Positions 1 through 50,832 of a stretch of 50,832 nt of DNA are shown piece by piece. The position numbers and the translations under genes are program-made. Below the pieces are notes generated by a model that was not told the DNA's origin, ran no database searches, and saw nothing but the letters and a program-made list of their open reading frames with translations. This DNA is from Rhodocyclales bacterium (lineage in GTDB: Bacteria > Pseudomonadota > Gammaproteobacteria > Burkholderiales > Rhodocyclaceae), in assembly GCA_026399475.1 (NCBI GenBank), contig JAPLQY010000032.1, forward strand, positions 213,817 to 264,648. The letters are read 5' to 3'. The first letter of the stretch is position 1; each line of letters starts with the position of its first letter.

Positions 1-177
1 AATGGTTTTGGCGCGGACGAGATCAGGGCGCTGAAAGAAGCCTACCGGCTGTTGTATTCGCGAATGCCGCTCGCAGAAGCACTGGCAGTCATGAAGGAGA
101 TGAACAGCGCCGCCGTGGCGGAACTCGCGGACTTCATCGAAGGCAGCAAGCGCGGCTTCGCGCATCCCACCCGCTAG
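1..177 (+). CDS. lpxA: LpxA C-terminal fragment (UDP-GlcNAc acyltransferase)
   Basis: The window opens inside a reading frame that ends at TAG 175-177, giving the last 58 residues of a protein. It matches the helical C-terminal domain of LpxA, with the order EIRALKEAYRLLY, then ELADFIEGSKRGF. LpxA catalyses the first step of lipid A synthesis, transferring an R-3-hydroxyacyl chain from acyl-ACP to UDP-GlcNAc in the cytoplasm. The left-handed beta-helix catalytic domain is outside the window. lpxB, the common downstream partner, does not follow; a TetR gene does, so the lpx cluster ends here or is interrupted. Confidence 0.85.
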   Translation, partial: NGFGADEIRALKEAYRLLYSRMPLAEALAVMKEMNSAAVAELADFIEGSKRGFAHPTR

Positions 178-313
178 AGGGAGCGGTCGAGCCCGCAGTT
201 CACAGCGGCCCATACTTCACCACCAGGTCAAGGCCAATAATAGTGGTGACAAGATAAATTCTTAAAGCTGAAGAACTATTGGCGCTGTCGAAGCCGATCG
301 TTCTCCCAAGCCA

Positions 314-342
314 TTGACATCAGGTGTAAACGTGTTTACATT
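314..342 (+). promoter_or_regulatory. Promoter with palindromic operator before the TetR gene
   Basis: TTGACA at 314-319 and TACATT at 337-342 are 17 bp apart and form a plausible sigma-70 promoter. A perfect palindrome, TGTAAACGTGTTTACA (325-340), fills the spacer and overlaps the -10 box. A 7+2+7 symmetric site in this position is what an autorepressing TetR dimer would use. The promoter and symmetry are seen directly; binding by the adjacent regulator is inferred. Confidence 0.65.
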
Positions 343-385
343 GCTCCTGCAAATTGAGTCAGGCTCAGCCCTAATGCCGAATTGA

Positions 386-952
386 ATGGCCGAATCACTA
401 AAAGAACAAGTTTTAATCGCGGCCCGGACGCTCTTCATGGAGTACGGCTACGAGGCCGTCGGTATGCGTGATATTGCCAGGACAGTGGGTAGGCAGCCAG
501 TCCAAGTCTACCGTCTCAAACTGGCCAAGGCAGACATACTGGCTGAACTCATCATCGAATTGAACCAAGAGCAAATCAACCAGTTGCCGCAACTGTGCGC
601 CCGCGTGAAGGGGAATACCCTCTTCGAGCGCACCTGCGCTTACCTGGGGGAACTGTACGCGCTGGACATTCACTACCTTCCGATCCGTTCAATAGGGGCG
701 TCCTTCGGCTGGATGTGGTCGGCAAGTTATGAGCGTCGGGTAATCGAGCAGGTGCAGCAACTGGTCAAGCCGGTGGCCAAATGGATGCAGGAAGCGGGTC
801 TGGGCGATATCTCCGCCCGATGCCTTGGGATCTGGTCGCTGTATTACGTGGGTTACCGGCATGCCGTGATACAGGGCGGCACGGCCGATGATTGCTTGGC
901 AGCGATCAAGCCGAGCTTGCGTTATTACCTGGAGATTCCCAATGAGGGATAA
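386..952 (+). CDS. TetR/AcrR family transcriptional regulator
   Basis: 188 aa, the usual TetR length. The N-terminal helix-turn-helix covers about residues 8-52: AARTLFMEYGYEAVGMRDIA, then a turn and a recognition helix with VQVYRLKLAK where most family members have YYHFxSK. Residues 60-188 are a helical ligand-binding and dimerisation domain with no recognisable ligand signature. The start at 386 lies 44 bp downstream of a promoter that contains a perfect palindrome, which suggests autoregulation. No obvious target gene is adjacent; the next gene downstream is a STAS-like protein 205 bp away. The family is certain, the regulon unknown. Confidence 0.85.
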   Translation: MAESLKEQVLIAARTLFMEYGYEAVGMRDIARTVGRQPVQVYRLKLAKADILAELIIELNQEQINQLPQLCARVKGNTLFERTCAYLGELYALDIHYLPIRSIGASFGWMWSASYERRVIEQVQQLVKPVAKWMQEAGLGDISARCLGIWSLYYVGYRHAVIQGGTADDCLAAIKPSLRYYLEIPNEG

Positions 953-1157
953 ACCCCTCCAGTCCGTTGCGGCAACCTTACTCCTCACTACACCCGTTTA
1001 TCGGTATCAAGGAAGAGGATGCGAGCAACATTCCGACGGGCAGGATGCGGCAACTGCAGTAGTGGTTGACCAAAGCTCAACTGGAAATGGCACTCCTCAT
1101 GGATAGATATAGTGCCAGCGACATTCGATCTCAACGAATATCCGGAGGGAAGGGCGC

Positions 1158-1523
1158 ATGAGTTACCAGCTTGCTTGGGAACCTTGCGGCGTAGTGCTGC
1201 ACTTTTCAGAACAAATCACAATCCGCGATATCCTGAATGCCTCTATCGAGTATGAGAAAGACGCTCAATTCGACAATCTGCGGTACGTGATTGCCAATTA
1301 CCTGCAGATAGAAGGTTGCGACGTAGAACCAAACCAGATAGATGATATTTGGGCGGTTGATTGGGGAGCCAAACAAAGCAACGGGAAAATCAAAAAGGCA
1401 ATTGTTACCACATCCCCAAAGGTCATTGCGCTGGCAAAACGGTACAGCAGCGCGTCAGCTCTAGCGTTTCCGGTCAAAGTATTCACCACGGAAGCAGACG
1501 CAAGAGCATGGCTTAATGCCTAA
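1158..1523 (+). CDS. STAS/SpoIIAA-like small protein, function unknown
   Basis: 121 aa, soluble, with no signal peptide. The N-terminal strand pattern (YQLAWEPCGVVLHFSEQITIRDIL), a central alternation of helices and strands, and the C-terminal VKVFTTEADARAWL resemble the SpoIIAA/STAS-like fold found in small bacterial proteins. The C-terminal phrase is typical of such domains. A purine-rich GGAGGGAAGG precedes the ATG and supports the start. It stands alone between the TetR gene and the opposing MFS gene. Fold assignment is tentative; no function is proposed. Confidence 0.5.
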   Translation: MSYQLAWEPCGVVLHFSEQITIRDILNASIEYEKDAQFDNLRYVIANYLQIEGCDVEPNQIDDIWAVDWGAKQSNGKIKKAIVTTSPKVIALAKRYSSASALAFPVKVFTTEADARAWLNA

Positions 1524-1579
1524 TTGATTTCCTATCGCGGATGCCTGACTGGCATCGGGCTGGATTTTGCCCGCCGCCG

Positions 1580-2818
1580 TCAGCGCTTCCCGCTCGCCAG
1601 TTTCACCGCCTCGGGCATCCGGCGCAGGCGCCAGATCACCACCGGCCCGAGCAGCCCGCCCAGTCCCAGCGTCGACCAGGCCAGGCCCCACACCAGGTTA
1701 TCGGGCAGGCCATTCCCTGCCCGGCCCCAATCGAGCACGAGGCCGAAGACCCACGGTGAAATAGCTCCGGCGCCGAAGCCGAGTACCGAGCGCAGCGAGT
1801 AGGCCACGCCGAGGTAACGGGGATCGGTGAGTTCGGTCAGCGTCGTCGAATGGATCGAAGAGTCGGCCACGCCGGTGAGGTTGTAGAAAACCGCTACGGC
1901 GACCAGCATGAACATCGGCAGGCCGATCATCCAGCCGAAGCTGAAGGAGCAGGCCAGGCTGGCCACCGACATCAGCAGGGTCACCGTGGTGCGACCAAGA
2001 CGATCCGACAGCGAGCCGCCGAGTACGCTGCCGACCACGGCAGCCAGATAGGTCAGCGCAGTCAGGGTGGCACCGAGGCTGGCCGCCTGCGTGCCCCCGG
2101 CACCCCCGACGATGGCCGCGGCCGCGAGGAAGGCCGGCAGCCAGGCCCACATGCCGAGCAGCTCCCAGGCATGAAAGGTATAGCCCCAGATCGACAGCAT
2201 CGCCGGCTTGTTGCGCACCACTTCGAGCAGACGGCTGCGGCTGCCGTGTCCGTCGGGCATCGAATGCACGATGTTCGGCACGTCGCGCAGAGCCCGAAAC
2301 CCAAGCACCATGCCCAGCAGCGGACAACAGGCGGTGACGATGAACGCGCCGCGCCAGCCGGCGAGCGGGATCATTGCGCTGGCGATCAACAATCCGATGG
2401 CATAGCCGAGCGAGGCGGCGGCGAGGTAGTAACCGAGTGCGCGGCCCTGCCGCTCGCGCATCCGCTGCGCAACGATGGCCAGGCCAGGCGTGTAGGAACC
2501 GCCCGAGCACAATCCGGTCAGGCCGTAGAGCAGCATGGCTGATGCGAAGCCATCGGCGAGCAGGGCGAACATCAGGCCGCTGGCGACCGCCGCGACGCTG
2601 GTCAGCAAATAGATGCGCTTTGCGCCATGGCGGTCGGACAGGAATCCGACCGAAAACAACGAAATCAGGAAGCCGACGTGATAGGCGGACTGCACCATGC
2701 CGGCCTGCCACGCGCTCATCTGCCAGTCGGTGCGCAGCAGAGGCAGCGCCGCCGACCAGGCGGTGAACATCGTCGCGAACGCGGCGCGTGCCGCGCAAAA
2801 TTGCAGTAGCCAGGGCAT
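1580..2818 (-). CDS. MFS transporter
   Basis: 412 aa with about 12 hydrophobic segments, the standard size of the major facilitator superfamily. The loop between helices 2 and 3 carries GFLSDRHGAKRIYLLTS, matching the family motif A (GxLaDrxGrkr), and its second-half counterpart appears as GGSLSDRLGRTTV. It should be an inner-membrane secondary transporter. The CynX/NarK/YbfB-type branch is possible, but the substrate cannot be read from the sequence. It converges on the STAS-like gene and is divergent from the toxin-antitoxin pair. The start ATG at 2818 gives the first helix directly. Confidence 0.85.
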   Translation of the reverse strand: MPWLLQFCAARAAFATMFTAWSAALPLLRTDWQMSAWQAGMVQSAYHVGFLISLFSVGFLSDRHGAKRIYLLTSVAAVASGLMFALLADGFASAMLLYGLTGLCSGGSYTPGLAIVAQRMRERQGRALGYYLAAASLGYAIGLLIASAMIPLAGWRGAFIVTACCPLLGMVLGFRALRDVPNIVHSMPDGHGSRSRLLEVVRNKPAMLSIWGYTFHAWELLGMWAWLPAFLAAAAIVGGAGGTQAASLGATLTALTYLAAVVGSVLGGSLSDRLGRTTVTLLMSVASLACSFSFGWMIGLPMFMLVAVAVFYNLTGVADSSIHSTTLTELTDPRYLGVAYSLRSVLGFGAGAISPWVFGLVLDWGRAGNGLPDNLVWGLAWSTLGLGGLLGPVVIWRLRRMPEAVKLASGKR

Positions 2819-3004
2819 CGGTGAAGCTTATCACTCAGGATTGGCGATACGGCGTTCGCCGGGATTGACGGTCCGAGACTGGAACCTTTAGTGTTTTTCG
2901 GCGACTGCTCGCAAATCCACGCCGTTGCGTAGCGCGGAGAGATTGGACACTCCGCCGGCTGCGGGCCATCATCCGAGCTGATTGATTGGAACGGGGAAAT
3001 CATC

Positions 3005-3259
3005 ATGCCTGCTGCATCGCTTGCGCTGTCTGCGCAACTTTCGCGCCGCGTCGAGAAACTGGCGCAGGTTGCGGGACGGACGCCCGAAACCATGCTGCGC
3101 TTCGTTATCCGCGACGGACTCGATTATTGCGAGTACGCGGTGAAGAGCATCAACGAAGGCCTGGCCGACATCGAGGCCGGGCGCACCCATTCAGCCCAGG
3201 ATGTCCGGGGGCACTTCGCGAAGCGCCGAACTGCGCGTCGTGAAAAAAAAGCGGCTTGA
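3005..3259 (+). CDS. Ribbon-helix-helix antitoxin (CopG/ParD-like)
   Basis: 84 aa. The N-terminal 45 residues (LALSAQLSRRVEKLAQVAG, then PETMLRFVIRDGLDY) fit a ribbon-helix-helix DNA-binding dimerisation domain. The following segment, KSINEGLADIEAGRTHSAQDV, is the toxin-binding tail seen in ParD/YacA-type antitoxins. The C-terminus is very basic. It overlaps the downstream toxin gene by 20 bp, the normal antitoxin-first arrangement. A GGGG-containing ribosome binding site lies just upstream. The pair is expected to be autoregulated by the antitoxin or the complex. Confidence 0.8.
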   Translation: MPAASLALSAQLSRRVEKLAQVAGRTPETMLRFVIRDGLDYCEYAVKSINEGLADIEAGRTHSAQDVRGHFAKRRTARREKKAA

Positions 3260-3557
3260 TTACGCCGCACGGGCGCGCCGGGACATCGAGGCCTACTACC
3301 TGGAAGAAGCGAGCGAGACGGTCGCGGATAGAGCAGTGGAGGCCATCCTGACCCAGGCCGAGAAGATTGCTGCCCTTGACCTGAAGTTTCGACCGGGCAT
3401 CCGGGCAGGAACCCGTGAATGCGTCATGACCCGATTCCCCTACACCCTGGTCTATCTGTCCAGGTCGCGGGAGGTCAGAATTGTCCGGGTGCTGCATCAG
3501 CGCTCCGAGTACTTCAACAGGCTGGCGCCCTTAAAGCGGGCAGAATTGAAGGCATGA
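3240..3557 (+). CDS. RelE/ParE family toxin
   Basis: 105 aa from a GTG start at 3240, inside the antitoxin's last codons. An ATG at 3201 in the same frame would add 13 residues but would overlap the antitoxin by 59 bp. The sequence shows YAARARRDIEAYY, a central RPGIRAGTRE and the terminal strands FPYTLVYLSRSREVRIVRVLHQRSEYF in two blocks, a ParE/RelE-fold pattern. Family members either poison DNA gyrase (ParE) or cleave ribosome-bound mRNA (RelE); the sequence does not decide which. It is translationally coupled to the antitoxin. Confidence 0.8.
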   Translation: MKKKRLDYAARARRDIEAYYLEEASETVADRAVEAILTQAEKIAALDLKFRPGIRAGTRECVMTRFPYTLVYLSRSREVRIVRVLHQRSEYFNRLAPLKRAELKA

Positions 3558-3624
3558 CGGCAGATGACATTCATTTGTCGAGGCTCACTGATACGGAAGG
3601 CCGCGCTATGTCAGGAGCCCATGA

Positions 3625-3654
3625 TTGACGGCTGCGGCCAATCACGCCTAAAAT
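3625..3654 (+). promoter_or_regulatory. Putative sigma-70 promoter for metK
   Basis: TTGACG at 3625-3630 and TAAAAT at 3649-3654 are separated by 18 bp. Transcription would begin near 3661, immediately before the structured leader, leaving about 145 nt of untranslated RNA in front of metK. Confidence 0.6.
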
Positions 3655-3661
3655 AAGCCTT

Positions 3662-3738
3662 GTTCCGCCGAGTTAAATGACAACTTGCGTGGCGGAGAAC
3701 ACCGGCAACGGTGGAAAAACAAATAGCGCTAAAGCGTC
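3662..3738 (+). ncRNA. SAM-II-like riboswitch aptamer candidate in metK leader
   Basis: The leader contains a stem TCCGCC (3664-3669) with GGCGGA (3691-3696). The enclosed loop reads GAGTTAAATGACAACTTGCGT in two blocks, including the GATTTAA-like stretch and CTTGC typical of SAM-II. A GNRA hairpin follows (CACCG-GCAA-CGGTG, 3700-3713), then A-rich sequence and CGCTAAAG (3727-3734). SAM-II aptamers have this order: P1, a U/A-rich loop ending in CTTGC, the P1 3' strand, an A-rich linker and GCTAAA closing the pseudoknot. Some carry an extra hairpin in the linker. The position before metK (SAM synthetase) fits. The assignment rests on eye alignment only. Confidence 0.55.
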
Positions 3739-3747
3739 GCCCGCTCA

Positions 3748-3789
3748 CGCCTCGAAGCCGGCCTCGCCGCTGCAACGAGGCGTTTTTGT
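3748..3789 (+). terminator. Intrinsic terminator (attenuator) upstream of metK
   Basis: CGAGGCG (3776-3782) followed by TTTTTGTTT can pair with CGCCTCG at 3748-3754 or, with a tighter 9-nt loop, with GCCTCG at 3761-3766. The duplicated 5' arm offers two competing foldings. It sits between the candidate aptamer and metK, so it is more likely a regulated attenuator than the end of the upstream transcript. Confidence 0.65.
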
Positions 3790-3804
3790 TTATGGAGCGA
3801 GACC

Positions 3805-4971
3805 ATGTCAAACGATTTTCTCTTCACCTCCGAGTCGGTTTCCGAGGGCCATCCGGACAAGGTGTCCGACCAGATTTCCGATGCCATCCTCGACGCCATC
3901 CTGGCGCAGGATCCGCATTCCCGCGTTGCCGCCGAAACCCTGTGCAACACTGGTCTGGTGGTTCTCGCCGGCGAGATCACCACCAGCGCCAACGTCGATT
4001 ACATCGGCATCACGCGCAATGTGCTGAAGCGCATCGGCTACGACAACACCGAGTACGGCATCGACTACAAGGGTTGCGCCGTGCTGGTGGCCTACGACAA
4101 GCAGAGCCCCGACATCGCCCAGGGCGTGAACCAGGCCTACGACGACAACCTGAATCAGGGCGCCGGCGACCAGGGCCTGATGTTCGGCTACGCCTGCGAC
4201 GAGACGCCGGTGTTGATGCCGCTGCCGATCTATCTCGCGCATCGCCTGGTCGAGCGCCAGTCGATGCTGCGTCGCGACGGTCGCCTGCCCTGGCTGCGCC
4301 CGGATGCCAAGTCGCAAGTGACCATCCGCTACCAGGACGGCAAGGCCCATTCCATCGACACCGTGGTGGTCTCCACCCAGCATGCGCCGGACATTGAACT
4401 GCCGCAGATTCGCGAAGCGGTGATCGAGGAAATCATCAAGCCCATGCTGCCGAAGGAGTTGATCAAGGGCGAGATCAAGTATCTGGTGAACCCCACCGGC
4501 CGCTTTGTCGTCGGCGGCCCGCAGGGCGACTGCGGCCTGACCGGGCGCAAGATCATTGTCGACACCTATGGCGGCGCAGCGCCCCATGGCGGCGGCGCCT
4601 TCTCCGGCAAGGACCCGTCGAAAGTCGACCGCTCCGCCGCCTATGCCGGCCGCTACGTGGCGAAGAACATCGTCGCCGCGGGACTGGCCAGCAAGTGCCT
4701 GGTGCAGATCTCCTACGCCATCGGCGTCGCCGAGCCGACCTCGGTCTGGGTCACGACGCAAGGCACCGGCAAGGTCGCCGACGCGACCATCGCCGAACTG
4801 GTGAAAAAGCATTTCGACCTGCGCCCGAAGGGCATCGTGCAAATGCTCAACCTGCTGCGCCCGATCTACGAAAAAACCGCCGCCTACGGCCACTTCGGCC
4901 GCGACGAGCCGGAATTCACCTGGGAAAGTACCGACAAGGCGGCAGCGCTTCGCGCCGATGCCGGGCTATAA
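3805..4971 (+). CDS. metK: S-adenosylmethionine synthetase
   Basis: 388 aa, full length for bacterial MetK. The enzyme makes SAM from methionine and ATP, releasing phosphate and pyrophosphate, in the cytoplasm as a tetramer. Signatures are [16 protein letters not shown] near residue 14 (ATP and metal ligands), [12 protein letters not shown] around 117-128 (the family hexapeptide) and [19 protein letters not shown] around 258-276 (phosphate-binding P-loop-like segment). GGAGCGAG precedes the ATG. The long structured leader suggests feedback control by SAM. A strong terminator follows 20 bp after the stop, so it is monocistronic. Confidence 0.97.
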
Positions 4972-4993
4972 GCCCTCTTGCATGGCATGGGGA

Positions 4994-5020
4994 ATGGCCC
5001 GTTCGCGGGCCATTTTTTTT
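4994..5020 (+). terminator. Rho-independent terminator after metK
   Basis: A perfect 8-bp stem ATGGCCCG/CGGGCCAT is closed by a TTCG tetraloop and followed by eight T residues. It ends the metK transcript. Confidence 0.95.
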
Positions 5021-5081
5021 GTCCCTGGCAACCTACAGCATCGCTCATGATCAATAATCCGGATTAAGTCTGGAGAACAAC

Positions 5082-5465
5082 ATGCATGATCTGGCAAAAA
5101 ATGTTTTGGGCGGCGTCCTGCAGCCCTGCAGCACCGATCCGATGACGGGTTTTTTTCGTACCGGGGACTGTCAGGTGACAGAAGAGGACGTTGGCAACCA
5201 TGGCGTTTGCATCGTCGCCAATGCCGAGTTTCTGGCTTTCTCCCGGTCTCGCGGCAACGATCTGTCCACTCCGCATCCCGAGTTCGAGTTTCCCGGGTTG
5301 CGGCCGGGGGATCGCTGGTGCCTGTGTTCCGCGCGCTGGCAGGAAGCCTTGCAGGCCGGCAAGGCGCCGCAGGTGGTGCTTGAATCCACCTCGTTCGCTG
5401 CTCTGGAGGCTGTCCGCCTGGCCGACCTCAAGCGTTACGCCGTCAAACTCGACCAGGAGAAATGA
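5082..5465 (+). CDS. DUF2237 family protein
   Basis: 127 aa, soluble. It has the diagnostic features of DUF2237: GFFRTGDCQVTEEDVGNHGVC near the start, FLAFSRSRGNDLSTP in the middle, FPGLRPGDRWCLCSARWQEA, and a C-terminal helix LEAVRLADLKRYAV. Several invariant Cys residues (C37 region, CLC) hint at metal or redox chemistry, but the family has no established function. It overlaps the glutathione peroxidase start by four bases (ATGA), so the two are translationally coupled and may share an oxidative-stress role. Confidence 0.85.
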   Translation: MHDLAKNVLGGVLQPCSTDPMTGFFRTGDCQVTEEDVGNHGVCIVANAEFLAFSRSRGNDLSTPHPEFEFPGLRPGDRWCLCSARWQEALQAGKAPQVVLESTSFAALEAVRLADLKRYAVKLDQEK

Positions 5466-5944
5466 TGAGCACACTCTACAAGCTGTCGGCCCGGGCTCTT
5501 GACGGTTCCATGAGGTCGATGAAGGACTGCAAGGGCAGGGTCCTGCTGTTCGTCAATGTCGCCAGCGGCTGCGGCTTCACGCCGCAGTACGCGGGCCTTG
5601 AAGCGTTGTGGCAGAAGTATGGCGAGCGTGGACTGACAGTTCTGGGTTTTCCCTGCAACCAGTTCGGCGCGCAGGAGCCGGGCGATGAAGCGGCCATCGG
5701 TGAATTCTGCAGCCTGACCTATGACGTCAGCTTCCCGATGTTCGCCAAGGTGGATGTGAATGGCGACGACACCCATCCAATTTTTGCCTTCCTCAAGGCC
5801 GGTGCGCCGGGCGTACTCGGTACGGAAGGCATCAAGTGGAACTTCACCAAGTTTCTGGTTGACCGCGAAGGCAAGGTGGTCGGTCGCTACGCTTCGGCGC
5901 ACAAGCCGGAGGACATGGCGGGCGACATCGAGCGACTGCTTTGA
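5462..5944 (+). CDS. Glutathione peroxidase-family thiol peroxidase
   Basis: 160 aa with a thioredoxin fold. Motifs are NVASGCGFTPQY with peroxidatic Cys37, LGFPCNQFGAQEPG with the conserved Gln and a second Cys, and the catalytic Trp-Asn of KWNFTKFLVD. The peroxidatic position is cysteine, not selenocysteine. Bacterial Cys-type members usually reduce peroxides with thioredoxin rather than glutathione. There is no signal peptide, so it is cytoplasmic. ATGATG offers two starts; the first overlaps the upstream DUF2237 stop. Confidence 0.92.
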   Translation: MMSTLYKLSARALDGSMRSMKDCKGRVLLFVNVASGCGFTPQYAGLEALWQKYGERGLTVLGFPCNQFGAQEPGDEAAIGEFCSLTYDVSFPMFAKVDVNGDDTHPIFAFLKAGAPGVLGTEGIKWNFTKFLVDREGKVVGRYASAHKPEDMAGDIERLL

Positions 5945-6066
5945 CCCGGAATCTGCAATCCGCGGTTGATGACTGATAAAATGGGCAAAGCCTTTGCGTG
6001 GTATGCAAAAAGCGGATTCCCGGGAGGCAACGCGTAGCAGAGTTCGTATCCAGCCAGGTACGTCAA

Positions 6067-6498
6067 ATGACTTTGGACAGCAGGCAGCAAGCGAACCAGT
6101 CAGATCTTGCCTCGTTGACGCTGATCGGCGCGGCGTCGATTGACAAGGAGCACCTTGCGCTCTTCGCGCAACTCGATCGCCTGCATGGCAACCCGAGTGC
6201 GCATCCCGACACCGAGGCTTTCCTGGAAGTATTCAGCCGACTGGGTCGGCAGATCGGTGCGCACTTCGATAGCGAGGAAGCCATTCTCAAGGCGTGCGGC
6301 ATGCCCCCTGATCAGATTGCTGCGCACGTTCGGGCGCATGACGAGATCCTTGAACAGTACGCCCAACTGAATCTGGATCTGATGGAAGGCAAGACACTCA
6401 CCCGATCAGAGGCGCTCCTGACGATCAAACGCTGGATCATTGATCATGTCGTGCATCACGACACCAGGATCAGGGCCTATCTTCCGGAATTGACCTGA
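6067..6498 (+). CDS. Bacteriohemerythrin-like protein
   Basis: 143 aa from ATG 6067, which has AGG eight bases upstream. A longer frame from 5998 exists, but its extra 23 residues look non-homologous. The helical bundle shows the di-iron ligand pattern of hemerythrins: IDKEHLALFAQLDRL, HFDSEEAILKACG, HVRAHDEILEQY and WIIDHVVHHDTRIRAYL. Such proteins bind O2 or NO reversibly, for sensing, storage or delivery. It stands alone downstream of the peroxidase gene and converges on the TAXI gene. Confidence 0.88.
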   Translation: MTLDSRQQANQSDLASLTLIGAASIDKEHLALFAQLDRLHGNPSAHPDTEAFLEVFSRLGRQIGAHFDSEEAILKACGMPPDQIAAHVRAHDEILEQYAQLNLDLMEGKTLTRSEALLTIKRWIIDHVVHHDTRIRAYLPELT

Positions 6499-6566
6499 CT
6501 CGAAACCGGGCCTGCCAAGTGGGCGCAGGCGTCAGCAGCAGCGCGGCCAGAAACAGCGACCAGCGT

Positions 6567-7514
6567 TCAGCGTAGTACGCCAGACTCTTCCAGACAACGC
6601 CGGGCTCCCGGATGCAGTAATTCACGGCGTGGCAGTGCCGCCACGGTGTTCTCCACGGTCGTGTCACGGGCCTGCGGCAGGCGCTCGGCAAACTGCGCTT
6701 GCCCCAGATGGAGCGCATGGCAGAAACGATATGCGACGTCCTCAGGTAGGGACTGCCGTGCCAGGATGAAACTCCAGGAACCGACCGACTCGATAGCCGT
6801 CGCTTGCCCCGGGAACGTGTCGGGCGGCAGTGTCTGAGCTTGCAGGAACGGGTAGCGAGCGCGGATGCGCGCGATCTGGGCGCGGTCTGGCGCGATGAAG
6901 CGCCCGCCCGCGGGCGCCGCCATCGCCGCAGCGAAAACCGGCCAGCCGCTGCCGCCGCCCCACAGGGCCGCCACCCGGCCGTCGCGCAGCAGCGTCGGGC
7001 CGTCGCCGGCACGGTCGAGCATGATCGGGACGAAATCCCGGTCGATGTCGAGTCCGATCCCGTCGAGCACGTAGCGCGCCAGCGTCACCAGTCCCGAACC
7101 GCGTGCGCCCAGCACGATCGCCTGTCCCCTGAGATCGTCGATGCTTCGGTAAGGACTGTCGGCGCGCACCACGAACATGCCGGCAGTGGGATACATCGCG
7201 GCGACGATACGCAGCGGCGAATCCTTGCCGGCATTTGCCGAGAAGGCCTCGTGCGCGGCTTCGCCCTGCACCAGCGCCATGTCGATTGCGCCGGTCGCGA
7301 GCAGCGCGATGTTTTCCAGGCTGCCGGCCGTCTTGCGCGGCTCGACAACCAGCTGTGGATCGATAGCGGCGATCGTCCTCGCCAGCGCCTCGCCATAGAC
7401 CTCGAAGCCGCCGCCTGCCGTTGCCGTGCCGAGAACCAGGCTGACATGCTGCTGCGCTGGCGCCGGCAATGCGACCAGCGTGGCCAGCAGGCAAAGCCCG
7501 CGCCAGGCCCTCAC
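6567..7514 (-). CDS. TAXI-family TRAP-type solute-binding protein
   Basis: 315 aa from GTG 7514. That GTG overlaps the stop of the upstream SDR gene as GTGA, so it is the preferred start over ATG 7559. A signal peptide (RAWRGLCLLATLVALPAPAQQ) is followed by LVLGTATAGGGFEVYGEALA, the family opening motif. IVLGARGSGLVTLARYVLDGIGL in the middle is the ligand-domain signature. TAXI proteins bind small organic acids in the periplasm for a fused DctQM permease, but no permease gene is adjacent. The protein is either an orphan receptor or works with a distant transporter. Confidence 0.85.
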   Translation of the reverse strand: MRAWRGLCLLATLVALPAPAQQHVSLVLGTATAGGGFEVYGEALARTIAAIDPQLVVEPRKTAGSLENIALLATGAIDMALVQGEAAHEAFSANAGKDSPLRIVAAMYPTAGMFVVRADSPYRSIDDLRGQAIVLGARGSGLVTLARYVLDGIGLDIDRDFVPIMLDRAGDGPTLLRDGRVAALWGGGSGWPVFAAAMAAPAGGRFIAPDRAQIARIRARYPFLQAQTLPPDTFPGQATAIESVGSWSFILARQSLPEDVAYRFCHALHLGQAQFAERLPQARDTTVENTVAALPRRELLHPGARRCLEESGVLR

Positions 7515-8332
7515 AGCGCGCCTCGGCCCAGCAAGCCACCCAGCCGCCGCACCAGCCATTTTGGCGTACTGCGCGACGCGATCATTGCCGCACGGTTGAT
7601 CACCCCGGGAACACAGATTACATCGCCATTCATGCAGGCCTCGAAGCCCTGCCGGGCAACATCATTTACATCGCCGACGAGAAAATCCGGAATCCGGCCG
7701 ACCCTGGCATTGGCATCTTTGGCGGTACTCAGCATATGCGTGGCGGTAATGCCAGGACACAGGGCAGTGACCGTCACCCCCGAGCCCTTGAGTTCCTCGG
7801 ACAGCGATTCGCTAAGAGAGAGCACATAGGCCTTGCTCGCCGCATAGGTGGCCAGCGTGGGTACCGGCTGAAAGGCTGCAATCGAGGCCACATTGAGCAC
7901 CCGCCCGACCGACCCGCGGGCCGCCCGTGCCACCATGTCCGGCACAAATGCCGAAAGCATGGCTGTGAGACCGGCGATGTTCAGATCGATCATGTCTTGA
8001 TGATTCTGCGGCGGCATGCCAATAAAGCCGCCTTGCACCAGCACCCCGGCGTTGTTCACCAGCACATTCACCGCGCAGCGCTTGCGTTTGAGCGTTCCCG
8101 CCAATTTTGCCGCCGCACCGGGTTCCGACAAATCGGCAACCTGCACCGTCGCCGCAACGCCGTGCCTGTCCGCCAGTTCATTCGCCAGCGCCCGCAACTT
8201 TTCGCCACTGCGGGCGACCAGCACCAGTCGATGACCGGCCTCGGCAAAGCAATGGGCCAGGGCCTCGCCTATGCCTGAGGATGCGCCCGTAATAAGCGTA
8301 GTGAGGACTGGCTTGGTGGAAATCGCGGGCAT
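7511..8332 (-). CDS. Short-chain dehydrogenase/reductase
   Basis: 273 aa, classical SDR. Features are the TGASSGIGEAL cofactor loop at residues 15-25, NNAG near residue 92, a catalytic Ser in NVASIAA and the YAASK catalytic pair, followed by PG (CPGITATHM). The C-terminal 45 residues are long and basic (NRAAMIASRSTPKWLVRRLGG), resembling membrane-associated oxidoreductases of the DltE/YqjQ type. The substrate is unknown. It is translationally coupled to the TAXI-family gene by a GTGA overlap, an uncommon pairing. Confidence 0.88.
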   Translation of the reverse strand: MPAISTKPVLTTLITGASSGIGEALAHCFAEAGHRLVLVARSGEKLRALANELADRHGVAATVQVADLSEPGAAAKLAGTLKRKRCAVNVLVNNAGVLVQGGFIGMPPQNHQDMIDLNIAGLTAMLSAFVPDMVARAARGSVGRVLNVASIAAFQPVPTLATYAASKAYVLSLSESLSEELKGSGVTVTALCPGITATHMLSTAKDANARVGRIPDFLVGDVNDVARQGFEACMNGDVICVPGVINRAAMIASRSTPKWLVRRLGGLLGRGAL

Positions 8333-8447
8333 GGCAACGCCTCCTTGAGAACATGAGATTCAGCGCCGCGGGCAGCAAGCGGTGTGTGTTGCATCGCGGA
8401 CAAACTGCTAGGATAAAGCTTCCTGCGTGCCTCCTCCCGACCATCCG

Positions 8448-8894
8448 ATGCCTGGCAATCGCCTTCGTTCCACTTCGACAGTCTTTGCTCTCGTGCTGGC
8501 CCTGGTTTCCTGGACCTTCGGTAGTCCTCAGGCCATGGCCAGGGACGTCAAGGTAGCCGGTATGGGAATTCGCAAATGCACTGAGTGGCAGCAGTGGAAG
8601 GAGGCGAAGAACGGCGAGGCGCGGGCGATGACGCTGGAGTGGGCGCACGGCTTCATCGCCGGCCACAATGTCTATGCCCGCACCGGAAGCGAAGGGGCCA
8701 CCTCGATCGTTGCAGACGTCAATGTGCTGATACCGCTGCTCGATAGCTACTGCCAGAAAAATCCGGGCAGCCGGATACTCTCCGGCGTGGTTGAGATTAC
8801 CCGCAGCCTGGGAGGCGCCAAGGTCGATCTGACGCCACAAGCGCCGCCTGCGCAGAATCCGCGGCCGGAGAACAAGGGAAAACTGGACTCCTGA
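8448..8894 (+). CDS. Exported hypothetical protein
   Basis: 148 aa from ATG 8448, chosen because the signal peptide (LRSTSTVFALVLALVSWTFG, then AMA cleavage) follows directly. The mature part has a CTEW...C pair of cysteines spaced about 60 residues apart, the phrase LEWAHGFIAGHNVY and YCQKNPGS. That pattern recalls small HdeA-like periplasmic proteins with one disulfide. The tail is Pro/Gln/Asn-rich and unstructured. It is divergent from the SDR gene. I do not recognise a function. Confidence 0.65.
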   Translation: MPGNRLRSTSTVFALVLALVSWTFGSPQAMARDVKVAGMGIRKCTEWQQWKEAKNGEARAMTLEWAHGFIAGHNVYARTGSEGATSIVADVNVLIPLLDSYCQKNPGSRILSGVVEITRSLGGAKVDLTPQAPPAQNPRPENKGKLDS

Positions 8895-8957
8895 GTCGGG
8901 CGCGTTCGAAGCGCCATCCTGACCGGAATTGCTACGAACCCCAATTACGGGCGCCCC

Positions 8958-10043
8958 TCAAGCCTCGGTTTCAATGGTGTTGCGAATGACGCCCACCCCG
9001 GTGATTTCGGTCTCCATGATGTCACCGGGTTTGAGGAATTCCGGTGGCTTGCGGCTATAACCCACTCCCGGAGGTGTTCCGGTGGCGATGATGTCTCCCG
9101 GCTCGAGCGTGAGACCGCGCGACAACTCGGCAATGATGCGGGGAATCTTGAAATACATCTGCTTGTAGCTGGCATTCTGTTTCTCGACGCCATTTACCCG
9201 GCAGATGATGCGCACGTCGTCGAGCGTCACGCCGGCGGCGGTGACGATCCACGGACCCATGGGGCCATAGCCATCCAGGCTCTTGCCCTTGAACCACTGG
9301 CCGCCATGGCGCTTCTGCTGAACTTCGCGCACGGTCGTGTCGTTAAACGCGGCGTAGCCGAACACGTACTCCATCGCCTTGTCTTCCGGAATGTTGCGAC
9401 CCTTTTTGCCGATCACGACAGCGAGTTCGGCTTCCCAATCGGCGGTCTGGGTAAAGGAAGGGTCGTAGGGAATGGCAGCGAAGGGGCCATTCATCGTATG
9501 CGTTCCCTTGGTGAAAAACACCGGATTGTCAGGCAGCTTGGAAACACCCTTGTCGGCACGAGCGTCCCTGCCTTCCTCGAAATGCTCAAGGTAATTCCAT
9601 CCCACGCAATAGATGTTGCGTTCCGGTTTCGGGACGGGTGACAGCAGCGTTACCTGATTGACTGTCAGCAGCCCGGATTTCATCGCGACGGCCTTGTCGG
9701 CGAGGGCTTTCGCCTGCGCCATGCCCTTGTCGCCGCTGGCAATCAGGGAAATCATCGAATTGGCCGAGAACACCAATGCCATGCCCTGTCGCCGGGCTTG
9801 GGCTTCGACGTCCAGCACTCTGCCGTCGTCGAGGACGATTCCGATCCGGGCGGCATCCGCCTCCTTGAATTTGCAGGTCGCGAAGCGAAGCCCCACCTGG
9901 CTGGCCAGCAGCGCTACCGATTTGACATTTTCCGGCGAACCCGCCCGGGTGCCTTGCGCGCTGGCATCGAATTGAACGCCCATCAGGGCACCACCCATGG
10001 CACCTGCACCCAGCTTCAACAAATCACGACGGCTTTGATCCAT
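8958..10043 (-). CDS. FAH-family hydrolase with Tat signal
   Basis: 361 aa. The C-terminal 220 residues carry the fumarylacetoacetate hydrolase fold: VGWNYLEHFEE, PVFFTKGTHTMNGP, DWEAELAVVIGKKG with acidic metal ligands, GYAAFNDTTVREVQ, WFKGKSLDGYGPMGPW and GDIIATGTPPGVGYSRKPP. Relatives hydrolyse or isomerise C-C bonds in aromatic catabolism. The N-terminus, SRRDLLKLGAGAMGGALMG, is a twin-arginine signal, so this copy is probably periplasmic, which is unusual for the family. It is monocistronic, with nothing catabolic next to it. Confidence 0.9.
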   Translation of the reverse strand: MDQSRRDLLKLGAGAMGGALMGVQFDASAQGTRAGSPENVKSVALLASQVGLRFATCKFKEADAARIGIVLDDGRVLDVEAQARRQGMALVFSANSMISLIASGDKGMAQAKALADKAVAMKSGLLTVNQVTLLSPVPKPERNIYCVGWNYLEHFEEGRDARADKGVSKLPDNPVFFTKGTHTMNGPFAAIPYDPSFTQTADWEAELAVVIGKKGRNIPEDKAMEYVFGYAAFNDTTVREVQQKRHGGQWFKGKSLDGYGPMGPWIVTAAGVTLDDVRIICRVNGVEKQNASYKQMYFKIPRIIAELSRGLTLEPGDIIATGTPPGVGYSRKPPEFLKPGDIMETEITGVGVIRNTIETEA

Positions 10044-10203
10044 TCCTGTCTCCCTGAAAATGTTTGTTGATGCAATGCGATGGACTACGATGCGCTTCCC
10101 GGCCGGGGAGCGCAGAAAAACTATACACCTGTTATTTTCAAACCTGTCGCACCGACGCGCCTTCGATCGTGCGAGACCTTTGCCCGTCCATCGAGTTCCC
10201 GGC

Positions 10204-10614
10204 TCAGTCGATTACCCCATCCACGTAATACCAGCAGCCTTCCTCGCGCACGAAACGGCTTGTTTCATGCAACCGCTGCGCGCGCCCACCCACCTTGCAG
10301 CGGGCAACGAACTCCACCGTCGCAGTGTCATCCCCTTGCACCTGCGCCTCGACTTGCAGCCCCAGCCATTTGGGCCGCGGCCCGGCGCTGAGATTCAGCG
10401 CGGCAGGGCGCGTGGAGTTATGCCAGGTGGCCAGCAGATAATCCTCCAGTCCCAGCACATAGGCGCTGTAGCGCGAGCGCATCAGCGACTCGGCATCAGC
10501 AGCGGGGGTTCCGGCATGATGGAGGCCGCAGCATGCCGCGTAGGTCAGCGGACGACCGCAGGGACAGGGCTCCGGGATCAGGGGCGCCGGCCGGGTTCGG
10601 GTGGCAGCGCGCAT
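10204..10614 (-). CDS. ychJ: YchJ family SEC-C motif protein
   Basis: 136 aa from ATG 10614. It begins with the SEC-C zinc motif CPCG...CCG ([16 protein letters not shown]), then the domain signature [17 protein letters not shown] and [11 protein letters not shown]. An NTF2-like core ends in [10 protein letters not shown]. This is the UPF0225/YchJ family, whose biochemical role is unknown. It overlaps the end of the small membrane-protein gene upstream by 37 bp. Confidence 0.9.
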
Positions 10615-10811
10615 TTCTGACAATCTTTGCCGAAGGGCGACAGGTAGCGCCACCAGATCCAGATCAGCACCGGCAGCACGGCGATCAGCGCCATGTCGGT
10701 CCAGCCCGGTTGCGGCAGTTCGCCTTGCCACCAGGTCACGGCGGCGCGCAGGGCTTCGATCAGCAGCACCATGTAGGCGAAGCCCGCGCCCAGCAGTGCA
10801 ATCCGTTTCAC
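10578..10811 (-). CDS. Small two-helix membrane protein, unknown
   Basis: 77 aa from GTG 10811. Two hydrophobic segments ([20 protein letters not shown] and [19 protein letters not shown]) flank a short loop. The tail carries a CQKC pair before a Pro-rich end. The frame overlaps ychJ, and a G/C-rich hairpin repeat lies immediately upstream. There is no family I recognise. The hydrophobic pattern supports a real gene, but it could be missed or spurious. Confidence 0.55.
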
Positions 10812-10830
10812 TGGACCACCCTCCCCCCAG

Positions 10831-10851
10831 CCCCCTCCCCGAGGGAGGGGG
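10831..10851. repeat. G/C hairpin intergenic element
   Basis: Perfect inverted repeat CCCCCTCCC-CGA-GGGAGGGGG, next to a further C-rich arm (ACCCTCCCCCCAG). A similar hairpin with a similar G-rich flank recurs at 46779-46796 (CCTCCCC-GCGA-GGGGAGG then ATGGGAGGGG), so these are two members of one extragenic hairpin family. Confidence 0.6.
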
Positions 10852-10920
10852 TGACGGCGGTTCGCCGCTGAGCGGCTCCGGGTTGTGACTGGCGCCTCTT
10901 CGGGCGGCCGTGCGGGGCGC

Positions 10921-12339
10921 TCACGTCCCGCCCCGCTCAAACACCCATTGCAGCAAGGCATCCTGTGCCGCCTGCGCCGCTCCGGCATTGGCGTGATTGA
11001 CGAAGAACACCACGATCCAGCGCCGGCCGCTCTTGTCCAGCACGTAGCCCGCGATGCTGCGCACGCCCTCCAGCGAGCCGGTCTTGATGTGCGCCTGGCC
11101 GGCCACGCCGTTCTGCTTGAGACGCTTCTTCATGGTGCCGTCGGTCGCGGTCACCGGCAAGGACGCCATCAGCTCGGGCATCACCGAACTTCGCCACGCT
11201 GCCTGCAACAGGCGGCCCAGGCCTTCGGCCGAAATCCGCTCATGGCGGGACAGGCCGGAACCGTTTTCCAGCACCAGTTCCGGTACGCCCAAGCCGCGTG
11301 CGTCAAGCCAGGACTGGATGGCTGCAGCGCCGTCCTCGGTACTTGCGGGGTGGCGTCCGGCTTCCATTCCCAGCGTCAGAAACAGCTGGCGTGCCATGAC
11401 GTTGTTGGAGAACTTGTTGATGTCGCGCACCACTTCGGCAAGCGTCGGCGATGGCAGCACACCGACTGCGCGGGCGTCGGCCGGAACCACGCCTTCGCGG
11501 ACGCCGCCCGTCAACGAACCGCCGAGTTCCGACCAGAGCTGGAGAAAAACGCCGAGCACGAATTGCGGGTGTTCCTGCACCGCGATGTTCCAGCGCTGTT
11601 CGCCGCAACTTTGCGGGAACACGCCGGTCAGCACCAGTCGCGTGCCCAGACCGTGGCTGAAAGTGTCGGCACGCAGGCGCTCCTTCCAGTCGCCGCAGCC
11701 GTTGCCGTTGCCCAGCGTCACCTGGCTGATCAGATCGAGATTGGTCGGCGCCGGTTCCATGCTGACCATCAGTGTCTTCTTTGCCGGGTCGGGAATCAGC
11801 TGCAGCGTGACCGCCTTGAAATTTACCAGCAAGGCGTCGGGGGCAACGTTGTAGGGGCGCATCGGCTGGGCGTCGAAGCGCCCGGGGTCGGCTGGGTTGA
11901 TGGCAAAGGCGCTGCGGTCGAGCACCAGGTCGCCGCGAATCTCCCTGATGCCGCGAGCGCGTATCTGCCGCAGCAGGCGCCCGAACTGGTCGTAGGTCAG
12001 CTTGGGGTCGCCGCCGCCCTTCAGGTGCAGGTCGCCGGTCAGCACGCCGTCATTGAGCGTGCCACTGGCAAAGGCCTCGGTCTTCCAGACATAAGCCGGA
12101 CCCAGCAGGTCGAGTGCGGCAAAGGTGGTGACCAGCTTCATGGTCGACGCCGGATTCAGCGCGGTGCGGGCGTTGATCGCCAGGCGTGGCGTGGCCGCGT
12201 CCACTTCCCTGACCCAGACGGCGGTCGCCGCGACGGGAATGCCGGCGCCCTTCAGTGCCTGCGCCACCGGCGCGGGCAAGTCGTTGGCGCTCGCTGCCGC
12301 GGTGCAAAGGCAGAGCAGGGAAAGCAGCAGTTTTCGCAT
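10921..12339 (-). CDS. dacB: D-alanyl-D-alanine carboxypeptidase/endopeptidase (PBP4)
   Basis: 472 aa from ATG 12339, where a signal peptide (MRKLLLSLLCLCTAAASA) begins. In-frame codons farther upstream give no signal sequence. Penicillin-binding motifs are SxxK (Ser65-Thr-Met-Lys68), SNN in FSNNVMARQLF and KTG in HIKTGSLEGVRSIAGY. The long insert between the first two motifs is typical of PBP4/DacB. It trims or opens peptidoglycan cross-links in the periplasm. It is divergent from the acetoacetyl-CoA synthetase gene, with only 47 bp between the starts. Confidence 0.93.
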   Translation of the reverse strand: MRKLLLSLLCLCTAAASANDLPAPVAQALKGAGIPVAATAVWVREVDAATPRLAINARTALNPASTMKLVTTFAALDLLGPAYVWKTEAFASGTLNDGVLTGDLHLKGGGDPKLTYDQFGRLLRQIRARGIREIRGDLVLDRSAFAINPADPGRFDAQPMRPYNVAPDALLVNFKAVTLQLIPDPAKKTLMVSMEPAPTNLDLISQVTLGNGNGCGDWKERLRADTFSHGLGTRLVLTGVFPQSCGEQRWNIAVQEHPQFVLGVFLQLWSELGGSLTGGVREGVVPADARAVGVLPSPTLAEVVRDINKFSNNVMARQLFLTLGMEAGRHPASTEDGAAAIQSWLDARGLGVPELVLENGSGLSRHERISAEGLGRLLQAAWRSSVMPELMASLPVTATDGTMKKRLKQNGVAGQAHIKTGSLEGVRSIAGYVLDKSGRRWIVVFFVNHANAGAAQAAQDALLQWVFERGGT

Positions 12340-12386
12340 GGGCGTGATCTTATAGAATTGCGGGCATAACAAGGAGAGGATCACGT

Positions 12387-14363
12387 ATGGAAAATCCTGC
12401 TTGGCGGCCATCGGCTGCGGCAATCCGTGCGGCGAAGATCACCGCCTTCACCGATTGGCTGGCCGTCGAGCACGGCAGGCATTTCGCCGACTACGATGCG
12501 CTCTGGCGCTGGTCGGTGGATGATCTCGAAGGCTTCTGGGGCGCCGTCTGGGATTATTTTGCGATCCCCGCCGCAACGCCGCGGACCAGAGTCATGGCCG
12601 ATGCGCGCATGCCCGGCGCGCAATGGTTTCCCGGTGTGACGATGAACTACGTCGATCAGGTCTTCCGCCATGCCACGGTGGCCCGTCCGGCTGTTGTTTC
12701 GCGCAACGAAGCCGGTCTGGATCGCGAGTTGGGCTGGTCCGAACTGCAGCGCCAGGTCGGTGCGCTGGCGGCCAGCCTGCGCGATATGGGCGTGACGCGC
12801 GGCGATCGCGTGGTGGCCTATCTGCCCAACATCCCGGAAACCGTCGTCGCTTTCCTCGCCGTGGCGAGCCTCGGCGCCATCTGGTCTGCGTGCTCGCCCG
12901 ACATGGGACGCATCGCCGTGCTCGACCGCTTCCGCCAGATCGCGCCGAAGGTGATGATCGCCGTCGATGGCTATCGCTACAGCGGCAAGCCGCACGACCG
13001 TCGCGAACTGATTCATGAGTTGCTGGCAGAACTGCCCAGCATCGACCACATGGTGCTGTTGCCCTGCCTCGATACCGAAGCCGATCCGGACGAGTTCGCC
13101 CACTGCACGACCTGGGCCGCCGCGATTGTCGGCGATGCGCCGCTGCAAGTCGAACATGTGCCTTTCGACCATCCACTGTGGGTGGTTTATTCGTCCGGCA
13201 CCACCGGTCTGCCCAAGCCCATCGTGCATTCACACGGCGGCATCGTGATCGAGCAGGTCAAGCTCGGCGCCTTTCACCTCGATCTCGGTCCGCCAGATCG
13301 CTTCCACTGGTATTCCAGCAGCGGCTGGATCATGTGGAACTGCCAGCTCATGGGCCTGCTGATGGGCAGCACGATCTGCATTTACGACGGCAATCCCGGC
13401 TGGCCGGACTGGAATGCCCTGTGGCGTTTCGTCGGCGAAACTCGCGTGACGTTCTTTGGGGCAGGCGCGGCGTTTTTTCTGTCCTGCCTAAAGGCCCATG
13501 TCGAACCGAACCAGGTAGCCGACCTGTCTGCCCTGCGCGCCGTCGGCTCGACCGGCTCGCCGCTGCCGCCAGAAGGTTATCAGTGGATTTACGACCACGT
13601 GCGAGAGGACATCTGGCTCAACCCCATTTCCGGCGGCACCGATTTCGCCGGCTGCTTCGTTGGTGGCGTGCCGACGCTGCCGGTATATCTGGGTGAAATG
13701 CAGTGCCGCTGCCTCGGTGCCAAAGTGGAAGCCTTCGACGAAGCCGGCCGCGCGCTGATCGACGAAGTCGGCGAACTGGTGTGCAGCGCGCCCATGCCAT
13801 CGATGCCGCTGAAATTCTGGAACGACCCCGGCGATATACGCTACCTTGAGAGCTATTTCGACATGTACCCCGGGATCTGGCGCCACGGCGACTGGCTGCG
13901 CATCACGCCGCGCGGCGGCGCCATCATCTACGGCCGCTCGGATGCGACCATCAACCGCTATGGCATCCGCATGGGCACCAGCGAGCTCTATCGCGCCGTC
14001 GAGGAACTGCCTGGGGTGCTGGACAGCCTGGTGGTCGATCTCGAATTTCTTGGCCGTGAGTCCTGGATGCCGCTGTTTGTCGTCATGCGTTCCGGCCATG
14101 AGCTGACGCCACAAATCGAAGCTACCTTGCGCGAGCGCATCAAGCTCGCATTGTCGCCGCGCCATGTGCCGAATGATATTTTCCAGGTGGCCGAGATTCC
14201 GCGCACGCTGTCGGGCAAGAAGATGGAACTGCCGGTCAAGAAACTTCTGCTCGGCCACGCCCTGGACAAGATCGCCAATCCGGATGCGATGGCCAATCCC
14301 GGCAGCCTGCAATGGTTCGTCGAACTGGCCGCCAAGCGAGCCGCCGCGGGGCACGCGGCATGA
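12387..14363 (+). CDS. Acetoacetyl-CoA synthetase
   Basis: 658 aa, an ANL-superfamily adenylate-forming enzyme of typical AACS length. It activates acetoacetate with ATP and CoA. Signatures are VVYSSGTTGLPKPIVHSHGG (AMP-binding P-loop, about residues 264-283), WYSSSGWIMWN, the AACS-type SGGTDFAGCFVGG, and the hinge with HGDWL and GRSDATINRYGIRMG. The C-terminal PRTLSGKKMELPVKK carries the acetylation-controlled Lys. In these bacteria it serves PHB or ketone-body use and leucine-type catabolism. It overlaps the flavin reductase start by four bases. Confidence 0.93.
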   Translation: MENPAWRPSAAAIRAAKITAFTDWLAVEHGRHFADYDALWRWSVDDLEGFWGAVWDYFAIPAATPRTRVMADARMPGAQWFPGVTMNYVDQVFRHATVARPAVVSRNEAGLDRELGWSELQRQVGALAASLRDMGVTRGDRVVAYLPNIPETVVAFLAVASLGAIWSACSPDMGRIAVLDRFRQIAPKVMIAVDGYRYSGKPHDRRELIHELLAELPSIDHMVLLPCLDTEADPDEFAHCTTWAAAIVGDAPLQVEHVPFDHPLWVVYSSGTTGLPKPIVHSHGGIVIEQVKLGAFHLDLGPPDRFHWYSSSGWIMWNCQLMGLLMGSTICIYDGNPGWPDWNALWRFVGETRVTFFGAGAAFFLSCLKAHVEPNQVADLSALRAVGSTGSPLPPEGYQWIYDHVREDIWLNPISGGTDFAGCFVGGVPTLPVYLGEMQCRCLGAKVEAFDEAGRALIDEVGELVCSAPMPSMPLKFWNDPGDIRYLESYFDMYPGIWRHGDWLRITPRGGAIIYGRSDATINRYGIRMGTSELYRAVEELPGVLDSLVVDLEFLGRESWMPLFVVMRSGHELTPQIEATLRERIKLALSPRHVPNDIFQVAEIPRTLSGKKMELPVKKLLLGHALDKIANPDAMANPGSLQWFVELAAKRAAAGHAA

Positions 14364-14917
14364 GCCGGCGCACCGCAGTGCCGCTGCCCAAGGCCTACCG
14401 GCTGCTCAACCACGGCCCCACGGTGCTGGTCTCCAGCGCCCACGCCGGACGGCGCAACGTGATGGCTGCGGCCTGGAACATGGCGCTCGATTTCGATCCG
14501 CCCAAGGTGGCAGTGGTGATCGACAAGTCCACCCTGACCCGCGACCTGGTCGAAGCCTCGGGCGAGTTCGTGCTCAGCGTGCCGTCACGGCAGCAGGCGG
14601 CGATGACGCTGGCGGTTGGCACGCACTCGGGACGGGAGATCGACAAGTTTTCGATAGCCGGTGTTCATGCTGCGGTGGCCAGCATGGTCGGCGCGCCGCT
14701 GATCGAAGGCTGCCTGGCCTGGCTCGAATGCCGCGTCATTGCCGAGCCGCACATCCAGCAAAGCTATGACCTGTTTCTGGGCGAGGTGGTCGCGGCCTGG
14801 GCCGATCCGACCGTGTTTTCAGACGGCCGCTGGCACTTTGCCGACGACCGGCAACGCAGCATCCACTATCTTGCCGGCGGCAGCTTCTTCGCCACCGGCG
14901 ACGAGTTCAAGGTTTAG
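14360..14917 (+). CDS. Flavin reductase-like FMN-binding protein
   Basis: 185 aa starting with the ATGA that overlaps the synthetase stop. It shows the flavin reductase-like split-barrel pattern: PVTVLV-like GPTVLVSSAHAGRRNVMAA, FDPPKVAVVIDKSTLTRDLV, EFVLSVPS, CLAWLECRVI, then LFLGEVVAAWAD. Such proteins bind FMN and reduce it with NAD(P)H or act as flavin oxidoreductases. Its coupling to acetoacetyl-CoA synthetase has no obvious chemical reason. Confidence 0.85.
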   Translation: MSRRTAVPLPKAYRLLNHGPTVLVSSAHAGRRNVMAAAWNMALDFDPPKVAVVIDKSTLTRDLVEASGEFVLSVPSRQQAAMTLAVGTHSGREIDKFSIAGVHAAVASMVGAPLIEGCLAWLECRVIAEPHIQQSYDLFLGEVVAAWADPTVFSDGRWHFADDRQRSIHYLAGGSFFATGDEFKV

Positions 14918-14920
14918 CGC

Positions 14921-15502
14921 CTATCCACCAAAAGGCCGCACCCCGATCAGCCACACATGCCCGTATAGCGCAAACAGCGCCCAGGCGACGAGGCCGATCG
15001 CAATTACCAGGGCATCGCGCGACCAGCCGAGTACCGGATAGCTGCGTCCCGCCAGTCGGTCACGCCGCCGCGCCGAAATGAAATCCAGCACCGCCCAGGT
15101 GAGGAAGGCGCCGAACAGCACCGCATCGGCCAGCTTGCCGTTGACCAACAGATGGGCCAGCGCCCAGATCTTGATGCCGGCGACCATCGGATGGCCGACG
15201 ACGGCCTTGATGTGACTGCCCGGCAGGTAGGCCGCGACCAGCAGGATAAAGGCGGGCAGAGTCAGCGAGGCCGCCAGATGCCGTGTCCAGGTAGGCGGAA
15301 TCCAGAGCGCCGGCGAATCGATCCTGGCCAGACCGAAACCCCAGATGACCAGACCCAGACCAAGGGTAGAAACGAGTGAGTACACACCCTTCCAGCCGTT
15401 CTCACCCATCCGCGCCGACTGCGCATCGCGCCAGCCGGGAGCCAGGATGCGTAGCGAATGGGTGCCCAGAAAGATCAGCAGGCCGAGCATCAGGTAGGTC
15501 AT
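14921..15502 (-). CDS. NnrU family membrane protein
   Basis: 193 aa from ATG 15502. About six transmembrane segments begin with YLMLGLLIFLGTHSLRI, followed by the family phrase APGWRDAQSARMGENGWKGVYSL and later GSHIKAVVGHPMVAGIKIWALAHL in pieces. NnrU proteins are linked to nitrite and nitric oxide metabolism in denitrifiers but are widespread beyond them; a heme-lyase or methyltransferase-like role is unproven. It stands alone and converges on the flavin reductase gene. Confidence 0.88.
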   Translation of the reverse strand: MTYLMLGLLIFLGTHSLRILAPGWRDAQSARMGENGWKGVYSLVSTLGLGLVIWGFGLARIDSPALWIPPTWTRHLAASLTLPAFILLVAAYLPGSHIKAVVGHPMVAGIKIWALAHLLVNGKLADAVLFGAFLTWAVLDFISARRRDRLAGRSYPVLGWSRDALVIAIGLVAWALFALYGHVWLIGVRPFGG

Positions 15503-15584
15503 GGCACTCTTTTCAGCAACAATGAAGTGCAACAATCTTACTTGCGATTTCAAGTTGTCGGGTCCATCTTGGCAGCATCAACCA

Positions 15585-16454
15585 ATGGAGCAAACCATGT
15601 CCAGCCGTCGCCTGCAACAAATCATCCCTTCCGTCGCCACCTCGGACGGCGCCGGCGTCAGCCTGCGTCGCAGCCTGGGCCAGTCGCAGTCGGCGCGCGT
15701 CGATCCCTTCCTGATGCTCGACGAATTTTCGTCCGATGACCCCAACGACTACATCGCCGGCTTCCCCTCCCATCCGCATCGCGGCTTCGAGACCGTGACC
15801 TACATGCTCGACGGCCACATGCTGCACGAGGACCATCTCGGCAACCGCGGCGACCTGCTGCCCGGTGGCGCGCAATGGATGACCGCCGGGCGCGGCATCA
15901 TCCATTCCGAAATGCCGCAACAGGAAAGCGGGCGCATGCGCGGCTTCCAGCTCTGGATCAACCTGCCGGCCGCGGAGAAGATGAAGCCGGCGCACTATCG
16001 CGACATCCGCCCCGACGAGATTCCGCAGGCCGCCCTGCCAGGCGGTGGCGAGGCCAGGGTGATTGCGGGCAGCATCGTGGTCGAGGGTCGCGAGGTCGCC
16101 GGTCCGGTACAGGGCCTGGCGACCGAAGCGCTCTATATCGACGTGCACCTGCCGGCTGGCGGACACTTCGCGCAAGACCTGGCGACGGGTCACAGCGCCT
16201 TTGTCTATGCTTACGAGGGAAATCTGGCCGTCGGCCCTGCCGACAATTCCCGCCCCTTGTCGGCGCAGGATGCCGGCGTCCTGTCAGCGGGCAACAGCGT
16301 CGAAATCAGCGCAGTCGATGGCCCCGTCCGCTTCCTGCTGCTGGCGGCGCGGCCTTTGGGCGAACCGGTGGTCCAGTACGGCCCCTTCGTAATGAACAGC
16401 CGCGAGGAAATCGAACAAGCCATTGCCGACTACCGCAACGACCGGCTGGTCTGA
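15585..16454 (+). CDS. Pirin family protein (cupin)
   Basis: 289 aa from ATG 15585; an internal ATG at 15597 is also possible. The N-terminal cupin contains DPFLMLDEFSSDDPNDYIAG, HPHRGFETVTYMLDGHMLHED and WMTAGRGIIHSEMPQ, supplying the His/His/His/Glu metal ligands of pirins. The C-terminal cupin domain ends in PVVQYGPFVMNSREEIEQAI. Some pirins oxidise quercetin and others act as Fe-dependent regulators; the ligand here is unknown. It is monocistronic, upstream of the groESL promoter. Confidence 0.92.
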   Translation: MEQTMSSRRLQQIIPSVATSDGAGVSLRRSLGQSQSARVDPFLMLDEFSSDDPNDYIAGFPSHPHRGFETVTYMLDGHMLHEDHLGNRGDLLPGGAQWMTAGRGIIHSEMPQQESGRMRGFQLWINLPAAEKMKPAHYRDIRPDEIPQAALPGGGEARVIAGSIVVEGREVAGPVQGLATEALYIDVHLPAGGHFAQDLATGHSAFVYAYEGNLAVGPADNSRPLSAQDAGVLSAGNSVEISAVDGPVRFLLLAARPLGEPVVQYGPFVMNSREEIEQAIADYRNDRLV

Positions 16455-16474
16455 ATCATTTTTTAGCCACCCCC

Positions 16475-16529
16475 TTGAAGAATCAGCACTAAGGCCCTAT
16501 TATTAGCACTCGTTGGCGATGAGTGCTAA
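16475..16529 (+). promoter_or_regulatory. groESL promoter with CIRCE operator
   Basis: TTGAAG (16475-16480) and TATTAT (16498-16503) are 17 bp apart, a sigma-70-type promoter. A perfect CIRCE element follows, TTAGCACTC-N9-GAGTGCTAA (16503-16529), the binding site of the heat-shock repressor HrcA. An additional half-like CAGCACTAA lies between the promoter boxes (16484-16492). This predicts HrcA repression relieved by heat, rather than sigma-32-only control. Confidence 0.96.
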
Positions 16530-16616
16530 TAGCTCGCCCTCCGCCCGACTCAGACCTGCGGCCCGGCCGCACCTGCTTTTTTCTGTTCCAACCCAGTTTA
16601 AGAGGAGATCAACCCC

Positions 16617-16907
16617 ATGAAAATCCGTCCTTTGCATGATCGCGTTATCGTCAAGCGTCTCGAAGAAGAGAAGAAAACCGCTTCCGGAATCGTCATTCCC
16701 GACAACGCCGCCGAGAAGCCCGATCAGGGCGAAGTTCTGTCTGTCGGCTCCGGCAAGATTCAGGACGACGGCAAGGTTCGTCCGATGTCGTTGAAGGTCG
16801 GCGACCGCGTATTGTTCGGCAAGTACTCCGGCCAGACCGTCAAGGTCGATGGCGACGAGCTGCTGGTCATGCGTGAAGAAGACATCATGGGCGTAGTTGA
16901 GCTCTAA
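16617..16907 (+). CDS. groES: Co-chaperonin GroES
   Basis: 96 aa, exact family length. It begins [20 protein letters not shown] and carries the mobile loop [18 protein letters not shown] and the roof segment, ending with [10 protein letters not shown]. It forms the heptameric lid of the GroEL folding chamber. AAGAGGAGA precedes the start. It is the first gene of the CIRCE-controlled operon, 29 bp ahead of groEL. Confidence 0.98.
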
Positions 16908-16933
16908 TCCATACAGAATTCCAGGAGATATAA

Positions 16934-18579
<1,646 letters not shown>

Positions 18580-18600
18580 CAGGCGCAGCCTGTTTCATAT

Positions 18601-18659
18601 CCAGTGGAAGGAACAGGAGGAAACCGAGGTTTCCTCCCGTTACTCACCTTCCTACTGGA
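18601..18659 (+). repeat. Long imperfect hairpin in groEL 3' region
   Basis: An inner perfect stem GGAGGAAAC-CGAG-GTTTCCTCC (18616-18637) is enclosed by an outer stem pairing CCAGTGGAAGG (18601-18611) with CCTTCCTACTGG (18648-18659), with one bulge. It lies between the groEL stop and its terminator and has no T-tract of its own, so it may stabilise the mRNA or be processed. Confidence 0.65.
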
Positions 18660-18672
18660 ATTCATTGCTCCG

Positions 18673-18702
18673 AAAACCCGGTCTTCATGGCCGGGTTTTT
18701 TG
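18673..18702 (+). terminator. Rho-independent terminator after groEL
   Basis: Stem AAAACCCGG/CCGGGTTTT with a nine-base loop is followed by TTTTTTG. It ends the groESL operon. Confidence 0.92.
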
Positions 18703-18866
18703 TTTTATGCTTTGGTGCAACTATGGCTCTGCTGCACGATTTCCCTGTGGCGGCGCACAAATCCCCATTCCGTGGCGACTGAATATTTGATTTGTAAAAC
18801 TAATACCCGATCCGATACCGGACACGTTATCATTTCTCCCAAATAGCTATTACAAAGGGGGTATCC

Positions 18867-19424
18867 ATGGGCACCGAAGGCATTTATCACAAGACGGAAA
18901 AGGGCCGCGCCGAAATCGCGACCCGTGCCAACAAGCTCGGTCTTCGGGAGCGAACGATGCTGATCATGGTGGACGACAAGACCTCGCGTAACGACTTGCT
19001 GGCCAAGAGCGCCCATGCAGCCAGCGGCGAAATCCTCGACGCCCTGCTCGCTCAGGGCTATATCGAAGTCGATTCCGGAGCCGCGCTTGCAGCCGCAACC
19101 CCCTCGGCGTCCGCGGCAGCGGCGGCAGCCGCTGCCGCGCCGGTAGCGCCGGCAGGTCCGGCAGGTCCGGCAGGTCCGGCAGGTCCGGTGGCCGCGCCGG
19201 TCGAGGTTTCTCTGGTATCGGCTTCGCGCTTTGCCTGCCGTACCTTGGTGACTATTCTTGGCCCAGGGGCAGACGATCTGACCGCTCTGGTCGAGAAGTG
19301 CAAGAGCGTCGAAGAACTCAAGGCCAGACTTGAGAAATGCCGCGACGTCATTCAGGGCATGGGGGGCAAGAAAAAGGCCGACGAATTCTGGGCGGGTGTC
19401 ACCGCCCGCTTGCCACAGGGGTGA
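18867..19424 (+). CDS. Hypothetical protein with Ala-rich and collagen-like linker
   Basis: 185 aa. Residues 1-72 form a compact domain (KTEKGRAEIATRANKLGLRERTML, then EILDALLAQGYIEV) resembling a small winged helix of the MarR/PadR-like size. Residues 75-112 are a low-complexity linker: a run of Ala, then APAG repeats encoded by four perfect CCGGCAGGT units (19149-19184). Residues 115-185 are a helical domain (ALVEKCKSVEELKARLEKC) with two Cys. Regulators with this layout occur in Rhodocyclales genomes, but I know no function. It is monocistronic. Confidence 0.7.
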   Translation: MGTEGIYHKTEKGRAEIATRANKLGLRERTMLIMVDDKTSRNDLLAKSAHAASGEILDALLAQGYIEVDSGAALAAATPSASAAAAAAAAAPVAPAGPAGPAGPAGPVAAPVEVSLVSASRFACRTLVTILGPGADDLTALVEKCKSVEELKARLEKCRDVIQGMGGKKKADEFWAGVTARLPQG

Positions 19425-19485
19425 TTCGTGGCATGCTGGGCGGGTTTGAAGTCATTGCCCACCCTCCTGTAGTCACGATGCCGCC

Positions 19486-20172
19486 ATGAGAGTATTGCTC
19501 GCAGAAGACGACCGCATCATTTCCCAGGGGCTGATCGCCGCCCTGCGCAAATCCGGTTATGCGGTGGATCACGTCAATAACGGCGCCGATGCAGACACGG
19601 CCCTGCTTTCCCAGCAGTACGACCTGCTGATCCTCGATCTCGGCTTGCCGCGCATGTCGGGGATCGATGTGCTCAAGCGTCTGCGTGCACGCAAGCTCAC
19701 CATGCCGGTGCTGGTGCTGACGGCACAGGATGGCGTGGAAGACCGGGTGCGTGGCCTCGACGCCGGAGCCGACGATTACCTGACCAAGCCTTTCGCCCTG
19801 CCCGAGCTGTTTGCCCGGGTGCGGGCACTGACTCGGCGCGGCACCGGCAATCCGACGCGGATCGAGGTGGGCGCTCTGTCCTACGACCAGTCCGAGCGCC
19901 TTGCCCGCCTCAATGGTGAGATCGTCGAACTGTCGGCACGCGAGCTGGCGCTGCTTGAAATCCTGCTGCTGCGCGCCGGACGCCTGGTGGGCAAGGACCA
20001 ACTGGTCGATCAGTTGTGCAGCTGGGGTGAGGAAGTCAGCAACAACGCGATCGAGGTCTATATCCATCGTCTGCGCAAGAAGCTTGAGCCCGGCGGCGCC
20101 CGCATCACGACGGTGCGCGGCCTCGGCTATTGCCTGGAGAAACCGGCAGATCCTGCAGATGGCAAAACCTGA
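19486..20172 (+). CDS. OmpR-family response regulator (TctD/QseB-like)
   Basis: 228 aa. The receiver domain (1-115) has acidic DD at 8-9, phosphoacceptor Asp51 in LILDLGLPR and Lys in LTKPF. The C-terminal winged helix shows ELSARELALLEILLLRAGRLV and IEVYIHRLRKKLEPGGARI in pieces, the OmpR DNA-binding signature. It overlaps the sensor kinase gene by 14 bp. Symporter genes start about 200 bp past the kinase, which suggests control of carboxylate uptake, as with TctDE. Confidence 0.95.
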   Translation: MRVLLAEDDRIISQGLIAALRKSGYAVDHVNNGADADTALLSQQYDLLILDLGLPRMSGIDVLKRLRARKLTMPVLVLTAQDGVEDRVRGLDAGADDYLTKPFALPELFARVRALTRRGTGNPTRIEVGALSYDQSERLARLNGEIVELSARELALLEILLLRAGRLVGKDQLVDQLCSWGEEVSNNAIEVYIHRLRKKLEPGGARITTVRGLGYCLEKPADPADGKT

Positions 20173-21709
20173 CGCCGTCCCGCAAGGCGAGAGCACCGAA
20201 AGCCCCGACAAATCGGCTGCACTCGGAGCGGCAGGCCGCAAAGGCAGCAACCCCTTCGTAAATTACGAGTACCCGAATTCGCTGTTCGGCGAGATCCTCG
20301 ACTGGATGCTGGCGCCGCTGCTCCTGCTGTGGCCGGTTTCGATTGCCGCCACCAATCACGTTGCAGCCTATATTGCAAACCAGCCCTACGATCAGGCCCT
20401 GGCCGACAACGTCAGCGCGATCGTGCGCCTGGTCAAGATCGAGGGCGGCCGGGTCACGGTCAACCTGCCGGCGTCCGCCCGGACGCTGCTGCGTGCGGAC
20501 GATGTCGACACGCTTTATTATCAGGTGATTGGCCCCAACAGCGTCCTGATTCAAGGCGACCGGGAAATTCCCTGGCCGACGCTGCCGGCAAAGCTGGAAG
20601 CCGGCAAGGTGTTGTTCCGCGACGAGCGCATCGAAGCCGAAAACGTGCGAATCGCCTACGCCTTTCTTCCGGTCAGGAGCGGTCTGCCGCCTGTCGTGGT
20701 GCAGGTGGCCGAAACCCTGCACAAACGCGAGGCGCTGTCTTCCAGCATCATTTCCGGCGTGCTGCTGCCGCAATTTGCCATCATTCCGCTGGCAGTGATT
20801 CTGGTCTATATGGGATTGATGCGCGGCATTGCGCCCCTGCGCCTGCTGCAGGAACGCATTCATCGCCGCCGCCCGTCTGATCTCTCGCCGATACCGGTAC
20901 GGCGCGTTCCGGACGAAGTGCGCCCATTGGTTTTCGCCTTCAACCAGATGATGGGGAGGCTGGAAGAAAACCTGCAGGCGCAGCAGCGTTTCATCGCCCA
21001 GGCCGCGCACCAGATGCGTACGCCGCTGACCGGGTTGAAGACGCAGACCGAAATCGCGCTCTCGGAATCCGATCCGGCGCAGATGCGGCATGCGCTGCAA
21101 CTGATCGCCGAGAGCACCGACCGCGCATCGCACCTGATCAACCAGTTGCTGATGCTGGCCCGTGCCGAGGCCAGCCACGAAAAGCTGCACAGCGTGGTGC
21201 CGCTGGATCTCGATGCACTGGCGCGTAGCGTGACCGGGGAATGGGTGGTGCGAGCCCTGGCCAAGCAGATCGACCTCGGCTTCGAGGAGAGCGGCCGCTC
21301 CCTGCTGATCAATGGCGTGCCCCTGTTGTTGCGTGAATTGCTTAACAATCTGGTGGACAACGCGATCAAGTACACCCCGTCCGGAGGCCACGTCACCGTG
21401 CGCACTCGCGCCGGCCGCCTGGCTGTGATCGAGGTGGAGGACAATGGAATCGGGATTCCCTTTGAAGAGCATTTACACATCTTCGAGCGCTTTTACCGGG
21501 TGCTCGGCACCGATGCCGAAGGCAGCGGACTGGGCCTGCCCATTGCGGCCGAGATCGCCGACCTGCATCAGGCCAGGATAGATCTGCTGCCCGGCAGCAA
21601 TGGCCGGGGCAGCCTGTTCCGCGTCAGTTTTCCGCGCCACTGGGAGGTCGAAGACCGTCCGCCGAGCCAGAACAGGCCGGTCTCGGGAAGCTTCCCGATC
21701 GGCCTGTAA
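20159..21709 (+). CDS. Sensor histidine kinase (TctE-like)
   Basis: 516 aa from ATG 20159, inside the end of the response regulator gene. An N-terminal cytoplasmic tail is followed by a first helix (ILDWMLAPLLLLWPVSIAAT), a periplasmic 2CSK_N-type sensor of about 140 residues, a second helix (QFAIIPLAVILVYMGLM) and a HAMP-like segment. The HisKA phosphoacceptor is His284 in QAAHQMRTPLTG. ATPase boxes are LLNNLVDNAIKYTP, VEDNGIGIPF and GSGLGLPIAAEIA. It phosphorylates the neighbouring regulator. TctE-type kinases sense tricarboxylates; the ligand here is not known. Confidence 0.94.
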   Translation: MAKPDAVPQGESTESPDKSAALGAAGRKGSNPFVNYEYPNSLFGEILDWMLAPLLLLWPVSIAATNHVAAYIANQPYDQALADNVSAIVRLVKIEGGRVTVNLPASARTLLRADDVDTLYYQVIGPNSVLIQGDREIPWPTLPAKLEAGKVLFRDERIEAENVRIAYAFLPVRSGLPPVVVQVAETLHKREALSSSIISGVLLPQFAIIPLAVILVYMGLMRGIAPLRLLQERIHRRRPSDLSPIPVRRVPDEVRPLVFAFNQMMGRLEENLQAQQRFIAQAAHQMRTPLTGLKTQTEIALSESDPAQMRHALQLIAESTDRASHLINQLLMLARAEASHEKLHSVVPLDLDALARSVTGEWVVRALAKQIDLGFEESGRSLLINGVPLLLRELLNNLVDNAIKYTPSGGHVTVRTRAGRLAVIEVEDNGIGIPFEEHLHIFERFYRVLGTDAEGSGLGLPIAAEIADLHQARIDLLPGSNGRGSLFRVSFPRHWEVEDRPPSQNRPVSGSFPIGL

Positions 21710-21722
21710 GCAGGTCTGTAAG
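21704..21722 (+). promoter_or_regulatory. Direct repeat CTGTAAG-N5-CTGTAAG, candidate regulator site
   Basis: Two identical heptamers (21704-21710, 21716-21722), the first inside the last kinase codons, precede the DUF4212/symporter operon. OmpR-family regulators bind tandem half-sites about one helical turn apart. Related GTAAG half-sites occur at 11-bp spacing before the actP operon (29842-29869). Confidence 0.4.
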
Positions 21723-21903
21723 TTTCCCGTCAGGATTGTCGGCTAACAATGGCGTCATCTTGGGGCAATTGGCGTCGATCTATGCCGTTCGTACTGCTCC
21801 GGGGATACGGTAGGCGCACGAACACAGGGGAATCCCGGGGGTGCGTCTCAGGAACGGTGAACTGTTCCGGTTCGCCGCACAGCCAAAAAAGGAGGAGTGC
21901 CAG

Positions 21904-22167
21904 ATGCAACTCACTGAGAAGCATAAGCAGTACTGGAACATAAACCTGAAGATAAGCAGCTTCCTGCTTGCGATCTGGTTTATTTCCACGTTTGTCATGG
22001 GCTGGTTTGCCCGCGAACTCAACGAAATCACCATCATCGGTCCGTTGGGCTTTTACATGTCGGCGCAAGGCTCGTTGATCATCTACGTCGCGATCATCTG
22101 GTATTACGCCCACTACATGAACAAACTGGACCTGGAATATGGCGTCCATGAAGGGGAGCTCGACTAA
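21904..22167 (+). CDS. DUF4212 small subunit of Na+/solute symporter
   Basis: 87 aa from ATG 21904, with AAAGGAGGAG just before it. Two transmembrane helices (ISSFLLAIWFISTFVMGWFA and FYMSAQGSLIIYVAIIWYYA) follow a KHKQYWNINLK head. This is the DUF4212 partner found next to VC_2705-type sodium/solute symporters, comparable to DUF485 beside ActP. The stop overlaps the symporter start by one base, so the two are coupled. Confidence 0.9.
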   Translation: MQLTEKHKQYWNINLKISSFLLAIWFISTFVMGWFARELNEITIIGPLGFYMSAQGSLIIYVAIIWYYAHYMNKLDLEYGVHEGELD

Positions 22168-24281
22168 TGGCCAGCCAATCAGTCACCCACTCGCAATTTT
22201 ATGCGAACCTGAAGCGCTACTACACCTTCTACACCGGCGGCTTCATTACCTTTGTCATCATCGTCGGCATCCTCGAACAAATGGGCGTGCCGAACAAGAT
22301 CCTCGGCTACCTGTTCCTGTTCGCCACCATCGGCTTGTATGCCGGCATCGGCTTCATGTCGAAGACGGCGGACGTCGGCGAGTACTACGTCGCCGGCCGG
22401 CGCGTGCCCGCGTTGTTCAACGGCATGGCGACCGGCGCCGACTGGATGTCCGCTGCCAGCTTCATCGGCATGGCCGGTACCCTGTACCTGTCCGGCTATG
22501 ACGGACTGGCGTTCGTGCTGGGCTGGACCGGCGGCTACTGTCTGGTGGCGATTTTCCTGGCGCCCTACCTGCGCAAGTTCGGTCAGTTCACGATTCCGGA
22601 CTTCCTCGGTGCGCGTTTCGGTGGCCATACGCCGCGTTTCATCGGCGTGATTGGCGCCGTCGTCTGTTCCTTCACCTACGTGATCGCGCAGATCTACGGC
22701 GTCGGCATCATCACCTCGCGCTTCACCGGCCTCGAGTTCCAGGTCGGCGTGTTCGTGGGTCTGGCCGGCATTCTGGTGTGTTCCTTCCTCGGCGGCATGA
22801 AGGCGGTGACCTGGACCCAAGTGGCGCAGTACATCATCCTGATCATTGCCTACATGATTCCGGTGGTGTGGCTGTCGGTGAAGCATACCGGCATCCCGAT
22901 CCCGCAGATCGTCGCCTACACGCATTCGCTGCCGAAGATTGCGGCGCTGGAGAAGGAGTTCAACGACAAGACCACGCCCAAGGGCGCCAAGGAGGAGTCG
23001 GTGCGCGCCATATTCCGCGACCGTGCGGCGGCAGCGACCACCAAGCTGGCCGGTCTGGAAAAGGACGGCCCGGCTTTCCTCGCAGCGGAAAAGGCCAAGC
23101 TGGTCGAGAACGTGAATGCCCTAAAGACGGCCGAGCCGGCAGCGGATCCCAAGGCAATTGACGCGGCAGAGAAGGCTCTCAAGGCCTTCCCGATCGATGC
23201 GGCTGCCGCCAAGAAGGCCTGGACCGCCGAAAAAGCCGTTGGCGCTCGCGCCGCACCGGTCAGGGCCCACGCGGAGCCTTTCGCCGTCGCTGGAAAGACG
23301 CCGGAAGAGATCGAGAAGAACCGCAGCAAGGCGAAGAAGAACTTCCTCGCCCTGATCGCGTGCCTGATGATCGGAACTGCCGCCCTGCCGCACATCCTGA
23401 TGCGCTACTACACCACGCCTTCGGTGAAGGAAGCTCGCCAGTCGGTGTTCTGGGGGCTGTTCTTCATCTTCCTGCTGTACTTCACGGCCCCGGCATTGGG
23501 CATCCTGGTCAAGTACGAGGTGTACAGCAACCTGGTGGGCACCAGCTTCTCTGCGCTACCGGCCTGGGTCAGCAACTGGGCCACGGTGGACAAGACGCTG
23601 ATGAACATTGCCGACATCAACGGCGACGGCATCGTGCAACTGGCGGAAATCGTCATCGGCGGCGACCTGATCGTGTTGGCAACCCCGGAAATCGCGGGTC
23701 TGCCCTACGTGATCTCGGGCCTCGTGGCGGCCGGCGGTCTGGCGGCGGCGCTCTCTACCGCTGACGGCCTGCTGCTGACCATCGCCAACGCGATGTCGCA
23801 CGACTTGTACTACAAGATGATCGACCCGAACGCCTCGACGGTCCGCCGTCTGGCGGTGTCCAAGGGCCTGTTGCTCGTGGTGGCGCTGATTGCCGCCTAC
23901 GTCACCAGCCTGAAGCCGGGCGACATCCTGTTCCTGGTCGGTGCGGCCTTCTCGCTGGCAGCCTCGGGCTTCTTCCCGGCATTGGTGTGCGGCGTGTTCT
24001 GGAAGCGGGCCAACTGGCTGGGTTGCGTGATGGGCATGAGCGCGGGTCTCGGTACATGCGCCTACTACATGTACATGACCTATCCGTTCTTCGGCATCAA
24101 TGCACCGCTGTGGTGGGACATCGCTCCGATCTCCGCCGGCACCTTCGGCATTCCCGCCGGTTTCCTTGGCATCATCATCGGCAGCCTGATTTCCCCGGTG
24201 CCGAGCAAGGAGATTCAGGAACTGGTCGACCATGTCCGCTATCCGAACCTGGAAGGCGACATCGACACCAGGGGCGCGTGA
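22167..24281 (+). CDS. Sodium/solute symporter, VC_2705/ActP-like, with long insert
   Basis: 704 aa, about 150 longer than ActP. The SSS fold is clear: YYVAGRRVPALFNGMATGADWMSAASF, the GYDGLAF segment, GGMKAVTWTQVAQY and the GTAALPHILMRYYTTP signature. Residues about 255-385 are a charged, Ala/Lys-rich, probably coiled-coil insert between membrane halves. Residues 483-494 (DINGDGIVQLAE) match a canonical EF-hand loop in another hydrophilic loop. It is expected to import acetate or another short carboxylate with Na+. It is operonic with DUF4212 and downstream of a TctDE-like pair. Confidence 0.9.
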   Translation: MASQSVTHSQFYANLKRYYTFYTGGFITFVIIVGILEQMGVPNKILGYLFLFATIGLYAGIGFMSKTADVGEYYVAGRRVPALFNGMATGADWMSAASFIGMAGTLYLSGYDGLAFVLGWTGGYCLVAIFLAPYLRKFGQFTIPDFLGARFGGHTPRFIGVIGAVVCSFTYVIAQIYGVGIITSRFTGLEFQVGVFVGLAGILVCSFLGGMKAVTWTQVAQYIILIIAYMIPVVWLSVKHTGIPIPQIVAYTHSLPKIAALEKEFNDKTTPKGAKEESVRAIFRDRAAAATTKLAGLEKDGPAFLAAEKAKLVENVNALKTAEPAADPKAIDAAEKALKAFPIDAAAAKKAWTAEKAVGARAAPVRAHAEPFAVAGKTPEEIEKNRSKAKKNFLALIACLMIGTAALPHILMRYYTTPSVKEARQSVFWGLFFIFLLYFTAPALGILVKYEVYSNLVGTSFSALPAWVSNWATVDKTLMNIADINGDGIVQLAEIVIGGDLIVLATPEIAGLPYVISGLVAAGGLAAALSTADGLLLTIANAMSHDLYYKMIDPNASTVRRLAVSKGLLLVVALIAAYVTSLKPGDILFLVGAAFSLAASGFFPALVCGVFWKRANWLGCVMGMSAGLGTCAYYMYMTYPFFGINAPLWWDIAPISAGTFGIPAGFLGIIIGSLISPVPSKEIQELVDHVRYPNLEGDIDTRGA

Positions 24282-24331
24282 TCAGATTTTTGGAGGAGGA
24301 GGGGGGTTAGGGAGAATACCCACCCCCGTTG

Positions 24332-24368
24332 AACCGGCCCCTGGGTAAAACCACGGGCCGGTTTTTTT
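24332..24368 (+). terminator. Terminator after symporter gene
   Basis: Stem AACCGGCCC/GGGCCGGTT with a 14-base loop is followed by seven T residues. The first copy of the ATGTC hairpin repeat abuts its T-tract. Confidence 0.9.
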
Positions 24369-24550
24369 ATGTCTCGACCGGAGGGAGAGACGGTATCCCC
24401 TGGTGGGATATGTCTCGACCGGAGGGAGAGACGGTATCCCAGGATATGTCGCCGGCCCTCGTCCCACCAGGGGAAACCGTCCCTTTGGGACATAAAGCGG
24501 AATCCCCGGCGTGCCAATGCCCGGAGCGTTGCGGCGGGGACGGTATCCCA
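24369..24550. repeat. Cluster of two-hairpin intergenic repeats
   Basis: Copy A (24369-24410) has hairpin GTCTC...GAGAC followed by hairpin TATCCC-CTGGT-GGGATA. Copy B repeats its first 31 bases exactly (24410-24440). Copy C is inverted (24460-24496, ending GGGACATAAA). A partial copy, ACGGTATCCCA, lies at 24540-24550. Another inverted full copy lies at 27678-27726. The first stem varies while keeping its pairing; the GGTATCCCCTGGTGGGAT part is conserved. This 347-bp gap (24282-24628) holds only the terminator and these repeats. Confidence 0.75.
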
Positions 24551-24628
24551 AGTTGCGGACTTGCCTGGACCGCGAGGAAACTCGGCGTGTCGTCAGCGCC
24601 GACTATTGTTCAGTACGACAGTCAAGAA

Positions 24629-25219
24629 TCAGAAGGGAAGTTCCGGAATGAATTTCATCAGGTCTGCGCGCTCGGCGTCATGGGCCAGTTTCTTTGCCCG
24701 CTTGGGTTCGAAAGCGACCAGGCGCTTGAGAATGCGTGCGACGTCATCGGGCCGGTTGGCATGATGGTAGGCCATGCCCAGTTGGTAGAAGCCTTCGCCG
24801 CTCATCGGCTGCAGCTCGACCACCTTTTCCAGGGCCTTGACCGCTTCGTCGTGCTGGCCCAGGCGCGCATGGGCCAAGCCCATGCCGTACCACGCCATGT
24901 CCTGCATTGGCACCAGACGCACCGCCTCGCTGAAGGCGGCGATCGCCTGCTGCGGTTTTCCCGCGGCTTCGCAGACGTAGCCGAGGTTGAACCAGTTGGC
25001 GCCATCGTCCGGCGTCAGCGCCAGCGCCGCCTCGAACCACTTTATCGCCACGTCGTAGTTCTTCCGCTTGGCGGCGATCGCCGCCAGGTGACGTGCCGAC
25101 TGGACGTCCTGCGGATTGATGCGAAAGGCGGTCAGATAGGCTTCGAAGGCGCTATCCTCGCGGCCGAAAAAGTGAAACACCCAGCCGCGGGCATAATGCC
25201 GCCAATGATCGTAATTCAT
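24629..25219 (-). CDS. TPR-repeat protein
   Basis: 196 aa from ATG 25219. It is built of about five tetratricopeptide repeats, with the consensus seen in SAFEAYLTAFRINPQDV, AIKWFEAALALTPDDGANWFNLGYV, AIAAFSEAVRLVP and AVKALEKVVELQPMSGEGFYQLG. There is no signal peptide. TPR proteins are protein-protein scaffolds; the partner is unknown. It is divergent from a small membrane protein, and the Ser/Thr kinase is the nearest signalling gene. Confidence 0.9.
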   Translation of the reverse strand: MNYDHWRHYARGWVFHFFGREDSAFEAYLTAFRINPQDVQSARHLAAIAAKRKNYDVAIKWFEAALALTPDDGANWFNLGYVCEAAGKPQQAIAAFSEAVRLVPMQDMAWYGMGLAHARLGQHDEAVKALEKVVELQPMSGEGFYQLGMAYHHANRPDDVARILKRLVAFEPKRAKKLAHDAERADLMKFIPELPF

Positions 25220-25258
25220 GAAATTGACCGAGCAAAATAATGGAGACCGAAACATACC

Positions 25259-25564
25259 ATGAGCCACCCTGAACTTCTCATCCTCGGCGTGCTGCGCGCG
25301 CTGGCCGAGGTCGCCATGCTGTTTCTCCTCGGTCAGGGCCTGCTGGCCCTGCTGGCGGGGAGTCGCCGCCACACCAACACCATGTACAAGCTGTTCGTGA
25401 TTGTCACGGGGCCGGTGGTGAAGGCGGTACGCAAAGTCACGCCGCGCCAGATCATCGACAAGCATGTGCCTTTCATAGCCTTCGCGGTGCTGTTCTGGGT
25501 CTGGATTGCGCTGGCCTGGCTGAAGAAACTGTATTGCGACACCAATATGCTGCAGTGCTTTTGA
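25259..25564 (+). CDS. Small membrane protein, unknown
   Basis: 101 aa. Two hydrophobic helices (LRALAEVAMLFLLGQGLLAL and VPFIAFAVLFWVWIALAWL) flank a basic loop (RKVTPRQIIDKH), with two Cys in the C-terminal tail. It shares a 39-bp divergent start region with the TPR gene, so the two may be co-regulated. I recognise no family. Confidence 0.65.
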   Translation: MSHPELLILGVLRALAEVAMLFLLGQGLLALLAGSRRHTNTMYKLFVIVTGPVVKAVRKVTPRQIIDKHVPFIAFAVLFWVWIALAWLKKLYCDTNMLQCF

Positions 25565-25740
25565 GAGTGCCTTGACCAGCGCATGAAACCGGTTGCGTGC
25601 GCCGTTCTGCAAACAGGGTGGTCGCGTGATCGGGTGATTTCCTTTGCGGTGTTGGCGGCACGGGAAGCCGGACCCGCTTCATCGGTCGCTGCCGCAGGAA
25701 AGTGCGTGCTGCGGCGCGGGCTGAACTACACTTCCAAATC

Positions 25741-27675
25741 GTGAGCATCCATTTCGACCGGACGCGTCTCGCCCTGCTGCTGTTGCTTGCGGCCCTGCTA
25801 GGCGTCGGCATGTGGGCCTATCGCGGCGTCGGGGATTCCTTGCGCGAGATCCGCGCCACCGGCATGCAGACGCTGCTCAACACCCAGGTCGGAACGCTGG
25901 AGCAGTGGATTGCCGAACGGCGCCACGAGGCGGAGCAACTGGCCGCCGATCCGGAGTTGAGCGCCGGCATTCGCAAGATTGCTGCCGGCGGCAGTGATGG
26001 TGCCCTCATCGTCGCCAGCATTCTGCGCAAGGCAGCGGCCATCGGCGTGACAGGGGCGCGCGTCATCGACCCGCGAGGCCGGATTCTCGCCGCGAAAGAC
26101 GAGCAACGAATCGGTTCCGACGTGACGCTCGACTTCTTCGCCCATCTTTCGCCAGTGCTCAGGGGACATTCTGCATTCGTGCGCCCCTATCGCGGTGCCG
26201 GTGCAGGGGAGGTCGGCCGTGCCTGGGTCGCCACGCCGATACGCGCAGCGAACGGCCGAATCGTTGCGGTGCTTGCTCTGGGATCGCCCGTCGACAAACC
26301 ATTCTCGGACCTTTTCGAGGCTGCCCGTCCCGGCCGCAGCGGCGAAGCCCTGGCTTTCGATGCCGAGGGCTGGCTGCTGTCGCCGAGCCGGCATGCCGCG
26401 GAATTGCGGCAGCGCGGTCTGGCGCCGCGTCTGGCCCTGCCCGACAGGGAGGCGGATCACCTGACTCTGCTGGCGACCCGGGCGGTGGCGGCACGCGCCG
26501 GCGGCGAAGGCCTTCTGCTGGAACCCTACCCGAATTACCTGGGTCGCGATGTCATCGGTGCATGGCGATGGCTGCGTGACCTCGATGTCGGTATTGCCGT
26601 CGAGATCGAAGCGGGCGAGGCCTATGCTCCGCTTACCTACCTGCAGATAGGATTCTCCATCATCCTGCTGCTGATCTTCGCGGTGTGGCTGTCCGGATTT
26701 CTGCCGCCGAGTGCGTTGGCCGCCCTGCTGGGGCGGGACCCCAAGCTACGCCAGCTGGGTCCTTACCGGCTGCTGCGGCAGATCGGCGAAGGTGCCATCA
26801 GCAACGTATATCTGGCGCAACATCGCATGCTCAAGCGGCCCGCAGCCGTGAAGGTGCTGAAGCCCCAAGCTGCCTCGGATGAATGGACCGCCCGCTTCCA
26901 GCGCGAAGTCCAGCTTTCCAGCCTCCTGCATCATCCCAATACCATCCGCATCTACGATTACGGTACGGGGCCGGGCGGGGAGCTTTACTATGCCATGGAG
27001 TATCTGGAAGGACTGTCGCTGGCCGACCTGGTCGAGCGCTACGGGCCGGTGCCGCCGGCCCGTGCGGCCTACATCCTGCGCCAGGTCTGCGCTTCGCTGT
27101 GGGAGGTGCATTCCTGCGGCCTGGTGCATCGCGACATCAAGCCGCAGAACATCATGCTCTGCGAGATCCGTGGCGAGCGCGATTTCGTCAAGGTGCTGGA
27201 TTTCGGGCTGGTAAAGGAGATGTCGGGCGACCAGGCGCGGGACCTCACCGGCTCGATGCGCATCCTCGGCACGCCGCTCTACATGTCGCCCGAGCGCATT
27301 CGAAACCCAAGCGATGCCGACGGGCGCGCCGACATTTACGCGCTCGGTGCGGTCGGCTTCTTCCTGCTCACCGGCAAGCGCCTGTTCGAAACGGAAACCG
27401 AGCACGACCTAACCTACCAGGTGCTGCACACCGTGCCACGGCTCGCCTCCGCATGCTCTCCCTTCGCGGTGCCGGCGGAGCTGAATGCCCTGATTGGACG
27501 CTGCCTGGAAAAGGACCCGGCACTGCGGCCGCAAAGCATCGCCGAAGTGGCTGGAGTGCTCGATGGGGTGCTGGTGCACCTGCCATGGACGCGCAGCCAG
27601 ATAGACGGCTGGTGGAAGAGTCACTGGGTGAGCGAGGACGATCCGGGCAGACGCTTCACGGTGCCCAAATCCTGA
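25741..27675 (+). CDS. Membrane Ser/Thr protein kinase with N-terminal sensor
   Basis: 644 aa from GTG 25741; GTG 25702 in frame is also possible. A first transmembrane helix (LALLLLLAALLGVGMWAY) is followed by about 260 extracytoplasmic residues resembling a dCache/Cache sensor (ARVIDPRGRILAAKDEQ, VATPIRAANGRIVAVLALG). A second helix (IGFSIILLLIFAVWLSGFL) leads to a Hanks-type kinase: IGEGAISNVYLA near 348, AVKVLK, HRDIKPQN at about 463, DFGLVK at about 487 and SPER. All catalytic residues are present. The domain order is the reverse of PknB-type kinases. Targets are unknown; the TPR gene is close. Confidence 0.92.
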   Translation: MSIHFDRTRLALLLLLAALLGVGMWAYRGVGDSLREIRATGMQTLLNTQVGTLEQWIAERRHEAEQLAADPELSAGIRKIAAGGSDGALIVASILRKAAAIGVTGARVIDPRGRILAAKDEQRIGSDVTLDFFAHLSPVLRGHSAFVRPYRGAGAGEVGRAWVATPIRAANGRIVAVLALGSPVDKPFSDLFEAARPGRSGEALAFDAEGWLLSPSRHAAELRQRGLAPRLALPDREADHLTLLATRAVAARAGGEGLLLEPYPNYLGRDVIGAWRWLRDLDVGIAVEIEAGEAYAPLTYLQIGFSIILLLIFAVWLSGFLPPSALAALLGRDPKLRQLGPYRLLRQIGEGAISNVYLAQHRMLKRPAAVKVLKPQAASDEWTARFQREVQLSSLLHHPNTIRIYDYGTGPGGELYYAMEYLEGLSLADLVERYGPVPPARAAYILRQVCASLWEVHSCGLVHRDIKPQNIMLCEIRGERDFVKVLDFGLVKEMSGDQARDLTGSMRILGTPLYMSPERIRNPSDADGRADIYALGAVGFFLLTGKRLFETETEHDLTYQVLHTVPRLASACSPFAVPAELNALIGRCLEKDPALRPQSIAEVAGVLDGVLVHLPWTRSQIDGWWKSHWVSEDDPGRRFTVPKS

Positions 27676-27677
27676 AA

Positions 27678-27726
27678 CATCCCACCAGGGGATACCGTCC
27701 GCCTCGCTGGGGCGGACATAAAAAAG
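27678..27726 (-). repeat. Inverted copy of the two-hairpin repeat
   Basis: Read on the minus strand it is TTTATGTC plus a long hairpin (GTCCGCC...GGCGGAC), then GGTATCCCCTGGTGGGATG. It matches the copies at 24369-24496 and, like copy A, abuts a terminator. The TPR-kinase block therefore lies between oppositely oriented repeats. Confidence 0.7.
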
Positions 27727-27748
27727 GCCAGCCCGAAGGCTGGCCTTT
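27723..27748. terminator. Bidirectional terminator
   Basis: AAAGGCCAGCC-CGAA-GGCTGGCCTTT is a perfect 11-bp stem with A and T runs on either side. It serves the converging kinase (+) and actP (-) genes. Confidence 0.9.
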
Positions 27749-27766
27749 CTATTGCTGCCTTACTGC

Positions 27767-29449
27767 TTAGTGGCCGGAGGCGCTGGAGCTGCCGACGCCG
27801 GTTTCCGAGCGGATCAGCTGCGCCGGGAACAGCGCGCGTTCCTTGGCTGCCTGGGCGCTCCTGTCGAGCAAGGACACGATCCAGATCACCGCAAACGCCG
27901 CAGTCATCGAGAAGATCGCCGACGACGCGTAGGGGAACATCGCCGAACCCTTGGGGTTGCCGAGCGAGGCTTCCCATACCGCCGGCGACATGATGGTCAG
28001 CGCCACGGAGGAGATCAGGCCGACCGTGCCGCCCGCGACCGCACCCTTGGTGGTGCAATCCTTCCACAGCACGGACATGAACAGCACCGGGAAGTTGGCC
28101 GAGCAGGCCACGGCGAAGGCCAGCATCACCATGAAGGCGACGTTCTGCTTCTCGAACACCACGCCCAGCGCCACGGCGAAGATGCCCAGGCAAACCGTGG
28201 TGATCTTCGATACGCGCAGTTCGGTCGCCGAATCGACGTTGCCATGACGCCACACCGAAGCGTACAGGTCATGCGACACCGCCGATGCGCCGGACAGCGT
28301 CAGGCCCGCCACCACCGCCAGAATCGTGGCGAAGGCCACGGCGGAGATGAAGCCCATGAACATGTCGCCACCCACGGCCTTGGCCAGATGCACCGCCGCC
28401 ATGTTGCCGCCGCCCTTGAGGCCCTTGGCGAGGTCGCCGCCGACGAAGTAGTCCGCCGGATTGGGGATCAGGTTGGTGATGGCGCCAAAGCCGATGATGA
28501 AGGTCAGGATGTAGAAGTAGCCGATCCAGGTCGTCGCCCAGGCCACCGATTTGCGGGCTTCCTTGGCGCTGGGCACGGTGAAGAAGCGCATCAGGATGTG
28601 CGGCAGCCCGGCGGTGCCGAACATCAGCGCCATGCCGACCGAGATGGCCGAGATCGGGTCGTTGATCAATGCCCCCGGGCTCATGATCGCATCATGCTTG
28701 GAATGCACTTCAACCGCCTTGGTGAACATTGCCTCGGGGCTGAACCCGAACTGGAACATCACGGCCAGGGCCATGAAGGTGGCGCCGACGAGCAGCATGC
28801 AGGCCTTGATGATCTGCACCCAGGTCGTCGCCGTCATGCCGCCGAACAGCACGTAGGTCATCATGATGATGCCGACCAGCATGACCGCATACAGGTAGTC
28901 GAGGCCGAACAGCAGCTTGATCAGCTGTCCCGCGCCAACCATCTGCGCGATCAGGTAGAAGGCCACCACCACCAGCGAACCACAGGCCGCGAAGGTGCGG
29001 ATCGGACCCGCATCGAAGCGGTAGCCGGCGACGTCGGCGAAGGTGAACTTGCCGAGGTTGCGCAGGCGCTCCGCCATCAGGAAGGTGATCACGGGCCAGC
29101 CGACCAGCCAGCCGATCGAGAAGATCAGGCCGTCGAAGCCGGAAGCGAACACCAGACCGGAAATCCCGAGGAAGGAGGCCGCCGACATGTAGTCGCCGGC
29201 GATCGCCAGGCCGTTCTGGAAGCCGGTGATGCCGCCGCCGGCGGTATAGAAGTCAGCTGCGGTCTTGGTCTTGGTGGCCGCCCACTTGGTGATCCAGAGC
29301 GTGATGCCGACGAAAATGGCGAACATCGCAATGGCGGTCCAGTTGGTGTCCTGCTTCTGCGCCTGACCGAGGTCGGCGCCGGCAGCCAGGGCAACGCCGG
29401 CCACCAGCAGGGCGGCTGCGCCGCCGAGAATATGTTTGGCCTTGATCAC
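27767..29449 (-). CDS. actP: Cation/acetate symporter ActP
   Basis: 560 aa from GTG 29449, which overlaps the DUF485 stop as GTGA. An N-terminal signal-like helix precedes about 13 membrane segments. SSS/ActP signatures are [27 protein letters not shown] in pieces, [18 protein letters not shown] and [24 protein letters not shown] in pieces. It takes up acetate and related short acids with Na+ or H+. The operon start carries three phased GTAAG half-sites (29842-29869), matching those upstream of the other symporter. Confidence 0.95.
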
Positions 29450-29760
29450 TTGGAAGCCTCCTTGACGATTTCGTCCTTGATGGCGTCGAACTCGGTGTTC
29501 GCGCGGCGGACATAGATCGCGGTGATGATGATGGTGAAAACGAGCACGCCGAGACCCATCGGAATGCCGATGGACATCGTGGCACCCGCGCTGATCTTGG
29601 TCGCCAGCAGCTTTTTGTCGAAGGCGATCAGCAGGATGTAGCCGAAATACGCGATCAGCATCAGAGCGGACAGAATGTACGAGTACGTGTTGCGCATACT
29701 CACAAACTGCATGAATTTCGGATTCTTCTGAATCCGTTCGACAATGTCTTCTTCTTTCAT
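29446..29760 (-). CDS. DUF485 membrane protein
   Basis: 104 aa from ATG 29760, with a GGAGGAACC ribosome binding site. Two transmembrane helices ([20 protein letters not shown] and [20 protein letters not shown]) are preceded by the family opening [22 protein letters not shown]485 (YjcH) proteins are encoded with ActP in most proteobacteria and probably form part of the transporter. It is translationally coupled to actP. Confidence 0.93.
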
Positions 29761-29841
29761 GGTTCCTCCAGGAGTGGAAGGTGATTGTTGTAATGGGTGC
29801 AACGCCAACTGTACTGCAACGCGGCATCGTAGGCCAAACCT

Positions 29842-29869
29842 CTTACATTGCCCTTACGCTGCCCGTAAG
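29842..29869 (-). promoter_or_regulatory. Three 11-bp-phased GTAAG half-sites before DUF485-actP
   Basis: On the plus strand: CTTACA (29842), CTTACG (29853) and CGTAAG (29864), each separated by exactly five bases. The first two are tandem and the third inverted. The spacing is one helical turn, as used by OmpR-family regulators such as the PmrA/QseB group. The site lies about 80-120 bp upstream of the DUF485 start. Confidence 0.45.
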
Positions 29870-29914
29870 CAAGCTGTCAGCGACAGGGTGGCGGGAAGCA
29901 AGATGCATGCACCT

Positions 29915-29943
29915 TTGACGCCGCGGTGCCGAGGGCCTATAAT
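29915..29943 (+). promoter_or_regulatory. tRNA-Phe promoter
   Basis: TTGACG (29915-29920), 17-bp spacer, TATAAT (29938-29943): a near-consensus sigma-70 promoter ending 13 bp before the tRNA. Confidence 0.9.
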
Positions 29944-29956
29944 CCGCACCCTTTCC

Positions 29957-30032
29957 GGCTAGGTAGCTCAGTTGGTAGAGCAACGGATTGAAAATCCGTG
30001 TGTCGGCAGTTCGATTCTGCCCCTGGCCACCA
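29957..30032 (+). tRNA. tRNA-Phe (GAA)
   Basis: 76 nt including an encoded CCA. The acceptor stem GGCTAGG/CCTGGCC has one G-U pair; the D arm is GCTC/GAGC. Anticodon stem ACGGA/TCCGT surrounds the loop TTGAAAA (anticodon GAA), and the T arm is GGCAG/CTGCC with TTCGATT. It has its own promoter and a downstream hairpin. Confidence 0.98.
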
Positions 30033-30040
30033 CTATCAGA

Positions 30041-30064
30041 GCGGGGGTTCTTCGGAACCCCCGC
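30041..30064 (+). terminator. Hairpin after tRNA-Phe
   Basis: GCGGGGGTTC-TTCG-GAACCCCCGC is a perfect 10-bp stem with a UUCG loop. The following AATTGTTTG is a weak T-tract, so termination may be partial and tcdA may be read through. Confidence 0.7.
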
Positions 30065-30110
30065 AATTGTTTGCACATCCGGTTGCCAGCCGCCGATATG
30101 GAGTCGCTGT

Positions 30111-30926
30111 GTGACTTCCACCCCTGATTACGGACGCCGCTTCGGCGGCATCGAGCGTCTGTATGGCGCCGGCGCGCTGCTGCGCGCGGCGGCAGCGCAT
30201 GTGGTGGTGGTGGGCATCGGCGGCGTCGGTTCCTGGGCCGCAGAGGCGCTGGCGCGCTCGGGAGTCGGGCGGCTGACCCTGATCGACCTGGACCATCTTG
30301 CCGAATCCAACATCAACCGCCAGATTCACGCGCTGGAATCGACGCTCGGTGCGGCCAAGGTGACGGCCATGAGGGAACGCATCGCGGCGATCAATCCGGC
30401 CTGCGTGGTCGACGCCGTGGAGGAGTTCATCGACGAACGCAATCCGGCCACCCTGATCCCGTCCTGCAGCGCAGTCATCGACGCCATCGACCACGTGCGC
30501 GCAAAGGCTGCATTGATTGCCTGGTGCCGGCGCGCCGGCATCCGCATCGTGACCACCGGCGCCGCAGGCGGGCGCACCGACCCGACGCGGATCGAGGTCA
30601 TCGATCTGGCGCGCACCACGCAGGATGCGCTGGCCTCCAAAGTCCGCGCCCAATTGCGCAAGGACTACGGTTTCACGCGCGACCCAAAGAAGAAGTTCGG
30701 CGTCGAATGCGTGTATTCGCCGGAGCAGCCGCGCCGTACCGTCAGCGCCGTCCCCGGGGATACCGCTGCGCATAACACCTGCATGGTGGATGGCACAGCG
30801 GCAGATGTTCCGATCGACCCGACGGCGGGCCTCAACTGCGCCGGCTACGGCTCGTCGGTCGCGGTCACGGCAACTTTCGGTTTCGTTGCGGCGTCAAGGG
30901 CTCTCGCCGGTATACTTCCGGCATGA
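30111..30926 (+). CDS. tcdA: tRNA threonylcarbamoyladenosine dehydratase
   Basis: 271 aa from GTG 30111, preceded by GGAG; an open frame continues upstream into the tRNA gene and is not coding. It opens RRFGGIERLYGAGALLRAAA, then VVVVGIGGVGSWAAEALARSG (Rossmann, ATP), NRQIHAL and CSAVIDAIDHVRAK, the ThiF/E1-like signature of TcdA (YgdL). It cyclises t6A37 to ct6A in ANN-decoding tRNAs. It overlaps the next gene by four bases. Confidence 0.93.
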   Translation: MTSTPDYGRRFGGIERLYGAGALLRAAAAHVVVVGIGGVGSWAAEALARSGVGRLTLIDLDHLAESNINRQIHALESTLGAAKVTAMRERIAAINPACVVDAVEEFIDERNPATLIPSCSAVIDAIDHVRAKAALIAWCRRAGIRIVTTGAAGGRTDPTRIEVIDLARTTQDALASKVRAQLRKDYGFTRDPKKKFGVECVYSPEQPRRTVSAVPGDTAAHNTCMVDGTAADVPIDPTAGLNCAGYGSSVAVTATFGFVAASRALAGILPA

Positions 30927-31687
30927 CGAATGCCCCTCACGTTCCAGTAGTTCTGGTTACCGGCGCTGCCCGCCGCGTGGGCGCCGAGATCGCGCGTGCG
31001 CTGCACGCAGCGGGTGCCTGCGTGGCGATTCACTATCGTTCGTCGGCCGCCGAAGCGGCGGCCCTTGCCGCAGAGCTGAATGCGGTGCGGCACGGAGAGG
31101 TCGGAGAGTCGGCCGCCATCTTCGCCGCCGATCTGCTCGACATCGAGGCACTGCAGCAACTGGTGGAATCCGTCGTGTCGCGCTTTGGACGGCTCGATGC
31201 GCTGGTGAACAACGCCTCTTCCTTTTACGCGACAGGAGTCGGCGCCATAGATGCGGCGGCGTGGGACGACTTGGTCGGCTCCAACCTCAAGGCGCCGCTG
31301 TTCCTTGCCCAGGCCGCGGCGCCGCATCTCGAGCGCAGCAGCGGCTGCATCGTCAATATCACCGACATCCATGCCGAGCGCCCGCTCAAGGGCTACCCGC
31401 TGTACTGCGCGGCCAAGGCCGGCCTGCTCGGGCTGACCCGCGCCTTGGCGCTGGAACTGGGCCCCCGGGTGCGGGTCAACGCGGTGGCGCCCGGACCGAT
31501 CGAATGGCCACAGGGCGCAAGTGACTTTCCCCCGGCCGAGCGCACGGCTATCATTGAACATACGCTGCTGAAGCGTGTCGGCTCGCCCGCCGACATTGCC
31601 CGCACCGTCAAATTTCTCGTCTTCGACGCGCCCTACGTCACCGGGCAGGTGATCAACGTCGACGGCGGCAGAACGGCCCACCTGTGA
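30923..31687 (+). CDS. SDR pteridine reductase (FolM-like)
   Basis: 254 aa. [19 protein letters not shown] with double Arg in the cofactor loop is typical of NADPH-dependent pteridine reductases. The family also shows NNASSFY, the catalytic YCAAK and a C-terminal [11 protein letters not shown]. FolM-type enzymes reduce dihydromonapterin or dihydrofolate to the tetrahydro form. The ATGA overlap with tcdA and the GTGA overlap with ttcA place it in a coupled operon of tRNA and cofactor genes. Confidence 0.88.
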
Positions 31688-32601
31688 ACGCACCATTGAA
31701 CATAGCCCCGACCGCCAGACAGGCACAGAAATCCGCCTTCGAGGCGAACAAGCTGGCCAAGCGCCTGCGCCGCGAGGTCGGACAGGCGATTGCCGACTTC
31801 AACATGATCGAGGCCGGCGACAAGGTCATGGTGTGTCTTTCCGGCGGCAAGGATTCCTTCGCCCTGCTCGATATCCTGCTGTTCCTGCGCGAGCATGCGC
31901 CGATCGAATTCGAGATCGTCGCCGTCAATCTGGACCAGAAGCAGCCGGGCTTTCCCGCCGAGGTGCTGCCGAAATATCTGCACGGGATCGGCGTGCCCTT
32001 CCACATCGAGAACGAGGACACTTATTCCATCGTCAAGCGTGTGATCCCGGAAGGCAAGACCACCTGCTCCCTGTGTTCGCGCCTGCGCCGGGGAGTGCTG
32101 TACCGCGTGGCCGGTGAGCTCGGGGCGACCAAGATCGCGCTCGGCCATCATCGCGACGACATCCTGCAGACGCTGTTGCTCAACATGTTCTTCGCCGGCA
32201 AGCTGAAATCCATGCCGCCGAAACTGGTGTCGGATGACGGCCGCAACATCGTCATCCGTCCGCTCGCCTATTGCCGCGAGAGCGATCTCGAAGCCTGGGC
32301 CGAGGCTCGCGCCTTCCCGATCATTCCCTGCAATCTGTGCGGTTCGCAGCCGAATCTGCAGCGCCAGCAGGTGAAGCAGATGCTGCAGGACTGGGAGAAG
32401 CGCTTCCCGGGGCGCATCGAGACCATGTTTCGCAGCCTGGCCAATGTCGTGCCGTCGCATCTGCTCGACGCCCGGCTGTTCGATTTTGCCGGACTGCAGG
32501 CGAGCGGAACCCCCGATCCGGAAGGCGACATCGCCTTCGATGCGCCTGAACTGCCGGCAGACTTGCCGCAGGCCGTCAGTTTTCAGGCAAGGGAAGACTG
32601 A
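31684..32601 (+). CDS. ttcA: tRNA 2-thiocytidine biosynthesis protein TtcA
   Basis: 305 aa from GTG 31684, overlapping the previous stop. The PP-loop [14 protein letters not shown] binds ATP. Cysteines in [12 protein letters not shown] and PCNLCGS coordinate the [4Fe-4S] cluster of the TtcA group. It adds sulfur to cytidine 32 of certain tRNAs. [16 protein letters not shown] is diagnostic. The next gene starts at the last base of its stop codon. Confidence 0.96.
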
Positions 32602-33359
32602 TGGACGCGCGCCGCCTCCCTGCGCGCCATGGCGCTCTCTGGCTGCTGGCCGGGTTTGCCCTGTTTCGACGCCATCCGCCGTTGGCAACCGCAATCACTT
32701 TTGGCTACCTGCTGACGGTGATCGTGGTCAATCTGATCCCGAAGATCGGCCCCTTTCTGCTGCCGCTCTTGTTGCCGACGCTGACAGTCATGCTGGCCAA
32801 CGGCTGTCGCGCGATTGACCGCCGCCTGCCGTTTGCCAGCGAAACGCTGATGAAAGGCATCAGCGAGCACCGCGCCGGACTGGCACGTCTCGGCGGCCTG
32901 CATCTGGTCGGCTCCAGCCTGCTGGTGCTGGGGGGCTTTGCCTTGGGCGACCCGATCAATATCAGCGACGGCCTTGACCCGCAGGAGGCCATGGCGCTCG
33001 CCACCGATCTCGCGGTGATCCTGCTGCTGGCCTCGCCGATGCTGGCGGCGTTCTGGTTCGCGCCGCTATTGACTGCATGGGATGGCGTGGGAGCCGTCAA
33101 ATCGCTGTTCTTCAGCTTTGTCGCCAGCGTGCGCAATTGGCGCGCCTTCATGATGTACGGCCTGGCCCTGGTTCTGGTGGGCGCCATCGTGCCGGGCATG
33201 ATCCTGATCACGGCCGGACTGATTTCGCCGGTGCTGCTCAACATATTCTCCGTTGCCCTGCGCATGCTGCTGATCTTCGTTTTGGCGCCGACCATGGTGG
33301 CCAGCGTTTATCTGTCATACCGCGACGTGTTCAGGGGACAGGCCGAGCCCGATGAGTGA
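32601..33359 (+). CDS. BPSS1780-like membrane protein
   Basis: 252 aa with about six transmembrane helices: TFGYLLTVIVVNLIPKIGPF, LLLPLLLPTLTVMLANGCRA, then GGLHLVGSSLLVLGGFAL and MMYGLALVLVGAIVPGMIL. The RRLPARHGALWLLAGFALFRR head and layout match the betaproteobacterial BPSS1780 family of unknown function. It overlaps nadD by eight bases, within a tightly packed operon. Confidence 0.82.
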   Translation: MDARRLPARHGALWLLAGFALFRRHPPLATAITFGYLLTVIVVNLIPKIGPFLLPLLLPTLTVMLANGCRAIDRRLPFASETLMKGISEHRAGLARLGGLHLVGSSLLVLGGFALGDPINISDGLDPQEAMALATDLAVILLLASPMLAAFWFAPLLTAWDGVGAVKSLFFSFVASVRNWRAFMMYGLALVLVGAIVPGMILITAGLISPVLLNIFSVALRMLLIFVLAPTMVASVYLSYRDVFRGQAEPDE

Positions 33360-34080
33360 GTTCAAAGAGGGAGTGCTCGGCCTCTTCGGCGGCACCTTCG
33401 ATCCGCTGCATATCGGACACTTGCGCCTTGCCATAGAAGCGCGCGAGGCGCTGGATCTGGCCGGGGTATGCTTCATCCCGGCGGGCAGGCCGGCCTTGCG
33501 CGATGCACCGCACTGTTCCGCTGTCCATCGTCTGGCGATGGTGGAGCGGGCCCTGGCCGCCGTACCTGGCTTCAGCGTCGACGCGTCGGAGGTACTGGCC
33601 GCCACGCCCGGACCGAGCTATACGATTGAAACCCTCGAGCGCCAGCGCAGTCTGCACGGCGAACAGCGTCCTCTGGTGCTGCTTTTGGGCGCCGACGCCT
33701 TCGCCCGGCTCGAGGCATGGCACCGCTGGCGAGAATTGTTCGGACTGGCCCATATCGCCGTGGCGACGCGGCCGGGGCATGAGTTGAAAGTTGGTACCCC
33801 TGGGGGCGGCGCTGGCTCGCTCTGCGTACCTGGGGCGCCGCTTCGCGGGCAGGTAACGGCGCTGGATGCCGAATTCGCCGCCCGCAAGGGTAGCGCCGCC
33901 GATCTCGGCATCGCCCCGGCCGGCCGCATCGTCCCCTTCGCCATCACGGCGCTGGAGATTTCCGCCACGGCAATTCGGCGGCGGCTGGCGGCAGGGCTCA
34001 GTGCGCGCTATCTGGTTCCCGACGCCGTTCTCGACTATATTGATTCACATCAGATCTACCGGACTCCGCATGGACATTAG
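33352..34080 (+). CDS. nadD: Nicotinate-nucleotide adenylyltransferase
   Basis: 242 aa. GLFGGTFDPLHIGHLRLA is the nucleotidyltransferase (H/T)xGH motif, FIPAGRPALR the substrate loop, and EISATAIRRRLAAG the ISTxxR-type second motif. It converts nicotinate mononucleotide and ATP to deamido-NAD in NAD synthesis. Residues about 145-163 are a Gly/Ala-rich stretch slightly longer than usual. It overlaps rsfS by 11 bases, part of the conserved nadD-rsfS-rlmH order. Confidence 0.95.
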   Translation: MSEFKEGVLGLFGGTFDPLHIGHLRLAIEAREALDLAGVCFIPAGRPALRDAPHCSAVHRLAMVERALAAVPGFSVDASEVLAATPGPSYTIETLERQRSLHGEQRPLVLLLGADAFARLEAWHRWRELFGLAHIAVATRPGHELKVGTPGGGAGSLCVPGAPLRGQVTALDAEFAARKGSAADLGIAPAGRIVPFAITALEISATAIRRRLAAGLSARYLVPDAVLDYIDSHQIYRTPHGH

Positions 34081-34438
34081 AAAACTACAGAAAATCGCCG
34101 TTTCCGCCCTCGAAGACGTCAAGGCCAAGGACATCGAGGTCCTCAACACCAGCAAGCTGTCGGCGCTGTTCGATCGGGTCATCATCGCCACCGGCGACTC
34201 CAATCGACACGTCAAGGCGCTGGCGCGCAGCGTCCATGACAAGGCGAGGGAGGCCGACGTTCAGGTCATCGGCATCGAAGGGGAGGAAACCGGCGAATGG
34301 GTGCTGGTCGACCTCGGCGACATCGTGGTGCATGTCATGCAGCCTGCCGTGCGCGCCTACTACAACCTCGAAGAGCTGTGGAAGGTCGTGCCCAAACGCC
34401 CGCGCAAGAAGGCCGACAGCGAAACTGACGGCGAATGA
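34070..34438 (+). CDS. rsfS: Ribosomal silencing factor RsfS
   Basis: 122 aa from ATG 34070. It starts [26 protein letters not shown] in two blocks and carries [34 protein letters not shown] and YNLEELW, all characteristic of RsfS (Iojap/YbeB). It binds ribosomal protein uL14 and blocks subunit joining in starvation. It overlaps both nadD and rlmH. Confidence 0.96.
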
Positions 34439-34905
34439 AGTTGATCGTCGCGGCGGTTTCTGCGCGGCCGCCGGAATGGGTGGTAGCCGGCTGGACCGAG
34501 TATGCGAAACGGATGCCGCGCGAACTGCCGCTGGAACTGCTGGAGATCAAGCCCGAGTCGCGCACATCGGGCAAGACCGCGGCCGCCATGATGGCGCTGG
34601 AGGCGACGCGCATCGAGGCGCAACTTCCTGCCGGTTGTCGCCGCATCGCACTGGATGAACGCGGCGATGCGCCGACGACGAGGCAACTGGCCGAGCGTCT
34701 GGCAAAATGGATGGCGAGCGGCGATGATGTGGCCTTCATCATTGGCGGCCCCGACGGGCTCGATCCCCGCATCAAGAACACTGCCCATGAAACCATGCGT
34801 CTTTCCAGCCTGACCCTGCCTCACGCCCTGGTTCGAGTCATTCTTGCCGAGGCGCTGTACCGTGCCGTGAGCGTGATAAAGGGCCACCCCTATCATCGGG
34901 CCTGA
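34435..34905 (+). CDS. rlmH: 23S rRNA pseudouridine-1915 N3-methyltransferase
   Basis: 156 aa, a SPOUT-class methyltransferase. Key segments are [34 protein letters not shown] (SAM-binding trefoil knot) and [18 protein letters not shown] followed by GHPYHRA at the C-terminus. It acts as a dimer on the assembled 70S ribosome. The start overlaps rsfS by four bases (ATGA). Confidence 0.97.
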
Positions 34906-34944
34906 CGCTATGCTCGGCAACCTCGTCACCAAGACTGCTCAACC

Positions 34945-35556
34945 ATGATCGATCCACGTATCTATCTTGCCTCCAGAAGCCCGCGCCGACGCGAATTGCT
35001 GGCGCAGATCGGAGTCCGCTTCGACTTGCTGCTGTTTCGCAGCGGGCCGCGCGAGGACAAGGAAGTCAGTGAGGACTGGCTGCCCGGCGAGACACCGGAA
35101 GCCTACGTCGAGCGCGTGGCGCGGGCCAAGGCGGTGTTTGGTGCACGCCTGCTGGCAAGCCGACCGCTCGTTGCACGTCCGGTGCTGGCCGCCGATACCA
35201 CGCTCGATTTCGATGGCGAAATTATCGGCAAGCCACAGGATGAAGCCGACGCGACGGCGATTCTGACGCGCCTCTCCGGGCGCAGCCACCGTGTGCTGAC
35301 CGCCATTGCCATCGCGAAGGATGAGCGCGTCGAACACCGTCTGTCGATCAGCGACGTGCGCTTTCGCCAGCTGACCGCGGATGAGATTCGCCGCTACGTC
35401 CAGAGCGGCGAGCCGATGGACAAGGCCGGCGCCTACGGCATTCAGGGCCGCGCTGCCGTGTTCATCGAAGAGATTCGCGGCTCGCACTCCGGCATCGTCG
35501 GTCTGCCGCTGTGCGAAACGACACTGCTGCTGCGCGACTTCGGCTATCCGCTGTGA
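34945..35556 (+). CDS. Maf-family nucleotide pyrophosphatase
   Basis: 203 aa. It opens IYLASRSPRRRELLAQIG, the Maf signature. VLAADTTLDFDGEIIGKP supplies the catalytic acidic residues, and GRSHRVLTAIAI, KAGAYGIQGRAAVFIEEIRGS in pieces and VVGLPL-like IVGLPLCET complete the fold. It hydrolyses dTTP, UTP or modified nucleotides to prevent misincorporation. The YhdE/YceF subtype is not assigned. It overlaps rng by four bases (GTGA). Confidence 0.94.
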   Translation: MIDPRIYLASRSPRRRELLAQIGVRFDLLLFRSGPREDKEVSEDWLPGETPEAYVERVARAKAVFGARLLASRPLVARPVLAADTTLDFDGEIIGKPQDEADATAILTRLSGRSHRVLTAIAIAKDERVEHRLSISDVRFRQLTADEIRRYVQSGEPMDKAGAYGIQGRAAVFIEEIRGSHSGIVGLPLCETTLLLRDFGYPL

Positions 35557-37022
35557 CAGAGCAATTCCTGATCAATTTCACGCCGCAGGAAACCCGTGTC
35601 GCACTGCTGCAGCAGGGCGTGGTGCAGGAACTGCACATCGAGCGGACCAACGGCCGCGGCATCGTCGGCAACGTCTATCTCGGCCGTGTCGTGCGCGTGC
35701 TGCCCGGCATGCAGTCCGCCTTCATCGAAATCGGACTCGAGCGCACCGCCTTTCTCCATATCGCAGACATCTGGAGCGAGCGTCCAGCCGGCAATGGCAA
35801 TGGCTCCCACGAAACCCGCCCGATCGAACGGGTCCTGAGCGAAGGGCAATCGCTGATGGTGCAGGTGCAGAAGGATCCGATCGGCACCAAGGGCGCGCGC
35901 CTGACGACCCAGATTTCCATCGCCGGCCGCCTGCTGGTGCACCTGCCGGAGGACAGCCATATCGGCATCTCGCAGCGCATCGGCGAGGAAGCCGAGCGCG
36001 AAAAGCTGCGTGCCCGCATCCAGGCACTGCTGCCGGCCGATCAGCCCGGCGGCTATATCCTGCGCACGGTTGCCGCCGACGCCAGCGACGAAGAACTCGC
36101 GGCCGACATTGCCTATCTGCGCCGCATCTGGCGCGAGATCAAGAGCCGCAGTGTCGGCGCTTTCCCGCCCACCGTGCTGCATCAGGATCTGACGCTGGCG
36201 CAGCGCGTGTTGCGCGACCTCGTCAGCAGCGAAACCACCGGCGTCATCATCGACTCGCGCGAGAACTTTCAGAAGCTGCAAAGCTTCGCCCAGGAGTATG
36301 TGCCGCAGGTCAGCGACCGCCTGATTCACTACACCGGCGAGCGGCCGTTGTTCGACCTGCACGGCGTCGAGGATGAAATTCAGAAAGCGCTGGCGCGGCG
36401 CGTGGATCTCAAGTCCGGCGGCTACCTGATCTTCGACCAGACCGAGGCGATGACCACCGTCGACGTGAATACCGGCGGTTATGTGGGCTCGCGCAACTTC
36501 GACGACACCATCTTCAAGACCAATCTGGAAGCGGCGCAGACCATCGCCCGTCAACTCAGGCTGCGCAATCTCGGTGGCATCATCATTGCCGACTTCATCG
36601 ACATGGAAGATGAAGAACATCGGGCTGCCGTGCTCGCGGAATTCAACAAGGCGCTGGCAAAGGACCACACGCGCATTACCGTTTCCGGTTTTACCCAGCT
36701 CGGCCTGGTCGAGCTGACCAGGAAGCGCACCCGCGAGAGTCTGGCCCACGTCCTGTGCGAGCTCTGCCCCACCTGCGGCGGCCGCGGCGAAGTGAAGACC
36801 GCACAGACGGTGTGCTACGAGGTGCTGCGCGAACTGCTGCGCGAGGCGCGCCAATTCACCGCCCGGGAGATGCGCGTGCTGGCGTCGCCGGTCGTGATCG
36901 ATCTGTTTCTCGATGAGGAATCGCAGGCGCTGGCCATGCTATCCGAGTTCATCGGCCTGCCGATTTCCCTGCACGCGGAGAGCGGCTACACCCAGGAGCA
37001 GTTCGACATCGTTCTGATGTAA
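35553..37022 (+). CDS. rng: Ribonuclease G
   Basis: 489 aa from GTG 35553, coupled to maf. The N-terminal S1-like RNA-binding region has NVYLGRVVRVLPGMQSAFIEIG in pieces. The catalytic core holds TTVDVNTGGYVG and IIIADFIDMEDEEHR with the Mg-binding Asp residues. The zinc-link pair lies in CELCPTCGGRG. It lacks the RNase E C-terminal scaffold, so it is RNase G (CafA), which matures the 16S rRNA 5' end and decays mRNAs. A 19-bp inverted repeat begins at its stop codon. Confidence 0.96.
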   Translation: MTEQFLINFTPQETRVALLQQGVVQELHIERTNGRGIVGNVYLGRVVRVLPGMQSAFIEIGLERTAFLHIADIWSERPAGNGNGSHETRPIERVLSEGQSLMVQVQKDPIGTKGARLTTQISIAGRLLVHLPEDSHIGISQRIGEEAEREKLRARIQALLPADQPGGYILRTVAADASDEELAADIAYLRRIWREIKSRSVGAFPPTVLHQDLTLAQRVLRDLVSSETTGVIIDSRENFQKLQSFAQEYVPQVSDRLIHYTGERPLFDLHGVEDEIQKALARRVDLKSGGYLIFDQTEAMTTVDVNTGGYVGSRNFDDTIFKTNLEAAQTIARQLRLRNLGGIIIADFIDMEDEEHRAAVLAEFNKALAKDHTRITVSGFTQLGLVELTRKRTRESLAHVLCELCPTCGGRGEVKTAQTVCYEVLRELLREARQFTAREMRVLASPVVIDLFLDEESQALAMLSEFIGLPISLHAESGYTQEQFDIVLM

Positions 37023-37098
37023 TTCCGACTCGCATTGGAACCGATACTTTGTCGACTGCGCCTTGTCTTCGCGTCTCGTTTCCAATGGGAGTCGGAAT
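37022..37098 (+). repeat. 19-bp inverted repeat between rng and tRNA-Gly
   Basis: Arm 37022-37040 (starts ATTCCGACTC, ends CATTGGAA) is complementary to arm 37080-37098 (starts TTCCAATG, ends AGTCGGAAT) with a single mismatch and a 39-nt loop. There is no T-tract. It begins inside the rng stop codon and ends 22 bp before the tRNA. Confidence 0.85.
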
Positions 37099-37120
37099 AC
37101 CGCTAAAATCCGCATCCGAC

Positions 37121-37194
37121 GCGGGTGTCGTATAACGGCATTACCTGAGCTTCCCAAGCTCATGAAGAGGGTTCGACTCCCTTCACCCGCTCCA
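37121..37194 (+). tRNA. tRNA-Gly (CCC)
   Basis: 74 nt including encoded CCA. The acceptor stem is GCGGGTG/CACCCGC. Anticodon stem TGAGC/GCTCA encloses the loop TTCCCAA (anticodon CCC), and the T arm AGGGT-type stem carries TTCGACTC. A -10-like TAAAAT lies at 37104-37109, but no good -35 is visible. Confidence 0.97.
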
Positions 37195-37206
37195 GCACAG
37201 ACCCAA

Positions 37207-37240
37207 GAAAATGCCGGCGCATGCGCCGGCATTTTCTTTT
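37207..37240 (+). terminator. Terminator after tRNA-Gly
   Basis: GAAAATGCCGGC and GCCGGCATTTTC form a 12-bp stem with a GCATGC loop, followed by TTTTC. The A and T flanks make it usable from both sides, including for the opposing FecR-domain gene. Confidence 0.92.
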
Positions 37241-37272
37241 CAGGCGCCGGACCCGGCGCCCCGGTGCAGGCC

Positions 37273-38637
37273 TTACTGCTGGGTGGTTTCGGCCTTGATC
37301 GCGAGCCACTTGCCGTCGCGCAGTTCCAGCAGGTATTCCTCGAGGGATTCGAATCGATAGGGCTTGCCCGATTGCCGTCCCTGTTCGATCACCACGGACC
37401 TCACGTTGATCCGATCGCAGGCCGCACCAGCCGGCTTGCCCTCGGTCGACACGCGGCGCTGCTTGTAGTTCGTCAGCCCCTTCATGGCCGCAATCGTGCT
37501 CTGCGCAAGTTCCTCGCGGCCGAGGTCGACACTGGCCATCGTGCCCTCGGTGTTGCGTACGGTGGCCCGAACGCTTGCCTCGGGCGCGAACTTGGCGATG
37601 ATTGTCGCTGCGTCGTGCCGGGCAATCGCTGTATCCAGTTGCCCCAGCCACGTTTTGGCAATGCTGGTCGGCGCACAGTCCGCGACAGGTGCGGTGAAGG
37701 CTTCTGCGGCAGGGGGTGCAGACGCAGGTGGGGCTGCACCGGGTGCAACGGCCGGTACTGTGGCGGGGGGCACAGCGACCGGTGCAATATGAGGTGCAAC
37801 GGCAGGCGCCGGTGGCGGCGCTTTGCGCCTTTGTTCCAGTTGCCGCAGGCTGTCCTGGTCTGCGCTCTGCGAGTAGCGGTCGAGCTCGGCGTCGAATTCG
37901 CCGGGGACATAGAAATTCGGCACCTTGTCCAGCAATACCGGCAGCAGGATGGTCATCAAGGCCCTTTCCTTGAAGCCGCTCTTGCCTGCCTTCGCGGCGG
38001 CGCGCACGAAACCGACCCGACCCTCGTCGATATCGAGTTTGTTCTCGCCAACCTCCATGGTCGTTCCGCCGCGATTGACCTTGTCGTAGGTTCCCTCGCG
38101 GTTCGACGTGGCCGTGGCCAGTTCCGCCGACAGCACGTAGGGTTCATGGTCGGTACCGCGAATGCCGATGGTCGCCGTGGGCGTGACAACCTTGAGCCCT
38201 GCGCGATTGGTGCTGGCGATCCAGCCGCTGATAACCCGCAGCGAGCCGGTCACCAGGCGCAGGCCGAGACTGTCGGTCGGTTTGTCCTCGGCGGCGAAGC
38301 GTTCGGCGACGAACTCGGTGCTCGGGCGAATGGCGACGAAGCCCGCATCCTCGGTCTTGAGGACTGCCTCGGCCAGGGCGGCGGCGCGCACGCGCTCGCC
38401 GACGTACACCGCATCACCCTCGCGCAGTTTTCTTTCACCGCCAGCGGTGCTGCCGGAGGTGGCAACCTCGCCGCGAATGCGCAGGACCGTTGCATATCGC
38501 TTGCCGGTTTCCGCCGCTGCCGCGGGCTCGGCCGCTGCAGCGGAATAGCTCGGCAGGGAACTGCCCATGAGGGTGCAGAAAAGACCCACGCAGCCAACGA
38601 TGGTACCCAGCCTTGAGTGATTCAACGACCAATCCAT
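37273..38637 (-). CDS. Exported FecR-domain protein
   Basis: 454 aa. A signal peptide (LGTIVGCVGLFCTLMGSSLP) is followed by a FecR/SH3-like domain: GEVATSG, LREGDAVYVGERVRA, FVAIRPSTEFVAERF, VVTPTATIGIRGTDHE. About 80 Pro/Ala-rich residues separate it from a C-terminal NTF2/SnoaL-like domain (LGQLDTAIARHDAATIIAKFA through YLLELRDGKWLAIKAE). FecR domains in the periplasm often bind peptidoglycan or signal across the envelope. No sigma factor is adjacent. Function unknown. Confidence 0.8.
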   Translation of the reverse strand: MDWSLNHSRLGTIVGCVGLFCTLMGSSLPSYSAAAAEPAAAAETGKRYATVLRIRGEVATSGSTAGGERKLREGDAVYVGERVRAAALAEAVLKTEDAGFVAIRPSTEFVAERFAAEDKPTDSLGLRLVTGSLRVISGWIASTNRAGLKVVTPTATIGIRGTDHEPYVLSAELATATSNREGTYDKVNRGGTTMEVGENKLDIDEGRVGFVRAAAKAGKSGFKERALMTILLPVLLDKVPNFYVPGEFDAELDRYSQSADQDSLRQLEQRRKAPPPAPAVAPHIAPVAVPPATVPAVAPGAAPPASAPPAAEAFTAPVADCAPTSIAKTWLGQLDTAIARHDAATIIAKFAPEASVRATVRNTEGTMASVDLGREELAQSTIAAMKGLTNYKQRRVSTEGKPAGAACDRINVRSVVIEQGRQSGKPYRFESLEEYLLELRDGKWLAIKAETTQQ

Positions 38638-38745
38638 GATGCAGCCCCGTGCTTTCGTGAAAACTGGGAAACCCTGCTGCTATTGAAGCACACTGATTGG
38701 CAATGGGCTAGTGGCGTTTTCCGCAAGAACCCCGCTGCCAGGGTG

Positions 38746-39330
38746 CTATCGGCCACTTTGTGCAGTGGTGAGGTCTTCCATGGTGTTGATGTTGCTGAAG
38801 CCATCGGCTTCGTCATCGAAAACGACTTCGGCCAGCTTCAACGACGTGTGCCAGAGACCGACCTTGCGTTCGCCGGATGCAAGAAACGTCTCCAGCTTGG
38901 GCAATATCTCGCGCCGCGTCAGACAGAACGCCCGGTGAACGCGGTCGCCGGTGCGTGCCACCGCAAGTTCGGCATTTTCGGCTTCCAGCGCAGCGTGCAA
39001 CCGCTCCACCAGATCGCTCGGCAGAAAAGGCGAATCGCAGGGCACGGTGAGCAGCAGCGGAGTCGTCGCCTGCGACAGCGCCGCGTGGAGCCCGGCCAGC
39101 GGACCGGCGAAACCCGCAATGCGGTCGGGCAGCACAGCGCAGCCAAGCTCGGCGTAGCGCGCCAGGTTCTGGTTGGCGTTGATCAGCACCGTGTTCACTT
39201 GTGGCGCCAGGCGGGCCAGCACCCATTGCACCAGGGGGCGTCCGTTGAGGTCCTGCAGGCCCTTGTCGACGCCGCCCATGCGCCGTCCCTGGCCGCCCGC
39301 CAGAATCACCCCCGTGACGGCGTCCCTCAT
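38746..39330 (-). CDS. mobA: Molybdenum cofactor guanylyltransferase
   Basis: 194 aa. VTGVILAGGQGRRMGGVDKGL is the nucleotidyltransferase GTP-binding motif. VLINANQN, DRIAGFAGPLAGLHAAL and PCDSPFLPSDLV complete the MobA signature. It attaches GMP to molybdopterin to make the bis-MGD cofactor required by formate dehydrogenase, fitting its place at the end of this island. It overlaps the zinc-ribbon gene by four bases. Confidence 0.96.
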   Translation of the reverse strand: MRDAVTGVILAGGQGRRMGGVDKGLQDLNGRPLVQWVLARLAPQVNTVLINANQNLARYAELGCAVLPDRIAGFAGPLAGLHAALSQATTPLLLTVPCDSPFLPSDLVERLHAALEAENAELAVARTGDRVHRAFCLTRREILPKLETFLASGERKVGLWHTSLKLAEVVFDDEADGFSNINTMEDLTTAQSGR

Positions 39331-40043
39331 CGCTGCACCATGTTCCAGATCATGGCCACGCCGTCCTGCAGCAGGTCGCCGATGTCGGCGTCAAGCGCTA
39401 CGCCCCGGGCGCGCTGACGCGCGCTGCGTTCGCGTTCGCTGTACAGGATCGCCTCGGCGAGCAGCGCCGGGTCTTGCCGTGCAGCCTGTTTCAATGCCGC
39501 CACCTCATAGCCGGCGAGCGCCGCTTCGACCGCCCGTGTGTCGAGAATGGCAATGGGTGCGCGGCAATGGCTGCAGGCGCTTTCCTTGCGGATATCCACC
39601 GGCGCGCCGCAACCCGTACAGCGCACGACTCCGATGCGGGCGCTGATCTCCTTGATCTCGGTGCCGGTCAGCTGGCGCACAAAGCCTTTCTCGATCATGA
39701 ACTCGGCGAAGGTGATGAAGCGGCCATGCTGCCCGCAGCGCAGATAGTTGAACAGGCCGCTCTTGACCCGATCCTGGGAATGAATCAGGCGCTCGTTGCA
39801 GCGCGGACAGCGCAAGGGGCTGGCCAGCGGCAGGCGCTGATCGTCGCGGTGTTCGTGAATCAGCTTGAACAGCCCGATCACGCCGGTCGGCGCGAGTTGC
39901 AGGCTTTCATATTCGTCGAACCAGATGCCCTGGCAAGCGAAGCACAGATCGAGCTCGACCTCGCCGATGAGCTTGCGCATGAAGCGATGCGTACTCATCG
40001 GCGCCCGGCAGGATGGGCAGAAGGTGACTTCGTTTGCGGACAT
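39327..40043 (-). CDS. Zinc-ribbon (TFIIB-type) protein
   Basis: 238 aa with three or four Cys-pair ribbons: FCPSCRAPM, DLCFACQGIWFDEYE (zf-TFIIB signature), RCPRCNERLI, and RCTGCGAPVDIRKESACSHCRAPI in pieces. The last 60 residues are helical, with no transmembrane segment. The family is unassigned functionally. Its position between mobA and the DsrE-like gene, with an overlap to mobA, suggests a service role in Mo- or Se-enzyme maturation, but that is inference. Confidence 0.8.
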   Translation of the reverse strand: MSANEVTFCPSCRAPMSTHRFMRKLIGEVELDLCFACQGIWFDEYESLQLAPTGVIGLFKLIHEHRDDQRLPLASPLRCPRCNERLIHSQDRVKSGLFNYLRCGQHGRFITFAEFMIEKGFVRQLTGTEIKEISARIGVVRCTGCGAPVDIRKESACSHCRAPIAILDTRAVEAALAGYEVAALKQAARQDPALLAEAILYSERERSARQRARGVALDADIGDLLQDGVAMIWNMVQR

Positions 40044-40061
40044 TGCGCTCGGATCGCGTTC

Positions 40062-40448
40062 TCAGAACACCAGCGTTGCCCATTCCGGATCGAGCGTGCG
40101 CGCCACGAAAGCGCTGGCGGCGACGGTACCGCTGTATTCGGGGATCAGCGCTTCGTCCTTGTCGACCAGCGCGCCCATGGCCATGGCGCAGGCGCGAAAG
40201 CTGACATCGAGATTCGCCGCCTGGCGCATCATTTGATGGATGGAGGTGTCGACGCCGGGCCAAGGCCGCAGGGCATCGGCGACTCCGGATACCAGCAGGC
40301 GCACCGCAGGACCGGCGAAGTGGATCTCCACTTCGCAATCGAAGGCCGCGGCGGCGGCGGCGTGCACGAAAGGCGTGGCGCACAGCTCGGGGCGCTCCGG
40401 TGTGGTCGACCAGAGCAGGATGGCAAGTTTCTGGCGATGGGCGTTCAC
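40062..40448 (-). CDS. DsrE-like small protein
   Basis: 128 aa from GTG 40448, overlapping the upstream stop as GTGA. The strand-helix pattern (KLAILLWSTTPERPEL, EVEIHFAGPAVRLL, MMRQAANLDVSFRACAMAMGAL) matches the DsrE/YchN fold. Cys in FRACAM sits where DsrE and TusD carry the persulfide cysteine. Family members relay sulfur. It is coupled to a lipoyl-carrier-like gene, so a thiol or sulfur transfer pair is possible. Fold fairly sure, role unknown. Confidence 0.7.
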   Translation of the reverse strand: MNAHRQKLAILLWSTTPERPELCATPFVHAAAAAAFDCEVEIHFAGPAVRLLVSGVADALRPWPGVDTSIHQMMRQAANLDVSFRACAMAMGALVDKDEALIPEYSGTVAASAFVARTLDPEWATLVF

Positions 40449-40876
40449 TGAAACTCCGCTGTCGGTTCGATGCGCCGGATGTGAGCGCGATAGCCGGCTG
40501 CATCCACCAGCCTGTCCCGTTCCTCCTCCCATGCCAGCGGCCGGCCGCGCACCATCCAGCCGGCATGGTAGGGATCGCGATTGAGGATCGCCGGACGCTC
40601 CTCGGCGTCCTCGTTGGCGTCGAGCAGGACGAAAGAGAGCGGCGCATGCAAGGCGAGCACGGTCTTGGCGCATTCGACCGTGCCCAGGCCGCGCCCCAAT
40701 GCGACCTCGGCGCCCTTGGGCTTGGCGGTGAAGGCGATGATCTCGCCGGCGAGAAAGATGCCGAAGCTGCTGGCGCCGATCAGCACTTCATCACCGGCGG
40801 CGCGCACCCACATATCGTGCTCCGGATCGTAGAGCAGATCATCGGGGATGTGGCCGCGATAGCTTTCCCGCGCCAA
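40445..40876 (-). CDS. GcvH-like lipoyl-carrier protein
   Basis: 143 aa. The GcvH fold is seen in YDPEHDMWVRAAGDEVLIGAS, FLAGEIIAFTAKPKGAEV, GTVECAKTVLALHAPLSF and NRDPYHAGWMVRG. The Lys in ECAKT aligns with the lipoylated Lys of ESVKA in true H protein. No glycine-cleavage P or T genes are present. H-like proteins outside glycine cleavage occur in sulfur oxidation (LbpA) and other redox relays. Here the partner is DsrE-like. It lies 29 bp beyond the end of sodC. Confidence 0.8.
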   Translation of the reverse strand: MARESYRGHIPDDLLYDPEHDMWVRAAGDEVLIGASSFGIFLAGEIIAFTAKPKGAEVALGRGLGTVECAKTVLALHAPLSFVLLDANEDAEERPAILNRDPYHAGWMVRGRPLAWEEERDRLVDAAGYRAHIRRIEPTAEFQ

Positions 40877-40905
40877 GCTGGCTTCCCTCTTGCGATGACT
40901 CGGTG

Positions 40906-41430
40906 TTAGCGGATCACGCCGCAGGCCACGCGCTTGCCCGAGTTGCCGGCAGGCTGCGATTTGTAGTCGTCGGGATCGGCATGGATCACCACGCTGCGTT
41001 TGAGGATACCGGCCGGGCCTTCCGTCAGCGAGAGCATGTCCAACTCGGCGGAAAGCGTGGCTTTGCCGGAACTGTCGGCCACCAGGTTGGGCATGTCACC
41101 GGCGTGGCGCTCGCTGCCGCCGTGGTGGCCGTGTGGCCTGCCCGCCGGATTGAAGTGCCCCTTGGCGCTGCTGGCATCGGCCGCGCTGCAATCGCCGGCT
41201 TCATGGACGTGGAAGCCATGCGCGCCGGGTGTCAGTCCGGCGACATTGGCCTCGACGCGAAGCTTCTGGCCGACGGTCTGGAAGCTGACCGTGCCGGTGA
41301 CGCTGCTGCCGGAGCGGGATTCGAGCGTGGCGGTGGCCTTGGGGCCGGCGGCATCGATGGTGGCGCAGGCGGCGAGCAGGGTGCTCGCCGCGGCAAGACT
41401 GACGATGCGTACTGTTTTTCTTGCATTCAT
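40906..41430 (-). CDS. sodC: Superoxide dismutase [Cu-Zn], lipoprotein
   Basis: 174 aa from ATG 41430; longer frames run into the tRNA-Sec gene and are not coding. A lipobox LLAAC places the lipidated Cys at 22. Copper and zinc ligands appear as HGFHVHEAGDC, KGHFNP and RHAGDMPN, and the terminal KRVACGVI completes the disulfide. It detoxifies periplasmic superoxide. Placement inside the Sec/formate dehydrogenase island is notable because formate dehydrogenase is periplasm-facing and oxygen-sensitive. Confidence 0.93.
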   Translation of the reverse strand: MNARKTVRIVSLAAASTLLAACATIDAAGPKATATLESRSGSSVTGTVSFQTVGQKLRVEANVAGLTPGAHGFHVHEAGDCSAADASSAKGHFNPAGRPHGHHGGSERHAGDMPNLVADSSGKATLSAELDMLSLTEGPAGILKRSVVIHADPDDYKSQPAGNSGKRVACGVIR

Positions 41431-41450
41431 GAGGCTCTCCTTGGGTAGGG

Positions 41451-41546
41451 TGGCGGAAGAGAGCGGGAGTCGAACCCACCAAGGACCGCATGGCGACCCC
41501 TGCCGGTTTTGAAGACCGGCCGCCCCACCGGGGAACGTTCTCTTCC
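41451..41546 (-). tRNA. selC: tRNA-Sec (UCA)
   Basis: 96 nt including encoded CCA, read on the minus strand. The acceptor stem has eight pairs, GGAAGAGA/TCTCTTCC, as in bacterial tRNA-Sec. The anticodon stem CCGGT/ACCGG encloses the loop CTTCAAA with TCA, and a long variable arm precedes the T arm (GGTTCGACTCC). It reads UGA as selenocysteine with SelB. It sits 12 bp after selB, probably in the same transcript. Confidence 0.97.
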
Positions 41547-41558
41547 GTTGTTCGTTAA

Positions 41559-43529
41559 TTATTTGTTTAGCCATGCGTGGGTCGAATCGGTGCCGCGCAA
41601 TCCGTGCTCGTCACGCACACGGCGAGTGTAGCCGATGCGGTCGAAGAATTCGAGGATGTGAATCGCCACCTTGCGCCCGCCGCCAATGTGGTCGCGCAGG
41701 TCGGCGGCACGCGCCGCGCCCTTCTCCGCATTGAGTTCGGCGACGAGCGCCGCAAGCTGCGCCACGGCATCCGCTGTGAAGTAGTGGTCATGCGCCACCG
41801 GGTAGAGTTCGCCGGCCCTCGCCACGCGGCGGAACAGCTGGCGTACTACATCTTCGGCGGTGCCCGAGTCGCGCGCGACGTCGCGCACGCGCGGCGGGCC
41901 GAAGGGCTGGGCGTCGAGTAGCGGGCGCAGCACGGCGAACAGGTCACGGTCGCCGGTGGCTAGGCTGGCCTGGTGTTCAGGCAGGTGCAGCCAGGCACGC
42001 GAGGCGGCCAGCCGTCCGGCCGCGAGCAGTTCGGCGACGAGTGTGTCGAATGCGGCGCGGGCCAGCGTAGGCAGCGTCAGCCGGCGCAGACGCTCGCGCT
42101 CGACACCGACCATGTCGGGTGCGCGCTGGTGCTCTGTGGCGAGTGCCGCAAGCAGTTTGTCGCCCAGCGCCTGCCAGCCTGAGGCAGCAAAACCGATCTG
42201 CTCTTCGCCGGCGTGGATCACGCGCAGCTCGGCGGCCGGCCACAATGTGGCAGCAGCCTCATCGGTGAGATTCCAGTTAGCGGCAAAACGAACCAGATCG
42301 ACGCCGGAGGTCGATTGCTCCGCCATGAGGCACAGACCTGTCGCCGGATCGTCATCGCGCAGCGCATTCAGCAGCGCCAGCCGCGTCGGGCTGCGCTTGT
42401 GGCGCGAGGGCGGAAAGCAGTCGAGCACGCGGCCGCCGGCGATGCTGCGTTGGGCCGACGCATCGCGCAGCACGAAGCGGTCGCCGCGCACAGTGATGGT
42501 TTCGTGATCCAGCAGGATTTCCGCCAGCGCGGTGGCGCCGGGCGCAATCTGGCCGCCTTCCAGCAGCGCGACGCGGCCGGTGATGTCGGCGGCGCCCAGA
42601 TGCACATGCACCGGCGTCCAGTGCTTCAGCGCCAGCTGTGTCGCCGGCACCTTCAAGTCGGCCTGAAAACGCGTGAGTGGAAAATGCGGCGGCCGGGCGA
42701 CGGCTGGATCGACGACCCACATGCCGCGCTCGAGATCCTTCTTTTCGAAGTCGCCGGTCAGCGCCAGCGCGCAGCGGTCGCCGGCCTGCCCGTGTTCGGC
42801 CGGCCGATCCTGCACATGCAGGCTCTTCACCCGCGCCTTGAGTCCATCGCGGCCGGCGGGGGAAACACTCACCGTGTCGCCAGCGCCGACTTTTCCCGAG
42901 AAGGCGGTGCCGGTAACGACGGTGCCGATGCCCGAGAGCGTGAAGCAGCGGTCGATGGCGAGACGGAAGCGGCCGTGTTTGGGAAACTCCGCACTGCGCG
43001 TCCGGTGCGCTGCCGCCACCGCGTCGAGATGAGCGCGCAGTTCAGGCACGCCTTCGCCGCTTGTCGCCGACAACGCAAACACCGGGCTGCCTTCGAGTCG
43101 CGTCCCGGTCAGCAGTGTTTCTATTTCGCCACGCGCCGCGGCGACGCGTGCCGCATCCACCGTGTCGCATTTGGTCAGGGCTACGGCGCCATGGTCGAGA
43201 CCGAGCAGACCGAGCAACTCCAGATGTTCGCGCGTCTGCGGCATCGGTCCGTCGTCGGCAGCGATCACCAGCAGCACGAAGTCGATGCCGGTAGCACCTG
43301 CCAGCATGTTGTGGATCAGCTTCTCGTGCCCGGGCACGTCGATGAAACCGAGTACCGAACCGTCTGCCTGTGGCGCGTAGGCATAGCCGAGGTCGAGCGT
43401 GATGCCGCGCGCCTTCTCCTCCGGCAGGCGGTCGGCATCGACGCCGGTGAGCGCCTTCACCAGCGTGGTTTTGCCGTGGTCGATGTGACCTGCAGTTCCG
43501 ATAATCATTTGCCGATGCTCATTTGACAA
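41559..43529 (-). CDS. selB: Selenocysteine-specific elongation factor SelB
   Basis: 656 aa. GTPase motifs are [19 protein letters not shown] in two parts, [19 protein letters not shown] and TKCD. EF-Tu-like domains II and III follow, then four C-terminal winged helices that bind the SECIS hairpin, ending [22 protein letters not shown] in pieces. It delivers Sec-tRNA to UGA codons. The start could be 43529 or the internal Met at 43508 ([12 protein letters not shown]); neither has a clear ribosome site. It begins 3 nt after the transglutaminase-like stop. Confidence 0.97.
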
Positions 43530-43532
43530 CCA

Positions 43533-44633
43533 TTACGCGGCGGTGATCTCCTTCGACGTCAACTTGTACACGAAGGTGGCCGGATCGAGGCTGTCGAGCC
43601 GGCCGGTGCTGTTCTCGGCCTGCGGGTACATGAAGAAGGGAATTTTCGCGCCGCTGGAACCCGGCAGCTTGAGGTCGTGGGCGGTGTTGTAGGCCAGCCA
43701 GTTCATCTCCCAGGCGCCGAACAGTTTTTGCCGCGCGGCGATCACCACCTCGTCCTTCAGCGTCAGGCCCGGCTTTTCCTCCAGCACTACCTTGCGCACG
43801 TCGGCCGGGTCCACCGGCACCCAGCCGAAATTCGCCAGCCAGACTTCGGCGCGGCAATGTTGCGCCTTGCTGATGTCGCCGCTCTTGCCCAGGCTCTTGT
43901 AGCCGAATTTCGAGTCGGCGACGCGCACGCCGTACACGTCGCGCGCCGGCATGCCGAGGGAGCGGGCCATGCCGACGTAGAGCGCGTTGAGGTCGGCGCA
44001 CTTGCCGCTGAGGTTGCCCGATTCGAGCATGCCGCGAATGTCGCCGGTGCCGCAGCCGCGGGTCTTGGGGTTGCGTTCCGTGTTGTCGACCACCCATTCG
44101 TACAGAACCCTGGCCTTGTCGAGATCGGTCCTGGCACCTTTGGTGATTTCCAGCGCGGTCTTCTTCACGATGCCGTCGGTCGGCAGCAGCTCGGTGGCGT
44201 GGGTGTAGAGCCTGCGTGCGGCAGCGTCGAGCGGCGCCACCTTGCCCGGCTGCGACAGATCGATGGCACGGTCGCGCGCGGCGAAACGGCTTACCACTTC
44301 GACCACCGGCGCCGGCTCGCCGGCATCCCATTGTGCGGCCAGCATCTGCGCGCCGTAGGCCGCGTCGCGCAACGGCTGCACGGAGGCGGCATTGCCCTGC
44401 CAGAGGTTGCCCATCGGTTTGATCCAGGCGGCATCCTCCACGGCGGGCAGGGGCAGCCACAGGCGCGGCGCTCCATTGGCGGCGGAGAGCTCGACGCGGC
44501 TGGTGACTTCGAACACGCGCCAGCCGTTGGCGGGAGTGGGGTTGAATCCGCCTTCGGCGGCATTGGCAAAGCGCGGTGCGACGAGTGCCGCGGCGGACAG
44601 GCCAGCGGTCTTGATGAAGGAACGACGGTCCAT
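43533..44633 (-). CDS. Tat-exported transglutaminase-like protein
   Basis: 366 aa from ATG 44633. DRRSFIKTAGLSAAALVAP is a twin-arginine signal. The core carries a Cys-His-Asp triad in transglutaminase order: SGKCADLNALYVGMARSLGMPAR in pieces, then AQHCRAEVWLANFGWVPVDPAD. Such domains act as periplasmic cysteine proteases or amidases. It lies 16 bp after the TlpA-like gene and 3 bp before selB, inside the Sec operon, suggesting co-expression. No substrate can be named. Confidence 0.85.
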   Translation of the reverse strand: MDRRSFIKTAGLSAAALVAPRFANAAEGGFNPTPANGWRVFEVTSRVELSAANGAPRLWLPLPAVEDAAWIKPMGNLWQGNAASVQPLRDAAYGAQMLAAQWDAGEPAPVVEVVSRFAARDRAIDLSQPGKVAPLDAAARRLYTHATELLPTDGIVKKTALEITKGARTDLDKARVLYEWVVDNTERNPKTRGCGTGDIRGMLESGNLSGKCADLNALYVGMARSLGMPARDVYGVRVADSKFGYKSLGKSGDISKAQHCRAEVWLANFGWVPVDPADVRKVVLEEKPGLTLKDEVVIAARQKLFGAWEMNWLAYNTAHDLKLPGSSGAKIPFFMYPQAENSTGRLDSLDPATFVYKLTSKEITAA

Positions 44634-44649
44634 GGTTTTCTCCGGGGAA

Positions 44650-45171
44650 TTAGTTGATGAGTTTTTTGAGTTGTTTGTCGATGGCGGGCGCATCCCAATC
44701 GATGGCGCCCTGGCCGCGCAGAACAATGCGATGGCGGCGGTCGAGGACGACGGTGGTGGGCAGCACGCGTGCGCCCCAGGCGCGGCTGATGGTCTGCTCG
44801 CGGTCGTGCAGTACGGGAAGCTCGGCCGACGCTTCCCAAAGGAAGTCCTCGACCAGCTTCACATTGTCGGCGACCGCGATGGTTTGGACGACAAGCCCTT
44901 TCGTCTTCCAGCGCGCCGCGAGGCGCGCCAGCGCGGGCATTTCCTCGCGGCAGGGTTCGCACCAGGTGGCCCAGAAGTTCACCAGCACGGGCTTGCCTTT
45001 GTGCGCCGCCAGTATCTGCGCGAGGCGCGAGTCGACCGTAGCCGGAACGGCGCGCGGCGCCACGGCTTTCAGCACCGCTGCGGGCGTGGGCGCCGCATAG
45101 GCCGCAGGCAGCAGCAAACTGAAAATAATCGGCGGAGCTGCCGCCAAAGCAAAAAAACATCGATGCATCAT
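44650..45171 (-). CDS. TlpA-like periplasmic thioredoxin
   Basis: 173 aa; ATG 45171 and 45168 are adjacent, and GGGAGG favours the second. A signal peptide (FFALAAAPPIIFSLLLPAAYA) is followed by a TlpA/ResA-type domain with FWATWCEPCREEMP (redox pair Cys71/Cys74) and LPTTVVLDRRHRI with the cis-Pro. It reduces periplasmic disulfides. Its position between selA and the transglutaminase-like gene, in an island with a second thioredoxin-like gene containing selenocysteine, suggests a redox partner role. Confidence 0.92.
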   Translation of the reverse strand: MMHRCFFALAAAPPIIFSLLLPAAYAAPTPAAVLKAVAPRAVPATVDSRLAQILAAHKGKPVLVNFWATWCEPCREEMPALARLAARWKTKGLVVQTIAVADNVKLVEDFLWEASAELPVLHDREQTISRAWGARVLPTTVVLDRRHRIVLRGQGAIDWDAPAIDKQLKKLIN

Positions 45172-45196
45172 CGTGCCTCCCGTTCTGTTGCAACCG

Positions 45197-45241
45197 CCGC
45201 GGAGCGGAAACCACCGCGGCTTACGATGCTCCCGCAGGAGC
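45197..45241 (-). repeat. Two hairpins between selA and tlpA-like gene
   Basis: CCGCGG (45197-45202) pairs with CCGCGG (45213-45218), and GCTCC-CGCA-GGAGC (45228-45241) follows. The second, with the flanking GGCCCTACG, resembles a REP-type hairpin. No T-tract follows, so it may be an mRNA-stability or partial-terminator element within the operon. Confidence 0.5.
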
Positions 45242-45245
45242 GGCC

Positions 45246-46646
45246 CTACGCACCCAGTCCGCTCAGGGCGGAAAGCTGGGCAGCGAATTCGGATTCTTCG
45301 TGTTCTGCCAGGCAGCGCAGGTCGAGCAGCAGCGCGCCGTCCTCGATGCGGCCGATCACCGGTTTCGACAGGGCGCGCAGGCCCTGCTCGATGCGATTCA
45401 ATACTCCACTGCGCTTGCCCTGCGGGCGGATGGCGAAGCCGGCGGACGGCAGGCGATTCACCGGCAGCGAGCCGGAGCCGATCTGTGATTTCAGCGCAAC
45501 AATTTCTGCCGTCACCGGCAATCCGGCCAGTGCCGATCGCAGCGCGGGCAGCAGGCGCGCCGCCTGCGCCGCGATCTCGGCCTCGGGCCGGGTCAATTGG
45601 CGCACGGCGGTGACGCGCAGATGCAGGCGGTCGGGATCGCGGTAGAGCCCCAGCACCGCTTCCAGCGCGGCGAGTGTGAGCTTGCCGACGCGCAGGGCGC
45701 GCTTCAGCGGGTTCTTCTTGATTTTCGCGATCAGATCCTTGCGGCCCACCAGCAGGCCGGCCTGCGGCCCGCCCAGCAGCTTGTCGCCGGAAAAGGTGAC
45801 GAGGTCCGCGCCGGCGGCGATGGCCTCCGTCGGCGTCGGTTCGTGCGGCAGGCCGTAGGTGGCCAGATCGGTCAGCGTGCCGCTGCCCAGGTCGATGACG
45901 AAGGGGAGATTGTGCTGGTGCGCCAGCGCGGCGAGTTCGGCTTCCGGTACTGCATGGGTGAAGCCGTGGATCGCGTAGTTACTGGCGTGCACCTTCATCA
46001 GCATGGCCGTGCGCGGATTGATGCTCTCGGCGAAATCCTTGAGATGGGTGCGATTGGTGGTGCCGACCTCGACCAGCTTCGCCCCGGCGCGGCTCATGAT
46101 GTCGGGTACGCGAAAGGCGCCGCCGATTTCGATCAGTTCGCCGCGCGAGACGATCACCTGCTTTTTCTGCGCCAGTGTGTTGAGCAGCAGGAACACGGCG
46201 GCGGCGTTGTTATTCACCACGGTGGCGGCTTCGGCGCCGGTGAGTTCGCAGAGCAGGTCGGCGACCACGTTGTCGCGATCGCCGCGACCGCCGGATTCGA
46301 TGTCGTACTCCAGCGCGCAAGGGTTGCGTGCGGCGGTGATCAGCGCTTGCACCGCTTCCTCGGGTAGCGGCGCGCGGCCCAGGTTGGTGTGCAGCACGGT
46401 GCCGGTAAGATTGAACACCGGGCGCAACTTCGGCCGCATTTTCGCCGTGATGCCAGCGCCGACTTTTGCCAGCAACGCTGGCTCATCGGGCAGCGACGTG
46501 CCCTCCCTGGCTGCGGCGCGGGTCGCAGCGAGAACCTCGCGAACAATGCTGGTAACCACGGCGCGGCCGTGCGTGTCGACCAGGGAGGCGAGCGCCGTGG
46601 AGGACAGCAGGCGGTCGACGGAAGGAAGCTGGGAAAGTGGATTCAT
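45246..46646 (-). CDS. selA: L-seryl-tRNA(Sec) selenium transferase SelA
   Basis: 466 aa from ATG 46646; the frame stays open upstream but that part is not homologous. It opens with LPSVDRLL, the SelA N-terminal domain. RPVFNLTGTVLHTNLGRAPL, NNNAAAVFLLLNTLA and TFSGDKLLGGPQAGLLVGRKD in pieces follow; the Lys of SGDKLLGG holds PLP. It converts Ser-tRNA-Sec to Sec-tRNA-Sec using selenophosphate. SelD, which supplies that, is not in the window. Confidence 0.97.
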   Translation of the reverse strand: MNPLSQLPSVDRLLSSTALASLVDTHGRAVVTSIVREVLAATRAAAREGTSLPDEPALLAKVGAGITAKMRPKLRPVFNLTGTVLHTNLGRAPLPEEAVQALITAARNPCALEYDIESGGRGDRDNVVADLLCELTGAEAATVVNNNAAAVFLLLNTLAQKKQVIVSRGELIEIGGAFRVPDIMSRAGAKLVEVGTTNRTHLKDFAESINPRTAMLMKVHASNYAIHGFTHAVPEAELAALAHQHNLPFVIDLGSGTLTDLATYGLPHEPTPTEAIAAGADLVTFSGDKLLGGPQAGLLVGRKDLIAKIKKNPLKRALRVGKLTLAALEAVLGLYRDPDRLHLRVTAVRQLTRPEAEIAAQAARLLPALRSALAGLPVTAEIVALKSQIGSGSLPVNRLPSAGFAIRPQGKRSGVLNRIEQGLRALSKPVIGRIEDGALLLDLRCLAEHEESEFAAQLSALSGLGA

Positions 46647-46778
46647 GATTTCACCCGGACCGGGCAGAAACGAGATGGAAACATTGTAGCGGCTTCCGGG
46701 GTTTTCGCGCGGCGCTTGACGTGAAACAACATGTTCGGAGCGACTGGTGATAGTCGAGCGCAGCGAGCCAATCAATAA

Positions 46779-46796
46779 CCTCCCCGCGAGGGGAGG
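46779..46796. repeat. G/C hairpin intergenic element, second copy
   Basis: CCTCCCC-GCGA-GGGGAGG is a perfect 7-bp stem with a GNRA loop, followed by ATGGGAGGGGCGGG. It is related to the hairpin at 10831-10851. It lies in the 316-bp gap between selA and the HPP gene, which otherwise shows only scattered G/C-rich sequence. Confidence 0.55.
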
Positions 46797-46962
46797 ATGG
46801 GAGGGGCGGGCCTTCAATTCGCCTTTCGCGTGTTTCATCATCGGCGGGTGGCTCTCGCTGCCATGAGCGTTAGCGCTTTGCAAGAGCGAGGGCGAACGTG
46901 TCAGTATTTGTCCGGCAGGAACAACGCACGGCGCAAAGCCGGCACCGAACGGGGAATGGGAG

Positions 46963-47721
46963 ATGACTATGCGGAATCGGGTGACAGCGTCGCCATGGCA
47001 GCAAATGCTGGGTATTGAATTCAGCCCGGTGAGCCATCGCGAACGGTGGGTATCGGCGCTTGGCGGTTTTGTCGGCTTGCTCGTGATCTATTTCGTCAGC
47101 CACGCGCTTGGCGGCCCGCCGTCGGCGCCACTGCTGATCTTTTCGATCGGCGCCTCGACGGTGCTGGTGTTCGCGGTACCGCACGGGTCGCTCTCGCAGC
47201 CATGGCCGGTGTTCGGCGGCCATCTGGTCGCGGCACTGATCGGCGTCGCCTGCGCACGCCTGGTGCCGAACGCGGCACTCGCCGCGGCGACGGCGGTGGG
47301 CTTGTCCGTTCTCGCGATGCATTACCTGCGCTGCATCCATCCGCCCGGCGGCGCAACGGCACTGGTGGCCGTACTCGGCGGCCCGTCGGTGCCGGCGCTG
47401 GGCTTTGGCTTCGTACTGGCGCCGGTGCTGCTCAATGTGCTGTTGTTGCTGGCGGCGGGCGTCGCCTTCAATGCATTCTTTCCCTGGCGCCGCTACCCCG
47501 CCTTCCTCGCGCGCCACTCCGCGGCGTCGGAGCCAGCCACTGGCTACGCCGCGATTTCGCATGAGGACTTCGTCTTCGCCCTGACGCAGATGGACTCCTT
47601 CATCGATATTTCCGAAGACGATTTGCTGCGCATCTACGGCCTGGCGACCGGAAGGCATCGCGCGATGGAAGAGCGGGCGGCCGTAGCCGCCCGCAGCGTC
47701 AACTCTGCTGCGCCGCCTTGA
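46963..47721 (+). CDS. HPP family membrane protein
   Basis: 252 aa. Four or five transmembrane helices carry ALGGFVGLLVIYFVSHALGG, ILIF-like LLIFSIGASTVLVFAVPHG, PWPVFGGHLVAALIGVACARL in pieces and the family motif CIHPPGGATAL. HPP proteins are integral membrane proteins linked to nitrite or anion transport in some lineages. The C-terminal 70 residues are soluble and lack a CBS pair. A second Met at 46969 has better spacing from GGGAG. It is the only plus-strand gene of the island, and its end overlaps the selenoprotein gene by 23 bp. Confidence 0.85.
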   Translation: MTMRNRVTASPWQQMLGIEFSPVSHRERWVSALGGFVGLLVIYFVSHALGGPPSAPLLIFSIGASTVLVFAVPHGSLSQPWPVFGGHLVAALIGVACARLVPNAALAAATAVGLSVLAMHYLRCIHPPGGATALVAVLGGPSVPALGFGFVLAPVLLNVLLLLAAGVAFNAFFPWRRYPAFLARHSAASEPATGYAAISHEDFVFALTQMDSFIDISEDDLLRIYGLATGRHRAMEERAAVAARSVNSAAPP

Positions 47722-48190
47722 AGGCGGAGAAGTCCATCTTGCGGTAATGCTTGCCGGAGACGAAGCGGTCAAGCAACAACGCGTCTTCCGGACTCTTGAG
47801 GCCGCCGCGAACACGGGCGACTTCCTTGCCCTGGGCATCGAGGAAGACCAGCACCGGATGGAGGCCGCTGCTGTTGTGGCGGGCGATCACGGCGTGCTTC
47901 GGATCCTTTTCGGCAAGCTCGCTGAAATCGACATGGGTGCTGACATAGTTCTTCGCGTACTGGCGGCTGACGTCGGGCTGGCTGAGCACACTCACGGTGT
48001 AGCGGCAGGCCCCTCAGTGCTGGTAGTCGCCGAAGTAGAGCATCACGTGCCGCTCCGGCGTCTTGGCGATCTGGGCCAGCGCGGCCTTGTCATCGCCGGC
48101 CAGGGTCAGCACGCCGTCGAGCCGGTCGGCGGCAAGCGCCGGCAGGCTCAGCGCGGCGGCGAGGGCAAACAGGGAAAGCAGGCGTCTCAT
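47699..48190 (-). CDS. Thioredoxin-like selenoprotein (UxxC), read through TGA
   Basis: 163 aa if TGA 48014-48016 is read as selenocysteine (Sec59). ATG 48190 has AAGGAG seven bases upstream. A signal peptide (MRRLLSLFALAAALSLPALA) precedes HVMLYFGDYQH, then U-G-A-C with resolving Cys62. In the same frame come RYTVSVLSQPDVSRQYAKNY and a cis-Pro strand LHPVLVFLDAQGKEVAR. This is the SoxW-like periplasmic thioredoxin layout, where CxxC is expected. A SECIS-type hairpin follows the TGA, and fdhE, selA, selB and selC are neighbours. Without Sec it would be two fragments of 58 and about 98 residues. Sequencing error is the main alternative. Confidence 0.85.
47986..48003 (-). promoter_or_regulatory. 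Bacterial SECIS hairpin candidate
   Basis: Starting 11 nt after the UGA, the RNA folds as GC-(U)-ACAC-CGUGA-GUGU-GC: a bulged U, four pairs, and a five-base loop containing GU. In E. coli fdhF the SelB-binding hairpin has the same order, with bulged U at +14 and the loop GU at +20/+21; here they are at +13 and +19/+20. The fold is by eye, but every pair is Watson-Crick. Confidence 0.75.
48014..48016 (-). other. Selenocysteine codon (TGA recoding site)
   Basis: TGA in frame between CAC (His58) and GGG (Gly60), at the first position of the expected CxxC. No other stop interrupts the frame from 48190 to the terminal TGA at 47699-47701. Confidence 0.82.
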
Positions 48191-48327
48191 CGGGGTCTCC
48201 TTGCTTGGGGTTGAGGGCACATATCCGCTGACAGTCCAATGTGACATATGGTTCCGCAAAACGCCGTTACCTGCCCGCGAAGCGGAATCCCAGGTACGCA
48301 GAGCGAGCCAGCTCAGACTTTCGAGAA

Positions 48328-49245
48328 TCAGCCGCCCGGCACCAGCAGCAGGTTCGGCCCGCTGCGGGCATAGCCGGCCTCGTCGACCAGGATGTCCAGC
48401 GCCAGCGTGGCGAGATCGTCGGCCACCGGGTCGACGGTGTCCTTTTCCGAGTAGACGATCTTGAGATAGCTCTTGCACGACTCGCAGGTTTCGGCGCGCA
48501 CGGCGCCGGCGGTCTTGATGTCTTCGCTTTCGAGGTGGCGATAGCTGATGCCTTCGTTGGCGTCGCAACTGCTGCATTTGACGCGCACCAGGTTCCATTC
48601 GGTATTGCACAGGGCGCAATGCAGGTAGCGCAGGTTGCTGGTCTCGCCGCTGTTGCGCACGATGCTGGCGACCGGCAGAAAGCCGCAGCAGGGGCAGACT
48701 CCGGGCACGTCGAGCGCGGCGATATCGCTGACGCCGAGGCGCGCCGCGCCTGCGGTCCACAGCACCTGCAGCGCGGCCGCGACATAGGGCAGCAGGGCGG
48801 CATCCTCGCCATACAGTTCGGTATGCAGCACGCGTTCGGCCAGCGCCTCGATGCGCTCGGCATCGCAGGCGGCGAGGCGGGCCAGATCGTTGCGCGCCGC
48901 TTCGGGTGCGGCAGGGGAGACGGCGGCAATGATTTGCAGCAGGCTCTTGCGCCAGGCTGGGTCGCGCGGCCAGGACTGGGCCGGCAGCGGCGGCATGCGG
49001 TGCTCGCGGGCGCGGGCCAACTGGGCCGCATCGGGCAGCGCCAGCGCCGGCAGGGATTGCAGCGCCTCGTGCTGGGCGCGGGTGATGGCGGCGAGAAAGC
49101 GCAGCCAGTCGCTCAAGGTGTGGCCTTCGGCGAGTTGCTCGAAGCGCTGCGCGCGCGTGGCGAAAATTGTCTTTGCGTCGGGGGCGATGACGTGCGGCGG
49201 TTCGCTGCTCGACTTGATCGGGATGACGGATGTGGTGGTATTCAT
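48328..49245 (-). CDS. fdhE: Formate dehydrogenase accessory protein FdhE
   Basis: 305 aa. An N-terminal helical region (FATRAQRFEQLAEGHTL) precedes a rubredoxin-like domain with four Cys pairs: GVCPCCGFLPVAS, LHCALCNTEWN, VKCSSCDANEG and TCESCKSYLKIVY. FdhE binds iron and acts as a cytoplasmic chaperone for Tat-exported formate dehydrogenase subunits. It follows fdoI after a hairpin and precedes the selenoprotein gene by 137 bp. Confidence 0.95.
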   Translation of the reverse strand: MNTTTSVIPIKSSSEPPHVIAPDAKTIFATRAQRFEQLAEGHTLSDWLRFLAAITRAQHEALQSLPALALPDAAQLARAREHRMPPLPAQSWPRDPAWRKSLLQIIAAVSPAAPEAARNDLARLAACDAERIEALAERVLHTELYGEDAALLPYVAAALQVLWTAGAARLGVSDIAALDVPGVCPCCGFLPVASIVRNSGETSNLRYLHCALCNTEWNLVRVKCSSCDANEGISYRHLESEDIKTAGAVRAETCESCKSYLKIVYSEKDTVDPVADDLATLALDILVDEAGYARSGPNLLLVPGG

Positions 49246-49257
49246 AATGTAGAAACA

Positions 49258-49281
49258 ACCCGCGGGCCGAAGCCCGCGGGT
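49258..49281 (-). other. Hairpin between fdoI and fdhE
   Basis: ACCCGCGGGC-TTCG-GCCCGCGGGT is a perfect 10-bp stem with a UUCG loop on the minus strand, followed by TGTTT and then the fdhE start 12 nt on. The weak T run suggests partial termination or an mRNA stabiliser that sets the ratio of structural to accessory protein. Confidence 0.7.
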
Positions 49282-49308
49282 ATTGGGTGGAAAGTTCAGC
49301 AGTTCGGG

Positions 49309-49932
49309 TTACGACTTGCCGGTGACCTGACGATACCACGCCCGGTGATGCTGCTTGGCCCAGGCGCGGGTGACCGTGCCGTAGACCATGGCGCGGACCG
49401 TGCCCCTGACCCACAGCGCGGCATAGACGTGCACGAAGATCATCGCGATCATGATTGCGGCGATCGCGGAATGGACCACGGCGCCGAGGCGCACCACATC
49501 CACCGGCAGGCTGAAGTAGGCGCGCCAGAGGAAGAGGCCGGAGACGAACAGCAGCAGCATGCACAAGGTCATGACCCAGAACATTGCCTTCTGGCCGCCG
49601 TTGTACTTGCCCTGTTCCGGCATGTTGTGGTCGTTGCCGCTCATCATTTCGCCCGCCCTCGACAGCCATTCCTTGTCCGCCGGCGTCATGACGTTGAGCG
49701 CCTTGAAGCGGAAGAACATGACCAGAAAGGCTCCGGCCATGATGACGCCAAGGTAGGGATGCAGGATGCGCGCCCAGACGCCGCCGCCGAACAACTGCGT
49801 GAGCGGCCAGAACGCCGGATGGAAAAAGGCCAGCCCCGAGAGCGCGAGCAGGATGAAGCTGATGCCCACCGCCCAGTGATTGGCCCGCTCGTGCGCGTCA
49901 TAGCGCGTGAGGTCTTTCGGATTGCGGATCAT
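49309..49932 (-). CDS. Formate dehydrogenase cytochrome b subunit (gamma)
   Basis: 207 aa with four transmembrane helices. [28 protein letters not shown] in pieces carries a heme-ligating His. Further His residues lie in [16 protein letters not shown] and [22 protein letters not shown]. It is the di-heme b subunit that takes electrons from the Fe-S subunit to the quinone pool (FdnI/FdoI type). It overlaps fdoH by four bases. Confidence 0.94.
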
Positions 49933-50816
49933 TTTTCATCCTCCTTTTCCAGCTCGTCTTCCAGTTCCTTGGACACTTCGTTCGGCCCCTTCATGACGTA
50001 GTGGAACAGGCTGCCCAATGCCACGGCGGCCATGGCCACGCTCGCCAGCGGCTTGGCGAAGCCCTTCCACAGCGAGACCAGCGGACTGATGCTCGGGTCG
50101 CTCGGCAGGCCCTTGTACAACTCCGGCCGGTCGGCGTGGTGCAGCACGTACATGACGTGGGTGCCGCCTACGCCTTGAGGGTCGTAGAGCCCCGCCTTGT
50201 CGTAGCCGCGCGACTTGAGGTCGACGACCCGCTTGGCGGCGTAATCCGTCATCTGCTCCTTCGAGCCGAACTGGATGGCACCGGTCGGGCAGGCCTTGGC
50301 GCAGGCCGGAGCCTGGCCGACGGCGACCCGGTCGGAACACAAGGTGCACTTGTAGGCCTTGTTGTCCGCCTCGGAAATGCGCGGCACGTTGAAGGGACAG
50401 CCGGTGATGCAGTAGCCGCAGCCGATGCAGTTTTCCTGGTGGAAGTCGACAATGCCATTGGCGTACTGGATGATGGCGCCGGGGGCCGGACAGGCCTTGA
50501 GGCAGCCCGGATCGGCGCAATGCATGCAGCCGTCCTTGCGGATCAGCCACTCCAGCTTGCCCTTCTCTTCCACTTCGGCGAAACGCATCACGGTCCACGA
50601 TTTGGCCGTCAGGTCCACCGGGTTGTCATACACCCCGGAACAGCTGCCGACTTCGTCGCGGATGTCGTTCCATTCCATGCACGCCGCCTGACAGGCCTTG
50701 CAGCCGATGCAGGTGGAAACGTCGATCAGCTTGGCCACTTCCGTGGTTTGCCGAATGCCGGGTGCCGGGGTGGTCGTCGCCGAGCGGCGGGCGATATCTA
50801 GCGATTGCAGTGCCAT
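49929..50816 (-). CDS. Formate dehydrogenase iron-sulfur subunit (beta)
   Basis: 295 aa with AAGGAG before the start. It holds four [4Fe-4S] motifs: [45 protein letters not shown], and [21 protein letters not shown] in pieces. A C-terminal membrane anchor ([17 protein letters not shown]) faces the periplasm. It relays electrons from the selenomolybdo-catalytic subunit to the cytochrome b subunit. The catalytic gene should lie immediately upstream, outside the window; a TAA 5-10 nt before the ribosome site may be its stop. Confidence 0.96.
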
Positions 50817-50832
50817 GATCTCTCCTTATGCC

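What the first reader, a model, noticed from the sequence alone, without database searches (positions are those of the whole stretch)
47699..48190. A hidden thioredoxin-like selenoprotein (UxxC) in the formate dehydrogenase/Sec island
A signal peptide-bearing thioredoxin-fold gene is open from 48190 to 47699 except for one TGA, placed exactly at the first active-site Cys (YFGDYQH-U-GAC). A strong ribosome site precedes the ATG, and the downstream part keeps frame and thioredoxin features. SelA, SelB, tRNA-Sec and FdhE genes surround it. A periplasmic selenothiol next to formate dehydrogenase suggests a redox repair, thiol-exchange or peroxide-defence role tied to that enzyme. Standard gene callers would split or drop it.
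Basis: partly seen in the sequence, partly recalled or inferred. Interest (0 to 1): 0.95.

Follow-up and report, generated by a model that had tools for sequence, protein, structure and literature searches.

The report
Hidden thioredoxin-like selenoprotein beside formate dehydrogenase
A bacterial gene that protein databases hold almost only as a shortened fragment carries a TGA "stop" codon exactly at its catalytic position in all 26 copies examined, and it likely makes a selenium-containing, thioredoxin-like protein predicted to do redox repair outside the inner membrane, in a bacterial group reported in 2006 to have formate dehydrogenase as its only selenoprotein.

Summary
In detail: 47699-48190 (minus strand) is one gene with an in-frame TGA at 48014-48016. 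Twenty-six loci (the window's included; 24 distinct sequences, about 52-99% identical) carry TGA at that column and keep UxxC; no Cys orthologue was found. Cys homologues (23-34% identical) align their first active-site Cys with the TGA. Right after the TGA, 17 of 18 consecutive bases are identical in 24 of 24 sequences; they can form a hairpin meeting published bacterial SECIS criteria, and this core occurs in 297 family genomes only at the 16 copies of the gene. All 15 carrier genomes have SelB, against 71 of 282 others. The gene usually lies between formate dehydrogenase genes and selA-selB-tRNA-Sec, but 20 of 24 copies have a conserved promoter-like element of their own and some lie away from formate dehydrogenase. 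Best reading: a new, apparently Sec-only family of periplasmic thioredoxin-fold selenoproteins, probably a DsbD-fed reductase of oxidised thiols. Sec insertion, export and function are untested. It is a new member of a known kind, notable as a second selenoprotein in a lineage reported to have only one.

The parts
47699..48190 (-). trxU (name used here only): thioredoxin-like gene, 163 codons plus stop, with in-frame TGA at codon 59
   Evidence: PF13098, 27.9 bits, cut-off 27; orthologues
48014..48016 (-). TGA codon 59, likely read as selenocysteine; U-G-A-C active site with C62
   Evidence: TGA in 26 of 26 loci; aligns with the first Cys of CxxC in 18 of 18 Cys homologues of alignment A3
47986..48003 (-). 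SECIS-like core hairpin GCUACACCGUGAGUGUGC, beginning 10 nt after the UGA, loop CGUGA
   Evidence: core found only at trxU in 297 family genomes
48197..48202 (-). ribosome-binding site AAGGAG
48227..48256 (-). conserved promoter-like element CGGAACC...TGTCAGC upstream of trxU
   Evidence: GGAACC-N15/17-GTC in 20 of 24 distinct orthologous loci, 0 of 45 other homologous loci
48131..48190 (-). signal-peptide-like N-terminus (about residues 1-20, judged by eye; no predictor was run)
   Evidence: translation; low model confidence for residues 1-20
48328..49245 (-). fdhE frame
   Evidence: TIGR01562 over cut-off
49309..49932 (-). fdhI frame (formate dehydrogenase gamma subunit)
   Evidence: TIGR01583 over cut-off
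49929..50816 (-). fdhH frame (formate dehydrogenase beta subunit)
   Evidence: TIGR01582 over cut-off
46963..47721 (+). convergent HPP-family membrane gene, 3' end overlapping that of trxU
   Evidence: PF04982
45246..46883 (-). selA frame (true start probably further in; the family match begins at residue 83-84)
   Evidence: TIGR00474
41559..43529 (-). selB frame
   Evidence: TIGR00475
41451..41546 (-). tRNA-Sec (selC)
   Evidence: RF01852

Best explanation
Window 47699-48190 (minus strand) is one gene whose conserved in-frame TGA at codon 59 is likely decoded as selenocysteine, giving a predicted periplasmic thioredoxin-fold protein with a U-x-x-C active site. SelB with Sec-tRNA (encoded about 4-6 kb downstream) would bind the hairpin that begins 10 nt after the UGA and insert Sec there. 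The product would be exported by its signal-like N-terminus; its selenolate (U59) would attack oxidised thiols (disulfides, sulfenic acids, perhaps peroxides) in the periplasm, C62 would resolve the mixed selenyl-sulfide, and a DsbD-type reductase would recharge it. A promoter-like element of its own suggests that it is switched on by envelope or oxidative stress rather than only transcribed with formate dehydrogenase. Shown by sequence: one gene, the conserved TGA, the UxxC/CxxC alignment, the frozen RNA element, co-occurrence with SelB. Inferred: Sec insertion itself, export, reductase direction, DsbD partnership, stress control. I put about 0.95 on the selenoprotein and about 0.5 on the general periplasmic reductase role; the number below is for the first sentence.
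For: TGA in 26 of 26 loci, 24 distinct sequences, UxxC kept (20 UGAC, 3 UGTC, 1 UPFC). In 297 family genomes 16 matches at 53-99% identity all have the TGA and 18 at 27-34% have no stop. Cys homologues: 18 of 18 in alignment A3 have Cys at the TGA column. dN/dS about 0.3 on both sides. Codons +4 to +9: 17 of 18 bases identical in 24 of 24; SECIS criteria of PMC13188914 met; core only at the 16 gene copies in 297 genomes, reversed control 0. SelB over cut-off in 15 of 15 carriers against 71 of 282 others. Within 10 kb of Sec genes in 21 of the 22 loci that could be judged. Model pLDDT 90.8, nearest solved folds DsbH and DsbD gamma. DsbD_N in 15 of 15 carriers (non-carriers not compared). Upstream element in 20 of 24.
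Against: No peptide, 75Se or readthrough data. Pair counts show no covariation above shuffles; the hairpin core alone is weak (about -3.5 kcal/mol); the individual minimum-energy folds show it in 16 of 24, one more with an extra pair, and 7 fold otherwise; synonymous-shuffle fractions were 0.002-0.198 in the 6 of 24 tested. The Fisher test ignores phylogeny. The upstream element is not enriched genome-wide and no sigma factor was identified. Export rests on inspection, not on a predictor.
Confidence: 0.93

Rival explanations
1. It is a selenoprotein, but dedicated to formate dehydrogenase: it would keep the Sec/Cys residues of the exported FDH reduced during maturation, or repair them after oxidation.
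For: Formate dehydrogenase genes lie upstream on the same strand in 17 of 24 distinct loci; in L045 the convergent neighbour is a formate/nitrite transporter.
Against: Seven of 24 loci show no FDH gene in the stretch held (two of these, L008 and L010, cut short by contig ends); most copies have their own promoter-like element; many SelB-bearing genomes of the family lack the gene (71 without it).
Confidence: 0.25
2. It is a selenoprotein that serves the selenium system itself, for example reducing or delivering selenium compounds, or reporting Sec supply by whether its own TGA is read.
For: selA follows trxU directly in L055 and L057 (about 40 nt) and Sec genes are near in 21 of 22 loci that could be judged.
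Against: Signal-like N-terminus places it outside the cytoplasm, where Sec synthesis happens; selA-selB clusters without it are common in the family; in L052 it is far from Sec genes.
Confidence: 0.1
3. The TGA is passed by ordinary stop-codon readthrough or another residue, not by Sec insertion.
For: No direct evidence of Sec; E. coli-type SelB recognition of this loop is untested.
Against: SelB in 15 of 15 carriers; frozen SECIS-like element unique to the gene; Cys at the same column in homologues; same arrangement as the fdhG element.
Confidence: 0.03
4. Two genes: the piece after the TGA is a separate short protein, as databases have it.
For: 99 of 100 listed database relatives start after the TGA.
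Against: The upstream half is equally constrained (dN/dS 0.32) and is part of full-length Cys homologues in one frame; the downstream piece alone would lack the first strand and active site of the fold.
Confidence: 0.01
5. Sequencing error, assembly error or decaying pseudogene.
For: One base separates TGA from a Cys codon; the window's genome is a draft with 9.08% estimated contamination.
Against: Same TGA in 26 of 26 loci from many assemblies, among them a single-contig genome, G069; purifying selection on both sides.
Confidence: 0.005

Closest known systems
'Thiol:disulfide interchange protein' selenoprotein, PF13098, UxxC (Table 1 of PMC13188914, example WP_011366075.1; named for Geobacter and Syntrophus in PMC1794560 passages)
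   Same: Same Pfam domain (27.9 bits against 27) and UxxC motif.
   Different: Its sequence could not be fetched, so orthology is open; the published examples seen are delta-proteobacterial, this family is beta-proteobacterial, in the fdh-selAB island.
DsbH of Chlamydia and the DsbD gamma domain (periplasmic reducing thioredoxin-fold proteins)
   Same: Best solved-structure matches of the model (2ju5 E 7.3e-6; 2fwf E 1.6e-5); DsbH is described as reducing (PMC5193440 passages).
   Different: About 21% identity; far below the NCBIfam DsbH cut-off (21.3 against 190 bits); they use CxxC, not UxxC.
TsoB, rhodanese/DsbD fusion-like selenoprotein (NF045694)
   Same: Weak match of its C-terminal part (23.2 bits).
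   Different: Cut-off is 805 bits; TsoB is a 572-position fusion with two Sec.
Cys-containing thioredoxin-like homologues of the same family and order (L028-L042, L061-L065, L067-L090)
   Same: Alignable over the domain, CxxC with the first Cys at the TGA column (18 of 18 aligned; CxxC present in 44 of 44).
   Different: 23-34% identical, no TGA, none has the upstream element.
L066, TGA homologue in another family of the order
   Same: TGA at the same column, U-A-G-C, genome has SelB.
   Different: 33% identical; its predicted hairpin differs and its loop starts 15 nt after the UGA, one short of the published range.

Membership tests
Bacterial selenoprotein | In-frame TGA conserved among orthologues at a redox position | tested here: met
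   26 of 26 loci
Bacterial selenoprotein | Cys in place of Sec in homologues | tested here: met
   18 of 18 Cys homologues in A3; only distant homologues, no Cys orthologue found
Bacterial selenoprotein | bSECIS: apical loop 3-9 nt, upper stem 4-16 bp, G in first two loop positions, 16-37 nt from UGA, MFE at most -7.5 | tested here: met
   5-nt loop CGUGN, 17 nt from the UGA, MFE -9.8 to -21.7 in 24 of 24; no covariation, and 7 of 24 single-sequence folds differ
Bacterial selenoprotein | Sec machinery in the genome | tested here: met
   SelB 15 of 15 carriers; selA, selB, tRNA-Sec in the window
Bacterial selenoprotein | Sec shown in the protein | not testable with these tools
   Needs 75Se or mass spectrometry
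PF13098 UxxC 'thiol:disulfide interchange protein' selenoprotein | PF13098 domain and UxxC | tested here: met
   27.9 bits against cut-off 27 with Cys read for Sec; UxxC
PF13098 UxxC 'thiol:disulfide interchange protein' selenoprotein | Orthology with WP_011366075.1 | not testable with these tools
   Sequence not available here
TsoB (NF045694) | Model score over curated cut-off | tested here: not met
   23.2 against 805 bits
DsbH (NF043050) | Model score over curated cut-off | tested here: not met
   21.3 against 190 bits
Classical thioredoxin (PF00085) | Pfam match | tested here: not met
   Not among matches at E up to 0.1
SoxW | Similarity to SoxW | not tested
   No SoxW sequence or model was compared

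The most novel reading that the evidence does not exclude
A Sec-only family of periplasmic selenothiol reductases, stress-induced from its own ECF-type promoter: an envelope repair enzyme that gives beta-proteobacteria a second reason, besides formate dehydrogenase, to keep the selenocysteine machinery, and that has been missed because gene callers cut it at the catalytic codon.
Probability: 0.35. Interest if true: 0.8.

Novelty: new member of a known kind. Interest (0 to 1): 0.65.

Why it matters
PMC1794560 (2006; passages read) states that Sec-decoding beta-proteobacteria have selA-selB-selC operons with a neighbouring fdhA, which encodes their only selenoprotein. This gene sits inside that same cluster and would be a second one, so the view that formate dehydrogenase alone sustains Sec there would need revising. 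No Cys form was found within its clade, unlike many selenoproteins, which have close Cys orthologues (recalled).

Tried and rejected
Pseudogene, sequencing error and independent downstream gene: rejected on the orthologues. Regulon search: GGAACC-N15/16-TGTC gave 11 hits in G069 (reversed control 19; one hit is trxU) and 10 in G000 (control 21; two hits are trxU), so no wider regulon emerged; a stricter pattern gave 3 hits in 4 genomes, two of them trxU. Of the listed sites (one search printed rows for 23 of 24 loci) one intergenic-looking site, L106, was looked at more closely; its six translated frames were read by eye and none suggested a sigma factor, no family search was run on them. A SigF/NrsF hypochlorite system was considered as regulator; only a search listing was seen, no link found. 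Covariation of the SECIS: 89.5% of cells paired, reached by 57 of 500 shuffles, 6 of 13 pairs never vary; slid versions paired 20-62%. Residues 20-90 as query found three C-terminal pieces among 27 candidates. Wider searches: 399 genomes of the order (62 with a match; TGA only in the own genome and L066) and 398 of the phylum (3 with a match; TGA only in the own genome). L013 (36% identical, CIPC) was dropped before the ortholog counts; L015 and L024 were dropped as identical to L009 and L012.

Full report
What is there. On the minus strand, 48190 to 47699 is one frame of 163 codons plus stop, interrupted only by TGA at 48016-48014. The product begins with a signal-peptide-like segment (judged by eye), then a thioredoxin-like domain (PF13098, 27.9 bits, cut-off 27, with Cys read for the TGA). 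Upstream on the same strand lie fdhE, fdhI and fdhH; downstream come a convergent HPP-family membrane gene, selA, selB and tRNA-Sec. The window ends where its contig ends, so fdhG is not in it.

The TGA is conserved. In 297 genomes of the same family a search gave 34 matches in 33 genomes: 16 (in 15 genomes, 53-99% identical) all have one internal TGA, and 18 (27-34% identical) have no stop. With ten relatives from named records (labelled Sulfuritalea, Rhodocyclales or beta proteobacterium) this makes 26 loci, the window's included, with 24 distinct coding sequences. In 26 of 26 the codon is TGA and UxxC is kept (20 UGAC, 3 UGTC, 1 UPFC among the 24). The window's own genome (estimated contamination 9.08%) holds a second copy, 68% identical, also with TGA. 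A search with residues 20-90, which should find a full-length Cys orthologue, returned three C-terminal pieces among 27 candidates; its reach is limited to relatives sharing short exact words.

Both halves are one protein. Median dN/dS is 0.32 upstream (signal-like part left out) and 0.30 downstream of the TGA. Forty-five homologous loci outside the ortholog set (three places counted twice) all have CxxC or, in L066, UxxC; in the 52-row alignment 18 of 18 Cys forms have Cys at the TGA column and at the C62 column. L066, in another family of the order, has the TGA again (U-A-G-C) in a genome with SelB. Of the two best-scoring Cys forms, L061 is in a genome without a SelB match and L062 in one with SelB. 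The AlphaFold model (Cys for Sec) has mean pLDDT 90.8 and pTM 0.83; its best PDB matches are Chlamydia DsbH and the DsbD gamma domain, at modest TM-scores of about 0.5-0.7. P112, the presumed cis-proline, is invariant in all 52 rows.

The SECIS. After the TGA, codons +4 to +9 (CGC TAC ACC GTG NGT GTG) are identical at 17 of 18 bases in 24 of 24 sequences; the one varying base (2 of 24) falls in the loop. Mean synonymous identity is 0.84 over codons +1 to +11 and about 0.65 elsewhere. The consensus fold is a hairpin with a bulged U and a CGUGN loop that starts 17 nt after the UGA; loop size, spacing, loop G and energy meet the criteria given in PMC13188914 in 24 of 24. Eight fdhG copies found in the 21 stretches scanned fold with the same arrangement, a bulged U six nucleotides before a loop GU, which also matches what I recall of the E. 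coli element. The 18-nt core occurs 16 times in the 297 family genomes, exactly at the 16 copies, and the reversed control never. Against: single-sequence folds show this hairpin in 16 of 24, one more with an extra pair, 7 otherwise; the core alone is weak; there is no covariation above shuffles; and folding energies beat synonymous shuffles only moderately (fractions 0.002-0.198 in the 6 of 24 tested). Invariance, not covariation, carries this point.

The machinery goes with it. SelB is over its cut-off in 86 of 297 family genomes, 15 of 15 carriers among them (Fisher p = 3.3e-9, phylogeny ignored). In the window's genus 10 of 13 genomes carry the gene; of the three without it two show no SelB match. 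Among the 24 distinct loci, FDH genes lie upstream on the same strand in 17, all with selA downstream; three more have selA-selB-tRNA-Sec but no FDH gene in the stretch held (L044, L055, L057); in L045 the Sec genes lie within 10 kb but not adjacent; L052 has none within about 10 kb (its selB is on another contig); L008 and L010 are cut by contig ends.

An upstream element of its own. Twenty of 24 distinct loci have GGAACC-N15/16-GTC 29-51 nt before the ATG, including loci with other neighbours (L008-L010, L014, L022); exceptions are L021, L025, L026 and L027, and L025 and L027 lie about 20 nt behind another gene. None of the 45 other homologous loci has it. It resembles a sigma-E type promoter: a passage of PMC2893595 gives GGAACTT as the E. 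coli -35 motif. It is not enriched genome-wide, so no regulator is named.

How it most likely works. Sec59 is likely inserted by SelB at the hairpin; the exported protein would reduce oxidised thiols through U59 and C62 and be recharged by DsbD (DsbD_N in 15 of 15 carriers; not compared with non-carriers). Fold neighbours that act as periplasmic reductants (DsbH: PMC5193440 passages) and the upstream element favour a general envelope repair role; the position between FDH genes and selA keeps an FDH-specific role alive.

What is known. PMC13188914 (outline, passages, section 5, section 7 parts 1-2 and section 9 read) reports more than 110 selenoprotein families, among them a PF13098 UxxC "thiol:disulfide interchange protein"; orthology with it could not be tested. 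No NCBIfam selenoprotein model reached its cut-off. PMC1794560 (passages) says FdhA is the only selenoprotein of Sec-decoding beta-proteobacteria; it dates from 2006. Searches of the held library for this protein found no report: searches returned no paper, only the review, and the papers and 79 other than those named here were seen as listings only. So the kind is known, the family appears undescribed within these searches, and its place in the beta-proteobacterial Sec island is the surprising part.

Noticed in passing
G000:C34:1-14000 (L043) and window 40906-50816: The own genome holds two fdh-trxU-HPP-selA-selB-tRNA-Sec-sodC islands; their trxU copies are only 68% identical. With 9.08% estimated contamination one may belong to another strain.
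   Followed up: partly
window 46963-47721; L045:8666-9535: The convergent 3' neighbour of trxU is an HPP-family membrane gene in 17 of 24 loci; in L045 it is a formate/nitrite transporter instead, and L008 has a convergent 289-codon frame at the same place (not family-tested).
   Followed up: partly
window 40906-41574: A Cu/Zn superoxide dismutase frame follows tRNA-Sec (the frame as listed overlaps the tRNA, so its start is too early); relatives of it follow the tRNA in several loci.
   Followed up: partly
window 43533-44726: A transglutaminase-like protein with a possible TAT signal sits between selA and selB; present there in some relatives and not detected in others.
   Followed up: no
L066:1426-1893: A second, distant TGA lineage (U-A-G-C) of the same protein type in another family of the order; database pieces P0102 and P0103 belong to it.
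   Followed up: partly
P0005: One 130-residue database protein (9 member sequences, 1 contig) has the N- and C-terminal parts joined without the Sec region; true deletion or artefact unknown.
   Followed up: no
L055:4552-7251; L057:10202-12922: In two genomes trxU lies about 20 nt behind an acyl-CoA synthetase/GNAT acetyltransferase-type gene and about 40 nt before selA, without the upstream element.
   Followed up: partly
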